Shown here piece by piece: positions 1 to 37,314 of a stretch of 37,314 bases of DNA (positions are counted from its first letter, which is position 1; every line of letters begins with the position of its first letter). The notes beneath the pieces are model-generated. The model saw only the letters and a program-made list of their open reading frames with translations. It did not search any database and was not told the DNA's origin. The stretch spans positions 1-37,314 of IMG/VR virus record IMGVR_UViG_3300035698_002993; one strand, given 5' to 3'. Source of the DNA: a virus. Both the position numbers and the translations under genes were made by a program.

Positions 1-44
1 AAAACGCACGTTTTTGCACGAATAATGAGCATAGGGGTTGAGTT

Positions 45-545
45 ATGAGTGGAACTTCAAAGAGTGGTGTAAGAAAAACACCGACAGCTATTCTGAAATT
101 GCATAATAGCCGTAGGGCTGAGCAGCGAAAAGGCGAGCCTGACCCTGATATATACGATAAGCTCCCAGCGACACCGACAGGCCTGAAACCTGCTGGCAAA
201 AAGTTTTATAAGACGATGGGAAATCGTTTATTGAAGATGAACCTACTATCTTCGCTGGACATTGAGTATTTTAAATTGATGTGTGAGGAATTTGAAGATT
301 ACCGGTCAGCTAAGGCTTTTTGTGCTAAACCGCTGATTGAGACTTCAAACGGCAATATAATCCAGAATCCCGCTATTGGTTTGCGGAGCAGGTGCCGGGC
401 AGAACTTAAAAAGACATTTCAGCAGTTTGGATTGAGTCCGTCCAGTAGGGCTTCGATAAGTATCGAAACACCAAAGACCGAGGAAGACCAGTTCAAGGTA
501 TTTGAAAAATCCCTATCGACTAGGGGTAGGAAAAAAATAAGCTAA
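45..545 (+). CDS. terS: Terminase small subunit (P27-like)
   Basis: This 166-residue protein is the DNA-recognition subunit of the packaging motor and would bring the large subunit to the packaging site. It is basic at both ends. The middle holds a helical region of the phage P27 small-terminase type (about residues 45-135, with a GKKFYKTMGNRL segment followed by SLDIEYFKLMCEEFEDY). It starts 15 bases after an AGGGG ribosome-binding site and ends one base before the large terminase gene. Position as first gene before terL, size and helical pattern support the call; I see no single diagnostic motif. Confidence 0.82.
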   Translation: MSGTSKSGVRKTPTAILKLHNSRRAEQRKGEPDPDIYDKLPATPTGLKPAGKKFYKTMGNRLLKMNLLSSLDIEYFKLMCEEFEDYRSAKAFCAKPLIETSNGNIIQNPAIGLRSRCRAELKKTFQQFGLSPSSRASISIETPKTEEDQFKVFEKSLSTRGRKKIS

Positions 546-546
546 T

Positions 547-2247
547 ATGAAGCTAATGATAGAAGATATTACAAATGTAATTGGTAGGGTCAATGAGTAC
601 ATGGAAAGTGTGCTTGATGGCAGGATTCTTGCTTGTAAGTATGTTAAGTTGGCAGTCAAGCGTCATCTTAACGATATTGAAAATACCGATAGTGGTTTGT
701 ATTTTGACGTTGATGCTGCTTTGCATATTATCAATTTCATGGAGAAGTTAAAACACAGCAAGGGCGAATGGGCCGGTACGCCGTTTATACTTCAGGGATG
801 GGAACTGTTTATCTTGTGGTGCGTTTTCGGATGGATGAGGGCAGATGGCACGAGACGGTTCAGGACGGCGTATAATGAGATTGCCAGGAAGAATGGAAAG
901 TCCTGTTTCGCTGCTGCGATAGGCCTTTTTGGTATTACTTTTGATGATGAAGCTGGTGCTGAGGTTTATTCTTTTGCGACCAAGGAAGACCAGGCTAAGA
1001 TTGTTTTTTCAGAAGCGCAACGGATGGCGATAAGATCGAATCGGATCAATGGTCGATTGAAGTTGCAGAAAAAGAATATAAGTAATGACGAGAATTTCAG
1101 CTTTTTCCGTCCACTTGGCAGTGATAGTGATACTCAGGATGGATTGAATCCGCATATTGGCATAGCAGATGAATTACATGCTCATCGGGATAGTGGCATG
1201 TGGGATGTCATGCGGTCTGGTATGGGTGCGAGGTCGCAACCGTTGATGTTTGGTATAACTACCGCTGGTTTTAATCGGGAATGTTTCTGTTATCAGACGA
1301 GAGATTATGCGATTAAAGTCCTGGAGGGGGTTATTGAGGACGATGCGTTTTTTGCCATGATTTTCACACTTGACGCTGGTGACGAGAAGAACTGGCAGGA
1401 CGAAAGCCTTTGGATAAAGAGTAATCCGAACCTTGCTGTATCCGTCAAGATGGATGATATGAGGGATATGGCAAGAGAAGCTGCGGAAATGCCGAGCAAA
1501 TTGAATAATTTCCTATGTAAAAAGTTAAATGTTTGGACAAGCCAGCATGTTAGGTGGATGGCAATGGATAAATGGGATTCTTGTGGCGAAGAAACAATAC
1601 CAGAGGAAGATCTTATTGCCCGGCCTTGTTTTGGTGCGATTGACTTGTCGAGCAATACTGACCTTACCTGTTGGGGTAAATTGTTCGGTTATGACGATAA
1701 GTTTGTTTTTCTACCTAAGTTCTATATGCCCAGAGATAATGCCGAAAAAAGACAACGAACAGACCGAGTTCCCTACCTTGATTGGGCGAATAAGGGATTT
1801 ATCACGCTGACAGAGGGCAATGTTGTTGATTACAAAACGCTTAGGCATGATGTGATGGCAGATTGTGAAATGTACGATATGCAATCCATTGGTTTTGATA
1901 GGTGGAATTTTGAGGCTGTAAGGCAGCAGCTAATCGAGGAAGGCGTACCGGACAAACTTTTGATTAGTTTCGGTCAGGGATATGCTTCAATGTCTGCCCC
2001 AATGAAGAAACTGGAGGAGCTGGTATTATCTAAGCTGTTAATTCACAATAATAATCCCGTATTGCGTTGGATGGCAGATAATGTAGCCGTGAAAACTGAT
2101 CCATCGGAAAATATAAAGCCGGACAAGGACAAGAGTTCTGAGCGAATTGACGGCATTGTAACGTTGATTATGTCGATTGGGCTGGCGATAACAGGCCAAT
2201 ATGTAAAGCCATCCATCTATGAAGATAGAGGTGTTTTAGTCTTATGA
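547..2247 (+). CDS. terL: Terminase large subunit (ATPase/nuclease)
   Basis: A 566-residue packaging motor protein that pumps DNA into the prohead and cuts it. The ATPase P-loop is visible as ARKNGKSC (about residues 113-120), Walker B as IGIADELH (about 204-211), and the C-terminal RNase H-like nuclease has acidic sites at AIDLSSNTD (about 364-372) and IGFDRW (about 447-452). Length and motif order match the Terminase_1 (HK97/P27-associated) family. The stop overlaps the portal start (ATGA), so the two are translationally coupled. A second in-frame ATG lies two codons in; the first was kept because it is nearest to terS. Confidence 0.95.
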   Translation: MKLMIEDITNVIGRVNEYMESVLDGRILACKYVKLAVKRHLNDIENTDSGLYFDVDAALHIINFMEKLKHSKGEWAGTPFILQGWELFILWCVFGWMRADGTRRFRTAYNEIARKNGKSCFAAAIGLFGITFDDEAGAEVYSFATKEDQAKIVFSEAQRMAIRSNRINGRLKLQKKNISNDENFSFFRPLGSDSDTQDGLNPHIGIADELHAHRDSGMWDVMRSGMGARSQPLMFGITTAGFNRECFCYQTRDYAIKVLEGVIEDDAFFAMIFTLDAGDEKNWQDESLWIKSNPNLAVSVKMDDMRDMAREAAEMPSKLNNFLCKKLNVWTSQHVRWMAMDKWDSCGEETIPEEDLIARPCFGAIDLSSNTDLTCWGKLFGYDDKFVFLPKFYMPRDNAEKRQRTDRVPYLDWANKGFITLTEGNVVDYKTLRHDVMADCEMYDMQSIGFDRWNFEAVRQQLIEEGVPDKLLISFGQGYASMSAPMKKLEELVLSKLLIHNNNPVLRWMADNVAVKTDPSENIKPDKDKSSERIDGIVTLIMSIGLAITGQYVKPSIYEDRGVLVL

Positions 2248-3764
2248 ATCTATTTAAGAAAATCTTTAAAAGAAGTACCAGTGGCACATATAATCCAAGC
2301 CAATGGCTGATAGATTGGGTACATGGCGGTGAAGCAAGCTCGTCAGGTAAGAACATATCTGAGGATTCAGCATTGAAATATACTCCGTTTTGGGCTTCTG
2401 TTCGTGCTATTTCGGGTACGTTATCGGCGCTGCCTATGGTCGTTTATAAGAGGGTTAATGACGGCAAGGAAAGAGTAATCGACCATAATGTATATAAACT
2501 ATTGCATGATAGACCTAACGAATATATGGATGCTTTGACTTTCATCGAGACAAGACAGGCCCATGTATTAACTTACGGTAACGGTTATGCTGAGATTCAA
2601 AGAACTAACGGCGGGAAACCGATTGCGTTATGGCCTTTGCTTCCGGATAGAACTTTCAGAAAAATAAGCGAAAGTGGAATTCCTTACTATGAGGTCAGGT
2701 CTTTAACTGGCGAGACTGCATATCTGCCTGATTATAATGTTCTGCATATCAAGGGTTTGGGTTTTGACGGTTATACCGGTTATAATGTTGTGTCGTATCA
2801 TAAAGAGGCTCTGGGCTATGGGGTTGCTGTTAAGGAATACGGTAGCAGGTTCTTTGCTAACGGTGCTAACGTGGGCGGAATATTACAACATCCTAGTACA
2901 TTATCAGATTCGGCAGCTAAGAGGCTTAAAGGGTCGTGGAATAAAGCGACTACTGGATTGTCAAAGGCTCATAGGACGGCGATACTTGAGGAGGGAATGA
3001 CGTGGGAGAAGATGGGTATCGAGCCGGAACATGCTCAGGCGTTAGAGGTTCAGAAATATACAGTTGATGATTGTAGTAGGATTTTTAACATACCTCCGCA
3101 TAAGATCGGATCGCTGGAAAGAGCGACGTTCTCGAACATTGAAGAGCAGAATATAGATTTTATACAGCAGACGATGTTGTATTGGTTCAGGAAATGGGAA
3201 CTCGAATGCAATTATAAATTGTTCATGCCGAGCGAGAGGCCGACTTTCTTCTGTGAGATTATGACTAACGCTTTGCTTCGTGGCAATATCAAGAGCAGGT
3301 ACGAGGCTTATACTAAAGGCCGAAATGCTGGATTTTTGAGTGCTAACGATATCAGAAAAATGGAAAATATGAATTCGATTGGTGAGAAAGGTGATATTTA
3401 TCTTGAGCCGTTGAATATGAAAGAGGCTGGAACAGAAACACCAGTGGCTACATTGCCAGCACCGCCGCTGAATGATAATGATAAAGATAATGTTGACAGG
3501 GCGCACCATACATTAATTACAAGTCAATTATCAAGACTGATAAAAAAGCGAGACAGTTTTACGGTTGACGGCATAAAGGCTCAGGCGAGAACGATACTAA
3601 CTGAATCGGTGGTTGCTTATGCCAGTATTATTGACGTAGATGAAACGAAAAGTAAAGAGCAATTAGAATGTTTTATAGATAACATTTTCAAGCCGCACAA
3701 ATCATTAAGAACAGAAGATGCGGAAAAAATAGCTAGGGATTTAATGATAAGTTTAGGAGCTTAA
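2244..3764 (+). CDS. Portal protein
   Basis: A 506-residue protein of the HK97-type portal family (PF04860), which forms the dodecameric ring at the unique vertex through which DNA passes. Family-like segments are the N-terminal FWASVRAISGTLSALP (about 50-65), then VLTYGNGYAEI, a central VLHIKGLGFDGYTGYNVV and the C-terminal FNIPPHKIG. The C-terminal ~80 residues are charged and helical, normal for the variable barrel and crown. The start overlaps the terL stop by four bases, and the prohead protease follows after two bases. Confidence 0.93.
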   Translation: MNLFKKIFKRSTSGTYNPSQWLIDWVHGGEASSSGKNISEDSALKYTPFWASVRAISGTLSALPMVVYKRVNDGKERVIDHNVYKLLHDRPNEYMDALTFIETRQAHVLTYGNGYAEIQRTNGGKPIALWPLLPDRTFRKISESGIPYYEVRSLTGETAYLPDYNVLHIKGLGFDGYTGYNVVSYHKEALGYGVAVKEYGSRFFANGANVGGILQHPSTLSDSAAKRLKGSWNKATTGLSKAHRTAILEEGMTWEKMGIEPEHAQALEVQKYTVDDCSRIFNIPPHKIGSLERATFSNIEEQNIDFIQQTMLYWFRKWELECNYKLFMPSERPTFFCEIMTNALLRGNIKSRYEAYTKGRNAGFLSANDIRKMENMNSIGEKGDIYLEPLNMKEAGTETPVATLPAPPLNDNDKDNVDRAHHTLITSQLSRLIKKRDSFTVDGIKAQARTILTESVVAYASIIDVDETKSKEQLECFIDNIFKPHKSLRTEDAEKIARDLMISLGA

Positions 3765-3766
3765 TA

Positions 3767-4432
3767 ATGCCAGATAAAAAAGAAAATAAAGAACAACGAA
3801 TATTAGGGCTAGAAGATGTCGAGTTGAGAGTTGAGGGTGAAGATAACCCTAAACTCAAGGGCTATGCTGCCAAGTTCAACTCGTTTACTGATTTGGGCTG
3901 GTTCAGAGAAAAAATCCAAACCGGTGCTTTCGATGGGGCGATAGTGGATAGTGATGTTCGGTGTCTAAAGAACCACGACGCAAACCTGATACTAGGCCGT
4001 ACCACTAACGGAACTCTGCGACTTAACTCAAATTCTGTCGGTTTAGGCTTTGAAAATGATTTACCTAACACAACAACCGGTAATGATACACGAGAAGAAG
4101 TTAAGCGAGGCGATATTAGCGGGTGCAGCTTTGCGTTTACAGTAGCGGAGGATAAGTGGAAGAATTTTGACGATGGATCACCATCAGAGAGGACCATCGT
4201 TAAAGTGGGAGAGCTGTTTGATGTAGGGCCGGTTACATATCCGGCATATCCGGACACCTCGGTTGCTGCGAGGAGTTTGGAAAAGGTAAAAAAGGAAGAA
4301 ATTAAAGAAGTTAAAGAAGTTGAAGAAAAGAATGAACCTGAATTTGTAGATGCTGAACGGCAAAAAGATATTGAAAGGAAATATCGCAAAACCGCTCGCA
4401 TTATAAATAGGAATAAGTCAGCCGATGTTTGA
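3767..4432 (+). CDS. HK97-family prohead protease
   Basis: A 221-residue serine protease that trims the capsid delta domain during prohead maturation. The core matches the HK97 family: GYAAKFNS, FREKIQTGAFDGAI, a catalytic histidine in LKNHDANLILGRT (about 63-75), and the serine in GDISGCSFAFTV (about 116-127). The C-terminal ~45 residues are Lys/Glu-rich and probably a scaffold-like tail. The start is set by AGGAG seven bases upstream. It lies between portal and capsid, the standard order. Confidence 0.93.
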   Translation: MPDKKENKEQRILGLEDVELRVEGEDNPKLKGYAAKFNSFTDLGWFREKIQTGAFDGAIVDSDVRCLKNHDANLILGRTTNGTLRLNSNSVGLGFENDLPNTTTGNDTREEVKRGDISGCSFAFTVAEDKWKNFDDGSPSERTIVKVGELFDVGPVTYPAYPDTSVAARSLEKVKKEEIKEVKEVEEKNEPEFVDAERQKDIERKYRKTARIINRNKSADV

Positions 4433-4492
4433 TTTGTTCGCCAGTCCGATGTATTGGAATAAACATTAACGTATTTTGTAAGGAATTTTATC

Positions 4493-5821
4493 ATGACAGT
4501 AATAGAACTAAGAGAGCGAGCCGTCACCGAAGCTGAGTCGGCCCGTAGTATCAAAGACAAGGCCGATGAAGAAGCTCGAGGCATGACCGAAGAGGAAGCT
4601 GGTAAGTTCGACGGACATCTAAAGGAGGCTGAACGGCTTGAAAAAGAGGCCGAGCGACAGGCAACCCTGGAAAAAATGGAAACCAGGTTAAATGAACCGG
4701 CCACCAGAAAAGTAACACCAGAGACAGCGAATGGCGAAAGAATTGAAACAGTAGCACCAAATATGTTCCGGTTCGGCGAGCTAAGAGCGTTTAAGGGCAA
4801 AACTGCTAGTGCCGATGCCTATAAGTCAGGTAAATGGCTTATGGCTGCCGTTATGGACGATGCGCCTGCTAGGCAATGGTGTAGAGATCGCGGTATTGAA
4901 GTTCGAGTCCAGACCGAGGGTGTTAATACTGCCGGTGGATTTATTGTTCCTGATGTTATGGAACGAGCGATCATTGATCTTCGTGAGAAATATGGCGTAA
5001 TGCGAGCGAATTGTCGGGTATTCCCTATGAGTAGTGACCATTCAATTATCCCGCGCAGAACTGGTGGGGTTACTGCCTATTTCATTGGCGAGACAACTGC
5101 GATAACCGAATCCGAAAAGAGTTGGAATCAGGTTGAGTTAACAGCGAAGAAACTGGGCGCTTTAACTCGCATGTCAACCGACCTCAATGAAGATGCGATC
5201 ATCAATATCGCAGATGATTTGGCCGAGGAAATGGCTTGGGCGTTCGCCAAAAAAGAAGATGAGTGTGGGCTTGATGGTGATGGGACTAATACCTACGGCG
5301 GTATGGTAGGTATCAGGACGAAGTTTGTCGATGGTAATCACACAGCAGGTCGATATGAGGGTACTTCGCCTTTCACGGATTGGAGTCATATGACATTGGC
5401 AGATGAGATTGTTTCTGTAATGGCTCTATTACCAACGTATGCACTTCCGAGAGCTAAGTGGTATATCAACCAGACAGGTAAAGCGTCTGCGTTTGATGCT
5501 ATTGCTTTAGCGGCTGGTGGTAATACAACCAAAGAAATCGCTTCTGGAGCTCAACCCATGTTTGCTGGTTATCCGGTAGTTGTAACGGCAGCAATGCCAT
5601 CAGCACCAACCGATCAGACAATCGCTATTTTATTCGGTGATTTGAGCCTTTCGACAACCCTAGGTGATCGCAGAGGTATCACGTTGAAAGTATCATCTGA
5701 TAGGTATCTGGAATATGATCAGATCGGCATCCAAGCAACTGAACGTTTCTGTATAGTTAACCATGATATTGGTGATACCAGTACAGCAGGGCCGGTTGTA
5801 GCTTTAATGGGCAACACCTAA
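4493..5821 (+). CDS. Major capsid protein, HK97 fold
   Basis: A 442-residue major head protein. Residues 1 to about 95 are strongly charged and predicted coiled coil (ELRERAVTEAESARS; EAERLEKEAERQATLEKME), as expected for a delta/scaffold domain removed by the upstream protease. The rest matches the HK97-like capsid family: GGFIVPDVMERAIIDLREKYGVMR, IPRRTGG, WNQVELTAKKLGALTRMSTDLNED and a C-terminal EYDQIGIQATERFCIVNHD. AAGGA precedes the ATG. The strength of the family-like segments and the gene order make this one of the surest calls. Confidence 0.95.
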   Translation: MTVIELRERAVTEAESARSIKDKADEEARGMTEEEAGKFDGHLKEAERLEKEAERQATLEKMETRLNEPATRKVTPETANGERIETVAPNMFRFGELRAFKGKTASADAYKSGKWLMAAVMDDAPARQWCRDRGIEVRVQTEGVNTAGGFIVPDVMERAIIDLREKYGVMRANCRVFPMSSDHSIIPRRTGGVTAYFIGETTAITESEKSWNQVELTAKKLGALTRMSTDLNEDAIINIADDLAEEMAWAFAKKEDECGLDGDGTNTYGGMVGIRTKFVDGNHTAGRYEGTSPFTDWSHMTLADEIVSVMALLPTYALPRAKWYINQTGKASAFDAIALAAGGNTTKEIASGAQPMFAGYPVVVTAAMPSAPTDQTIAILFGDLSLSTTLGDRRGITLKVSSDRYLEYDQIGIQATERFCIVNHDIGDTSTAGPVVALMGNT

Positions 5822-5877
5822 TAGTGGTGTTTAAGGTATATAAGTAAAAAAGTGTTTTTAATTTAAGGAGTTTAATT

Positions 5878-6351
5878 ATGAATCCACAATCTTTAACAGT
5901 ACCGATGTTCGAGGGTATAACTATGACATCGGCTGGTACTGTAATGGGCTCTGTCGATACGCTTGGTTTTGACTACTGTGAGATTACTTTAGAAGCAGGG
6001 TCAGGCGCGGCAGCGTCAACAGCCGTTACTACGTTGCAATGTGCTGAGGGTACGGCAGCTATGACAGCCTATACCGATGGTACGGCGATAACTCAACTGG
6101 TGGGAGCAGCTGCGGTAAGTACATCCGCTGGCTTTGTTCTTCCGGCGTTGAGTTCAACTGTCGAGAATACCTACCGTTTCAATATCGATCTTAAAGGTCG
6201 AAAACGGTATATCGGTCTTAATTTTGCCCCGACACTGCAAACTGTCGGAGTTGGTGCTCAGGCGAGACTATCCAGAGCAGCGGATGGTGCTGATTGTGTC
6301 CGCATAATCGGTACGGCAACTGCTGGCTTGCGTTTAGTAGCTAACGCATAG
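5878..6351 (+). CDS. Probable capsid decoration/accessory structural protein
   Basis: A 157-residue protein, rich in Ala, Thr, Gly and Val, with no signal peptide or catalytic motif. Its beta-rich pattern (VMGSVDTLGFDYCEITLEAGS; RYIGLNFAPTLQTVG) resembles the small head-stabilisation proteins often encoded right after the major capsid gene. It has a very strong AAGGAG site in the leader shared with other late genes (AAGGAGTTTAATTATG), suggesting high expression. Function is inferred from position, size and composition, not from a recognised domain. Confidence 0.6.
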   Translation: MNPQSLTVPMFEGITMTSAGTVMGSVDTLGFDYCEITLEAGSGAAASTAVTTLQCAEGTAAMTAYTDGTAITQLVGAAAVSTSAGFVLPALSSTVENTYRFNIDLKGRKRYIGLNFAPTLQTVGVGAQARLSRAADGADCVRIIGTATAGLRLVANA

Positions 6352-6354
6352 TTC

Positions 6355-6420
6355 TTAATTCATCAGGTCGGCTGCTATCCAGCGCCGGCCTGGTGGATAA
6401 TTTTAATCTTGATGAATTAA
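6355..6420 (+). promoter_or_regulatory. Intergenic stem-loop with two alternative inner folds, next to an RBS
   Basis: The arms TTAATTCATCA (6355-6365) and TGATGAATTAA (6410-6420) are perfect 11-bp inverted repeats. Inside, GGTCGGC (6366-6372) can pair with GCCGGCC (6384-6390). Alternatively TATCCA (6376-6381) can pair with TGGATA (6394-6399); the loops interfere, so the two inner folds would compete. The 3' arm runs into the AAGGA ribosome-binding site of the next gene (6419-6423). It sits between the decoration-like gene and the methyltransferase-glycosyltransferase gene and has no T-run, so it is not a typical terminator. Confidence 0.6.
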
Positions 6421-6429
6421 GGAAAAATA

Positions 6430-7920
6430 ATGGCAAAGAAACAGAAAAAAACAAATAAAAAGACGATAGCACAACGGATAAAAGAGATTCCATACTGGTA
6501 TCACCGGATCGAATTACTTGATGGTATAGTTACGCCCGGTTGGAGTCCTTTAAGTCCTGATAGATACAGCATACCAGAGGATTTGACAGGTATGAGAGTT
6601 CTTGATATTGGTGCTTGGGATGGATTTTGGACATTCGAGGCTCTAAAGCGTGGTGCTAAAGAGGTTGTCGCTATTGATGATTTTAGTGATAACTTAGGTA
6701 GTTTAGAAAAACGCGAGAAGTGGGAAACTTTCGATTTGTGTAAAGAGGCGTTAGGGTACAGCGACAAGGTATGCAAGCGATTCGAGATGAGTGTTTATGA
6801 TATTTCTGAGGAGATAATGGGCAGGTTTGATGTCGTATTCTTCTTTGGGACGATATATCACTTGAAGTTCCCATTGATGGGGCTTGAAAAGATAAGTTCT
6901 GTTTGTGATGGTTCGATATACATTGAAACTGCATCTTTAGATGAGTTTTCGCCGTACAGGGGTGGGGTTGGTAAGGGATTCAATAAAAATGAGATGGTAA
7001 TGGAGTTTTATCCAACTAAGGAATATGGCAACAACGAAAATAACTGGTGGGCGCCAACGCTGCAATGCTTGGGGGCTATGTTATCATCTTGTGGATTTAA
7101 AGATGTCGAATGTTGGCCTTTGACAGAGACACCGAAACAATTATCCGAATGTCGGGGATTTGCATCTGGCACGAAGAATCCTCAAAAGGTATTAGCTGTA
7201 AGGCCGAAAGATGTCGATGTCCAGACTGCGATGAGTTCAATGAAAGTTGCGGCGGTGATGAGTGTTCCGAGGCTTGGCTTTTGTGATAATATGACTTGTG
7301 CAGCCGAGGCGCTATGGCCTTTGAATATTCCGATGATTAATGTACAAGGTGCGTTTTGGGGTCAATGCCTAGAGCGTGGGATTATGAAACTTATTGATTC
7401 TGATGTCGATATAATTATTACAGTTGATTATGACACGGCATTCAAAAAGCAGGATGTTGAGGCGTTACTTAGATTGATGCACCAGCATCCAGAGGCATCG
7501 GCGATAGTGCCTATCGAGCGGGGCAGGGGTGATTTCCCTGTCTTGATGAGTATTAAAAGTAAATCGGGGCAACTAAGGCAAGATGTACCACTAACAGAGC
7601 TGAAACAGGAAACAACTAAAATAGCAAGTGGTCATTTCGGACTGACTGCGTTGCGAGTGAAAGATTTACTGGACATTCCGCATCCTTGGTATCACGACCA
7701 ACCGAATAGTGATGGCCTTTGGGATAGTGGCAGAATTGACGCTGATATATATTTCTGGAAACAGTTAGAGAAGTATAACAAAACAGTTCTATCGGCTAAT
7801 CGTATTGTTATCGGGCATCTGGAACTAATGGTACAGTGGCCTGACGAGGAGTTGAGAAAAATCTATCAATCAACGGTTGATTTTCACGATAAAGGTAAAC
7901 CTGTTAATGTTTGGAAATAA
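6430..7920 (+). CDS. CmoB-like SAM methyltransferase fused to GT-A-like glycosyltransferase
   Basis: A 496-residue two-domain protein. Residues ~15-260 resemble the CmoB/DUF1698 class I SAM-dependent methyltransferases: WYHRIELLDGIVTPGW, motif I VLDIGAWDGFWTFEA (57-71), VVAIDDF (79-85) and FFFGTIYHLKFPL. Residues ~271-496 look like a GT-A glycosyltransferase, with VAAVMSVPRLGF at the start, a DxD-type TVDYDTAF (about 331-338, D333/D335) and a later acidic GLWDSGRIDADIYFW. CmoB itself carboxymethylates tRNA uridine-34; the substrate here is unknown. It sits among head genes, so capsid or host-surface sugar modification is possible but inferred. Translation may be controlled by the stem-loop just upstream. 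Confidence 0.78.
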   Translation: MAKKQKKTNKKTIAQRIKEIPYWYHRIELLDGIVTPGWSPLSPDRYSIPEDLTGMRVLDIGAWDGFWTFEALKRGAKEVVAIDDFSDNLGSLEKREKWETFDLCKEALGYSDKVCKRFEMSVYDISEEIMGRFDVVFFFGTIYHLKFPLMGLEKISSVCDGSIYIETASLDEFSPYRGGVGKGFNKNEMVMEFYPTKEYGNNENNWWAPTLQCLGAMLSSCGFKDVECWPLTETPKQLSECRGFASGTKNPQKVLAVRPKDVDVQTAMSSMKVAAVMSVPRLGFCDNMTCAAEALWPLNIPMINVQGAFWGQCLERGIMKLIDSDVDIIITVDYDTAFKKQDVEALLRLMHQHPEASAIVPIERGRGDFPVLMSIKSKSGQLRQDVPLTELKQETTKIASGHFGLTALRVKDLLDIPHPWYHDQPNSDGLWDSGRIDADIYFWKQLEKYNKTVLSANRIVIGHLELMVQWPDEELRKIYQSTVDFHDKGKPVNVWK

Positions 7921-7931
7921 GGAGTTTAATT

Positions 7932-8165
7932 ATGTTATGTGAATTTTTAAAAGAGTGGGGTGGCTTTGCAATAGGCCATCGCAGGGATATGGGGATGCCG
8001 AAAGCGGAGCATCTAAGAGTTGCTGGTATTTTGAAGTTTGTTGAAGAACCCAAAAAAGTAATTACAAAAGCACCGGTAGTTGAAACGGCAACAATAGAGC
8101 CTGAAAACGAAAAGGCTGTTGTTACACCTGTAAAGAAAAAGAGAAAAAGCAAATACTCTAGGTAA
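7932..8165 (+). CDS. Small basic protein of unknown function
   Basis: A 77-residue protein I do not recognise. The N-terminal part (MLCEFLKEWGGFAIGHRRDMGMP) is followed by a Lys/Val/Glu-rich tail ending KKKRKSKYSR. I chose this ATG because AAGGAG lies seven bases upstream in the common late leader. An in-frame ATG 21 bases earlier would overlap the preceding gene and lacks such a site. Many phages encode a similar short protein after the capsid genes in which a conserved head is followed by a low-complexity tail; that is a general impression only. Confidence 0.62.
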   Translation: MLCEFLKEWGGFAIGHRRDMGMPKAEHLRVAGILKFVEEPKKVITKAPVVETATIEPENEKAVVTPVKKKRKSKYSR

Positions 8166-8168
8166 ATT

Positions 8169-9089
8169 ATGTTAATTGAAACAATACATCACGATAAGTT
8201 GGCTGGATATGTTGCTAATAAGCATATAGACTGGACTAGTTCTACTGGTGTAGATATTAGCATGGGTACAGGAGTAATTTGGCTTGGGACAGGAAACAAG
8301 TCTTGGATAGAAAACGATAGCGGTGATACCAAATTTGGGGTTGAAAGGGCGGGTGCCCAGCCAGACCCTTTTATACGTTTATCAGGGTATGATACTGTCT
8401 CTCCTGTTGGCGTTTACGCTCCTATTTTATATACAAACAATGGAACTCCACTTTATATTGATAGGGCACTTTATATACAAGATTTGACTTACAGTGGCGA
8501 TTCGGCTCTGAAATGTCTTAATGCTGATGGGTCAGAATATATTGAGTTTAGCTATGATGATGGCAATGATATGGGTGTGTTAAGGTCATCAACAGCTATA
8601 CAACTATCAGTAGGGAGTGGCGAAGTTAGAATTGGCCAATCTACGCACTTTGCTTTTGTAACAAATGGGGCAAAGCAAGCTGACCATTTCTGTAATTTAG
8701 CAGGGCCTTATACAATTCAAGGTGATGGAACAGTAAGTATATTATTTGATGATTTTGCCATTATGGAAATAGCTGGCGATGTACTTGTTACAGGTGCTAT
8801 CACGGATGACTATTCAGGTGGACTTAGATTATCACCTGCCCACACTGTAGCTGATGCTGGAAATCATACTATAACAAGGCATAATTATATTGACGTTCTA
8901 CAGCCAACGGAAACAGAAACATCTGGCACAATTACAATTACTGATGCCTGTATTATGAGATTTAATGCTGCTCTCGGCACTCACTTAGCTACGTCTAATG
9001 CCGATAAAACAGCTAATGCTAAGGACGGTACTTTAAAAGTAAATATAAATGGCACGCTATACCACATACAACTTTACGCTAATGCTTAG
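8169..9089 (+). CDS. Fibre-like structural protein (possible head fibre)
   Basis: A 306-residue beta-rich protein. The N-terminus contains HIDWTSSTG, a segment common at the start of repeat modules in phage fibre proteins. The C-terminus (LKVNINGTLYHIQLYANA) resembles the terminal domain seen in many phage adhesin or fibre proteins. Between them are Gly/Asp/Thr-rich strands. It is encoded between capsid and connector genes rather than with the tail-tip genes, so it may decorate the head. The fibre-like nature is from sequence pattern; the location on the virion is inference. Confidence 0.55.
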   Translation: MLIETIHHDKLAGYVANKHIDWTSSTGVDISMGTGVIWLGTGNKSWIENDSGDTKFGVERAGAQPDPFIRLSGYDTVSPVGVYAPILYTNNGTPLYIDRALYIQDLTYSGDSALKCLNADGSEYIEFSYDDGNDMGVLRSSTAIQLSVGSGEVRIGQSTHFAFVTNGAKQADHFCNLAGPYTIQGDGTVSILFDDFAIMEIAGDVLVTGAITDDYSGGLRLSPAHTVADAGNHTITRHNYIDVLQPTETETSGTITITDACIMRFNAALGTHLATSNADKTANAKDGTLKVNINGTLYHIQLYANA

Positions 9090-9097
9090 GAGTTATA

Positions 9098-9391
9098 ATG
9101 ATACGAAAAAGAAAAATAAGCAAAGACCTTGTAGCTATTGAAACTTACTATTGGACAGCGGAGTCAGGCGGTGAGATAGAGGTAATAGATTCACTGACTA
9201 AGTATGTCCGTCAAAACAATATAAACACTAGCGTTACACGTGCTAATGATAAGAAGGCACTCCTACAACAGTTAATCAAGGAAGACGAAATAGTTAAAGT
9301 AGATGCGGAATTGGCAGACATAGCCGACACGCAATCTGTAATGGACGGCGAAATCAGTAAGGATATAGAAGTTATAAACGATAAACAATAA
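9098..9391 (+). CDS. Hypothetical protein in head accessory block
   Basis: A 97-residue acidic protein, unrecognised. The first half reads as mixed strand and helix (ISKDLVAIETYYWTAESGG); the second half is helical and charged (ALLQQLIKEDEIVKVDAELADIADTQ). An AGGAG site precedes the ATG. It lies in a run of small late genes between the fibre-like protein and the connector, so it is probably a minor structural or assembly protein. Confidence 0.6.
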   Translation: MIRKRKISKDLVAIETYYWTAESGGEIEVIDSLTKYVRQNNINTSVTRANDKKALLQQLIKEDEIVKVDAELADIADTQSVMDGEISKDIEVINDKQ

Positions 9392-9420
9392 TACTTTATT
9401 GAATTAGGAAATAAAACAAA

Positions 9421-9735
9421 ATGAAAGTAAATGTAACCCAGATAATGATAGGACCAGATAAAAAACCATTGACAATTCTTGATGGTGTTAAAAGAACTGA
9501 AATTGAATTGACATTTCGTAGAGCCTGTACTGATGCTTTATATGGTATGAGTGCTGAAAAGGATAAAACCCTGACTGGCACAGAAAAGTATCTGAGACAT
9601 AAACTGGTTCAAAAGTTGTATGATACAGATGAAGTAGAATTAACTCGTGAAGATATTGTTGAGATTAAAACAAGAGTTGGAATTGTCTGTTACCCTGCGG
9701 TCGTCGGTGCAGTGTATGATATTTTAGAGGAATAA
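9421..9735 (+). CDS. Hypothetical conserved-type phage protein
   Basis: A 104-residue protein. It begins with a beta segment (MKVNVTQIMIGPDKKPLTI), has a helical middle (LTFRRACTDALYGMS), and ends VGIVCYPAVVGAVYDILEE. Proteins with this layout are frequent as small unknowns in tailed phages, but I know of no established function. AGGA lies upstream with long spacing. The next gene starts after one base, so the two are probably co-translated. Confidence 0.6.
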   Translation: MKVNVTQIMIGPDKKPLTILDGVKRTEIELTFRRACTDALYGMSAEKDKTLTGTEKYLRHKLVQKLYDTDEVELTREDIVEIKTRVGIVCYPAVVGAVYDILEE

Positions 9736-9736
9736 A

Positions 9737-10282
9737 ATGGCTAACGAAATAAAAGCTGTATATGCGACTGGTGCGACTTTAGATTTTAGTGTTTATTATG
9801 ACAATGCTGGAACTCTAACTGCCAGAGAAGTTGACCAAGCCATGACCGAGCAACCGGCAGGAAGTGGCCTATACAAAGGAACTCCAGCAGCTATTTCAGC
9901 AGGTGATATTGTAGTCATAGAGGAGGGTGCTGTCATTATAGGTTCTTCTGAATATCAACCAGAAACTAACGTGATACTTGTGAATGGTACGGCACAAACA
10001 GCTAACGATAATGGGGCTGACATAAATGAGATTCTTGTCGATACGGCAGAAATAGGCGTAGCCGGTGCAGGTCTTACAGATTTGGGTGGAATGTCAACCG
10101 CCATGAAAGCGGAAGTGAATGTTGAGGCCGATTCGGCCTTAACCGACTATGACCCTCCGACAAGAACGGAAGCAACGGAGGATAAGGCGGAAATAATTGG
10201 TGCGGATAGTGATACGTTGGAAACATTAAGCGACCAAATAGACGGAATCGCAACGGCAGCAGGTCAGCCGAGTTTGGAGTAA
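9737..10282 (+). CDS. Structural-type protein, Ala/Thr/Asp-rich
   Basis: A 181-residue protein, beta-rich in the first half (ATGATLDFSVYYDNAGTLTARE; VVIEEGAVIIGSSEY), helical and acidic in the second. The first half resembles the first ~100 residues of the following connector protein in style (TGATLDFSVYYDNAGT versus ENLTFTIQAKAGTGA), suggesting related Ig-like or jelly-roll modules. A minor head protein is likely by position. GAGGA precedes the start. Confidence 0.55.
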   Translation: MANEIKAVYATGATLDFSVYYDNAGTLTAREVDQAMTEQPAGSGLYKGTPAAISAGDIVVIEEGAVIIGSSEYQPETNVILVNGTAQTANDNGADINEILVDTAEIGVAGAGLTDLGGMSTAMKAEVNVEADSALTDYDPPTRTEATEDKAEIIGADSDTLETLSDQIDGIATAAGQPSLE

Positions 10283-10287
10283 AATAA

Positions 10288-11463
10288 ATGAGTTGTCCGA
10301 ATACATGTATATTGGGCGAAAATTTAACTTTCACGATTCAGGCGAAAGCTGGAACTGGTGCGCCAGTTGATGCCGATGCCCTACCGACATATAAAGTCTA
10401 TGAAGATGAGACTGGCACAGAGATATTATCTTGGACGATGGCGAAACTAGACGATGCCAATACAACCGGCTTTTATTCGGAACAAATAGCCTGCACGTCT
10501 GACAATGGCTTTGAAAGATTCAAATCGTACCACATAAGGACGGTCGCAGCGATTGGTGGCGTTGATGTAGTGGTGATTGATAGTTTTATATGCCTGCAAG
10601 GCGCGGACACGTTCACGGCCACGTCAGGGGCCTTAACGACCGTTGCGAACTTTAAGACTTATATCGGCAAGACAGATGTTACTGATGATGCCCTTTTAAC
10701 GTCTTTGGTTGCAAGGGCAACGAAAGCGATACAGGTGTATTGTGATAGAGATTTGGTGAGTACAACGTATCGGGAATTCTACGATGGCGATGGGTCTAAC
10801 GATTTATTGCTTAGAAATTACCCGATAACGTCTGTAACGAATGTATCGACTAGCATGGAAGATGTGATTAGCTTGATAAATACCAGTACCGATGCTCATC
10901 AGGCTTATGCGGATTGTAATAGTACGACTTTAACGGTTGGGATACAGGGTGGTACGAATGAGGGGACGGACGATTTGACTTTGGCAGATTATACGGTAAC
11001 GACTTTAATTGCTGCGATAGATGCTTTGGTCAAGAACTGGAACGCCACGTTATATAATTCGGGTTATGGCGTTTGGGGTGCTTCGGAAATAATACCTGCT
11101 TACGGTCTGAGTTGCAGGAATGATTATTGTTACCTGAAAGTTCCGGAGGAGTACGCGGACGATTTCGAGGTAGATGAAAACTCCGGTATGATATACCTGC
11201 CGAGTGGTTTCACAAGCGGCAGGAAAAATGTTTGTGTGCGGTATGTGGCCGGATATTCTACAACGCCGGCAGATTTAGAGCAGATTTGTATTGATTTAGT
11301 TAATTCTTACTGGCTCGGCAGAACTAAAGATTCGAGCGTTAAAAGCGAAAAGATAGGTGATTATAGTTATACAACTTCTGATTCATCAAGTGAGGCTGGT
11401 AGTGGACTGTCAGTTGATTTCAAGAACCGATTGGCTACTTATAAGAGATGGAGTTTTGAATGA
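10288..11463 (+). CDS. Head-tail connector (gp6-like) with extra N-terminal beta domain
   Basis: A 391-residue protein. Residues ~120-391 match the HK97 gp6-like/Phage_connect_1 adaptor pattern: VANFKTYIGKTDVTDDALLTSLVARATKAIQVYCDRDL, FYDGDGSNDLLLRNYPITSV and a C-terminal DLEQICIDLVNSYW. This protein binds under the portal. The adaptor domain is usually about 100-200 residues, so the N-terminal ~110 residues and a middle insertion (about 190-260) are extra. The N-terminal part is a beta domain like that of the preceding gene. The stop overlaps the next start by four bases. Confidence 0.8.
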   Translation: MSCPNTCILGENLTFTIQAKAGTGAPVDADALPTYKVYEDETGTEILSWTMAKLDDANTTGFYSEQIACTSDNGFERFKSYHIRTVAAIGGVDVVVIDSFICLQGADTFTATSGALTTVANFKTYIGKTDVTDDALLTSLVARATKAIQVYCDRDLVSTTYREFYDGDGSNDLLLRNYPITSVTNVSTSMEDVISLINTSTDAHQAYADCNSTTLTVGIQGGTNEGTDDLTLADYTVTTLIAAIDALVKNWNATLYNSGYGVWGASEIIPAYGLSCRNDYCYLKVPEEYADDFEVDENSGMIYLPSGFTSGRKNVCVRYVAGYSTTPADLEQICIDLVNSYWLGRTKDSSVKSEKIGDYSYTTSDSSSEAGSGLSVDFKNRLATYKRWSFE

Positions 11464-11801
11464 GCATTTCGAGCCTAATGAATAATACGGCGGTGGTTAC
11501 TCAGTTGACCAATACGGCTAACTCGATGGGTGGTGTTGAAAAAAGCTATACGTCAAGGATAGCTTCGTTACCTTGTCGGGTTTCAAGGGTACGTCTAAAA
11601 TCGGTTACAGAAAATGATGAGTTTGGTAAAATGACGGTTAGGGAAATAACAAGGTTATATTGTGTGTATAGTGCTGCAAATGCAGCGATTCTTGAATCAG
11701 ATAGAATTGCTGTAAATAGTAAAACTTATGAGATTACCGGAATATATGACCCAAGTGAGTCTGCAAGTCATATCGAAATTGATATGGAGGAGGTGCGATA
11801 A
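11460..11801 (+). CDS. Head closure / head-tail adaptor protein
   Basis: A 113-residue protein of the phage head-tail joining type (SPP1 gp16/HK97 gp7-like). Typical features are an all-beta pattern with SSLMNNTAVVTQLTN at the start and a central SLPCRVSRVRLKSV. The end is DRIAVNSKTYEITGIYDPS. It would plug the portal channel and link adaptor to tail. It overlaps the neighbouring genes by 4 bases and 1 base, as expected for this block. Confidence 0.8.
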   Translation: MSISSLMNNTAVVTQLTNTANSMGGVEKSYTSRIASLPCRVSRVRLKSVTENDEFGKMTVREITRLYCVYSAANAAILESDRIAVNSKTYEITGIYDPSESASHIEIDMEEVR

Positions 11802-12214
11802 TGGCTGACTATGGGATAGTATGGTATGACGACAGGGTTTTTAAAGAGGTAAAGAAAGTCAATAAAGCTGCTATGCGAAAAGCGGCAGGACTGGTGAAAA
11901 AGGAAGTTAAAAAATCATTCGGTCAGGGTGGCGTTTCTCAACCCTATTTTCCGCCGAATATAGATACTAAGGCTTTGAAAAAGAGTATCATCTTTAGGGT
12001 CAAGGTAAAGCGAGATATGATAACTGGTAGGGTTGGGCCGGATATTGATAAACTGGGAGCAGTAGAGGGCGGGTATAAGGCGTATGGTGCTAATCTTGAA
12101 TATGGCACTAAAAATATGCAGCCAAGACCATACCTACGACCGGCATTAAAAAAGAGTGAACCAAAAATAGATAAAATATTCAAGGATGCTAATAAGGGCA
12201 GGTTAGTAATTTAA
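11801..12214 (+). CDS. HK97 gp10-like neck/tail completion protein
   Basis: A 137-residue protein with a basic N-terminal half and the diagnostic HK97 gp10-type C-terminal segment: NLEYGTKNMQPRPYLRPALKK (about residues 104-124). It is part of the neck between head closure and tail terminator. It overlaps both neighbours by one base (ATGG/TAATG junctions), and its place after the adaptor is canonical. Confidence 0.85.
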   Translation: MADYGIVWYDDRVFKEVKKVNKAAMRKAAGLVKKEVKKSFGQGGVSQPYFPPNIDTKALKKSIIFRVKVKRDMITGRVGPDIDKLGAVEGGYKAYGANLEYGTKNMQPRPYLRPALKKSEPKIDKIFKDANKGRLVI

Positions 12215-13296
12215 TGGCAGATAAATATCTACAATTCGATGGTACTGATGATTATGTATCCGTAGCGGATAATGCGGTATTCGATATGGGCGTGGGTGAT
12301 TTCTCGATTGGATTTGTGCTAAAAGATACTGCCCCAGGCGGTACGGAGTATATTTTCGATTATTACAATGCTGATGATTCACTTGGATGGACAATTAGCA
12401 TATTAAGCACCGGAGTAATCAGATTGAGCGTTACTGGTGCTGGTGGTTCGTCAAACATCGACACGACCGCCGTAGATGGACTACCACAATTTATAATGTT
12501 TACCTATGAAGCTGGTGGTATTTGCACCCCCTACGTTAATGGTGTAGCCGGTTCGCCTATTGCAATAGGAAGCGTTGGAAGTTTGACGGTTACAAGTGGC
12601 GCCAATTTGTATCTTGGCGGGTTGTATAATGAAACAGCGAGTACGATAGGTTCGCTCTGGGATGGTGATTTAGACGATATTAGAATGTACAAAGGTACGA
12701 AGTTAACACAGGCACAAGTTACAGCGATATATAATGTGGGTAAGGGTCTGAAACTTACCGGTTCGGAGGCTGGATTAACCTGGGGAAGTAATGTCGATAC
12801 TGGATCCGGTACGGCTTTGGTTGATATAACCGGTACAGTTAATGGAGTGATAAGCGGTGCAACTTGGAAGAATGGGGGCGTACCTTTTAGCTGGATTGAG
12901 CAGATTTCAGCTTCGATTAAAAACACCTTTGATGCTGATACGGATTTATCTTCTCACTTGACAGGACTATATTTTCAGCAAGCACCGCAGGGGGCAACAT
13001 TACCGTACGGCGTATTTTATATGATTACATCCGTTCCTGATGAATATGCCGGTGGTGCGGACGATAAGATTGAACAGACAGAGATTCAATTTAACATATT
13101 CAGTAACAATGATGACGGCGGTATAGAGTGCGCTAAACTAGCCGAGAAACTTGAAACTGCTTTTCAGTGGACTACATTAACAATTCAGGGCAATACCTGT
13201 ATAAAGTGTGCCAGGACCATCACGAATCCAATTATATTCGTAGATGAGGTCTGGCAATTAACAAGTATGTTTGATATTTGGACTCAAAGGAGTTAA
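12214..13296 (+). CDS. LamG-like lectin domain fused to a tail terminator (DUF3168-like)
   Basis: A 360-residue fusion. Residues 1 to ~170 have the concanavalin A/LamG jelly-roll pattern (YLQFDGTDDYVSVADNAVFD; WDGDLDDIRMYKGTKLTQAQ). Such domains commonly bind carbohydrate. Residues ~228-360 look like the DUF3168/tail-terminator family (SIKNTFDADTDLSSHLTGLY; TEIQFNIFSNNDDGG; VDEVWQLTSMFDIWTQRS), which normally stands alone at ~130 residues and caps the tail tube at the neck. The fusion is continuous in one frame with no internal stop. It would place a lectin-like domain on the virion neck, which is inference. Confidence 0.75.
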   Translation: MADKYLQFDGTDDYVSVADNAVFDMGVGDFSIGFVLKDTAPGGTEYIFDYYNADDSLGWTISILSTGVIRLSVTGAGGSSNIDTTAVDGLPQFIMFTYEAGGICTPYVNGVAGSPIAIGSVGSLTVTSGANLYLGGLYNETASTIGSLWDGDLDDIRMYKGTKLTQAQVTAIYNVGKGLKLTGSEAGLTWGSNVDTGSGTALVDITGTVNGVISGATWKNGGVPFSWIEQISASIKNTFDADTDLSSHLTGLYFQQAPQGATLPYGVFYMITSVPDEYAGGADDKIEQTEIQFNIFSNNDDGGIECAKLAEKLETAFQWTTLTIQGNTCIKCARTITNPIIFVDEVWQLTSMFDIWTQRS

Positions 13297-13298
13297 TC

Positions 13299-13676
13299 AT
13301 GGCAATTTATCATGGAAAAAGCGGGATGATAATTTTTAGTACAGCGGATATTTTTAAAATGCAGAGCTGGTCATTAACCGCCGTTTCTGATTTTATTGAT
13401 ACGACAGGCATGGAGGAATCTTGGCGTGAGGGAACAGACGGACTAGAGGACTTTACGGCAACGGCAGAGGGGGTCGTTGAATCTGCTGCGGATTTATTAG
13501 CATTAGTAGGAACATCGGCAACGACTGAATTTGAATTTGTAACCGGTGGTGCTGATAAACTTGTCGGAACAGCAATTCTTGAAAGTATAACCGAGACACA
13601 AGATGTTGAAGATGTCGGCAGGATAAGTTATAGCTTTGTTGGTAACGATTCTGCTGGCCTTGTATTAACAGGATAA
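13299..13676 (+). CDS. Tail tube protein, copy 1
   Basis: A 125-residue protein. The start was moved 21 bases downstream of the longest frame because AAAGGAG lies immediately before this ATG and the longer form would begin with TTG inside the previous gene. It has the alternating beta pattern of small tail tube proteins (KMQSWSLTAVSDFIDTTGME; FEFVTGGADKLVGTAILESI). It shares layout with the next gene: a SWS(L/I)TA block near residue 25-30, a central acidic region, and a C-terminal beta hairpin ending in a [YF]xF segment. By position this is a major tail protein. Confidence 0.68.
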   Translation: MAIYHGKSGMIIFSTADIFKMQSWSLTAVSDFIDTTGMEESWREGTDGLEDFTATAEGVVESAADLLALVGTSATTEFEFVTGGADKLVGTAILESITETQDVEDVGRISYSFVGNDSAGLVLTG

Positions 13677-13716
13677 AATAAAAATCTTTAATCTATAATA
13701 ATTTAGGAGTAATCTT

Positions 13717-14109
13717 ATGGGAACACCCACACATGCTTCGGCCATTTCAGCGACTTGGAATGTTACAGCGTTTTCAAATCTCAAGAGTTGGTCGATAACA
13801 GCAATAGCACCATCAGCCGATTCAACGGCTGCTCATGCAACTCAAAAGGGCAGAACTCGATTATCAGGTATCAAACAGGCCGATGCTACGATTGTTTGTT
13901 ACATTGACGATGCTGCCGTTATTGAAGTTGAGCAGGGCACTGCACCACAGACTTTGAAGCTGATGAGGGATTTGAATACAGTTGGTACAGGTCAATACTC
14001 CGGAGCGGCTGAACTCACCAGCTATGATATTGGAATTGATATTAATGGCGTTGAGACTTGTACTTATAATTTCACATTCTCTGGTACAGTAACTTATGCG
14101 GTAGCATAG
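13717..14109 (+). CDS. Tail tube protein, copy 2
   Basis: A 130-residue protein, a probable paralogue of its upstream neighbour. It has KSWSITAIAPSADST near the start, a central KQADATIVCYIDDAAVIEV, and LTSYDIGIDINGVETCTYNF at the end. This is the beta-sandwich pattern of tail tube proteins. It has its own AGGAG site. I cannot tell which copy forms the tube; one could be an auxiliary tube or tail-decoration protein. Confidence 0.65.
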   Translation: MGTPTHASAISATWNVTAFSNLKSWSITAIAPSADSTAAHATQKGRTRLSGIKQADATIVCYIDDAAVIEVEQGTAPQTLKLMRDLNTVGTGQYSGAAELTSYDIGIDINGVETCTYNFTFSGTVTYAVA

Positions 14110-14121
14110 AAAGGATTCAAG

Positions 14122-14583
14122 ATGGCTTTAGATTTATCAGCGTATATTCCGAGAACCAAAGAGATAGAACTTGGCGGTATTAAGTACAAATTCAGAGAAT
14201 TGTCATTGTCTGACCTTGCCATGTTCAAGCAGTTTGTTTCTGATAAACGGCAAAAAGACCTTACCAAAAGACGGAAAGAGATTATTGAACTGGCCAAAGA
14301 GATTGACGGTGATATTGAGCCGCTTGAACTCTTGAAGCATCTTGAAAGGCCAATGACACTGGACGATTTAGAGGATGAAGCTGATACCGTTGATGGTGCT
14401 GGCTTCTTAGCGTATATGTCATTGAAGCATAACTATCCTGAGATAACTAAAGAGGACTGCATGAGGATAATCGGTGTAGCTGATTTAGCGGAAATTACAG
14501 GAGTATTCTTCGGTAAGCTAACCGAATCGGTCGATGATGATACTCAAAAAAAAAGGAATCGAAAACCAAAATCGAAACCATAG
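14122..14583 (+). CDS. Tail assembly chaperone, short form (G-like)
   Basis: A 153-residue mostly helical protein (TKEIELGGIKYKFRELSLSDLAMFKQ at the start) located between tail tube and tape measure, where lambda-type phages encode chaperones G and GT. It ends in a Lys/Arg-rich tail (QKKRNRKPKSKP) just after a run of nine A residues. The Lys run and the tail's short length fit translation past a slippery site. AAAGGA precedes the start. Confidence 0.75.
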   Translation: MALDLSAYIPRTKEIELGGIKYKFRELSLSDLAMFKQFVSDKRQKDLTKRRKEIIELAKEIDGDIEPLELLKHLERPMTLDDLEDEADTVDGAGFLAYMSLKHNYPEITKEDCMRIIGVADLAEITGVFFGKLTESVDDDTQKKRNRKPKSKP

Positions 14584-14780
14584 TTGCGATAGTAATGAAA
14601 TACTACGGTATGGGCTTGGCTGAGACTATGAAGTTGACGATAACGCAGGCGGTCATGTTGTGTAAACAGTTGAATGTAATTTTGAAGATGGAATCTGGAA
14701 GCGAGAAATCTGAAAAGAGTTATTCAGGTAAAGAAGGCATAATGATGGCAAAGAAAGAATTTGGTGTAAAAAATGGCTAA
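14122..14780 (+). CDS. Tail assembly chaperone, -1 frameshift fusion (GT-like)
   Basis: The nine-A run (14546-14554) reads CAA AAA AAA AGG in the first frame. A -1 slip on A-AAA-AAA (14547-14553) continues as KKESKTKIETIVAIV and then runs through a second reading frame to 14780. The product would be about 219 residues, with T-domain-like helix VMKYYGMGLAETMKLTITQA. The downstream frame has no good ribosome-binding site of its own, and the tape measure start overlaps its end by 8 bases. This matches the programmed -1 shift conserved between G and GT genes of long-tailed phages. Confidence 0.75.
14546..14554 (+). promoter_or_regulatory. Slippery A9 site for -1 ribosomal frameshift
   Basis: Nine consecutive A residues placed so that a shift of -1 joins the short chaperone to the downstream overlapping frame. 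The heptamer A-AAA-AAA lies in the correct phase. I did not identify a clear stimulatory hairpin downstream. Confidence 0.72.
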
Positions 14781-16281
14781 ACTAGGCTCGGCGTTTGTTA
14801 ATATCAGGGCTAACTTAAAACCTTTGCGAAAGGGATTGAAAAAGGCTTTTCATATAGTTGGCAGTAGTATGAAAAAAATATCAACAAGTATTTTTAGAGC
14901 CATGAAACGTGCAACGATGGCTATAATTGCACTGGGCACGGTTGCTGTTGTTAGTGCCACAAAATTCCAGAAACAGTTAGCGACAATATCGACAATGTTA
15001 GACAAACAGACTATGCCGATGATGGGCCAGTTCAGTAAACAGCTACGAGAACTATCAAAGCAGTATGGACAGGGAACAGCAACGCTATCGAAAGGTTTGT
15101 ATGATATATTGTCGGCAAGTATTCCTGCGGCTAAGGCGATGATGGTATTGAATGTATCTGCAAAGGCAGCGGTTGCCGGCTTAACCGAAACGGGTGTGGC
15201 CGCCGATGCTATAACTACCTTAATAAATGCTTACGGCATGGAAGCTGAGGATGCAGCCAAAATATCTGATTTGCTTTTCGCAACGGTGAAACGAGGTAAA
15301 ACTACTTTCGCCGAATTGGCTGGTTCAATAGGTACGGCTGCCAGTACCGCAGCTATTGCAGGGATGTCGATGGAAGAACTATTTGCCATTGTATCAACTT
15401 TGACTAGGGCAGGTATTAAAACAGAAGAAGCCATGACAAGCATTAACGGAGTATTGAGGGCGTTTTTGAAACCAAATAAAGACGCAGTAGCAACAGCAAA
15501 GCAATTCGGGTTAGAGTTATCATCAAATACTCTAAGGACTATTGGTTTTGCAGGTGCGGTGGAAAAATTGAATAAGGCCGATGCTGAACAGCTAGTCAAA
15601 ATAGTTCCTAAGATAAGAGCATTCAAAGGTTTGGCGGCAGCATTAAAAAATGTGGCTGGATTGCAAAAGGACTTGGATTTACTATCGAGCAAATCGACTG
15701 GTATGACAGCGGAGGCATTCCAGAAAATGGCCGACACTGCATCGTTTAAGATGGCACAACTGAAACAAAACACAATAAATGCGTTCGTGATAATGGGTTC
15801 AAAACTTTTACCGATAATAGAAAACATAACTGTGAAAATCAACGAATGGATGAGCAAGAATGGTGCTGTGTTTGCAGAATGGGGCGAAATCGCAAGTGCT
15901 GCTCTGGAGAAAATAATCGACTATGTTAAAGATTTGTATAAGATATGGAAAGAGCAGGGACTAACTAAGGCCATTGAAAAGATAACAACCGATATGGCTG
16001 CTGGTCTTGCAAAGGGATTCCGTATCTTTGTTGATAATATTGTGCCGGAACTCAACAAAATAGGTAGTGCTGTTGCAAAGGGTATCATGGCTGGAATAAC
16101 AAATGAATTTCCGAAACTTGCTGCAGGTGTTAGTGGATTTGGGAAAGCTGCAGCTTGGACAATGAAATATACACCGCCAGGCTGGATTGTACAGGGCGGC
16201 ATGAATGCAGCCAAGATTTTAACTGAACCAAATGATACACCAACACCAGAACACTTAAAATCGGGGGGGCTAGTAAACTAA
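14773..16281 (+). CDS. Tail tape measure protein
   Basis: A 502-residue protein of the TP901-type tape measure family. The N-terminal ~55 residues are basic and helical, followed by a hydrophobic AIIALGTVAVVSA segment (about 52-66). The core reads FQKQLATISTMLDKQ, LSKQYGQGTATLSKGLYDILSAS, GLTETGVAADAITTLINAYGM and GIKTEEAMTSINGVLRAFLKP. It sets tail length; using about 0.15 nm per residue the tail would be roughly 75 nm, a short siphovirus tail. It overlaps the chaperone frame by 8 bases, so translation is probably coupled; its own ribosome-binding site is weak. Confidence 0.92.
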   Translation: MAKLGSAFVNIRANLKPLRKGLKKAFHIVGSSMKKISTSIFRAMKRATMAIIALGTVAVVSATKFQKQLATISTMLDKQTMPMMGQFSKQLRELSKQYGQGTATLSKGLYDILSASIPAAKAMMVLNVSAKAAVAGLTETGVAADAITTLINAYGMEAEDAAKISDLLFATVKRGKTTFAELAGSIGTAASTAAIAGMSMEELFAIVSTLTRAGIKTEEAMTSINGVLRAFLKPNKDAVATAKQFGLELSSNTLRTIGFAGAVEKLNKADAEQLVKIVPKIRAFKGLAAALKNVAGLQKDLDLLSSKSTGMTAEAFQKMADTASFKMAQLKQNTINAFVIMGSKLLPIIENITVKINEWMSKNGAVFAEWGEIASAALEKIIDYVKDLYKIWKEQGLTKAIEKITTDMAAGLAKGFRIFVDNIVPELNKIGSAVAKGIMAGITNEFPKLAAGVSGFGKAAAWTMKYTPPGWIVQGGMNAAKILTEPNDTPTPEHLKSGGLVN

Positions 16282-17138
16282 TGGCAATTACAGAACGATA
16301 TACCAGTAGAGAAATGCACATCACAAAAGAGGGTACAACTCTAACGAGATTTTTTACTTGTACCGCTAATGATTGGGGTGCTAAGAATGACGGCACTAAT
16401 TACCTACCTGTTATTGGCGATCCTTTTGAGGAAAGTTTAACTAACCCAAATCTCAAAAGTTTTTCAGCACCCAAACGTGCGGATTTAAGGGCTACTGATA
16501 TAAGAAACTTTTGGCTAAGTAATGTTAATTGCAGGGTTGAGGTTCTTTATTCAAATTACGGCGATGTTTACGAAACCAAAAAGGCTGATGCGATTAGCAG
16601 TATCAGTGATGTTTTTGAATTTTCAATGAACCAGGAAACGCTGAATGCCGAGAGTTGGTATTATGATAATAGTGCTGGCGCAATAAAACAATGGGGTGCA
16701 ATTTGGAATACCGGTGCAAGTCAGCCAAAAGAAACAGCACCGAATATTTCTTTATTCAAACCAAATCTTGTCTGGCGTACAAGTTTTAATGTAGCCACTT
16801 GGCAATTTGATATAGTCAGGGCGAGGATAGGCGCAACTAACGATGCTGATTTGTTAGTTCAATGGAGACAGGAGAGTGTAAGTAAAAAGCGGAAAGAGTG
16901 GGTTGATGTTACTGGTGACGATACTGGTAAATGGCTTTTTTCTGGATTTACAGCAGAGCAACAAGGCGATGAAAACGTCAGGATTACAATGACGTTTATA
17001 TATAACGAGGGTGGCTGGAATGCGGTTAGATATGGCAGTGGTTCTACTTTCACAACGGGCTTTTATAAGACTGCTAATCTGGGACTCTTGCCATATCCAA
17101 CATCAGAAGATGATGAAGAAATTACGGACGTTAGATAA
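16281..17138 (+). CDS. Probable distal tail / baseplate protein
   Basis: A 285-residue protein directly after the tape measure, the place of the distal tail protein in siphoviruses. It is beta-rich with many aromatic residues (AESWYYDNSAGAIKQWGAIW; LVWRTSFNVATWQFD). I see no defined family motif. It overlaps both neighbours by one base (TAATG). The assignment is positional. Confidence 0.5.
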   Translation: MAITERYTSREMHITKEGTTLTRFFTCTANDWGAKNDGTNYLPVIGDPFEESLTNPNLKSFSAPKRADLRATDIRNFWLSNVNCRVEVLYSNYGDVYETKKADAISSISDVFEFSMNQETLNAESWYYDNSAGAIKQWGAIWNTGASQPKETAPNISLFKPNLVWRTSFNVATWQFDIVRARIGATNDADLLVQWRQESVSKKRKEWVDVTGDDTGKWLFSGFTAEQQGDENVRITMTFIYNEGGWNAVRYGSGSTFTTGFYKTANLGLLPYPTSEDDEEITDVR

Positions 17139-17587
17139 TGAATCCATTAGAAAAACTACCGATGAATGTGCAAGGCCATCGACAAATAAATAAACTTGTC
17201 GAGCGCATTAACTTGCTAAGTAATATATCCGCTTCGGGTGGTTTGAATCTGAGTACATCGCCGTTAGGTGTTCATCTAACACAAGGCGATATAACCGCCG
17301 GTATTATAGGCGTTCGCAGGGCGATAACAACAGAAGTAGCGCCGGCAGCAACTAATTTGACTTGTAATTTATATGACTCGCAGGGTATTGAAGCGACTAC
17401 TGGTGATGAATTTGAGATTGAGGTTTATTGTTCGGTGATTGGTGGTGGCAATCTTAATGCTGCCGTGCCTTTGTTAGAAGATAACGATGATTTATTTGTT
17501 GCTAAGTTTCCTTTTGATACTGCTGGCACATTATCGTATCGGTGGTATTGTTTAAGCTTATTCTTTAAGATGGATATTTGTACCTAA
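17138..17587 (+). CDS. Minor tail protein, hypothetical
   Basis: A 149-residue protein. The N-terminus (KLPMNVQGHRQINKLVERINLL) is a helical segment of the type found at the start of short phage structural proteins. The rest is beta (TNLTCNLYDSQGIEATTGDEFEIEVYCSVIGGG). It is coupled to its neighbours by TAATG overlaps. A tail-tip or fibre-base role is inferred from position. Confidence 0.5.
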   Translation: MNPLEKLPMNVQGHRQINKLVERINLLSNISASGGLNLSTSPLGVHLTQGDITAGIIGVRRAITTEVAPAATNLTCNLYDSQGIEATTGDEFEIEVYCSVIGGGNLNAAVPLLEDNDDLFVAKFPFDTAGTLSYRWYCLSLFFKMDICT

Positions 17588-18315
17588 TGGCTAATCAGAC
17601 TATATATGGATGCTATAAACAATCTGATGGTAAGGTTTACTTTGAGGATACTAATTGCAGTGGTTCTCTGGATTATTCCGGTTGTTATACTCAAGGCGGT
17701 GTCCATGACGGACAGATTGCTGTTGTGGTATCAGAAGTTAATTGCACTGATACTTATTATGCTTGTTTCGACCCGCCGACCGGAAAGTTTGAATTGGTGA
17801 TTCCTGATGATTGCTGTTTAGTATATGGCGATAATTGTACGTATTGCACAGCAGATGAAACACCAGAATATTTAACCGTAACGCTATCTAATTTTCAAGT
17901 TTGTTCAGGTTGTTATACCGCTGGCGGTCTATATTTTAAATTTGATAGCAGTGGCTCGCCCAATGGAACTTATCTTTTAACGCAATATCCTGCGTTGGCC
18001 TGTGCGTGGAAACTAGATATAGCAAGCGGTGTTATTGTCATTGATTATTATGATTACTCTGACTGTACTTCATTGTCCTCTAGTTCGCCGCCAACCAATG
18101 GAACAATAAGAGTTGAAAAAACGGCCGCTGCAACTTATAACGCTTATTATGATGAGCATATTCGTCATATTTGGGATCAAAATTCTGGCGCTGTCGATGC
18201 GGATACTTGTATGGAGGCTACTGATAATTATAGCGCAACGTGTGGAAAACCTGGTTCTTATTACAATGCCTTTGCAAGTGGAACAGCAGTAATAGTTGAG
18301 GGCGACCAGACATAA
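17587..18315 (+). CDS. Cys-rich secreted-style tail-tip protein
   Basis: A 242-residue protein with about 15 cysteines spread along its length, many in GCY, NC[ST] or CC contexts, and rich in Tyr, Thr, Gly and Asp. There is no signal peptide. The ATG at the TAATG junction was chosen; the TTG nine bases earlier lies inside the preceding gene. Tail-adhesin identity is inferred from position and composition; no domain is recognised. Many cysteines in a virion protein are unusual and may mean disulphide or metal stabilisation. Confidence 0.55.
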   Translation: MANQTIYGCYKQSDGKVYFEDTNCSGSLDYSGCYTQGGVHDGQIAVVVSEVNCTDTYYACFDPPTGKFELVIPDDCCLVYGDNCTYCTADETPEYLTVTLSNFQVCSGCYTAGGLYFKFDSSGSPNGTYLLTQYPALACAWKLDIASGVIVIDYYDYSDCTSLSSSSPPTNGTIRVEKTAAATYNAYYDEHIRHIWDQNSGAVDADTCMEATDNYSATCGKPGSYYNAFASGTAVIVEGDQT

Positions 18316-18692
18316 TGGATTGCCTAACGATACCAAAATTTGATAGAGAGCAAATTGCAATATGCGAAAAGTGCAAGCATATCAGTGGTAAGAAAATCTG
18401 GTGCTGTAAGTGGGGTATTGCTATAAAAGAAAAGAGTATAATTCAGTATCCGAGTAAACTGAAAATGGCAGGTAATTTGGTAAAGGCAACCGGAAAACAT
18501 ATAAAATCAGGCTTTAAAAAACGTTCTGATACCGAGCAGTTAAAGTGTATTGAGATATGCCAAAAATGCGAGTTCTATAAAGAAGATGCGAAGATAGCAG
18601 GAATCAAAACGCCCAGATGTACGAAATGCGGATGCTGCTCAAAAGTAAAGACAAGATGGGTAAGTTCAAACTGCCCGATAGGAAAATGGTGA
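18315..18692 (+). CDS. Small zinc-binding protein (two CxxC clusters)
   Basis: A 125-residue basic protein. An N-terminal cluster CEKCKHISGKKIWCC, a second CIEICQKCEF, and a C-terminal TPRCTKCGCCSKVKTRW...NCPIGKW give at least two probable zinc sites. The C-terminal pattern CxKCGCxxxxKTRWxSxxCPxGKW recurs in small phage proteins near tail-fibre genes, but I know of no proven role. It is coupled to the previous gene by TAATG. Confidence 0.65.
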   Translation: MDCLTIPKFDREQIAICEKCKHISGKKIWCCKWGIAIKEKSIIQYPSKLKMAGNLVKATGKHIKSGFKKRSDTEQLKCIEICQKCEFYKEDAKIAGIKTPRCTKCGCCSKVKTRWVSSNCPIGKW

Positions 18693-18707
18693 AATGTGTT
18701 TGAGATT

Positions 18708-18788
18708 ATGAATAGCAATCCGGCTATATGTGGCGTGTTAGCTTTTATTATTATAGCTGGTTTGATTTTAAAATGGATTACTAATTAA
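18708..18788 (+). CDS. Tiny single-pass membrane peptide
   Basis: A 26-residue ORF, MNSNPAICGVLAFIIIAGLI followed by LKWITN, almost entirely one transmembrane helix. It fills the gap between the zinc protein and the next tail gene and ends just before that gene's AAGGAG site. The ribosome-binding site is poor. A lysis-accessory role is possible from its location and topology, but it is too short to judge. Confidence 0.4.
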   Translation: MNSNPAICGVLAFIIIAGLILKWITN

Positions 18789-18799
18789 GGAGTTAAATT

Positions 18800-19831
18800 A
18801 TGGCAGTTACTACATGGGCTGGAACAACAGGAGCCTGGACAACGGCAGGAAATTGGGATACTGCGGCTGTACCGGTCGCAGCGGATGAAATCATATTTGA
18901 TGGTAATGTTTCGGAGGCGGTAACATCGGGAACTTTACCGAGTGATACCGGTAATATAGCGTTTAATTTACTGCACGTTAAGAAAGGTTTTACTGGTGAT
19001 ATGGGTACTGCTGCCGCTCCGCTTTGTCTGGGAACGGCAACTGGCGACAGTATGGTGATTATCTTCGAAGGTACAGGTACATTGCATTTAATGTGCAGCT
19101 TGGGTACTGATGATGCCACCACCACGGCGGTAATACCGAAAATAATTATCAACTCGGTCGGCGGTACTGTCAATTTATATTCGCTGTCTAATGACGGTGC
19201 GAATACCAGCAGCTTTAGTGATGTGTACTTGATACAAGGCACGCTTAACCTTGCTCTTGAGGTTCATGGTAGCGTTACGGGCGATGCTACTGGTGCGGTA
19301 GTTGATAATCTATACCTTGCACCGATCAGTAACTCAAAGAATGCGATTGAATGTAATATAGCTGCGACAAGCTATAAGGTCAATGGCCCGGACTATACTG
19401 ATGTTTATATGGCTAATGGTGAGTTGAATACTGATAGCGGGATCGGAACGCTTCACATGAAATCAGGAACAGTTAATATCGGTACAGCTTCAGGCGGTGG
19501 TACGAATGTCGATATTGTAGCGGATTTAATCCAAACTGGCGGGACCATCAACTGGAATCCAAACGAAGATTCGGCCTATATAAATAAGGCTCACTTATTC
19601 GGCGGTACATTGCAGGTAAGCACTTCGACTAATGTTGCAAATACTAGGGTGCTTGGCAACGGTGCGAATAATGACATATTCCTGTATAGTGGTGCGACTT
19701 TAAATATAGCCACTGGTCGGGGTAAGGTTACAAAGCATGCAAGTAGCCAACTAATAAATCTGGGCGGGACATTAACAACTGATTCGGTTACGGATATATC
19801 AATATCTTACAATCCCGACTTGAGTGCTTAA
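18800..19831 (+). CDS. Beta-helix-like tail fibre/adhesin
   Basis: A 343-residue protein with regular short strands rich in Gly, Thr, Asn, Leu and Ile (GNWDTAAVPVAADEIIFDGN; LHMKSGTVNIGTASGGG; HLFGGTLQVSTSTNV), a pattern typical of right-handed parallel beta-helix receptor-binding proteins and autotransporter-like fibres. It has a strong AAGGAG site and is the last large late gene. A host-recognition role is inferred from fold style and position. Confidence 0.6.
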   Translation: MAVTTWAGTTGAWTTAGNWDTAAVPVAADEIIFDGNVSEAVTSGTLPSDTGNIAFNLLHVKKGFTGDMGTAAAPLCLGTATGDSMVIIFEGTGTLHLMCSLGTDDATTTAVIPKIIINSVGGTVNLYSLSNDGANTSSFSDVYLIQGTLNLALEVHGSVTGDATGAVVDNLYLAPISNSKNAIECNIAATSYKVNGPDYTDVYMANGELNTDSGIGTLHMKSGTVNIGTASGGGTNVDIVADLIQTGGTINWNPNEDSAYINKAHLFGGTLQVSTSTNVANTRVLGNGANNDIFLYSGATLNIATGRGKVTKHASSQLINLGGTLTTDSVTDISISYNPDLSA

Positions 19832-19863
19832 TGAAAGATTGACATTTAAACGGAAGGCAAATA

Positions 19864-20085
19864 ATGGCAGAGGAAAATAAGACACAGTACGAACTGACCA
19901 AGTTCTTAATAGGAGAGGTCAAGGAAATCAAACACGCTATACTCGGCAATGGCCGGGTAGGGCTAATCACCAAAGTTGACAGGAACACTCGATGGATAAG
20001 TTTCGTATCGTGGCTTAGTGGGGTCATATTTGTTGTTGTGGGGCTTGGCACGGTAGCATGGTGGATCCGGGCAGCTATAATGTAG
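19864..20085 (+). CDS. Holin-like membrane protein
   Basis: A 73-residue protein: a charged helical N-terminal half (NKTQYELTKFLIGEVKEIKHAI), a basic stretch, then one hydrophobic segment SFVSWLSGVIFVVVGLGTVA (about 46-65) and a short tail WWIRAAIM. A coiled-coil head with a C-terminal membrane span resembles XhlA-type and class III holins. It is the last gene of the late operon. The enzymes it would assist may be the membrane-anchored lysozyme-like proteins encoded on the - strand. Confidence 0.55.
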   Translation: MAEENKTQYELTKFLIGEVKEIKHAILGNGRVGLITKVDRNTRWISFVSWLSGVIFVVVGLGTVAWWIRAAIM

Positions 20086-20284
20086 TAATAAATAAGGAGA
20101 ATAATATGAACTGGTTATTAAAATTACTGGGTTGGGGCAAACCTGACATCTTCTGTGCATTGTACCCGCCAACAACAGCATCATTCTCAGTTGCGTACTT
20201 ACTGTTAGCCGATACGAACGCCTCACGTCCTTCTGGCATTATCGAATCGCTTTCAAATGTTTCTGCCCAATGTCCTTCACTCAT
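20075..20284 (-). CDS. Small hypothetical protein at end of the - strand operon
   Basis: A 69-residue frame. Its start has AAAGGA nine bases upstream. The first ~50 residues (MSEGHWAETFESDSIMPEGR ...) look like real coding sequence with balanced composition. The last ~20 residues are antisense to a + strand ORF and overlap the holin-like gene end. No function is recognised. It competes with the + strand frame at 20106-20324; this strand looks better by composition. Confidence 0.48.
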   Translation of the reverse strand: MSEGHWAETFESDSIMPEGREAFVSANSKYATENDAVVGGYNAQKMSGLPQPSNFNNQFILFSLFITTL

Positions 20285-20324
20285 AATCGTGTGTCCTTTC
20301 TTAAAAATACCAATTCAGCGTTAA
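20106..20324 (+). CDS. Possible small + strand gene (overlaps - strand gene)
   Basis: A 72-residue frame that starts MNWLLKLLGWGKP after a strong AAGGAGA site six bases upstream, directly after the holin-like gene. Beyond residue ~15 the composition (Ser, Leu, Pro, Cys) looks like the antisense of the opposing gene. It may be the remnant of a longer membrane or lysis gene whose 3' end was replaced when the two operons were joined, or simply a short leader-like peptide. Confidence 0.3.
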   Translation: MNWLLKLLGWGKPDIFCALYPPTTASFSVAYLLLADTNASRPSGIIESLSNVSAQCPSLIIVCPFLKIPIQR

Positions 20325-20525
20325 ATTCTTTTTCCGTAATTGTAGCCTCACTTCTTCTAATGCAGCTATCCCAAAACGAGGACTTCCTAATAATTCTGGT
20401 TCTGATTTCTGGACTAGCTGCCCCACCGTTTTAATCTTAAATTCACGCACCAGAATTCCTTCAACTCTTAGTGATAATTTCAAGAGGCAGATTGGGTCTT
20501 CTTTTTTAATTTTAATGTTGAACAT
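20301..20525 (-). CDS. RNA polymerase alpha-subunit C-terminal-domain-like protein
   Basis: A 74-residue protein that reads as an isolated alpha-CTD: PICLLKLSLRVEGILVREFK, then TVGQLVQKSEPELLGSPRFG and AALEEVRLQLRKKNLTL. Compare the bacterial pattern, in which a four-helix helix-hairpin-helix domain has (I/V)GDLVQ, E.ELL..P..G, KSL.E....L...GL.L. In bacteria this domain binds UP-element DNA and activators. The phage Arg near the E. coli R265 position is offset by one residue in an ungapped alignment, so DNA contact is uncertain. It could instead be a generic HhH DNA-binding protein. It sits near the end of the early operon. Confidence 0.62.
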   Translation of the reverse strand: MFNIKIKKEDPICLLKLSLRVEGILVREFKIKTVGQLVQKSEPELLGSPRFGIAALEEVRLQLRKKNLTLNWYF

Positions 20526-20530
20526 GTTTC

Positions 20531-20893
20531 TTAATCCTTCAAATCAATAATAAAGTTTGTTACCCATTCACCGTCAATCACTTCGTAATGCTTAATTGTG
20601 GTGATGGTTTTTATCCTGCCCTTGTACTTACGCTGACTAATCTCTGCGTTAAGGAACCTTTTATCGTCCTCATCACGCACTGCATCGCTAAAAAAAGTAT
20701 TGCGTTTCATGCGTTTGCTGACTATTTTGACCTGCGTAGGTTCTACTGTTGGCGATTCAGGATGTATCGCCTTTTCGGTAGATAAACCTATCCGCACATA
20801 ATAGTAATCCCTTATTATACCAATGATTTTGGTTCGTGATATTTCTTTGCCATTAAATACGCTGACCTTCTTGGTGATATACGCTTCAACCAC
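20531..20893 (-). CDS. Hypothetical protein
   Basis: A 120-residue protein with a basic, mixed alpha/beta pattern (SVFNGKEISRTKIIGIIRDYY; KRFLNAEISQRKYKGRIKTI; GEWVTNFIIDLKD). It begins with GTG, about ten bases after AAGGG, and overlaps the end of the upstream NlpC/P60-like gene by 79 bases. A later start would shorten the overlap, but none has a convincing site. Function unknown. Confidence 0.55.
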   Translation of the reverse strand: MVEAYITKKVSVFNGKEISRTKIIGIIRDYYYVRIGLSTEKAIHPESPTVEPTQVKIVSKRMKRNTFFSDAVRDEDDKRFLNAEISQRKYKGRIKTITTIKHYEVIDGEWVTNFIIDLKD

Positions 20894-21456
20894 TTACCAA
20901 TTACCCTTAATAGGTATTTAGCCCAGTTACATATCTCCGAACAGTACCAACGCTTATCGTCCTGTACGGCCACTGGCTGGACGAAACCTAAAGTTACGCC
21001 CAGATAGTCATATTTCTTACCCACGAGCTTCTGTGCCTCTGCCATGAACACCTCAAGCCTGTCTGTGTCCACTTCTGTCTCGATATACTTCCATCGCTCA
21101 GGGTTCTTTAAAACTTCGCTAGCAGGGGCAAATCGAACTCCATTAGCATCGCCTCTGGTAGTTGATGAAAAGCATTGACCTAGATGTTCCCACTTATATA
21201 CTGGCAAGGTCATTGTAGCACTCGTTGTACCATCACCGTTATCGGTTACTTCACAATGACCACTACTACCCTCATCACATTTAAAGAACTCGCCATTCTC
21301 ATCTGGTATCCACATTTCCTCATGGCTAAAATTATACTTCAACGCTTTCCATGAATAGAATAAAGCGTAGAACCAAGTCAAGCCTACAATAACCTTGCCG
21401 ATGCCATGCTCTTTGAGTGGTGTGTGGTATAGCCATCTTACTTTTGTTTTAGACAT
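20815..21456 (-). CDS. Permuted NlpC/P60-like cysteine hydrolase
   Basis: A 213-residue protein. The start was moved from the longest frame to the second ATG of an AGGAGAATGAAGATG block. NFSHEEMW (about residues 42-49) could hold the catalytic His, and RWYCSEICNWA (about 173-183) the catalytic Cys. GKKYDYLGVTLGF lies between them. The His-before-Cys order is that of the YiiX-like circularly permuted papain/NlpC group, members of which cut amide bonds in peptidoglycan or lipids. A hydrophobic GKVIVGLTWFYALFYSW precedes the His. Family membership is a motif-level judgement. Confidence 0.6.
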   Translation of the reverse strand: MSKTKVRWLYHTPLKEHGIGKVIVGLTWFYALFYSWKALKYNFSHEEMWIPDENGEFFKCDEGSSGHCEVTDNGDGTTSATMTLPVYKWEHLGQCFSSTTRGDANGVRFAPASEVLKNPERWKYIETEVDTDRLEVFMAEAQKLVGKKYDYLGVTLGFVQPVAVQDDKRWYCSEICNWAKYLLRVIGKWLKRISPRRSAYLMAKKYHEPKSLV

Positions 21457-21682
21457 CTTCATTCTCCTTTCTGGCTTGCTTGCAATGCTTATAAGGGCAT
21501 GGACCATCAAAATAACATTCTCCGTCCCAATGATTACAACTTGGCTGGTTCACGCACAGATGCTCTTTGCCCCTGAAAGTAATTACCTCCTCCAACTCCT
21601 TGATTCGGGATTGGAGTTGCTTAATTTCGGCATCTTTGATACTAACCAAATCATCTCTACATTCTCCTGCGTGTTCAAACAT
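21449..21682 (-). CDS. Coiled-coil plus Cys-rich small protein
   Basis: A 77-residue protein. A short coiled coil (SIKDAEIKQLQSRIKELEEV) is followed by a Cys/His-rich end, CVNQPSC, DGECYFDGPCPYKHC, likely a zinc site. Start chosen at the second ATG of the AGGAGAATGAAGATG block. Function unknown. It is the first of three adjacent coiled-coil genes using near-identical initiation sequences. Confidence 0.6.
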   Translation of the reverse strand: MFEHAGECRDDLVSIKDAEIKQLQSRIKELEEVITFRGKEHLCVNQPSCNHWDGECYFDGPCPYKHCKQARKENEDV

Positions 21683-21684
21683 CT

Positions 21685-22044
21685 TCATTCTCCTTTCATG
21701 GCTTGCTCAATGATTTTATTCAACTCTGGGTCGAAGTGCCATATAATAGTATCATTTGCTGGTAGGCACTCATTCCATTCAACACAGGCATCCAAAGCCT
21801 TTTTTAGCTTCTCGTTCTCGTCTTGGAGCTTCTCTGCTTTTTCTTTCCATTGTGTTACGCCCAGTTCTAAATAACCAACAGTAGAACCAAGTTCTGTAAC
21901 ATTTTCTTCTTCAGCTTTGAGTTCGGCTTGGAGTTGGTCAACATAGCTTTGTATTTCTCCTGATTCTTTCGGTGTAACTGTGCGCAAGAAAATTTCTTGT
22001 TCACCTAGTTTTAATGTAAGCCACTCGTTACAATATTTACTCAT
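21685..22044 (-). CDS. Coiled-coil protein
   Basis: A 119-residue acidic protein dominated by a coiled coil (QSYVDQLQAELKAEEENVTE; KLQDENEKLKKALDACVEW). The C-terminus, LPANDTIIWHFDPELNKIIEQ, is globular-like. The start is the second ATG of the repeated AGGAGAATGAAGATG block. No function recognised. Confidence 0.6.
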   Translation of the reverse strand: MSKYCNEWLTLKLGEQEIFLRTVTPKESGEIQSYVDQLQAELKAEEENVTELGSTVGYLELGVTQWKEKAEKLQDENEKLKKALDACVEWNECLPANDTIIWHFDPELNKIIEQAMKGE

Positions 22045-22046
22045 CT

Positions 22047-22364
22047 TCATTCTCCTTTCAGGTTCTTTAGCGTTCTAATAATAAGGTCAATAGGCTTCAC
22101 GCCGCCGTTATACGCCAGAAAGCCCTCACATATTGCAATGGCTAACCTTTCAGCTATCACTTTATCTTCCTCCAACTCATCAACTCTGGATTGGAGCTTG
22201 CCCTTGATATTTACAAGTTCCGTATTAGTATCAGCGTACTCGGATAAATCTGCATTGAGTTCTTTGATGTTTTCAGCCAACTTCTCATTCTCAGCTTGGA
22301 GTTTGGTACAATCCATTTTAAGGTTCTGGATTGTTGCATCAGATTTTAACATAGCTTTATTCAT
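22047..22364 (-). CDS. Coiled-coil protein
   Basis: A 105-residue protein made of a long coiled coil (CTKLQAENEKLAENIKELNA; KLQSRVDELEEDKVIAER) followed by a helical tail (AIAICEGFLAYNGGVKPIDL). KLQAENEKL is shared almost exactly with a + strand gene at 33.2 kb, which suggests a common origin. AAAGG lies upstream of the ATG. Function unknown. Confidence 0.6.
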   Translation of the reverse strand: MNKAMLKSDATIQNLKMDCTKLQAENEKLAENIKELNADLSEYADTNTELVNIKGKLQSRVDELEEDKVIAERLAIAICEGFLAYNGGVKPIDLIIRTLKNLKGE

Positions 22365-22421
22365 ATCTACCTACCTTTCAACGCTGCCTCAATAGCAGCA
22401 CTTATTATTTAACGCCTACTT

Positions 22422-22634
22422 TCATCTCAACTTTTTAGTAATACTGTCGATTAAATCTAGATTCCCCCCTAAAGCATCTACGCAACGTGCCATGAGTAAA
22501 GCATCATCACCATAGATGTCTTTAATAAGGCAACCACGACGAACTTCCCCTATCAGCTTTCTCATGGGACGTATATGCCTACGCCTTTCCCTGATAAATG
22601 CTCGTTTTGATTTTATATGTGGGTAGTGCTTCAT
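22422..22634 (-). CDS. Small basic protein
   Basis: A 70-residue protein. The N-terminal half is extremely basic (KSKRAFIRERRRHIRPMRKL); the second half is helical (GDDALLMARCVDALGGNLDL). Nucleic-acid binding is plausible by charge only. The start overlaps the stop of the upstream lipoprotein gene (ATGA), so the two are coupled. About 57 bases without a gene separate it from the downstream coiled-coil gene. Confidence 0.55.
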   Translation of the reverse strand: MKHYPHIKSKRAFIRERRRHIRPMRKLIGEVRRGCLIKDIYGDDALLMARCVDALGGNLDLIDSITKKLR

Positions 22635-22861
22635 TTCCCACCTCCAATCTTAGCACCAAAACCAGCAGCTTCAAAGCCTAACTCGAATTCTGATTTTTGG
22701 CCTTTGATAATCATGCGAACCTCAGTGCCGTCAGGCTCGGTAATCTCAATCTCTGCATGGTCAATTTTTTGCCAGAACCAACGCTCGTACTTCATATCCC
22801 CTTTTTGGATTTTAGCACAGCCACTTAACATAAGTGCTATTGTTAGTATTAAGTATTTCAT
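22631..22861 (-). CDS. Small phage lipoprotein
   Basis: A 76-residue protein with a clear signal peptide, MKYLILTIALMLSGC, ending in a lipobox (LSGC, Cys15). This predicts a lipid-anchored periplasmic protein. The mature part is charged (KYERWFWQKIDHAEIEITEPD) and ends Gly-rich. The start is fixed by an optimal AGGAGGT five bases upstream; the longer frame begins inside the previous gene. Roles could include superinfection exclusion or an outer-membrane spanin component, but it lacks the proline-rich stretch usual in Rz1-type spanins. Confidence 0.68.
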   Translation of the reverse strand: MKYLILTIALMLSGCAKIQKGDMKYERWFWQKIDHAEIEITEPDGTEVRMIIKGQKSEFELGFEAAGFGAKIGGGK

Positions 22862-23049
22862 TTTGACCTCCTGTTCCATGCTTTGATAAGCAATGGAATC
22901 TCTGAATCAGTACGCCTTGTCATTCTTGCGGTACACACAAGACTGCTGCGGTTCTCGCAATTTATCTCAGGACTTAGCCCCGAAAAAGCACAGTGTTTTA
23001 TTAGTGTTGCCTTACCGCCGCAAAACGGACACGGTTTTAGTTCTTCCAT
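22858..23049 (-). CDS. Lar-like restriction-alleviation family zinc protein
   Basis: A 63-residue protein starting MEELKPCPFCGGKATLIKH and ending IPLLIKAWNRRSK, the hallmark ends of the Lar_restr_allev family. CPFCGG plus later Cys residues (INCENRSSLVC) form a zinc ribbon. Lar proteins modulate type I restriction in lambdoid phages, though most relatives are untested. Start chosen at the ATG eight bases after GGAGA; the longer frame adds a hydrophobic tail that belongs to the upstream gene. It overlaps both neighbours. Confidence 0.75.
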   Translation of the reverse strand: MEELKPCPFCGGKATLIKHCAFSGLSPEINCENRSSLVCTARMTRRTDSEIPLLIKAWNRRSK

Positions 23050-23189
23050 TATAATATCTCCAATAAACATAAAATCTCCAGCCACAAACTTACGATTGTT
23101 TTAAATAGCCATAATCCAAAGGCAACAGATAACCCACCACCGACTATAAGCAGTAAAGCTATTTCCCAAGCAAAGTGTTTTAGTTTCAT
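23049..23189 (-). CDS. Small membrane protein
   Basis: A 46-residue ORF with one long hydrophobic region (EIALLLIVGGGLSVAFGLWL, about residues 9-28) followed by KTIVSLWLEILCLLEIL. AAGGG lies ahead of the ATG, within a leader that is nearly identical to that of the next gene upstream. Its stop overlaps the Lar-like start (TAATG). It is encoded beside a lipoprotein and could belong with it in the envelope. Function unknown. Confidence 0.5.
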   Translation of the reverse strand: MKLKHFAWEIALLLIVGGGLSVAFGLWLFKTIVSLWLEILCLLEIL

Positions 23190-23430
23190 AATTCAATCCC
23201 TTATCTCAACAACCCAATTATCATCAACTATTTTCACACTTTCGACTTTGCCTGACGATGTTTTATCGCCAACCTTGTACGGCGGTTCAAAAATAGTTAT
23301 ATCTACTTCACCGCCATCAGAAACCCACTCTTTAACAAGTGTAGAATAAAATACTTGGCCTTTTGTTATTCCTGTCTGGCGGTACAGGCCGTGGTAATTT
23401 ATTGGTATTTTTAGTTTCATAATTCAATCC
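23178..23430. repeat. 22-bp direct repeat at two translation starts
   Basis: The same 22 bases (begins TTTTAGTTTC, ends TTCAATCC) occur at 23178-23199 and 23409-23430. On the - strand each covers the ribosome-binding region, the ATG and the first three codons (MKLK) of a gene. The rest of the two genes differ, so only the initiation region was duplicated or exchanged. Confidence 0.85.
23193..23420 (-). CDS. Hypothetical SH3-like small protein
   Basis: A 75-residue beta-rich protein (YHGLYRQTGITKGQVFYSTLVKEW...FEPPYKVGDKTSSGKVESVK...NWVVEIRD). The regular strand spacing resembles a small barrel, but no family is recognised. It starts in the same 22-base leader as the 46-residue membrane protein, so both starts may have come from one duplication. 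Confidence 0.5.
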   Translation of the reverse strand: MKLKIPINYHGLYRQTGITKGQVFYSTLVKEWVSDGGEVDITIFEPPYKVGDKTSSGKVESVKIVDDNWVVEIRD

Positions 23431-23943
23431 TTAAATACTTGCCACCAGTTTTTGCCCTGAATATGTAATTGCAACGCCCAACGCCGCCCAAATATCTTTC
23501 GACACTCCATACAGCGGCCCCCTGTTTGCCTTAACGCCTATTTGTGGTATCTTGCCGCCGCCTACTGCCGGATATAGGTCAATGATAGCTTGCCTGACGT
23601 TTGAATCTTTAGCCCTTACTGAATTACAAAGGTACATTTTAACGTCTTTTCGGTAAATATATTCAAAATCATGCCCCCATGCTTCGATAAATCTACCTAT
23701 CCAAACACAAGTTTCAAATACAGTCTTTCCTACTGGCATACCATAGCAAGCAATCATCTCAATAGCAAGGACATCGGCTGATACAGTTGGGATTATTGAA
23801 CGCATATCTTCGTTTGGGTATATACCAAACTCACGAATATTCCGGTGTTCTCTTATATTAATCAGGTCGGTTAAACAGGTGTCATAAACAACATATGCAC
23901 TCTTTCCATTTCCTGGGTCTATCGCTAATATCCTTTGACTCAT
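23431..23943 (-). CDS. RuvC-like Holliday junction resolvase
   Basis: A 170-residue protein with an RNase H/RuvC-like fold: strand 1 ILAIDPGNGKSAYVVYD (catalytic D8), then ADVLAIEMIACYGMPVGKTV (E62), and a late SKDIWAALGVAITY (D149-type acid). These are the acidic positions expected in phage RuvC-like resolvases, which cut branched DNA before packaging or during recombination. It follows an HNH gene with an ATGA overlap and closes a coupled block of replication and recombination genes. Confidence 0.8.
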   Translation of the reverse strand: MSQRILAIDPGNGKSAYVVYDTCLTDLINIREHRNIREFGIYPNEDMRSIIPTVSADVLAIEMIACYGMPVGKTVFETCVWIGRFIEAWGHDFEYIYRKDVKMYLCNSVRAKDSNVRQAIIDLYPAVGGGKIPQIGVKANRGPLYGVSKDIWAALGVAITYSGQKLVASI

Positions 23944-24176
23944 AATCTAATCCTTTTCAATTCTTCTTTGCTCAATTCGCCACTGTGAGCCAATAAATGA
24001 CATTTTCGGCACAAGGCTATCAAATTTTCTGCCACATCTAAATCTTTATTGCCGCCCATGCCCTTTAATTCTATATGGTGAATATCAACCGCCACAAATC
24101 CACATCTTTCACACAAAACTACATCGCAAGAATACAAGCCATGATGCTTAAAATAGTTTTTCGTGTGCTTTTTCAT
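23940..24176 (-). CDS. HNH endonuclease
   Basis: A 78-residue HNH nuclease. The motif is complete: zinc-binding CERCG, the catalytic VDIHHIELKGMGG (His-His), then NLIALCRKCHLLAHSG (Asn, CxxCH). It overlaps RuvC and the upstream gene by four bases each. It may be a branch-specific or nicking nuclease or a domesticated homing nuclease; a second HNH gene lies by the packaging genes. Confidence 0.85.
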   Translation of the reverse strand: MKKHTKNYFKHHGLYSCDVVLCERCGFVAVDIHHIELKGMGGNKDLDVAENLIALCRKCHLLAHSGELSKEELKRIRL

Positions 24177-24523
24177 TTCTCTTTCAAGATAGCCGAAAAC
24201 CTGTAAACAGTATCGCCGATTTCTTGGGCAATTTCATCATCAACGTCCTCCCCAGTTGCGATCTCCGGATGTATCAGACCTAAACCGCAAGCCTTGTCCT
24301 GAATATCACAACCATCCATTTCATAACTTTCCCAACAACCGCCCCTGATTATATACCGAGCAAATTCTTTCAGCTTCTCGCTCTCAACTTCGATTTTGTG
24401 CACATACCTCGCCGTTCCGTGTTCCATTAAATACTTATTCTTTTTGAGTTCGGCTTCGAGTTGCTCAATTTTAGTATCTCGGTTCTTTATAGCTGTTTCC
24501 ACGTTTGCTAATACCATAATCAT
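24173..24523 (-). CDS. Coiled-coil hypothetical protein
   Basis: A 116-residue protein. The N-terminal third is a coiled coil (KIEQLEAELKKNKYLMEH); the rest is mixed with four Cys/Trp-rich positions (RGGCWESYEMDGCDIQDKAC). Two in-frame ATGs six bases apart are possible; the first overlaps the previous stop (ATGA). Function unknown. Confidence 0.6.
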   Translation of the reverse strand: MIMVLANVETAIKNRDTKIEQLEAELKKNKYLMEHGTARYVHKIEVESEKLKEFARYIIRGGCWESYEMDGCDIQDKACGLGLIHPEIATGEDVDDEIAQEIGDTVYRFSAILKEK

Positions 24524-25110
24524 ACACCTGCTTTCTCTTTAATTTCTGGACGGATTTCCAATTCTTTTTCCAGTTCGTGTTTCTCTTTTAAAACAACTTC
24601 GTTCCGTTTTACTAACCAACACACTGGGCAACCAGTAACGCCGTTTATTTTCTTATGGTCATCGCACAAGCCTATCTGTTCTACTTTTTCCTTGCGTGGG
24701 TGATTAGCTACCCCAAACGTACCTAGAAATTCGGCAATAGGATTGATAGACTTATCTGCCTCACGCCGTTCAAACATCTCTTTGGCAGTCTCAGAGCCTT
24801 TATTTATCATCTCCACTAAGGCGGCAGTAACAGCCTTATCCTTTTCGTCAGCAGTTAGATATCTAAAAGGTTCGTAACCCACAGCCACCCCTTGCATCTT
24901 CGAGTTGGCCTTAATAGCCTCAAGGGTAGGCCTTTTCTTCTTATCGCCACCATTGCTGTAAAATTCATCAACGGCCTTCCTGACCGATTCTGGGGTCTTA
25001 CTGATAAGCCCTCTATGCCAAGTCCTATGCTCGGTTTCAGATATATTTATCCAGTTAGACCAAGTCTTTCTTATATCTGAAAAGATTTCTTCGTATTGGC
25101 GTTCGGTCAT
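24520..25110 (-). CDS. Possible replisome organiser / helicase loader-like protein
   Basis: A 196-residue protein. The N-terminal ~70 residues (YEEIFSDIRKTWSNW ... SVRKAVDEFYSNGGDKKKRP ... TLEAIKA) follow the helical layout of phage replisome organisers and G39P-type helicase loaders. The C-terminal half has a Cys-x-Asp...Cys-x2-Cys cluster (LCDDHKK...GCPVC) and a charged helix. The replication role is inferred from this resemblance and from neighbours (RuvC, HNH, SSB-like). Confidence 0.45.
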   Translation of the reverse strand: MTERQYEEIFSDIRKTWSNWINISETEHRTWHRGLISKTPESVRKAVDEFYSNGGDKKKRPTLEAIKANSKMQGVAVGYEPFRYLTADEKDKAVTAALVEMINKGSETAKEMFERREADKSINPIAEFLGTFGVANHPRKEKVEQIGLCDDHKKINGVTGCPVCWLVKRNEVVLKEKHELEKELEIRPEIKEKAGV

Positions 25111-25439
25111 AGTTTATTCTCCGCCCGCATACGGGCCAATGTTTCTTTGGTTGTTTCTTCTGCTACGCCTACGGCCTGTACCTGTTCCCAACACCTATTA
25201 TTAGTCCATGTCGATAGCATCTTCCATCGTGGCGACCAGTCTGCTTTATCTCGAACCATAATCTGATTCTTAATAGCAGGTAGTAGTAAATCTATTACAT
25301 CTTTAGGGTCAATCTTAGGCATGAGCTTCATCGGGTGTAGGCAATGATAGACAAAATTAGCATATTCTGTCTCTGGGCCACTCTTTGTGCCTGGATATGC
25401 TTTTTGTACTAAGATGAATTTCTCGAAGTCAGTTTTCAT
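25107..25439 (-). CDS. Possible replication accessory protein
   Basis: A 110-residue protein ending with WSPRWKMLSTWTNNRCWEQV, similar in style to the C-terminal tails of phage replication initiators, which often contain Pxx-STWLNxxRWE. The rest (FEKFILVQKAYPGTKSGPET) resembles their short regulatory domains. It is upstream and coupled (ATGA) to the possible helicase loader. AAGGAG precedes the start, right after a 10-bp inverted repeat. Confidence 0.45.
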   Translation of the reverse strand: MKTDFEKFILVQKAYPGTKSGPETEYANFVYHCLHPMKLMPKIDPKDVIDLLLPAIKNQIMVRDKADWSPRWKMLSTWTNNRCWEQVQAVGVAEETTKETLARMRAENKL

Positions 25440-25455
25440 TCAAATCTCCTTAAAA

Positions 25456-25513
25456 GAGCAGGGGACCGGCAACACACCACCGTAACTATATCTTCCCTGA
25501 AATTCCCCTGCTC
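25456..25513 (-). repeat. Inverted repeat GAGCAGGGGA / TCCCCTGCTC, copy 1
   Basis: Perfect 10-bp arms at 25456-25465 and 25504-25513 with 38 bases between. Read on the - strand the stem is followed by TTTT and then by the AAGGAG of the gene starting at 25439. A second element with the same GAGCAGG...CCTGCTC-TTTT design lies at 32622-32708. It may be a weak terminator, RNA-processing site or leader hairpin. Confidence 0.7.
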
Positions 25514-25550
25514 ATATTAAATTATGAAAGCGGGTGTCATCAGCATTAAG

Positions 25551-25691
25551 TCATTCCTTACCCTCAATATCTATACCAAATACATCTTTAAGGGTCTGTA
25601 CTGGGTCGTTGTACTTGCCACCGCATACACAGTATTCTAGCTCCACGCTCGACTCTATGGGCTGCTTGCATTTCGGGCATACATAAATCAT
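25551..25691 (-). CDS. Small zinc-ribbon protein
   Basis: A 46-residue ORF: MIYVCPKCKQPIESSVE with CPKC, then YCVCGGKYND with CVC, giving a four-Cys zinc ribbon, and a short helical tail. It overlaps the upstream gene by four bases (ATGA), good evidence that it is translated. The 111 bases between it and the next gene hold the inverted repeat. Function unknown; likely a nucleic-acid- or protein-binding adaptor. Confidence 0.65.
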   Translation of the reverse strand: MIYVCPKCKQPIESSVELEYCVCGGKYNDPVQTLKDVFGIDIEGKE

Positions 25692-25870
25692 TCTATCGAC
25701 TCCCTTGACAGCGAGATAATCTTTTTGAGCTTATATCCATCAACATAGGTACTAAAGGGCAATTTGTCCTTGCAGTCCCTTGCCCCTTCAAAAGTCCTGA
25801 ACAATCGGTCTTGCTTCTTGTCGGTATGGTCTATGTATTGGATTAGGTATTTCTTTTCTGTTGGTATCAT
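25688..25870 (-). CDS. Hypothetical protein
   Basis: A 60-residue protein (KKYLIQYIDHTDKKQDRLFR...YVDGYKLKKIISLSRES) with a small alpha/beta pattern. It is coupled to its downstream neighbour through ATGA and starts two bases after the upstream stop. Function unknown. Confidence 0.55.
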   Translation of the reverse strand: MIPTEKKYLIQYIDHTDKKQDRLFRTFEGARDCKDKLPFSTYVDGYKLKKIISLSRESIE

Positions 25871-25871
25871 T

Positions 25872-26240
25872 TTATCCCATACTTTCTACATGCTTATAGG
25901 CACTCTGCTTGGCGTTTAGTTGAGCCTTTAGGGCTTCAAGGTTGCTAATAGTTGCTTTATACTTACTATCGGCGATTATAGAGGCGTTAAGGGCATCGCT
26001 ACACATACCCTTAACTATATCCCTCGTCAAGGTCGCTGGCGGTTTCTTGTAAATCTTACCGTCAAGCTCGTAGGTTTCGCTATTACTAACAGTAGCGGTC
26101 GCAATGGCTATCTGTTTGTCATATTCCGACATAGCAAGAGCCTTTTCTTGTCCAGCCGTTAGTATATACTTGCGATACTTGTCTATTTCACCGGATATTC
26201 TTTCCATATCCTGCACTATATCAAATCCACTCTTTTCCAT
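25872..26240 (-). CDS. Helical protein next to SSB-like gene
   Basis: A 122-residue, mostly helical protein (FDIVQDMERISGEIDKYRKY...KATISNLEALKAQLNAKQSAY) with a central short segment SETYELDGKIYKKPPATL. Similar small helical proteins are common beside single-strand-binding and recombination genes in phages, but I can name no function. AGGAG lies six bases before the ATG. Confidence 0.6.
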   Translation of the reverse strand: MEKSGFDIVQDMERISGEIDKYRKYILTAGQEKALAMSEYDKQIAIATATVSNSETYELDGKIYKKPPATLTRDIVKGMCSDALNASIIADSKYKATISNLEALKAQLNAKQSAYKHVESMG

Positions 26241-26252
26241 GACTATCTCCTG

Positions 26253-26885
26253 TTATGGCACAAATGGTTGGTTCGGGTCAATAGGGTCGTTTTGAACAGG
26301 GTTGTTATTAGCAAAATTATCAAAACTGTCAGTCTTTGGGTATCCACCTACGGTCGATCCGGCATCTTTACCAGTCTGGATATAATTGCCAACCCTAACC
26401 ACAACTGCCATAAGCTCATCAATATTGCCCTTAACGTCAGTTAAGAGCAGATTACCCATTACACTCTTTACAGCGCTCTGACGGTCGATACTGCTACCAA
26501 CGCTGTTTGGTTGCACTTGAGGGGGGGTTGTCCTCTGGGCAGGCGGTGCGGCGTTCTGGGGTGGTGCTTGCTGTTGTTGTGGGACAGGTTGTTGGTATTG
26601 GGGTTGTGGCTGACCTTGCTGTGGTTGCTGGTTCTGGTATTGCGGGTTAATAGCCTTAAATTTAGTCCCATACTGACCATCTGCCACTTCCACTGTTATT
26701 TGCTCATTGTTCTGCTTTGGGTACTGTTGAGACTTAGAATTTATCTGCCCCATCACAGAGCCATTTGGCCCATTTATCACCATATCAAAAGCATAAAACA
26801 CACCATGCTGCGTATTAAAGCAGTCTGGTTGGCCGTCTGGCTTGATTCTTGCTACTACACTTTGTATTGTTCCTTGTACTTGCAT
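26253..26885 (-). CDS. OB-fold SSB-like protein with Gln/Pro-rich linker
   Basis: A 210-residue protein in three parts. Residues 1 to ~85 form an OB-like domain (VQGTIQSVVARIKPDG; FYAFDMVINGPNGSVMGQIN; QITVEVADGQYGTKFKAINP). Residues ~85-135 are very rich in Gln and Pro (QPQQGQPQPQYQQPVPQQQQ). Residues ~140-185 are helical (SIDRQSAVKSVMGNLLL). The end is acidic and Pro-rich, as in SSB tails. It likely binds single-stranded DNA for replication or recombination. Start chosen at the second ATG, seven bases after AGGAG; the first ATG is too close to the site. Confidence 0.62.
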   Translation of the reverse strand: MQVQGTIQSVVARIKPDGQPDCFNTQHGVFYAFDMVINGPNGSVMGQINSKSQQYPKQNNEQITVEVADGQYGTKFKAINPQYQNQQPQQGQPQPQYQQPVPQQQQAPPQNAAPPAQRTTPPQVQPNSVGSSIDRQSAVKSVMGNLLLTDVKGNIDELMAVVVRVGNYIQTGKDAGSTVGGYPKTDSFDNFANNNPVQNDPIDPNQPFVP

Positions 26886-26917
26886 AATCATTCTCCTTAA
26901 AACTAAAGTTTATTTTC

Positions 26918-27868
26918 TTAGTAGTTGATTGTTACGTTTGGGATATGACCTTCTTTGATAACAGTTATAACATCTTCCGAATTAAAATCAGGGCCAAAAG
27001 CCGCTGTCAACGCGTGAATAGCTTTATTTTCGACATTCTGGCGATGTTTCTTGTCCGCAACCCTCTTTGCCTCAATGCCAGCAAGCCTTTCCTTCTCGCC
27101 CTCTTCGGCTACTTCCTTAGCTAATCGGTTGGCTTCGCGTTCAACTTCTATCTTACGAGCGGCTTCGGCTTTTGCTTTTTCAGCGGCCAATACATTGGCC
27201 TGTTCTTTTTGTTCTGCTTCGGCCTTAGCTTTCTCGGCAGCAAGTTTATCATCAGCTTTTTTCTGGGCAGCAACCACCGCATCGGCGTAGGCTTTTCGCT
27301 CCTTTTCGGCCTTAGCTCTTTCAGTGGCCAACTTGGCGTCTGCTCTTTTCTTGTCAGTGACTATCTTCTTCTCACGCTTAACTGCATCAGCCTTTAGTTT
27401 TTCGTTCTCGATACGGACACGCTCTCTTTCATCAGCCTCAGCTTTTTCTTTGGCTATTCGTTCCTCTTCCATTTTACGTTCAATTTCCAATCGCATCACG
27501 GCCTCTTTTTCAGCCTTTTTAATTTCGATAAAATTCTCTTGGTTTTCGAGGTACTTTTCGATTGGGGCTATTAACGCCTTTAATACATTGGCGATACCGT
27601 CAATAGCTTTACCCTCTTGTAAGGCTTGCTCTTTGAGTTCCTTGCGGGTTTTCTCGACAGCGATACGTTTAGCCCTTAAATGTAATCGACCAACCTTAGC
27701 CATCTCCATATCTGCCGTTTGGGATTCGTCAGTAACTACAATAGTTTTAGCTTTCTTATCCCACTCATCAGCCATCTCAAAGTAATTACTGAACTTCGCC
27801 AAGAGCATCTTGCCCTTAGCTGGTTCAAGACCGCTTTCCGTTACCATAACTTGTAATTTGTTTTCCAT
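26918..27868 (-). CDS. Long coiled-coil protein, probable recombination accessory
   Basis: A 316-residue protein. A helical N-terminal domain (about 1-110; WDKKAKTIVVTDESQTADME) is followed by a long Ala/Lys/Glu coiled coil (about 110-265, repeats such as AAEKAKAEAEQK and AAEKAKAEAARK). It ends in a small domain (HALTAAFGPDFNSEDVITV). The domain plan resembles DUF1351-type phage proteins found next to exonuclease and SSB genes. The TTG of the longer frame was rejected because it lies in the previous gene; this ATG follows GGAG. Confidence 0.62.
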   Translation of the reverse strand: MENKLQVMVTESGLEPAKGKMLLAKFSNYFEMADEWDKKAKTIVVTDESQTADMEMAKVGRLHLRAKRIAVEKTRKELKEQALQEGKAIDGIANVLKALIAPIEKYLENQENFIEIKKAEKEAVMRLEIERKMEEERIAKEKAEADERERVRIENEKLKADAVKREKKIVTDKKRADAKLATERAKAEKERKAYADAVVAAQKKADDKLAAEKAKAEAEQKEQANVLAAEKAKAEAARKIEVEREANRLAKEVAEEGEKERLAGIEAKRVADKKHRQNVENKAIHALTAAFGPDFNSEDVITVIKEGHIPNVTINY

Positions 27869-27872
27869 TTCT

Positions 27873-28667
27873 TTACTCCATTCCTTCAAAAATATTCTTA
27901 ACTGGGTTTTTAATTAAATTAAATTGCGTTTCTAAATCATTAAACTGCCAATAAAAATCTTTAAGGCTCATAAAAGCCCTTTCTAATCTTTCCCTGTCAG
28001 GTGTAAACTTACCGTTAGGGTTAAGTTTTGTTTTCTTCTCGCTAAAATTGCACGAGCCAGTCTTTTTGTCGAGGCGTATTATACCTATTTCTTTGATTTC
28101 CATTGAAGGTGGCTCTGTGTCTTTCCATGCCTTAGCATAAGCCGCCAACTGCAAGCCCATCTCTGGATAGTAAGCCTTAGAGGTCTTAATATCGTACAGA
28201 CCTAACTTACCTTTGCGGTAGGCAATCAAATCACACCTACCAGAATAGCCATCACCGTGAAGTTTAATCTCGACCTCAACAGGTTTGATTTCGTTCTTGA
28301 CACACCATATTTTAAAGTTACCCATCATCTTGATAGTAATGTCATCAGCTTTATCTAGGGGTAATACTTTATCCTCTAAATACAACTGGCATAGTTCGTG
28401 AATATCAGTACCTGTATCTAAGGCTTCCTGTGATATTGTCTTATAGGCGGTTCGGGCATCGTGAAAAACCTCTGTGCATTGGACATATCCCTTTTCGTCC
28501 GTAAAGCTGTCGATATAATCAACAGCACAATTAGCTGCCCATTGCCTGAGTACTGGCTTGTCCGTGCAGCCCGTGATAGACGTAACAGACGGCACTAAGC
28601 CCTGCGGGTTGTCTGGATAGACCCTGCACTTACCGCTGGTTTTGGTTTTTATGTTAAATTCCTGCAT
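27873..28667 (-). CDS. PD-(D/E)XK nuclease (Cas4/RecB-like exonuclease)
   Basis: A 264-residue nuclease. The core is GYSGRCDLIAYRKGKLGLYD followed by IKTSKAYYPEMGLQLAAYAK, which gives the D...D-x-K signature (DIKTSK) and a Q-x-x-x-Y motif. The N-terminal PSVTSITGCTDKPVLRQWAA is typical of phage RecB-type exonucleases. It probably degrades DNA ends for recombination with the SSB-like and coiled-coil partners. Start set by GGAG five bases before the ATG; the longer frame overlaps the upstream small gene. Confidence 0.8.
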   Translation of the reverse strand: MQEFNIKTKTSGKCRVYPDNPQGLVPSVTSITGCTDKPVLRQWAANCAVDYIDSFTDEKGYVQCTEVFHDARTAYKTISQEALDTGTDIHELCQLYLEDKVLPLDKADDITIKMMGNFKIWCVKNEIKPVEVEIKLHGDGYSGRCDLIAYRKGKLGLYDIKTSKAYYPEMGLQLAAYAKAWKDTEPPSMEIKEIGIIRLDKKTGSCNFSEKKTKLNPNGKFTPDRERLERAFMSLKDFYWQFNDLETQFNLIKNPVKNIFEGME

Positions 28668-28827
28668 TTCTGCTCCTGTCCAATTTATAGTTATAAGGCG
28701 TAGCCATCTTAGCCCTAACCTTAATCTTGTCCCCATCTAGTAGTTGCTGGCCAAGTTCGGTGCACGTAAGCCTGCGGTTCTCTAGCTGGCCTAGCCATTT
28801 CATTTGGGCTTCTTTATACCAATTCAT
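28654..28827 (-). CDS. Small basic hypothetical protein
   Basis: A 57-residue ORF (MNWYKEAQMKWLGQLENRRL ... QQLLDGDKIKVRAKMATPYN) that fills the gap between the zinc protein and the nuclease. AAGGGG precedes the ATG, and it overlaps the nuclease start by 14 bases. TCTELGQQLLDGDKIKV may be a short helix-turn plus strand. Function unknown. Confidence 0.55.
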   Translation of the reverse strand: MNWYKEAQMKWLGQLENRRLTCTELGQQLLDGDKIKVRAKMATPYNYKLDRSRNAGI

Positions 28828-28829
28828 TC

Positions 28830-29036
28830 CTATTCCCCTTCACACTCTTTACCGCAAGTCCATTTTAGATTATCCAAATCCTGTTTCATGCACAACGTAC
28901 AGCCCTTATGCCCACAAACGCAGCACTTCGCAACTTCGCCCTCATTGACTGTCTCGCCGCAATCGCAATGATGCTCTACTGGGTCAGCTTCGGGCGGTTC
29001 TGGGTATCGTGTCCAGTCTAGTGGTTCTTTGTCCAT
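28830..29036 (-). CDS. Cys-rich zinc-finger protein
   Basis: A 68-residue protein with ten Cys and two His: HHCDCGE, KCCVCGHKGCTLCMKQ, WTCGKECEGE. The spacing looks like a RING- or FYVE-like double zinc site. It overlaps the lysozyme-like gene by one base (TAATG). Function unknown; probable protein-interaction module. Confidence 0.65.
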   Translation of the reverse strand: MDKEPLDWTRYPEPPEADPVEHHCDCGETVNEGEVAKCCVCGHKGCTLCMKQDLDNLKWTCGKECEGE

Positions 29037-29506
29037 TATTTTAATACCGCCTTCACTTTAGACCAATACTTTTCGGTTGATTCTTTTTTGTGTCCCTGCG
29101 GCCCGCCGTTGTGCTTGCGTGCCATTTCTTCAAACGTACCGCCGTAATGGTTGAGATAAGTATTAACCATCCACCTACTGCACGCTCTTGACCTTCTGTG
29201 GTGGTATTCGTATTGTATAGGGGTTAAATACTTATCACTATGATTAAGTCTATTGATTCTATTTACGTCATCTACATATATCTTCCATATCTGAAAACTC
29301 CCAACAGCTTTACCATTATCGCCTATCGCATTGGCATCGCCGCCAGATTCGACCTGCTCAATGGCATCAAGTAAATCCTCAAAAGTAGGCACATGTTCAG
29401 CCATTACAGGCGTTTGGCTATCCTGCTCAATGTCAAGGTTAATAAACAGCCCTATAATCATACCAATCGCAATAGCACTACCAAAATATAGAATGTGGTA
29501 TTTCAT
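29036..29506 (-). CDS. Membrane-anchored lytic transglycosylase/lysozyme-like protein
   Basis: A 156-residue protein. Residues ~6-24 (LYFGSAIAIGMIIGLFINL) form an N-terminal membrane segment of signal-anchor type. The catalytic domain has DLLDAIEQVESGGDANAIGD (catalytic Glu in the IEQVESGG motif), followed by KAVGSFQIWKIYVDDVNRI and MARKHNGGPQG, the pattern of SLT/lysozyme-like enzymes. A weakly hydrophobic signal-anchor-release (SAR) mode is possible. It lies just downstream of the structured RNA region and its promoter; AAAGGA sets the start. Confidence 0.75.
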   Translation of the reverse strand: MKYHILYFGSAIAIGMIIGLFINLDIEQDSQTPVMAEHVPTFEDLLDAIEQVESGGDANAIGDNGKAVGSFQIWKIYVDDVNRINRLNHSDKYLTPIQYEYHHRRSRACSRWMVNTYLNHYGGTFEEMARKHNGGPQGHKKESTEKYWSKVKAVLK

Positions 29507-29529
29507 TTTTTAATCCTTTCACGCTACTA

Positions 29530-29850
29530 TCACGCTATTAACTTTTTAAATACCAGCGTAAGGCACAGGTCTTACGGTTATGATTAGCACCTGAAGATAC
29601 TAATCAGCCTGTACCTTAGCAACCACGTTTAAGGTTGCCAATGCTGGTTTTATCATCGGGCAGTATTCTTGCTTTTTAGTAGCAAGCCGATTTTCGCCTG
29701 CTTTACGGTTTTACAAACTTTTGTTTGCCGATGATATTTCTCTATTTACTTTTTAAAAGCAAGCCAGCCGGTGCAATGAACGCCGGACAGGGAGTCTCCG
29801 ATGTGATTTCCGACTGGCTTAATTGTGTAGCTAATGCGTTCATTGCGTGT
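29530..29850 (-). ncRNA. Candidate structured RNA / long structured leader
   Basis: No ORF lies here, and a - strand promoter ends at 29854. Helices seen, in + coordinates: GCAATGAACGC 29773-29783 with 29836-29846 (11 bp); AAGCCAG 29761-29767 with 29814-29820; CCGG 29768-29771 with 29783-29786; TATCATCGG 29651-29659 with 29728-29736; CTTGCT 29668-29673 with 29681-29686; CAAAC 29714-29718 with 29723-29727; ACCAGC 29552-29557 with 29643-29648; TAAGG-C-ACAGG 29559-29569 with 29608-29618 (one mismatch); TGATTAG 29581-29587 with 29600-29606; GCAACC 29619-29624 with 29633-29638. Together they make a 5' pseudoknot, a multibranch domain and a three-way junction. I do not recognise a known class. It could be a free RNA or the leader of the lysozyme-like gene; no terminator separates the two. 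Confidence 0.68.
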
Positions 29851-29853
29851 TCC

Positions 29854-29881
29854 AATATACCAAGTTATTTTAATTTGTCAA
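29854..29881 (-). promoter_or_regulatory. Sigma70-type promoter for the structured RNA
   Basis: On the - strand: TTGACA (29881-29876), 16 bases, TATATT (29859-29854). Expected start is near 29847, which is exactly the 5' end of the 11-bp pairing arm. The -35 is perfect and the -10 has one difference from consensus. Confidence 0.72.
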
Positions 29882-29928
29882 ACCTATTCTGGATTATTTC
29901 ATAGAAGGACAGTTAGTTTTTCGGGACT

Positions 29929-30159
29929 TTATTTCGGTAGAATTATCGGCTTCCAGTGGGATATTAAAAACTTCTCATAAGAAAACACATCTGCCGCCAC
30001 AGAAAACCAGCTCACCCATGCTGTAACATTGTCCGTTACCCAATATCTTCCGTCCTTTTCCGGCCTCTCGCTTACTGGTATCCAGCGGTACTTTTCGAGT
30101 TCGGTTTGGAGTTGGTGGTAGCGTTCTATTTCTATTAACATGTATTTTGTCTCACTCAT
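29929..30159 (-). CDS. DUF551-like protein
   Basis: A 76-residue protein with RWIPVSERPEKDGRYWVTDN in the middle and FLISHWKPIILP at the end, the signature of the DUF551 family (WIPVSERLPE ... THWxPLP) common in phages; function unknown. A short coiled coil precedes it. The second ATG of an AGGAGAATGAAGATG block is used. About 400 bases downstream of its end hold the structured RNA region. Confidence 0.72.
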   Translation of the reverse strand: MSETKYMLIEIERYHQLQTELEKYRWIPVSERPEKDGRYWVTDNVTAWVSWFSVAADVFSYEKFLISHWKPIILPK

Positions 30160-30169
30160 CTTCATTCTC

Positions 30170-30463
30170 CTAAAACAAACTTTCGCTGAAACTTCTTTTC
30201 CTAACAGTCCTAACCGTCTTACCCGTTATGGGGCATTTGATTTTGCCTGATTCTTGTATAATACCCGCTTGCTTGAGCCTTGTTATTTCAGGGCGGATGT
30301 TATTAACATCTTGGACGTTCAGGGTGTGTATAATCTGTCTGTCGGTCATAGTAGCGCCTGTTATAGTTAGTAAGGCTATGATTCTCTGTCTAAACGTATT
30401 ACCCTTGCCACTGGATTCGTTTTCCTGGAACGACTCGCGGGAGTTGGCGTGTATGTCTTTCAT
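30170..30463 (-). CDS. Winged-helix DNA-binding protein
   Basis: A 97-residue protein. Residues ~24-75 (FRQRIIALLTITGATMTDRQ, then IRPEITRLKQAGIIQESGK) follow the helix-turn-helix plus wing pattern; the end ITGKTVRTVRKR is basic. The layout is like small phage HTH regulators or DNA-binding adaptors. It overlaps the previous gene by four bases (ATGA). Confidence 0.65.
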   Translation of the reverse strand: MKDIHANSRESFQENESSGKGNTFRQRIIALLTITGATMTDRQIIHTLNVQDVNNIRPEITRLKQAGIIQESGKIKCPITGKTVRTVRKRSFSESLF

Positions 30464-30981
30464 TTTAAGCTCAACTTTCTAAACCAATATTTAACGTTCT
30501 TCTTCCAGTTGATATTTCCTTGAAAATCATCTTCCTTCGGACAATATCTATCGCCTAAGAAATCAATGAAATCCAGGACGCTGGCATCGTCCCCTGTGGG
30601 CTTACCCCTGTCCAGTTGGGCAGGTAGCACCCCCTGTCTGACCTTGTTCCAGCGTAATCGGTTCTTTATTGTCGTTGCGCTACACCATCCAGCCTGAGTA
30701 TCAAGGTCTGTATTTATAGCCTTTGGGTGCATAACTCCGAATTCACGACCGGCACGACCATTTTCAGCCCTACCGATTGCCAGTAAAATAAACCAATTAT
30801 CCGAACCATATACAATGCCGTTTCTTTCAGCAGCCTTGCGAATGATACTATTACTGCCTATTTCATGCGTTTGGCTATCCTGAGCCATACTGGGGCGTTC
30901 TGAGCAAATCCAAGCCACTAAGCCAACCGAAACGATTACGATAGCGCAAAATAATAATATATCGTGATTTTCTTTAGTCAT
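30460..30981 (-). CDS. Second membrane-anchored lysozyme/transglycosylase-like protein
   Basis: A 173-residue protein. Residues ~8-26 (ILLFCAIVIVSVGLVAWIC) form an N-terminal anchor. The rest resembles a lysozyme-like domain: WFILLAIGRAENGRAGREFG (possible catalytic Glu in RAENGR), TQAGWCSATTIKNRLRW, DFIDFLGDRYCP and a C-terminal NWKKNVKYWF. The architecture matches the other anchored enzyme in this operon, though the sequences differ. It could be a SAR-type endolysin or an entry/egress enzyme. AAGGA precedes the start. Confidence 0.6.
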   Translation of the reverse strand: MTKENHDILLFCAIVIVSVGLVAWICSERPSMAQDSQTHEIGSNSIIRKAAERNGIVYGSDNWFILLAIGRAENGRAGREFGVMHPKAINTDLDTQAGWCSATTIKNRLRWNKVRQGVLPAQLDRGKPTGDDASVLDFIDFLGDRYCPKEDDFQGNINWKKNVKYWFRKLSLK

Positions 30982-30985
30982 CTTA

Positions 30986-31165
30986 CTATCCTTTCGATTC
31001 TATATTTTTATTTGCTTTTCGGCGATTCTCGCATATTTCCATATAACATTCATAGCATGGATAACGATTGTCAATATAAATTCCCATATCTACAAAGCCA
31101 TGTCCCCCACATTTGCAACGGAATGGATACTTTGTCTTTGATGTTTTTGTATATTTCTCGTTCAT
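30986..31165 (-). CDS. Small zinc-ribbon protein
   Basis: A 59-residue protein (MNEKYTKTSKTKYPFRCKCG ... YPCYECYMEICENRRK) with CKCGGHG and CYEC cysteine pairs. The ATG follows a weak GGTGGA site. The longer frame upstream is basic and valine-rich and looks like a shadow of the overlapping gene. The real start region overlaps the end of the neighbouring zinc protein by 95 bases, an unusual overlap that may mark a frameshifted fusion. Confidence 0.5.
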   Translation of the reverse strand: MNEKYTKTSKTKYPFRCKCGGHGFVDMGIYIDNRYPCYECYMEICENRRKANKNIESKG

Positions 31166-31319
31166 GGTCCACCAAATTTTCACTACCACAATACGGACAC
31201 GGATTAGTTTCAGTTTTACTGACATACGGTAAACTACAATCATAACAAAACTGAGGGTAAAAAATTTCCTGGAAATCCGTTTCTGTTATCACAAGACCTA
31301 ATACCGTCTTTTTTCTCAT
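31071..31319 (-). CDS. Zinc-ribbon protein with long 3' overlap
   Basis: An 82-residue protein. The ribbon is FCYDCSLPYVSKTETNPCPYCGSENL (quoted in parts: CYDC ... CPYCG). Residues after ~52 are antisense-free but overlap the next gene in another frame and have less protein-like composition. It is coupled to the upstream gene (ATGA). Function unknown. Confidence 0.55.
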   Translation of the reverse strand: MRKKTVLGLVITETDFQEIFYPQFCYDCSLPYVSKTETNPCPYCGSENLVDHEREIYKNIKDKVSIPLQMWGTWLCRYGNLY

Positions 31320-31666
31320 TTTCCCACCAGTTTCGATAACTCCAAATTCAAACTGTCTATTTCTATGCCAAGTTTGTCGTTTTTGAGTTTAGCCTTGTCA
31401 AAAATTACACGCTGTTCGGCTTCGAGTCTGGCCTTATCAGCGTTTAGGTGTTCAGCATTACACTCAACATCACAATAATCACCAGCCCGACAATCACTAC
31501 ATACGAAGTCGCCGTTACATTCAGGGTTCTCGCAAGCCCAATCATCGCAACTTGTGCATATCCCTTTGCTGCACAGCGGGCAAGTTCTCACATCTTCGCA
31601 GGGCTTCATATCTTCGCAAATATAACATAACTTTATTTCTGGTTCCGGCATTTCATCAATATCCAT
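31316..31666 (-). CDS. Cys-rich zinc protein with coiled-coil tail
   Basis: A 116-residue protein. Residues ~14-70 contain 14 Cys in CxxC-type pairs (CYICEDMKPCEDVRTCPLC; CTSCDDWACENPECNGDFVC; CSDC, CDVEC), enough for three zinc sites, as in RING/IBR- or LIM-like modules. The tail (~72-116) is a coiled coil. It looks like a protein-interaction scaffold; no enzyme motif. Confidence 0.62.
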   Translation of the reverse strand: MDIDEMPEPEIKLCYICEDMKPCEDVRTCPLCSKGICTSCDDWACENPECNGDFVCSDCRAGDYCDVECNAEHLNADKARLEAEQRVIFDKAKLKNDKLGIEIDSLNLELSKLVGK

Positions 31667-31677
31667 GATTTTAATCC

Positions 31678-31860
31678 TTAACTTGCGTTTTTAATTGCTT
31701 GTTCCATAAGTCGCTGTATTTTGTCAACTAACGGCTTGGCCTCTGAAAGACTAGCTTTATACATGAGTCTTGTTATTTTAACTGCCAAAATCTTTCTGTT
31801 GCCTTTTAATAATGAAGATATAATTTCAATCGCAAGTCCTGCTTTTTCTAGTTCACTCAT
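31678..31860 (-). CDS. Ribosomal L7/L12-C-terminal-domain-like small protein
   Basis: A 60-residue protein. GNRKILAVKITRLMYKASLS followed by EAKPLVDKIQRL is laid out like the L7/L12 CTD signature (K-I-x-x-I-K-x-x-R-x-x-T-x-L-x-L-x-E-A-K-x-x-V-x), a module reused in small bacterial proteins. It lacks the usual Gly residues (YKASLS instead of TGLGL), so the match is weak. It overlaps the MerR-like gene by four bases. Confidence 0.45.
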   Translation of the reverse strand: MSELEKAGLAIEIISSLLKGNRKILAVKITRLMYKASLSEAKPLVDKIQRLMEQAIKNAS

Positions 31861-32048
31861 TTCTTCCCCTTATTAAAATCTTTGACCAGTTTAATCACTT
31901 CTTTGCCGAATAAATTATATGAGCCAGCTTTGACGACAGGGGCAATCTTCCCGTCCTCCATTAGTCGCCGGACTCTGTAACAGACATCGTTTAATTTCAT
32001 GCCTAGCTGCTTTGCTATGTCGCCTGTTGTGTATAGTTTTTCAGCCAT
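31857..32048 (-). CDS. MerR/excisionase-like helix-turn-helix protein
   Basis: A 63-residue protein: LYTTGDIAKQLGMKLNDVCY then RVRRLMEDGKIAPVVKAGSY, ending FGKEVIKLVKDFNKG. This is the winged HTH of MerR/Xis (HTH_17) type. Such small proteins act as excisionases or regulators; with no integrase present, a regulator is more likely. It is coupled by ATGA and TAATG overlaps to its neighbours near the start of the early operon. Confidence 0.72.
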   Translation of the reverse strand: MAEKLYTTGDIAKQLGMKLNDVCYRVRRLMEDGKIAPVVKAGSYNLFGKEVIKLVKDFNKGKK

Positions 32049-32527
32049 TATTTTTGTCCTCGCCTTTTACATGTGGCTATTAACTGGCCTAGCTTCTGGT
32101 GGATTTCTGTGGCTTGGTCAAGGTCGAATGTTACAATAGCAGTATCTTCGTCATCGTCTAATGAAAACCTAATCCCTTCATCTCCGTATAATGCTACTGA
32201 CATCACCATATCGGGGTCTCTTTCCTGTTTTACTGTAAAATCTTCCAAGTCCTCGCTATTTCGTTTCAGGTCAACGAAGATGTTGCCGGAAACATGATTT
32301 AGGGTAGCTCTTTCACCCCCGAGTGAGCTCATAGACCTATTGCCACAATACCGTAGCCTGTCCTCCCAATCATTTATCATCAGGCCACTGCCCTTATCGG
32401 TATTGTCAGGCCCATAATCCCCATGCCTTAATTTAGGCTTATCAATATCAGCCAGTCTCTGCTCTGCTGATTTAATAGCTGCTCTGTGTTCTTCCATACT
32501 GTTTTCTAGTATTTCTCTTTCGTTCAT
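32048..32527 (-). CDS. Hypothetical acidic protein
   Basis: A 159-residue protein. A helical N-terminus (REILENSMEEHRAAIKSAEQ) is followed by a long mixed region with GEGIRFSLDDDEDTAIVTFD-like beta strands (about 115-135) and a helical end (ATEIHQKLGQLIATCKRRG). No family recognised. AAAGGAG precedes the ATG. Confidence 0.6.
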   Translation of the reverse strand: MNEREILENSMEEHRAAIKSAEQRLADIDKPKLRHGDYGPDNTDKGSGLMINDWEDRLRYCGNRSMSSLGGERATLNHVSGNIFVDLKRNSEDLEDFTVKQERDPDMVMSVALYGDEGIRFSLDDDEDTAIVTFDLDQATEIHQKLGQLIATCKRRGQK

Positions 32528-32621
32528 TCTGATTCTCCTTTAAAAGTCTATATGTTTTATAATTGTATTATTGTTTACGATGTCGGCTTTGTAAAGATAA
32601 TTCTTTAGAGATTTCTAAAAA

Positions 32622-32708
32622 GAGCAGGATAGTGTTATTTATAATTCCAAAAGGGGCGCTCCTTATCTTACTCCTTAAACCAACGCTACCCTCTTATCCT
32701 CCCTGCTC
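32622..32708 (-). repeat. Inverted repeat GAGCAGG / CCTGCTC, copy 2
   Basis: Arms at 32622-32628 and 32702-32708. On the - strand the 3' arm is followed by TTTTT, like the copy at 25456-25513. The 5' arm lies inside the end of the first early gene. Between 32528 and 32674 no gene was seen; a TTTAGA/TCTAAA mini-hairpin lies at 32605-32618. Confidence 0.55.
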
Positions 32709-32869
32709 CAAAGCGCTAAAGCTACACACTTTTCACCCATAGGCCGTTCTGTGACCTCTGATAACAGCCAGATACCGTAGCCAGTATCCGTCTGATATAT
32801 GTATCTACCTTCCCTATCATCCTTGACCCGCCTTCTAATCTCTATTATTACTTTACTTAATCGTTCCAT
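32675..32869 (-). CDS. First gene of the - strand operon, hypothetical
   Basis: A 64-residue protein (SKVIIEIRRRVKDDREGRYI...YGIWLLSEVTERPMGEKCVA), small alpha/beta, unrecognised. AAAGG lies five bases before the ATG. It directly follows a candidate promoter, so its mRNA would have a very short leader. Confidence 0.58.
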   Translation of the reverse strand: MERLSKVIIEIRRRVKDDREGRYIYQTDTGYGIWLLSEVTERPMGEKCVALALWSREDKRVALV

Positions 32870-32883
32870 AATAACCTTTCTAT

Positions 32884-32911
32884 ATACTAATGAATTACTA
32901 ATTTATGTCAA
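32884..32911 (-). promoter_or_regulatory. Leftward promoter of the - strand operon
   Basis: On the - strand: TTGACA (32911-32906), 16 bases, TAGTAT (32889-32884). Predicted start near 32877, close to the ribosome-binding site of the first gene. A TATATA three bases further gives an alternative with 19-base spacing. Confidence 0.5.
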
Positions 32912-32945
32912 TTAAGTATTTGTTCTAACTAAAGCATACTATCTA

Positions 32946-32966
32946 TTCGGCATTGTCCAAGCCGAA
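32946..32966. promoter_or_regulatory. Candidate operator palindrome TTCGGC-N9-GCCGAA
   Basis: Perfect 6-bp arms (32946-32951 and 32961-32966) lie between the leftward promoter and the rightward TTGACA at 32981, the position expected for a dimeric repressor site. Which protein binds is unknown. Confidence 0.5.
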
Positions 32967-32980
32967 CATGAAGTATTTCC

Positions 32981-33008
32981 TTGACATTGTAAAATTTTAT
33001 GCTACAAT
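32981..33008 (+). promoter_or_regulatory. Rightward promoter 1
   Basis: TTGACA (32981-32986), 16 bases, TACAAT (33003-33008) with an extended TG motif (TATGCTACAAT). Near consensus. Confidence 0.7.
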
Positions 33009-33045
33009 GCGGTTTAAAGGCTAAAAACAACGATTTATTCAAAAG

Positions 33046-33058
33046 TTGAGATTCTCAA
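33046..33058. promoter_or_regulatory. Candidate operator TTGAGA-T-TCTCAA
   Basis: A perfect 13-base dyad between two rightward promoters, ten bases upstream of the second -35. A plausible repressor or activator site; no direct evidence. Confidence 0.45.
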
Positions 33059-33067
33059 AGATTTTGC

Positions 33068-33096
33068 TTGCAATTTTGTGGGTATTATGGTATAAG
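33068..33096 (+). promoter_or_regulatory. Rightward promoter 2 (for small RNA)
   Basis: TTGCAA (33068-33073), 17 bases, TATAAG (33091-33096) with TGG directly before it. The start is expected near 33103, just ahead of the first pseudoknot arm. Confidence 0.55.
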
Positions 33097-33102
33097 TAAG
33101 TC

Positions 33103-33222
33103 ATGGATAGAATAAACATAGTCAAATACTTGGTTTGTGGAAAGCTAAACCCTTTCACTCTATCCATCACAAACCAATTAAATACGAAGTCCAGATGGTT
33201 ACCACTGTCTGGGCTTTTTTTT
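33103..33222 (+). ncRNA. Candidate ~120-nt small RNA with pseudoknot and terminator
   Basis: Stem 1: TGGATAGA (33104-33111) with TCTATCCA (33159-33166), 8 bp. Stem 2: TTGGTTTGTG (33130-33139) with CACAAACCAA (33168-33177), 10 bp. The arms interleave, so they form an H-type pseudoknot. A 5-bp hairpin GAAAG/CTTTC (33140-33144 and 33152-33156) sits in its loop. It ends in an intrinsic terminator. The region is also in frame with the next gene from an ATG at 33103 that has no ribosome-binding site; a leaderless peptide cannot be excluded but would have to read through the terminator. Confidence 0.65.
33187..33222 (+). terminator. Intrinsic (rho-independent) terminator
   Basis: AAGTCCAGA (33187-33195) pairs with TCTGGGCTT (33208-33216), nine pairs with one G-T, with an inner TGG-TTA-CCA hairpin. 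A run of eight T residues follows (33215-33222). Confidence 0.75.
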
Positions 33223-33237
33223 ACGTCTGGAGAAGAA

Positions 33238-33447
33238 ATGAAAGAATGTAAACAATGTAATAATGAGGGCACATACATACAAACAGGTGAGCCTTGTGCA
33301 TACTGTCACACAGGTAAACTCCAGGCCGAGAACGAGAGGTTATCGCAATTACTCAAAACAATATGGTTATCAAGGTTATCAAGGGGGAGTTCTATCCCTG
33401 CGAGTCTGATGTTTTTGAACAAACATACGAAAAGGCGGAATGAGTAA
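33238..33447 (+). CDS. Zinc-ribbon plus coiled-coil small protein
   Basis: A 69-residue protein starting MKECKQCNNEGTYIQTGEPC (CKQC...CAYC zinc ribbon), then KLQAENERLSQLLK, a coiled coil nearly identical to that of the gene at 22.2 kb. The last ~29 residues look less natural, and another frame there is more protein-like. Start chosen at the ATG after GGAG (five bases), not the in-frame ATG at 33103. It may normally end by shifting into the -1 frame. Confidence 0.55.
   Translation: MKECKQCNNEGTYIQTGEPCAYCHTGKLQAENERLSQLLKTIWLSRLSRGSSIPASLMFLNKHTKRRNE
33363..33443 (+). CDS. Possible 26-residue ORF in the -1 frame
   Basis: Reads MVIKVIKGEFYPCESDVFEQ then TYEKAE. The segment GEFYPCESDVFEQTYE is laid out like a short protein found in other phages, so this frame looks more real than the overlapping one. 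It lacks a clear ribosome-binding site. It could be a separate gene, the shifted end of the zinc-ribbon gene, or the effect of a single-base sequence error near 33350-33362. Confidence 0.35.
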   Translation: MVIKVIKGEFYPCESDVFEQTYEKAE

Positions 33448-33749
33448 AGACAATAGATTCAGAGTCCTGTTGTAGGATTATAGCCTTGCGAGGCAGACCA
33501 ACAGCCACGAGTCGGCATAGTAGGCTCAAATAGGTAACATTCTTAAGAGACGGATACACCCAAAACCGTCCCTGCAAAAGCAGTGGTTGGCACTCTCATT
33601 CCAGACCAGCTTGTTACCGGCGAAATAACGTTGAGAGACGGGTCGACTGCATACGGTCATTACGCTGGCAGTTGTCTTGTAGTCAAGCAAAGTATAGTTT
33701 GGCTTACAGGGTACTCCTGCGCCAGTATTATCTGGCAGAATGGTAACAC
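33448..33749. other. Unassigned 300-base stretch: short hairpins and one open frame without ATG
   Basis: No supported gene. Hairpins include CTGTTG/CAACAG (33467-33472 and 33499-33504) enclosing GCCT-TGCG-AGGC, GGTAACA/TGTTACC (33533-33539 and 33612-33618), CTGC-AAAA-GCAG, CTTG-TAGT-CAAG and GCCAG/CTGGC (33721-33725 and 33732-33736). One frame stays open from 33547 to a TAA at 33759 and reads like protein near its end (RDGSTAYGHYAGSCLVVKQS) but has no ATG; the best start would be a GTG at 33583. An 11-codon ORF (MSKDNRFRVLL) begins at 33440. It may be a broken gene, a structured RNA or an intron remnant. Confidence 0.4.
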
Positions 33750-34316
33750 ATGGCGGTAACTAAACTTAAAGGATTTAACCACAATAAGTGGTGTATAGTA
33801 TGTAAGAAACAAGCTAAATTAGATGTTCGGTTCAAGAGCCTTACTGGATACTACTGTAAGAAGTGTTATAAAAAATGGTGTACTAGAAGGAAATTAGAGA
33901 AAAAGAACGAACATGTCAAAAAACGACCATTTTCACCCAAAAGCAAAAACTCACTTAAAAGTAAACAAAAGACCGTAACTAAAAGAGTTTTAAATTTACG
34001 CCGAAGAGCAACACCTGCTGAACTCTGTTTTTTAAAGAAACTCAAAAAAGTGTGTCCGGTAAAATTTAAGTTCCAGCGAGGATTTATAAAAGGTGGCTAT
34101 TATGCTATTGTTGACTTCCATATCCCGTCAAGAAAGTTGTGTATTGAAATTGATGGTGGCTACCACGACAACCCTGAACAGCAGAAAAAGGACACAAGAA
34201 GGGATAATTGGCTTCGGGATAGACGCAAACAACGAGTTATCCGCATAACCAACCAACGAGCCTTTGATATTACCCCCGAAGAAGTGAAGGGGCTAATAGC
34301 AATAGTCCGCTTATAA
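33750..34316 (+). CDS. DUF559/Vsr-like endonuclease with N-terminal zinc ribbon
   Basis: A 188-residue protein. Residues ~15-45 contain CIVC ... CKKC, a zinc ribbon, followed by a very basic linker. The nuclease domain (~85-188) has RRATPAELCFLKKL, then KFQRGFIKGGYYAIVDFHIP and KLCIEIDGGYHDN, and the end RVIRITNQRAFDITPEEV. The AE..., VDF and EIDG acids are those of the DUF559/very-short-patch-like PD-(D/E)XK nucleases. Such enzymes can be homing or repair nucleases. No clear ribosome-binding site; it starts within the end of the open frame described just upstream. Confidence 0.75.
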   Translation: MAVTKLKGFNHNKWCIVCKKQAKLDVRFKSLTGYYCKKCYKKWCTRRKLEKKNEHVKKRPFSPKSKNSLKSKQKTVTKRVLNLRRRATPAELCFLKKLKKVCPVKFKFQRGFIKGGYYAIVDFHIPSRKLCIEIDGGYHDNPEQQKKDTRRDNWLRDRRKQRVIRITNQRAFDITPEEVKGLIAIVRL

Positions 34317-34353
34317 CGATTATACCACTTATTATAATTCTGAGGAATAGTTC

Positions 34354-34382
34354 TTGACATGCTAAGGAAAGTGTGCTAGCAT
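34354..34382 (+). promoter_or_regulatory. Promoter for a leaderless gene
   Basis: TTGACA (34354-34359), 17 bases, TAGCAT (34377-34382) with TGC before it, preceded by the shared AATAGTTC block. The start point should fall at about 34389, the A of the next gene's ATG. Confidence 0.62.
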
Positions 34383-34388
34383 ACAATC

Positions 34389-34613
34389 ATGGAAGATATA
34401 CTTGCTGAAAGATTGGTTTGTTTGAATGAGGCTTTAGTCGAGGCTGATACGGAGGCCACCGCTCTAATTCTTCTCATCGAGCAGCAAACCCCGCAGCAAA
34501 TAACACTCAAAACCGATCTTATGAACTCCCTGAGGGCTATCCGCAAGAAAATAACCAAGATAGTAACCCGAGATTTGATTTATATTAGAGATGGACTGGA
34601 AGACACAAAATAG
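34389..34613 (+). CDS. Helical small protein, probably leaderless
   Basis: A 74-residue all-helical protein (MEDILAERLVCLNEALVEAD ... TDLMNSLRAIRKKITKIVTR). No ribosome-binding site precedes it, but a strong promoter ends seven bases upstream of the ATG, so its mRNA is expected to begin at the start codon. Function unknown; promoter-proximal isolation hints at a regulator or early host-interaction protein. Confidence 0.6.
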   Translation: MEDILAERLVCLNEALVEADTEATALILLIEQQTPQQITLKTDLMNSLRAIRKKITKIVTRDLIYIRDGLEDTK

Positions 34614-34637
34614 CGACTAGCGAATCACCATAAAAAT

Positions 34638-34746
34638 ATCACGCTTTCCAGAATTGCGTTTAAAGACGGTTCGATGGCTAGGGCTATAACTTTTAAAAGT
34701 TAATATGAGAATGACTGGCAGCCGAAGCTACCAGCCATAGCGTGAT
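34638..34746. other. Structured intergenic region between convergent genes
   Basis: ATCACGCT (34638-34645) pairs with AGCGTGAT (34739-34746); ATGGCT (34674-34679) pairs with AGCCAT (34733-34738), which directly abuts it. Inside are a 14-base palindrome (AACTTTTAAAAGTT, 34688-34701) and a hairpin with a CGAA loop (34715-34722 and 34727-34734, one mismatch). The genes on both sides end here, so it may stop or stabilise both transcripts. No long T-run is present. Confidence 0.5.
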
Positions 34747-34748
34747 GA

Positions 34749-34964
34749 TTAGATTTGGAAGCCGTCTGGGTATTTTGTAGTTAGCGGGAGATAATCTTCT
34801 CCCGAAGACTTACCACAACCTTCGCATTTCATTTTAGGAATGACATTTTGATGGAAGTTTCCGTCATCGTAACCATTAGCAGTTCGATCCTTTCCGCAAT
34901 GCTCACATTCGTATATTGCAGTGAAATCTCGCCTGTGTTGCCATGTGATTGTTTTGATTTTCAT
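34749..34964 (-). CDS. Zinc-ribbon protein
   Basis: A 71-residue protein: IYECEHCGKDRTANGYD and MKCEGCGKSSGEDYLPL give two CxxCG pairs of one zinc ribbon; the N-terminus MKIKTITWQHRRDF is basic. The start overlaps the upstream RHH-like gene by four bases (ATGA). Function unknown. Confidence 0.62.
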   Translation of the reverse strand: MKIKTITWQHRRDFTAIYECEHCGKDRTANGYDDGNFHQNVIPKMKCEGCGKSSGEDYLPLTTKYPDGFQI

Positions 34965-35122
34965 AACACATCTATCCTTTCTCTTATAAACCTTTTAATT
35001 GTCGCGCTTAAAGATTCACGCTTTTCTGCTATTTTATCCATATAATCAACAATATCCCTATCCTCTACTTTGCGGATTCGGATAAAATGATAATGTTCGT
35101 GGGGCTTTAGTTTACGTTCCAT
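34961..35122 (-). CDS. Ribbon-helix-helix-like small protein
   Basis: A 53-residue protein (from MERKLKPHEHYHFIRIRKVE): a short strand (YHFIRIRKV) then two helices (DIVDYMDKIAEKR; LSATIKRFIRERI), the layout of CopG/Arc RHH DNA-binding proteins. It may repress nearby promoters. The ATG seven bases after AGAGGT was chosen over two earlier in-frame ATGs. Confidence 0.55.
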   Translation of the reverse strand: MERKLKPHEHYHFIRIRKVEDRDIVDYMDKIAEKRESLSATIKRFIRERIDVL

Positions 35123-35123
35123 T

Positions 35124-35345
35124 TTAAAACCTCTTCTTTCCATAATCACATAAAAACATACATTTAATTAGGCATACAAAGCCCGCTGCGATTGATTTAA
35201 ATAATGAGCGATTAGGTTTATAGCCTTTGCAATTATTCTGATGTTCACCAGAATTTACCATACCCCAAAACATGTCAGATTCACAAACTCGGAATGTTTT
35301 GGGTCTGAACTGCTTGCAATCACTACAACGTTTTTCTGTTTTCAT
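35124..35345 (-). CDS. Cys-rich protein with C-terminal membrane segment
   Basis: A 73-residue protein. The N-terminus has CSDCKQF ... CESDMFWGM ... NCKGYKPN (four Cys); the end has a hydrophobic stretch (SIAAGFVCLIKCMFLC). AAAGGA lies ten bases before the ATG. The longer frame upstream is an unlikely extension. Function unknown. Confidence 0.52.
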   Translation of the reverse strand: MKTEKRCSDCKQFRPKTFRVCESDMFWGMVNSGEHQNNCKGYKPNRSLFKSIAAGFVCLIKCMFLCDYGKKRF

Positions 35346-35423
35346 GGTTTTAGTTCCTTTATTAAATAAAATTAACATTTCGCCAGTAGGCAACACCCGC
35401 AAGTGCTGCCCGATGGAGGATGT

Positions 35424-35717
35424 TTAGTGATGTGGGCAGCTTCTGCAAGGACAGCTAAAGGGTGGGGGTTGGACAGGTTTAGCTGATGGCGAGCATAGCC
35501 TTTGCTGGACAAAGGCAATATCGCCCGAATCACAACCTTTAATCATCACATTAGCAATTTCATCGGGGTAATCTTTATCGGGTATCGTGCAATTCAGATA
35601 CAAAACAACCCACTTTTCAGTTTTGAGCCGGTTTCCCGAACCCCCTTTAAGCTCATATCCGCTTACAATATGGCTAAAAGAACCATCTACAATACTGACT
35701 TTATCTCCTACTTTCAT
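35424..35717 (-). CDS. SH3-like hypothetical protein
   Basis: A 97-residue protein starting MKVGDKVSIVDGSFSHIVSG, a KOW/SH3-style barrel beginning. The middle is beta-rich (WVVLYLNCTIPDKDYP); the end is Pro/Cys-rich (PPPFSCPCRSCPHH), a possible metal site. AAGGGG precedes the ATG by seven bases. Confidence 0.55.
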   Translation of the reverse strand: MKVGDKVSIVDGSFSHIVSGYELKGGSGNRLKTEKWVVLYLNCTIPDKDYPDEIANVMIKGCDSGDIAFVQQRLCSPSAKPVQPPPFSCPCRSCPHH

Positions 35718-35757
35718 AATAAAACCCCTTAAAATTAAACTCATTCATTTATATTGT

Positions 35758-35949
35758 TTACCAGCTTAATATCCTTGCGTTGTCAAGTAATTGTTCGGCG
35801 ATATTTTTGCTTATGTTGTGATATTCGGCGAATCTATTGACCGTTAAGAAGTTATTGAGATAGTCTAAATGTAAATCATGGTAATTATTATAACCACAAT
35901 CAACCATAATCGACCATAATGCCATTGACATATTAGCTGTTTCAATCAT
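35758..35949 (-). CDS. Helical small protein
   Basis: A 63-residue protein (MIETANMSMALWSIMVDCGY ... FAEYHNISKNIAEQLLDNAR). The second half resembles a helix-turn-helix (TVNRFAEYHNISKNIAEQLL). GGAG lies eight bases before the ATG. A 15-base leader repeat shared with the next gene precedes it. Confidence 0.5.
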   Translation of the reverse strand: MIETANMSMALWSIMVDCGYNNYHDLHLDYLNNFLTVNRFAEYHNISKNIAEQLLDNARILSW

Positions 35950-35966
35950 AATACACACTCCATAAA

Positions 35967-36201
35967 AAAGGTTATTGGTTAGTTATCTCATATTTACAAA
36001 ACTCATGTTATATTCTTTTGCTAAAAATCTTGCTGCTTTATTGGCATCATCAAATGTTTTGAATGTTCGACAGTCCAAAGGTGAAAATTTGACAGGTATA
36101 TCAGAGCTAACATAAAGCATTCGTTTTGCGGTGAAACCGTCTTTTGTTGGCTGTGCTACTATTGCTTTCATAATTCTAACTCCTTAAAAGGTTATTGGTT
36201 A
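35967..36201. repeat. 15-bp direct repeat in the leaders of two - strand genes
   Basis: AAAGGTTATTGGTTA occurs at 35967-35981 and 36187-36201, each just upstream of the ribosome-binding site of a - strand gene (starts at 35949 and 36171). Possible shared regulator-binding or initiation element. Confidence 0.7.
35983..36171 (-). CDS. Hypothetical protein, first gene of the right - strand block
   Basis: A 62-residue protein (MKAIVAQPTKDGFTAKRMLY ... TFDDANKAARFLAKEYNMSF) with a small alpha/beta pattern. AAGGAG precedes the ATG. It follows a consensus promoter by about 55 bases. Function unknown. Confidence 0.58.
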   Translation of the reverse strand: MKAIVAQPTKDGFTAKRMLYVSSDIPVKFSPLDCRTFKTFDDANKAARFLAKEYNMSFVNMR

Positions 36202-36232
36202 ACTTGTTATTCTTTACATCGACTACATCTAT

Positions 36233-36261
36233 AATATACGTTAAATAATCTTGTGTGTCAA
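36233..36261 (-). promoter_or_regulatory. Leftward promoter of right-arm - strand genes
   Basis: On the - strand: TTGACA (36261-36256), 17 bases, TATATT (36238-36233). Expected start near 36226, giving a ~55-base leader. Confidence 0.72.
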
Positions 36262-36292
36262 GCAATAAAGTTTAGAAAGTTCAAAATAGTTC

Positions 36293-36321
36293 TTGACAAA
36301 ATGACATTATTATGCTATGGT
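36293..36321 (+). promoter_or_regulatory. Rightward promoter, AATAGTTC-TTGACA family
   Basis: TTGACA (36293-36298), 17 bases, TATGGT (36316-36321), with TTATGC before the -10. It lies back to back with the leftward promoter. The next gene starts ~110 bases further; between is AT-rich sequence without a gene. Confidence 0.65.
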
Positions 36322-36436
36322 ATTAGTAACTATCCTGCTATAAGTGTGATATTGAGCAAATAAAGGGCATGAGAAATAGCAGTATAGCGTTAAAAAAAGA
36401 ATCCATAATCGGCAATAATTATTAAAATAAAATAAC

Positions 36437-36613
36437 ATGGCGGACAACAAAAAAGGATTTCCCAAATCAATGAGTATAAAAAGCTGGCAATGGTCAATAA
36501 AAACATACGAAGGTGAAGCAGAAACCGGCAATATAAACTACACTGAACCGCCTACAATGGACGAACACAAATTAATTTATGTGTCAAGTGTTATAAGTAG
36601 TAAAAGTTTATAA
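36437..36613 (+). CDS. Small hypothetical protein
   Basis: A 58-residue ORF (MADNKKGFPKSMSIKSWQWS ... NINYTEPPTMDEHKLIYVSS) of normal protein composition, downstream of a strong promoter. It has no clear ribosome-binding site (AT-rich leader). It is the only likely gene in the 36.2-36.8 kb gap. Function unknown. Confidence 0.5.
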   Translation: MADNKKGFPKSMSIKSWQWSIKTYEGEAETGNINYTEPPTMDEHKLIYVSSVISSKSL

Positions 36614-36629
36614 AATAACAATTTAGCTC

Positions 36630-36658
36630 TTGACATTTAGGCATTATTATGCTATATA
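36630..36658 (+). promoter_or_regulatory. Rightward promoter, TTTAGCTC-TTGACA family
   Basis: TTGACA (36630-36635), 17 bases, TATATA (36653-36658), with TTATGC before it. A third -35 of the same family (AATAGCTC-TTGACA, 36685-36690) follows, with a weak -10 near 36708. Confidence 0.7.
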
Positions 36659-36770
36659 GTAAGTTGTTAAGCTAAAAATAGCTCTTGACAAGGGCATAAA
36701 AAGTCCCATTTACCGCACTGTCTAAAAGCAGGATAAAAGAGATAAATTGTTTAGGACTGGAGTTTTCCGA

Positions 36771-36830
36771 ATGAATAGCTTCGAGGTTGTATTTTTAGAC
36801 TTAACTAATCCGCCAAGAACAACGGGATAA
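36771..36830 (+). CDS. 19-codon leader-like ORF before HNH gene
   Basis: MNSFEVVFLDLTNPPRTTG, with GGAG eight bases upstream, ending one base before the HNH start. It may serve translational coupling or be a small protein. Too short to be certain. Confidence 0.35.
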   Translation: MNSFEVVFLDLTNPPRTTG

Positions 36831-36831
36831 T

Positions 36832-37149
36832 ATGCCAATAGCTGCCAAGACACATTACCAGATAACACGAGGTAGTACGAGGCTATCAGCTTCACAACGA
36901 GGCTATGGTAAGCGGTGGCGGACACAACGCAACGCATTCCTTAAAGCTAATCCGTGGTGTCAGGCCTGTCTAAGTCAAGGCAAGCATGTCAAGGCTAACG
37001 TTGTCGACCATGAGATACCACACAAAGGCAATCAGGTAATCTTCTGGGATCAAGAGAACTGGCAAGGACTCTGCACATATCATCACAATCAAAAGACCTG
37101 CAAAGAAGATGGTGGCTTTGGCAATGCTAGGAGGAGTCATGGATATTAA
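36832..37149 (+). CDS. HNH endonuclease of the packaging region
   Basis: A 105-residue HNH nuclease of the type encoded next to terminases in HK97-like phages. Basic N-terminus with RGYGKRWRTQRNAFLKANPW, zinc pair CQACLSQG, catalytic VDHEIPHKGN, then ENWQGLCTYHHNQKT. In HK97 the equivalent HNH protein assists terminase in cos cleavage. It starts directly after the 19-codon ORF and overlaps the next ORF by 11 bases. Confidence 0.88.
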   Translation: MPIAAKTHYQITRGSTRLSASQRGYGKRWRTQRNAFLKANPWCQACLSQGKHVKANVVDHEIPHKGNQVIFWDQENWQGLCTYHHNQKTCKEDGGFGNARRSHGY

Positions 37150-37314
37150 GAACGTAACGGCTGATTGTTTGATTGAGTGGGGTAAGCAGCTACGTGAAAA
37201 CATCGATATGTATCATAAGTCCTTATATTACAATACAACTAATCGCCATAAGTCCTTATTTTTCGTGGGCATAGGGGGGGTAAAAATAGGTAAGGATTGG
37301 CTTTTCTTCCATAC
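37139..37314 (+). CDS. Partial ORF at the window end, carrying terminase-site repeats
   Basis: Starts MDIKNVTADCLIEWGKQLRE after a strong GGAGGAG and runs 58 codons to the window end without a stop. If the two ends of the window are adjacent it continues TKRTFLHE and stops at base 25, upstream of the small terminase. It contains the in-frame repeat HKSL. It may be a real short gene or DNA dominated by the packaging site. Protein function unknown. Confidence 0.45.
   Translation, partial: MDIKNVTADCLIEWGKQLRENIDMYHKSLYYNTTNRHKSLFFVGIGGVKIGKDWLFFH
37214..37259. repeat. Two CATAAGTCCTTAT repeats, candidate cos/pac binding sites
   Basis: Identical 13-mers at 37214-37226 and 37247-37259, 33 bases apart start to start (about three helical turns). 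Each contains the dyad ATAAG-TC-CTTAT. A run of seven G follows at 37274-37280. Location between the HNH gene and terS is where cos sites lie in related phages. Confidence 0.6.

Follow-up and report, generated by a model that had tools for sequence, protein, structure and literature searches.

A recurring promoter-proximal leader with a short ORF and a pseudoknot, probably a translation-coupled attenuator, in uncultivated phages

Among known systems, the phage leader element that we describe here, in which we infer attenuation from the DNA, appears to come nearest to the ribosome-dependent attenuators, and of these to the leaderless trpL of Sinorhizobium meliloti. The S. meliloti rnTrpL begins with the ATG of trpL (PMC7298713). 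The phage element likewise has an upstream ORF at or near the predicted 5' end of its transcript, and it shares with trp-type attenuators a set of overlapping RNA structures that ends in an intrinsic terminator, here a terminator-like one, before a structural gene. However, the phage ORF has 26–39 codons and trpL has 14. Unlike trp-type attenuators, the phage leaders have no run of regulatory amino-acid codons, we found no separate trp-type antiterminator helix in them, and their helices cross in the order a-b-a'-b', helix a containing or adjoining the start codon. The phage element also occurs in several copies per genome before unrelated genes.

The 5' leader of phage T4 gene 32 is a small noncoding pseudoknot that nucleates its own protein. 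Like our element, it is an H-type pseudoknot close to the promoter in the leader of a phage mRNA, but the knot that we describe spans 70–100 nt of coding sequence, resembles a terminator and is not bound to a single gene. ToxI and pseudo-ToxI (PMC3475682) are also phage-encoded pseudoknotted RNAs, with repeated units in some phage loci. ToxI consists of 36-nt noncoding sequence repeats, whereas our element is coding and its copies lack sequence conservation. Our searches of titles and abstracts in an open-access library gave no description of such a leader element.

The leader element in the window

The window, which is the whole stretch of DNA that we analysed, is the record of a single uncultivated virus and is 37,314 bases long. 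Its gene set is that of an ordinary tailed phage. We read ORFs on the + strand as terminase, portal, protease and major capsid protein, names that come from reading the sequence without a profile test, and the − strand has a packed early/accessory operon that includes an exonuclease (PHROG 298). A protein with a DUF559 (very short patch repair-like) endonuclease domain is encoded in the accessory region (33750-34316, + strand). The structured region is on the − strand, flanked by a 78-aa ORF (29929-30165) and the gene for a lysozyme-like protein, which just missed the curated cut-off of its Pfam family (E 1.3e-5, 25.9 bits, cut-off 26.2). The features of the first domain, W_D1, and of the gene behind it are:

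29854-29881, − strand: sigma70-type promoter, TTGACA (29881-29876), a 16-nt spacer and TATATT (29859-29854), with TG ahead of the second hexamer (direct reading)
29742-29843, − strand: leader ORF of 33 codons plus TAG, peptide MNALATQLSQSEITSETPCPAFIAPAGLLLKSK (direct translation)
29836-29846, − strand: pseudoknot strand a, GCAATGAACGC, which holds the leader start codon and pairs exactly with 29783-29773
29810-29821, − strand: pseudoknot strand b, TAAGCCAGTCGG, the 5' arm of the terminator-like hairpin, which pairs with 29771-29760
29773-29783, − strand: pseudoknot strand a', GCGTTCATTGC, the complement of the region around the leader start codon
29755-29771, − strand: strand b', CCGGCTGGCTTG, then CTTTT, a weak intrinsic-terminator-like leader end
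29036-29506, − strand: downstream gene, 156 aa, Destabilase/lysozyme-like with an N-terminal hydrophobic stretch (Pfam PF05497)

An earlier note on this DNA had described the region as one RNA element of about 320 nt in a gene-free stretch, with a consensus promoter and an 11-bp pseudoknot pairing. The promoter is there and scored 11 of 12 matches in our promoter scan, and promoters of this type stand at the same place ahead of several other copies of the element. Contrary to the note, the stretch is not free of genes, since the 33-codon ORF fills domain 1. Its ATG lies 11 nt past the end of the −10 hexamer and its stop codon just beyond the terminator-like hairpin. Nor is the region one element, because a syntenic phage has the pseudoknot leader without the two domains that follow it here. 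The feature is two things joined: a leader element (29742-29846) and a structured insert of about 200 nt (29551-29741).

The 11-bp pairing of a with a' is exact, as the note had said, and it crosses the pairing of b with b', so the fold is an H-type pseudoknot. Strand a has an equivalent position at the start of the ORF in other copies, and crossing helices like these are rare in shuffled DNA. The two helices have energies of −16.8 and −20.0 kcal/mol, with a sum of −36.8 kcal/mol versus −29.6 for the best nested fold; the energy model cannot score pseudoknots, and with the usual pseudoknot penalty the sum comes to about the nested value. The a:a' pairing in W_D1 is therefore plausible but not certain, and recurrence supports it more than energy does.

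Folding of the whole region (29530-29850) gave −109.8 versus −74.4 ± 5.8 for dinucleotide shuffles (z −6.1), so the region is far more stable than shuffled sequence, which is the comparison the note had suggested. By domain, the z-scores were −2.5 for D1 (from a nested-fold program, which is blind to the pseudoknot), −4.3 for D2, −6.2 for D3 and −7.6 for D2 and D3 together. The note had recognised no riboswitch, tmRNA, RNase P, group I intron, GOLLD or ROOL, and our Rfam search agrees: there was no match at the gathering score in the window, and in the region we saw only chance matches with E of at least 6.

Copies in related phages

A search with the lysozyme-like protein found five relatives and, with an alignment, sixty viral loci. 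The query with the second protein found one distant locus and the query with the exonuclease found nothing. One of the loci (L139, record G005, 45 kb) looks syntenic by reading, with a lysozyme-like gene, a YqaJ-type exonuclease and the next protein, and this third protein resembles window 26918-27889 in layout. Upstream of its lysozyme operon is TTGACA-N16-TATGAT, followed by the crossing pairs ATAAGGTGCTGGA/TTCAGCATCTTAT and ACAAAGGCCGCAG/CTGCGGTCTTTGT. The leader thus has the a-b-a'-b' topology of domain 1 with unrelated stem sequences, and has no domains 2 and 3. Searching with a descriptor of the crossing helices, we found another copy in G005 (score 65), one elsewhere in the window, and one in G006 in which the pseudoknot begins at the ATG and the reading frame spans the entire knot. 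The same descriptor also gave a looser look-alike in G008. In the window, the second copy, W_2, is made up as follows:

33091-33217, + strand: second copy, W_2, with −10-like TATAAG (33091-33096) and ATG at 33103 (7 nt on)
33103-33177, + strand: pseudoknot of W_2, ATGGATAGA/TCTATCCAT crossing TTGGTTTGTG/CACAAACCAA
33186-33217, + strand: separate strong intrinsic terminator of W_2, with T8, followed by an RBS and a 69-codon ORF

This copy deviates from the others in its separate terminator and in the length of its ORF, which is open in frame to 33447 and runs into the next ORF. There is a TTGACA promoter 95 nt upstream of W_2, besides the closer TATAAG (32981-33217, + strand). Further along this strand, at 34354-34613, a promoter-like site (TTGACA-N17-TAGCAT) has an ATG 7 nt past the −10 and a 74-codon ORF, which is another apparently leaderless gene.

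For a replication set, we fetched 20 related viral loci with a terminase alignment of G005 and G006. The scan reported pseudoknots that had a score of at least 48 or a promoter upstream, and it found five new copies (L254, L255a, L255b, L255c and L257). In all five, an ATG adjoins strand a and the ORF has 26–36 codons. The list also included the known G005 and G006 copies, a mirror-image match on the opposite strand of L254 and a weak intragenic match (42.5). A stricter joint descriptor, which required an ORF from an ATG at a, the crossing helices, and an RBS and gene start past b', gave a sixth and weaker new copy, L255d. In total there are eleven copies in six records: two each in the window and G005, four in the L255 contig, and one each in G006, the L257 contig and the L254 contig.

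Chance could have produced such a set if ordinary terminators and inverted repeats in AT-rich phages happened to coincide with ORFs and promoters. Unrelated viral DNA does have single crossing pairs with a score of at least 48 (we counted 19 in 2.1 Mb of strands), and short ORFs occur often. The probability of a stop-free ORF is 0.09–0.36 per copy; the case for the leader ORF rests on the whole set of copies and not on single ORFs. With a score of at least 44, however, the joint descriptor had nine matches in 0.89 Mb of related strands versus none in 3.7 Mb of other viral strands. W_D1 and W_2 are outside these nine because their gene starts are further off. Since we tuned the descriptor on the first copies, the independent test comes from the later loci only. 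When we shuffled codons while keeping the peptide composition, the observed score was reached 0 of 300 times in each of ten leaders, W_D1 among them, so codon content does not account for the pairing. With both results against it, we consider chance a highly improbable explanation.

The copies share one layout: a promoter, an ATG at or near the expected start site, an ORF of 26–39 codons, the knot inside the ORF, an RBS and the gene. The ORF has 33 codons in W_D1, 36 in G005_1, 34 in G005_2 and 39 in G006. The ATG is 7 nt past the −10 hexamer in G005_1, G006, L254, L255c and L257, and in W_2 by reading. From these distances we predict that the leader ORFs are leaderless or nearly so; they need not be strictly leaderless, given 11 nt in W_D1 and 13 nt in G005_2. 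Other ORFs in the same phages also start 7–8 nt past promoter-like hexamers, and such starts may be normal in the hosts of these phages. A good promoter is absent in L255a, L255b and L255d, and the −10 of G006 is poor. From the ATG to the end of b' is about 73–108 nt. Loop 1 is A-rich and nearly free of G (45% A and 6% G over 202 nt), and loop 3 is 0–10 nt; for L254, the loop 3 and ATG values were set aside. The leader stop codon lies from 5 nt before to 31 nt past the end of b' in a subset of copies.

Past b' there is a T-rich stretch (GGGCGGTTTTTTTT in G006, TTGGTTGATTTTTTTTT in L254, TGGGTGGTTTTTTTG in L255a and GGGCGGGTCTTTTTCTTT in L255b), which is weaker in W_D1 (GGCTTGCTTTT) and G005_1 than in other copies, and the leaders have ends like intrinsic terminators, such as GGGCGGTTTTTTTT in G006 and GGTTGATTTTTTTTT in L254. 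These ends are clear in G006, L254, L255a, L255b and, as a separate hairpin, W_2. They are weak in W_D1 and G005_1, which would suit a purely structural mRNA leader, where the pseudoknot at the 5' end blocks 5'-end-dependent decay or sets the translation of the next gene, and the short ORF either plays no part or encodes a small protein of the phage. It would also suit such a leader that strand a starts within about 15 nt of the −10 in most promoter-bearing copies. We think this unlikely, since 6–9 of the 9 nt in the tail past b' are T in seven of the nine matches of the stricter descriptor, and the ORF covers the pseudoknot in ten copies.

A gene start with an RBS lies 15–24 nt past b' in nine of the eleven copies, which leaves no room for a further promoter, so the gene would have to be read through the terminator-like hairpin. 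The genes behind the leaders differ: that of G006 encodes an HNH endonuclease, that behind L255c belongs to PHROG 4652, and the others encode small proteins of unknown function. Neither the stems nor the peptides are conserved between copies. The leader peptides are mutually dissimilar, and we found in them no common run of regulatory amino-acid codons, such as attenuators of the trp, his or leu type have.

Possible mechanism

We think it probable that the promoter-proximal third of the region is a recurring phage leader that works as a translation-coupled transcription attenuator. What points to this is the recurrence, the geometry, the ORF, a pseudoknot beyond chance, the terminator-like ends and the promoter. 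The earlier note had offered a riboregulatory leader as one reading, which is supported for this third, where the same architecture stands before other genes in related phages. We had at an early stage taken D1 for a free-standing noncoding RNA or antitoxin decoy, and we dropped this once we saw the ORFs. With a near-leaderless ORF, the likely mechanism shifts from a free-standing RNA to translation-coupled attenuation. The note had also thought of lysis timing, for which we found no specific support. Because the genes behind most copies are unrelated to one another, any control would not be specific to lysis.

The steps that follow presume transcription start sites, translation, termination, mutual exclusion of the helices and a regulatory role that we deduce from the layout. 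Transcription would begin at the AUG or a few bases before it, giving a leaderless or near-leaderless ORF of 26–39 codons. RNA polymerase would then make a (the start-codon region), b, a' and b' in turn, and after them usually a U-tract. Should no ribosome have loaded by then, a' would pair with a and hide the start codon, b and b' would form the terminator-like hairpin, and transcription would stop before the gene. A ribosome that loads at once and trails the polymerase would instead keep b open; the hairpin would then fail and the polymerase would read into the gene. The peptide would be immaterial and translation of the ORF alone would count, so that the device would report the rate of ribosome loading on a phage transcript.

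Nested folding of six leaders is consistent with these steps. When we blocked the first 18 nt, b:b' remained intact, and when we blocked up to nt 55, it was abolished in all six. A ribosome that arrives early and keeps close should therefore permit read-through, whereas a late arrival should not. Since the peptides are not conserved and have no common codon run, the loading or speed of ribosomes is a likelier signal than a particular amino acid.

More tentatively, we propose a class of phage attenuators, in which the RNA of a leaderless mini-ORF would fold into a start-codon-sequestering pseudoknotted terminator, and transcription would go on only if a ribosome has loaded by the time the polymerase has made about 60–75 nt. 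The peptide would be irrelevant, and the element would be an interchangeable cassette that serves several operons per phage. Such a recurring regulatory device of uncultivated phages, without sequence conservation, would be findable by geometric search only; in our analysis, sequence searches and covariance models missed it. If the mechanism is true, the transcription of phage operons would be tied to the speed of ribosome loading in the host, the sensing of host state or of translation-blocking defences becomes plausible, and a start-codon-sequestering pseudoknot would join the known attenuators.

G008 and G010/L073 have a promoter and a pseudoknot and no ORF of 26–39 codons that starts at a, and some relatives may therefore do without the ORF. 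In G008 (L206:6759-6914), the promoter and strong crossing helices precede a 64-aa gene; it may be a looser relative or a look-alike. In G010, an unrelated phage (L073:7500-7720, − strand), TTGACT-N16-TATAAT is followed by the crossing pairs CCAATCTG/CAGATTGG and AAAACAAAATCCCCACT/AGTGGGGATTTTGTTTT and a T-tract before a gene, and the ORF at the leader start has about 20 codons only. A third case (L039:1724-1812, − strand) has perfect crossing helices of 11 and 18 bp, with a T-tract past the second, directly ahead of a gene that reads like a GIY-YIG homing endonuclease. We rejected L039 and L073/G010, both from unrelated phages, as copies and count them as look-alikes; both have strong crossing pairs upstream of genes, but neither has an ORF of 26–39 codons.

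The structured insert and related hairpin arrays

In the window, the lysozyme-like gene starts 253 nt past b', because about 200 nt of very stable structure intervene. This part consists of:

29651-29736, − strand: domain 2, a 9-bp stem, TATCATCGG (29736-29728) with CCGATGATA (29659-29651), around hairpins and an unpaired AACCGTAA; z −4.3
29552-29648, − strand: domain 3, a three-way junction closed by ACCAGC (29648-29643) and GCTGGT (29557-29552), with AACCGTAA; z −6.2
29742-29757, − strand: direct repeat (linker) copy 1, TTTAAAAAGTAAATAG, with which the leader ORF ends
29535-29550, − strand: direct repeat (linker) copy 2, TTTAAAAAGTTAATAG
29519-29537, − strand: two TAGCGTGA octamers ahead of the RBS (29537-29530 and 29526-29519)

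By direct reading we recovered the 9-bp stem, the closing pair of the junction, the motif shared by two domains and the two octamers that the earlier note had listed. It had missed the 16-nt direct repeats, TTTAAAAAGTWAATAG, that flank the two domains (29757-29742 and 29550-29535). The two 16-mers are near-identical; copy 1 is an exact TTTAAAAAGTWAATAG, and the window has three matches at up to 2 mismatches versus 0.2 expected. Tandem near-identical repeats of about 34–50 nt, which would mark a type III RNA antitoxin or pseudo-ToxI, are absent from the region, where a repeat search gave only a 41-nt pair of 71% identity around the linkers.

Similar arrangements occur ahead of the lysozyme operon in other phages:

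3940-4570 of IMGVR_UViG_3300035698_004036 (L002): array of at least five hairpins, the same in L003
1375-1800 of IMGVR_UViG_3300031885_000030 (L146): array flanked on one side by the lysozyme operon and on the other by an integrase-like gene that comes with a tRNA-like fragment

The L002/L003 phage has a lysozyme that is 56% identical to that of the window, and its array is 630 nt long and noncoding (z −7.7). The hairpins are split by linkers of the D2/D3 type (TTTAAAATTGAATAG twice and TTTAAAAAGTAAATA once). In L146, the array is similar with a different conserved linker, TTTTAATCTTTTGC, three times. We read D2/D3 as probably an insert of this sort, a structured-RNA cassette flanked by direct repeats. 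The Rfam search of the L002, L128 and L146 regions gave nothing at threshold, and a blastn comparison with known phages gave no useful match for the structured region of the window or for the arrays of L002 and L146.

For these domains and arrays, and not for D1, one might think of decoys, that is, processed structured RNAs that would bind RNA-binding toxins of the host, such as those of type III toxin-antitoxin systems or AbiF, and neutralise them. The phage PhiTE pseudo-ToxI is a precedent for such RNA mimicry (PMC3475682), and the L002 array, with its linkers of the D2/D3 type, would fit. One of its hairpins (L002:4430-4469) matches the abiF RNA (RF03085; RNA antitoxin RCd22, PMC12373285) with 25.3 bits (E 4.2e-4 for that record alone), and we found no Abi_2 gene in the L002 record or in five other records searched, so this hairpin is possibly an orphan antitoxin-like RNA. 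However, the match is below the gathering score of 37 bits and in another phage, no domain of the window matches any Rfam family, abiF included, and the D1 pseudoknot is coding and far larger than a ToxI repeat. We consider decoys quite unlikely.

Several patterns led to other things. The linker pattern TTTAAAAAGTWAATA was too unspecific in viral contigs, with 120 mostly chance stretches, which we reused as a control set. A double-linker pattern found L002/L003 only, besides a coding coincidence in L128, and the matches of AATAGYGTGATAGTAGC in L211-L213 were coding coincidences as well. L199/L200 have folding-significant upstream regions that are a different thing. Within the arrays themselves, two adjacent modules in L002 are closed by an identical stem, AGTGTGATAG/CTATCACACT, and in L146 each module is closed by a stem of its own.

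Follow-up and report, generated by a model that had tools for sequence, protein, structure and literature searches.

The divergent control region of the phage, in which leftward genes begin at 32869 and rightward genes at 33238, houses a short non-coding RNA unit that we tentatively read, with a probability of roughly 40%, as the structured, terminator-ended leader of a short rightward transcription unit, limiting read-through in cis (Table 1). The non-coding element itself is real and probably transcribed, and its kind is common. All positions refer to the window, i.e., the whole stretch of DNA that was analyzed, a viral record 37,314 bases long. An earlier sequence-only reading had proposed a non-coding unit of ~120 nt, composed of promoter, stems and terminator, at this divergent control region; the location is borne out by the gene starts on either side, and the unit is supported by the presence of its elements and by non-coding codon usage. 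Should the pseudoknot described below be real and govern read-through, the few RNA-only control elements known would be joined by a phage leader RNA whose sequence and layout are both new; at present, the case is built on a single genome, and the succession of a promoter, a structured leader, a terminator and a small gene is a common one.

Table 1. Features of the RNA unit and its immediate surroundings.
Feature	Positions	Strand	Remarks
P1	32981..33008	+	TTGACA-N16-TACAAT, TG before -10; 11/12; promoter-like, predicted
13-base palindrome (TTGAGATTCTCAA)	33046..33058	no strand	Between P1 and P2; read directly from sequence
P2	33068..33096	+	TTGCAA-N17-TATAAG, TGn extension; 9/12 to consensus; promoter-like, predicted
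S1 5' arm (ATGGATAGA)	33103..33111	+	Stem read from sequence
S2 5' arm (TTGGTTTGTG)	33130..33139	+	Stem read from sequence
Hairpin GAAAG-CTAAACC-CTTTC	33140..33156	+	Inside pseudoknot loop
S1 3' arm (TCTATCCAT)	33159..33167	+	Stem read from sequence
S2 3' arm (CACAAACCAA)	33168..33177	+	Stem read from sequence; abuts S1 3' arm
Intrinsic terminator	33186..33222	+	14-pair stem, 4-base loop, T8; predicted
Shine-Dalgarno GGAG	33229..33232	+	6 bases past T-run
69-aa ORF	33238..33447	+	ATG at 33238; CxxC...CxxC zinc-ribbon (DnaJ-like) pattern

Of the two promoter-like sites, P1 ranks among the best in the window, has an expected start at ~33015 and lies 87 bases upstream of P2, to which it is much superior as a match; it had been overlooked in favor of the weaker P2. 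The latter is present as originally described (boxes at 33068-33073 and 33091-33096), but its -35 box is weak and the site is unremarkable on its own, as sites of this quality are about equally frequent in the window and in shuffled sequences. The predicted +1 of P2 is A33103 (C-A start, seven bases past the -10 box), which is also the first base of S1. The palindrome between the two sites is a possible operator, and a further possible operator in the divergent control region is the inverted repeat TTCGGC-N9-GCCGAA at 32946-32966.

The frame starting at 33103 runs open through to the 69-aa ORF. Its codon usage over 33103-33237 scores -0.20 bits per codon, compared with 0.19 +/- 0.12 for the real genes of this phage, and the search for protein relatives returned chance-level matches only (E of 4 or more), hence translation of this frame was rejected.

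Within 120 bases, the unit contains two interleaved stems, a hairpin and the terminator. S1 consists of nine perfect Watson-Crick pairs, one more than initially counted, and S2 of ten, as reported; the two are interleaved and their 3' arms touch. The 5-bp hairpin noted in the pseudoknot loop is likewise present (33140-33144/33152-33156) and starts without a gap after the S2 5' arm. This layout is unusual for a pseudoknot, in that the 3' arms of S1 and S2 are joined directly and a hairpin replaces the short middle loop. RNAfold of 33090-33225 gives -37.5 kcal/mol (z = -4.6, much of which is contributed by the terminator). In the nested model, S1 has a probability of >0.99 and the hairpin a pair probability of ~0.87, while S2 is nearly missing, because its 5' arm pairs with the loop AUAAAC, extending S1. 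The nested minimum free energy of 33103-33177 is -17.1 kcal/mol. The helix energies (S1 -14.8, S2 -16.4 and hairpin -2.4) sum to ~-34 kcal/mol before any pseudoknot penalty, which amounts to ~9-10 kcal/mol in the Dirks-Pierce model, leading to an estimate of roughly -24 kcal/mol for the pseudoknot; the pseudoknot should therefore be favored over the nested fold, provided that no strain arises in its loops. The loop at 33112-33129, of 18 nt, has sufficient length to cross both stems when stacked. As no RNA relative was found, covariation support is lacking, and the pseudoknot, seen in a single sequence, is plausible but unproven.

The terminator is by far the strongest terminator-like site in the window and separates the promoters from the next gene. 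Its stem (33186-33199/33204-33217, 4 of 14 pairs G-U) had been described as 9 bp long, which corresponds to the core of the 14 pairs, whereas the T8 run (33215-33222) was correctly identified. What had been missed is the Shine-Dalgarno sequence and ATG just past the T-run, all three fitting in 26 bases, and with it a leader role of the element, with the terminator as a gate. No promoter-like site was detected between the terminator and the ATG at 33238, so that, barring an undetected promoter, this gene would be reached by read-through. For the product of the 69-aa ORF, the searches yielded nothing beyond weak DnaJ-like matches, one of them with E = 0.043, which falls below the curated cut-off. 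Within the ORF, at 33361-33444, the third frame (MVIKVIKGEFYPCESDVFEQTYEKAE) is coding-like in codon usage and the zinc-ribbon frame loses its coding signal; 58 bases of this segment share 83% identity with a gene for a hypothetical protein in Streptococcus phage Javan345, and the segment has the appearance of a phage gene's 3' end that was fused to the zinc-ribbon ORF in a different frame.

For the proposed leader, transcription from P1 and/or P2 would yield a non-coding RNA of ~208 or 120 nt, respectively, and most transcripts would end in the T-run. S1 and S2 would fold in the nascent RNA once the 19-nt 3' strand (33159-33177) emerges, and may stack to form a quasi-continuous 19-bp helix alongside the hairpin. 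The terminator would hold the zinc-ribbon gene and the genes downstream of it at a low, read-through level, and this level would rise or fall under the action of a phage or host factor or of the pseudoknot itself. P1 and the terminator are on the same strand and ~180 bases apart. With the terminator between promoter and gene, and none after, the unit resembles a terminated leader in its layout, but not a classical attenuator: a classical antiterminator helix is absent, as the terminator 5' arm forms no more than seven pairs, two of them G-U, with its best alternative partner. Part of this arm (33190-33197) could also pair with 33224-33231 and thereby cover the Shine-Dalgarno sequence (eight pairs, one G-U), but, since the terminator hairpin is stronger, this pairing would matter only if the hairpin is disrupted.

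The PR'-6S RNA-tR' unit of phage lambda is a terminated leader transcript. Together with early genes of lambdoid phages, it shares with the present unit a promoter, an untranslated leader of ~120-210 nt, an intrinsic terminator and same-strand genes beyond it. The location of early phage genes behind terminators is a known pattern (PMC9378689). In contrast to the lambda-type leaders, no antiterminator protein or site was identified here, the predicted fold is a pseudoknot and there is no sequence relation.

A serious rival to the leader, although we consider it rather unlikely, is a discrete trans-acting phage sRNA of ~120 nt, transcribed from P2 and acting by base pairing or, via the pseudoknot, as a protein-binding decoy. 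That the predicted start of P2 falls on the first base of S1 suits such an sRNA at least as well as it suits the leader, the fold is compact and has its own terminator with T8, and phage-encoded sRNAs are known; DicF and others, too, are short, non-coding and phage-encoded, and have an intrinsic terminator (PMC12197685). Unlike these, the RNA described here has no target found in the phage window and no relative found: complementarity to the window is at chance level (matches of 10-11 nt, at about the expected number of 10-mers). An antisense RNA to other genes of the window was rejected. A trans function is possible, with no positive evidence for it in this analysis, and P2, on which it depends, is weak. 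The cis leader fits the layout at least equally well, because the terminator directly precedes a same-strand gene with no intervening promoter, and the stronger P1 lies upstream; on the other side, with no relative found, comparative support is lacking for the stems and for the leader layout alike. Less probable still, yet of appreciable weight, is an ordinary phage leader and terminator in which the interleaved stems are a functionless chance feature. S1 and S2 are the only interleaved perfect pair totaling at least 18 bp in the window, but an interleaved pair of at least 19 bp occurs in 4.3% of 800 dinucleotide-shuffled windows, and the reader had searched freely; moreover, the stems come from one sequence without covariation, and the nested model is dominated by S1. 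Chance is made much less likely by the adjacent arms and by the site exactly between promoter and terminator. A pair of at least 19 bp with two arms within 2 nt of each other is found in 0.9% of the shuffled windows (n = 800), and local shuffles of 33096-33222 give 7 in 80,000. The arrangement exceeds chance expectation. Since the statistic was chosen after the feature had been seen, the true chance level is at least as high as these figures suggest.

Further readings carry little weight. It is improbable that the RNA is a new phage pseudoknot that either brings about antitermination without any protein or acts as a decoy, capturing an RNA-binding defense protein of the host. The put RNA of phage HK022, ~70 nt long and built of two successive stem-loops (PMC9378689), is likewise a structured RNA that lies near an early promoter and has a terminator downstream. 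Its defining features also include a conserved put sequence and antitermination by binding to RNA polymerase; here the stems are interleaved and the site has no similarity to any phage record, hence put was rejected. Very improbable is a unit resembling type III toxin-antitoxin systems, or a phage RNA that mimics their antitoxin. The order of parts is that of toxIN loci, i.e., promoter, pseudoknot RNA, short terminator and ORF (PMC8860590), and ToxI and CptI are similarly followed by a terminator and an ORF. However, Tandem Repeats Finder detected no tandem repeat array at 33103-33177, the pseudoknot spans ~75 nt with a different loop layout, and the downstream 69-aa zinc ribbon matches no defense or toxin model in Pfam, PHROGs, NCBIfam or PADLOC. 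With both the tandem repeats and a ToxN/CptN/TenpN endoribonuclease missing, a type III antitoxin was rejected. ToxIN (PMC8860590), CptIN (PMC4627078) and HK022 put (PMC9378689) thus share order or position with the unit, but not their defining features.

Relatives of the RNA were sought in phages, plasmids, IMG/VR, Rfam and 398 genomes, and none was found in these collections, which may omit very near records. When the region was compared with phages and plasmids by blastn, no relative of the RNA was returned. Three exact patterns, one combining the hairpin and the S2 5' arm, one covering the two 3' arms as joined and one allowing a variable loop in S2, were searched in 2.9 million viral contigs, where the matches were unrelated, being S2-like or confined to a single arm. 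A covariance model built from the single sequence gave one match over the 398 genomes (E = 0.07), as expected by chance, and Rfam gave no match at gathering score in the window, with only terminator-like matches to ctRNA_pGA1 and sar below threshold. Nothing close emerged from protein-guided searches, for which the terminase, the zinc ribbon, the leftward protein of 159 aa, the DUF559 protein and the exonuclease served as queries. For the terminase, identity to the sequences found does not exceed 50%, its relatives being in Halanaerobiia genomes, which do not share the control region, and also in Natroniella acetigena. A short DNA match near the Natroniella terminase was rejected as a repetitive stretch inside an unrelated gene. 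In N. acetigena (8504-11350), the match to the terminase large subunit is in two pieces ~1.2 kb apart, apparently within one 953-aa open frame, as an intein would give.

Downstream of the unit, 33750-34316 encodes a DUF559 endonuclease-like protein (Pfam PF04480, E = 2e-13) with a zinc-ribbon-like N-terminal part, possibly a free-standing homing endonuclease, the start of whose gene overlaps the 3' end of a 58-aa ORF (33583-33759). Further along, two 37-base copies (36282-36318 and 36619-36655), which are 78% alike and 337 bases apart, are promoter-like and contain TTGACA and TATGCTAT.
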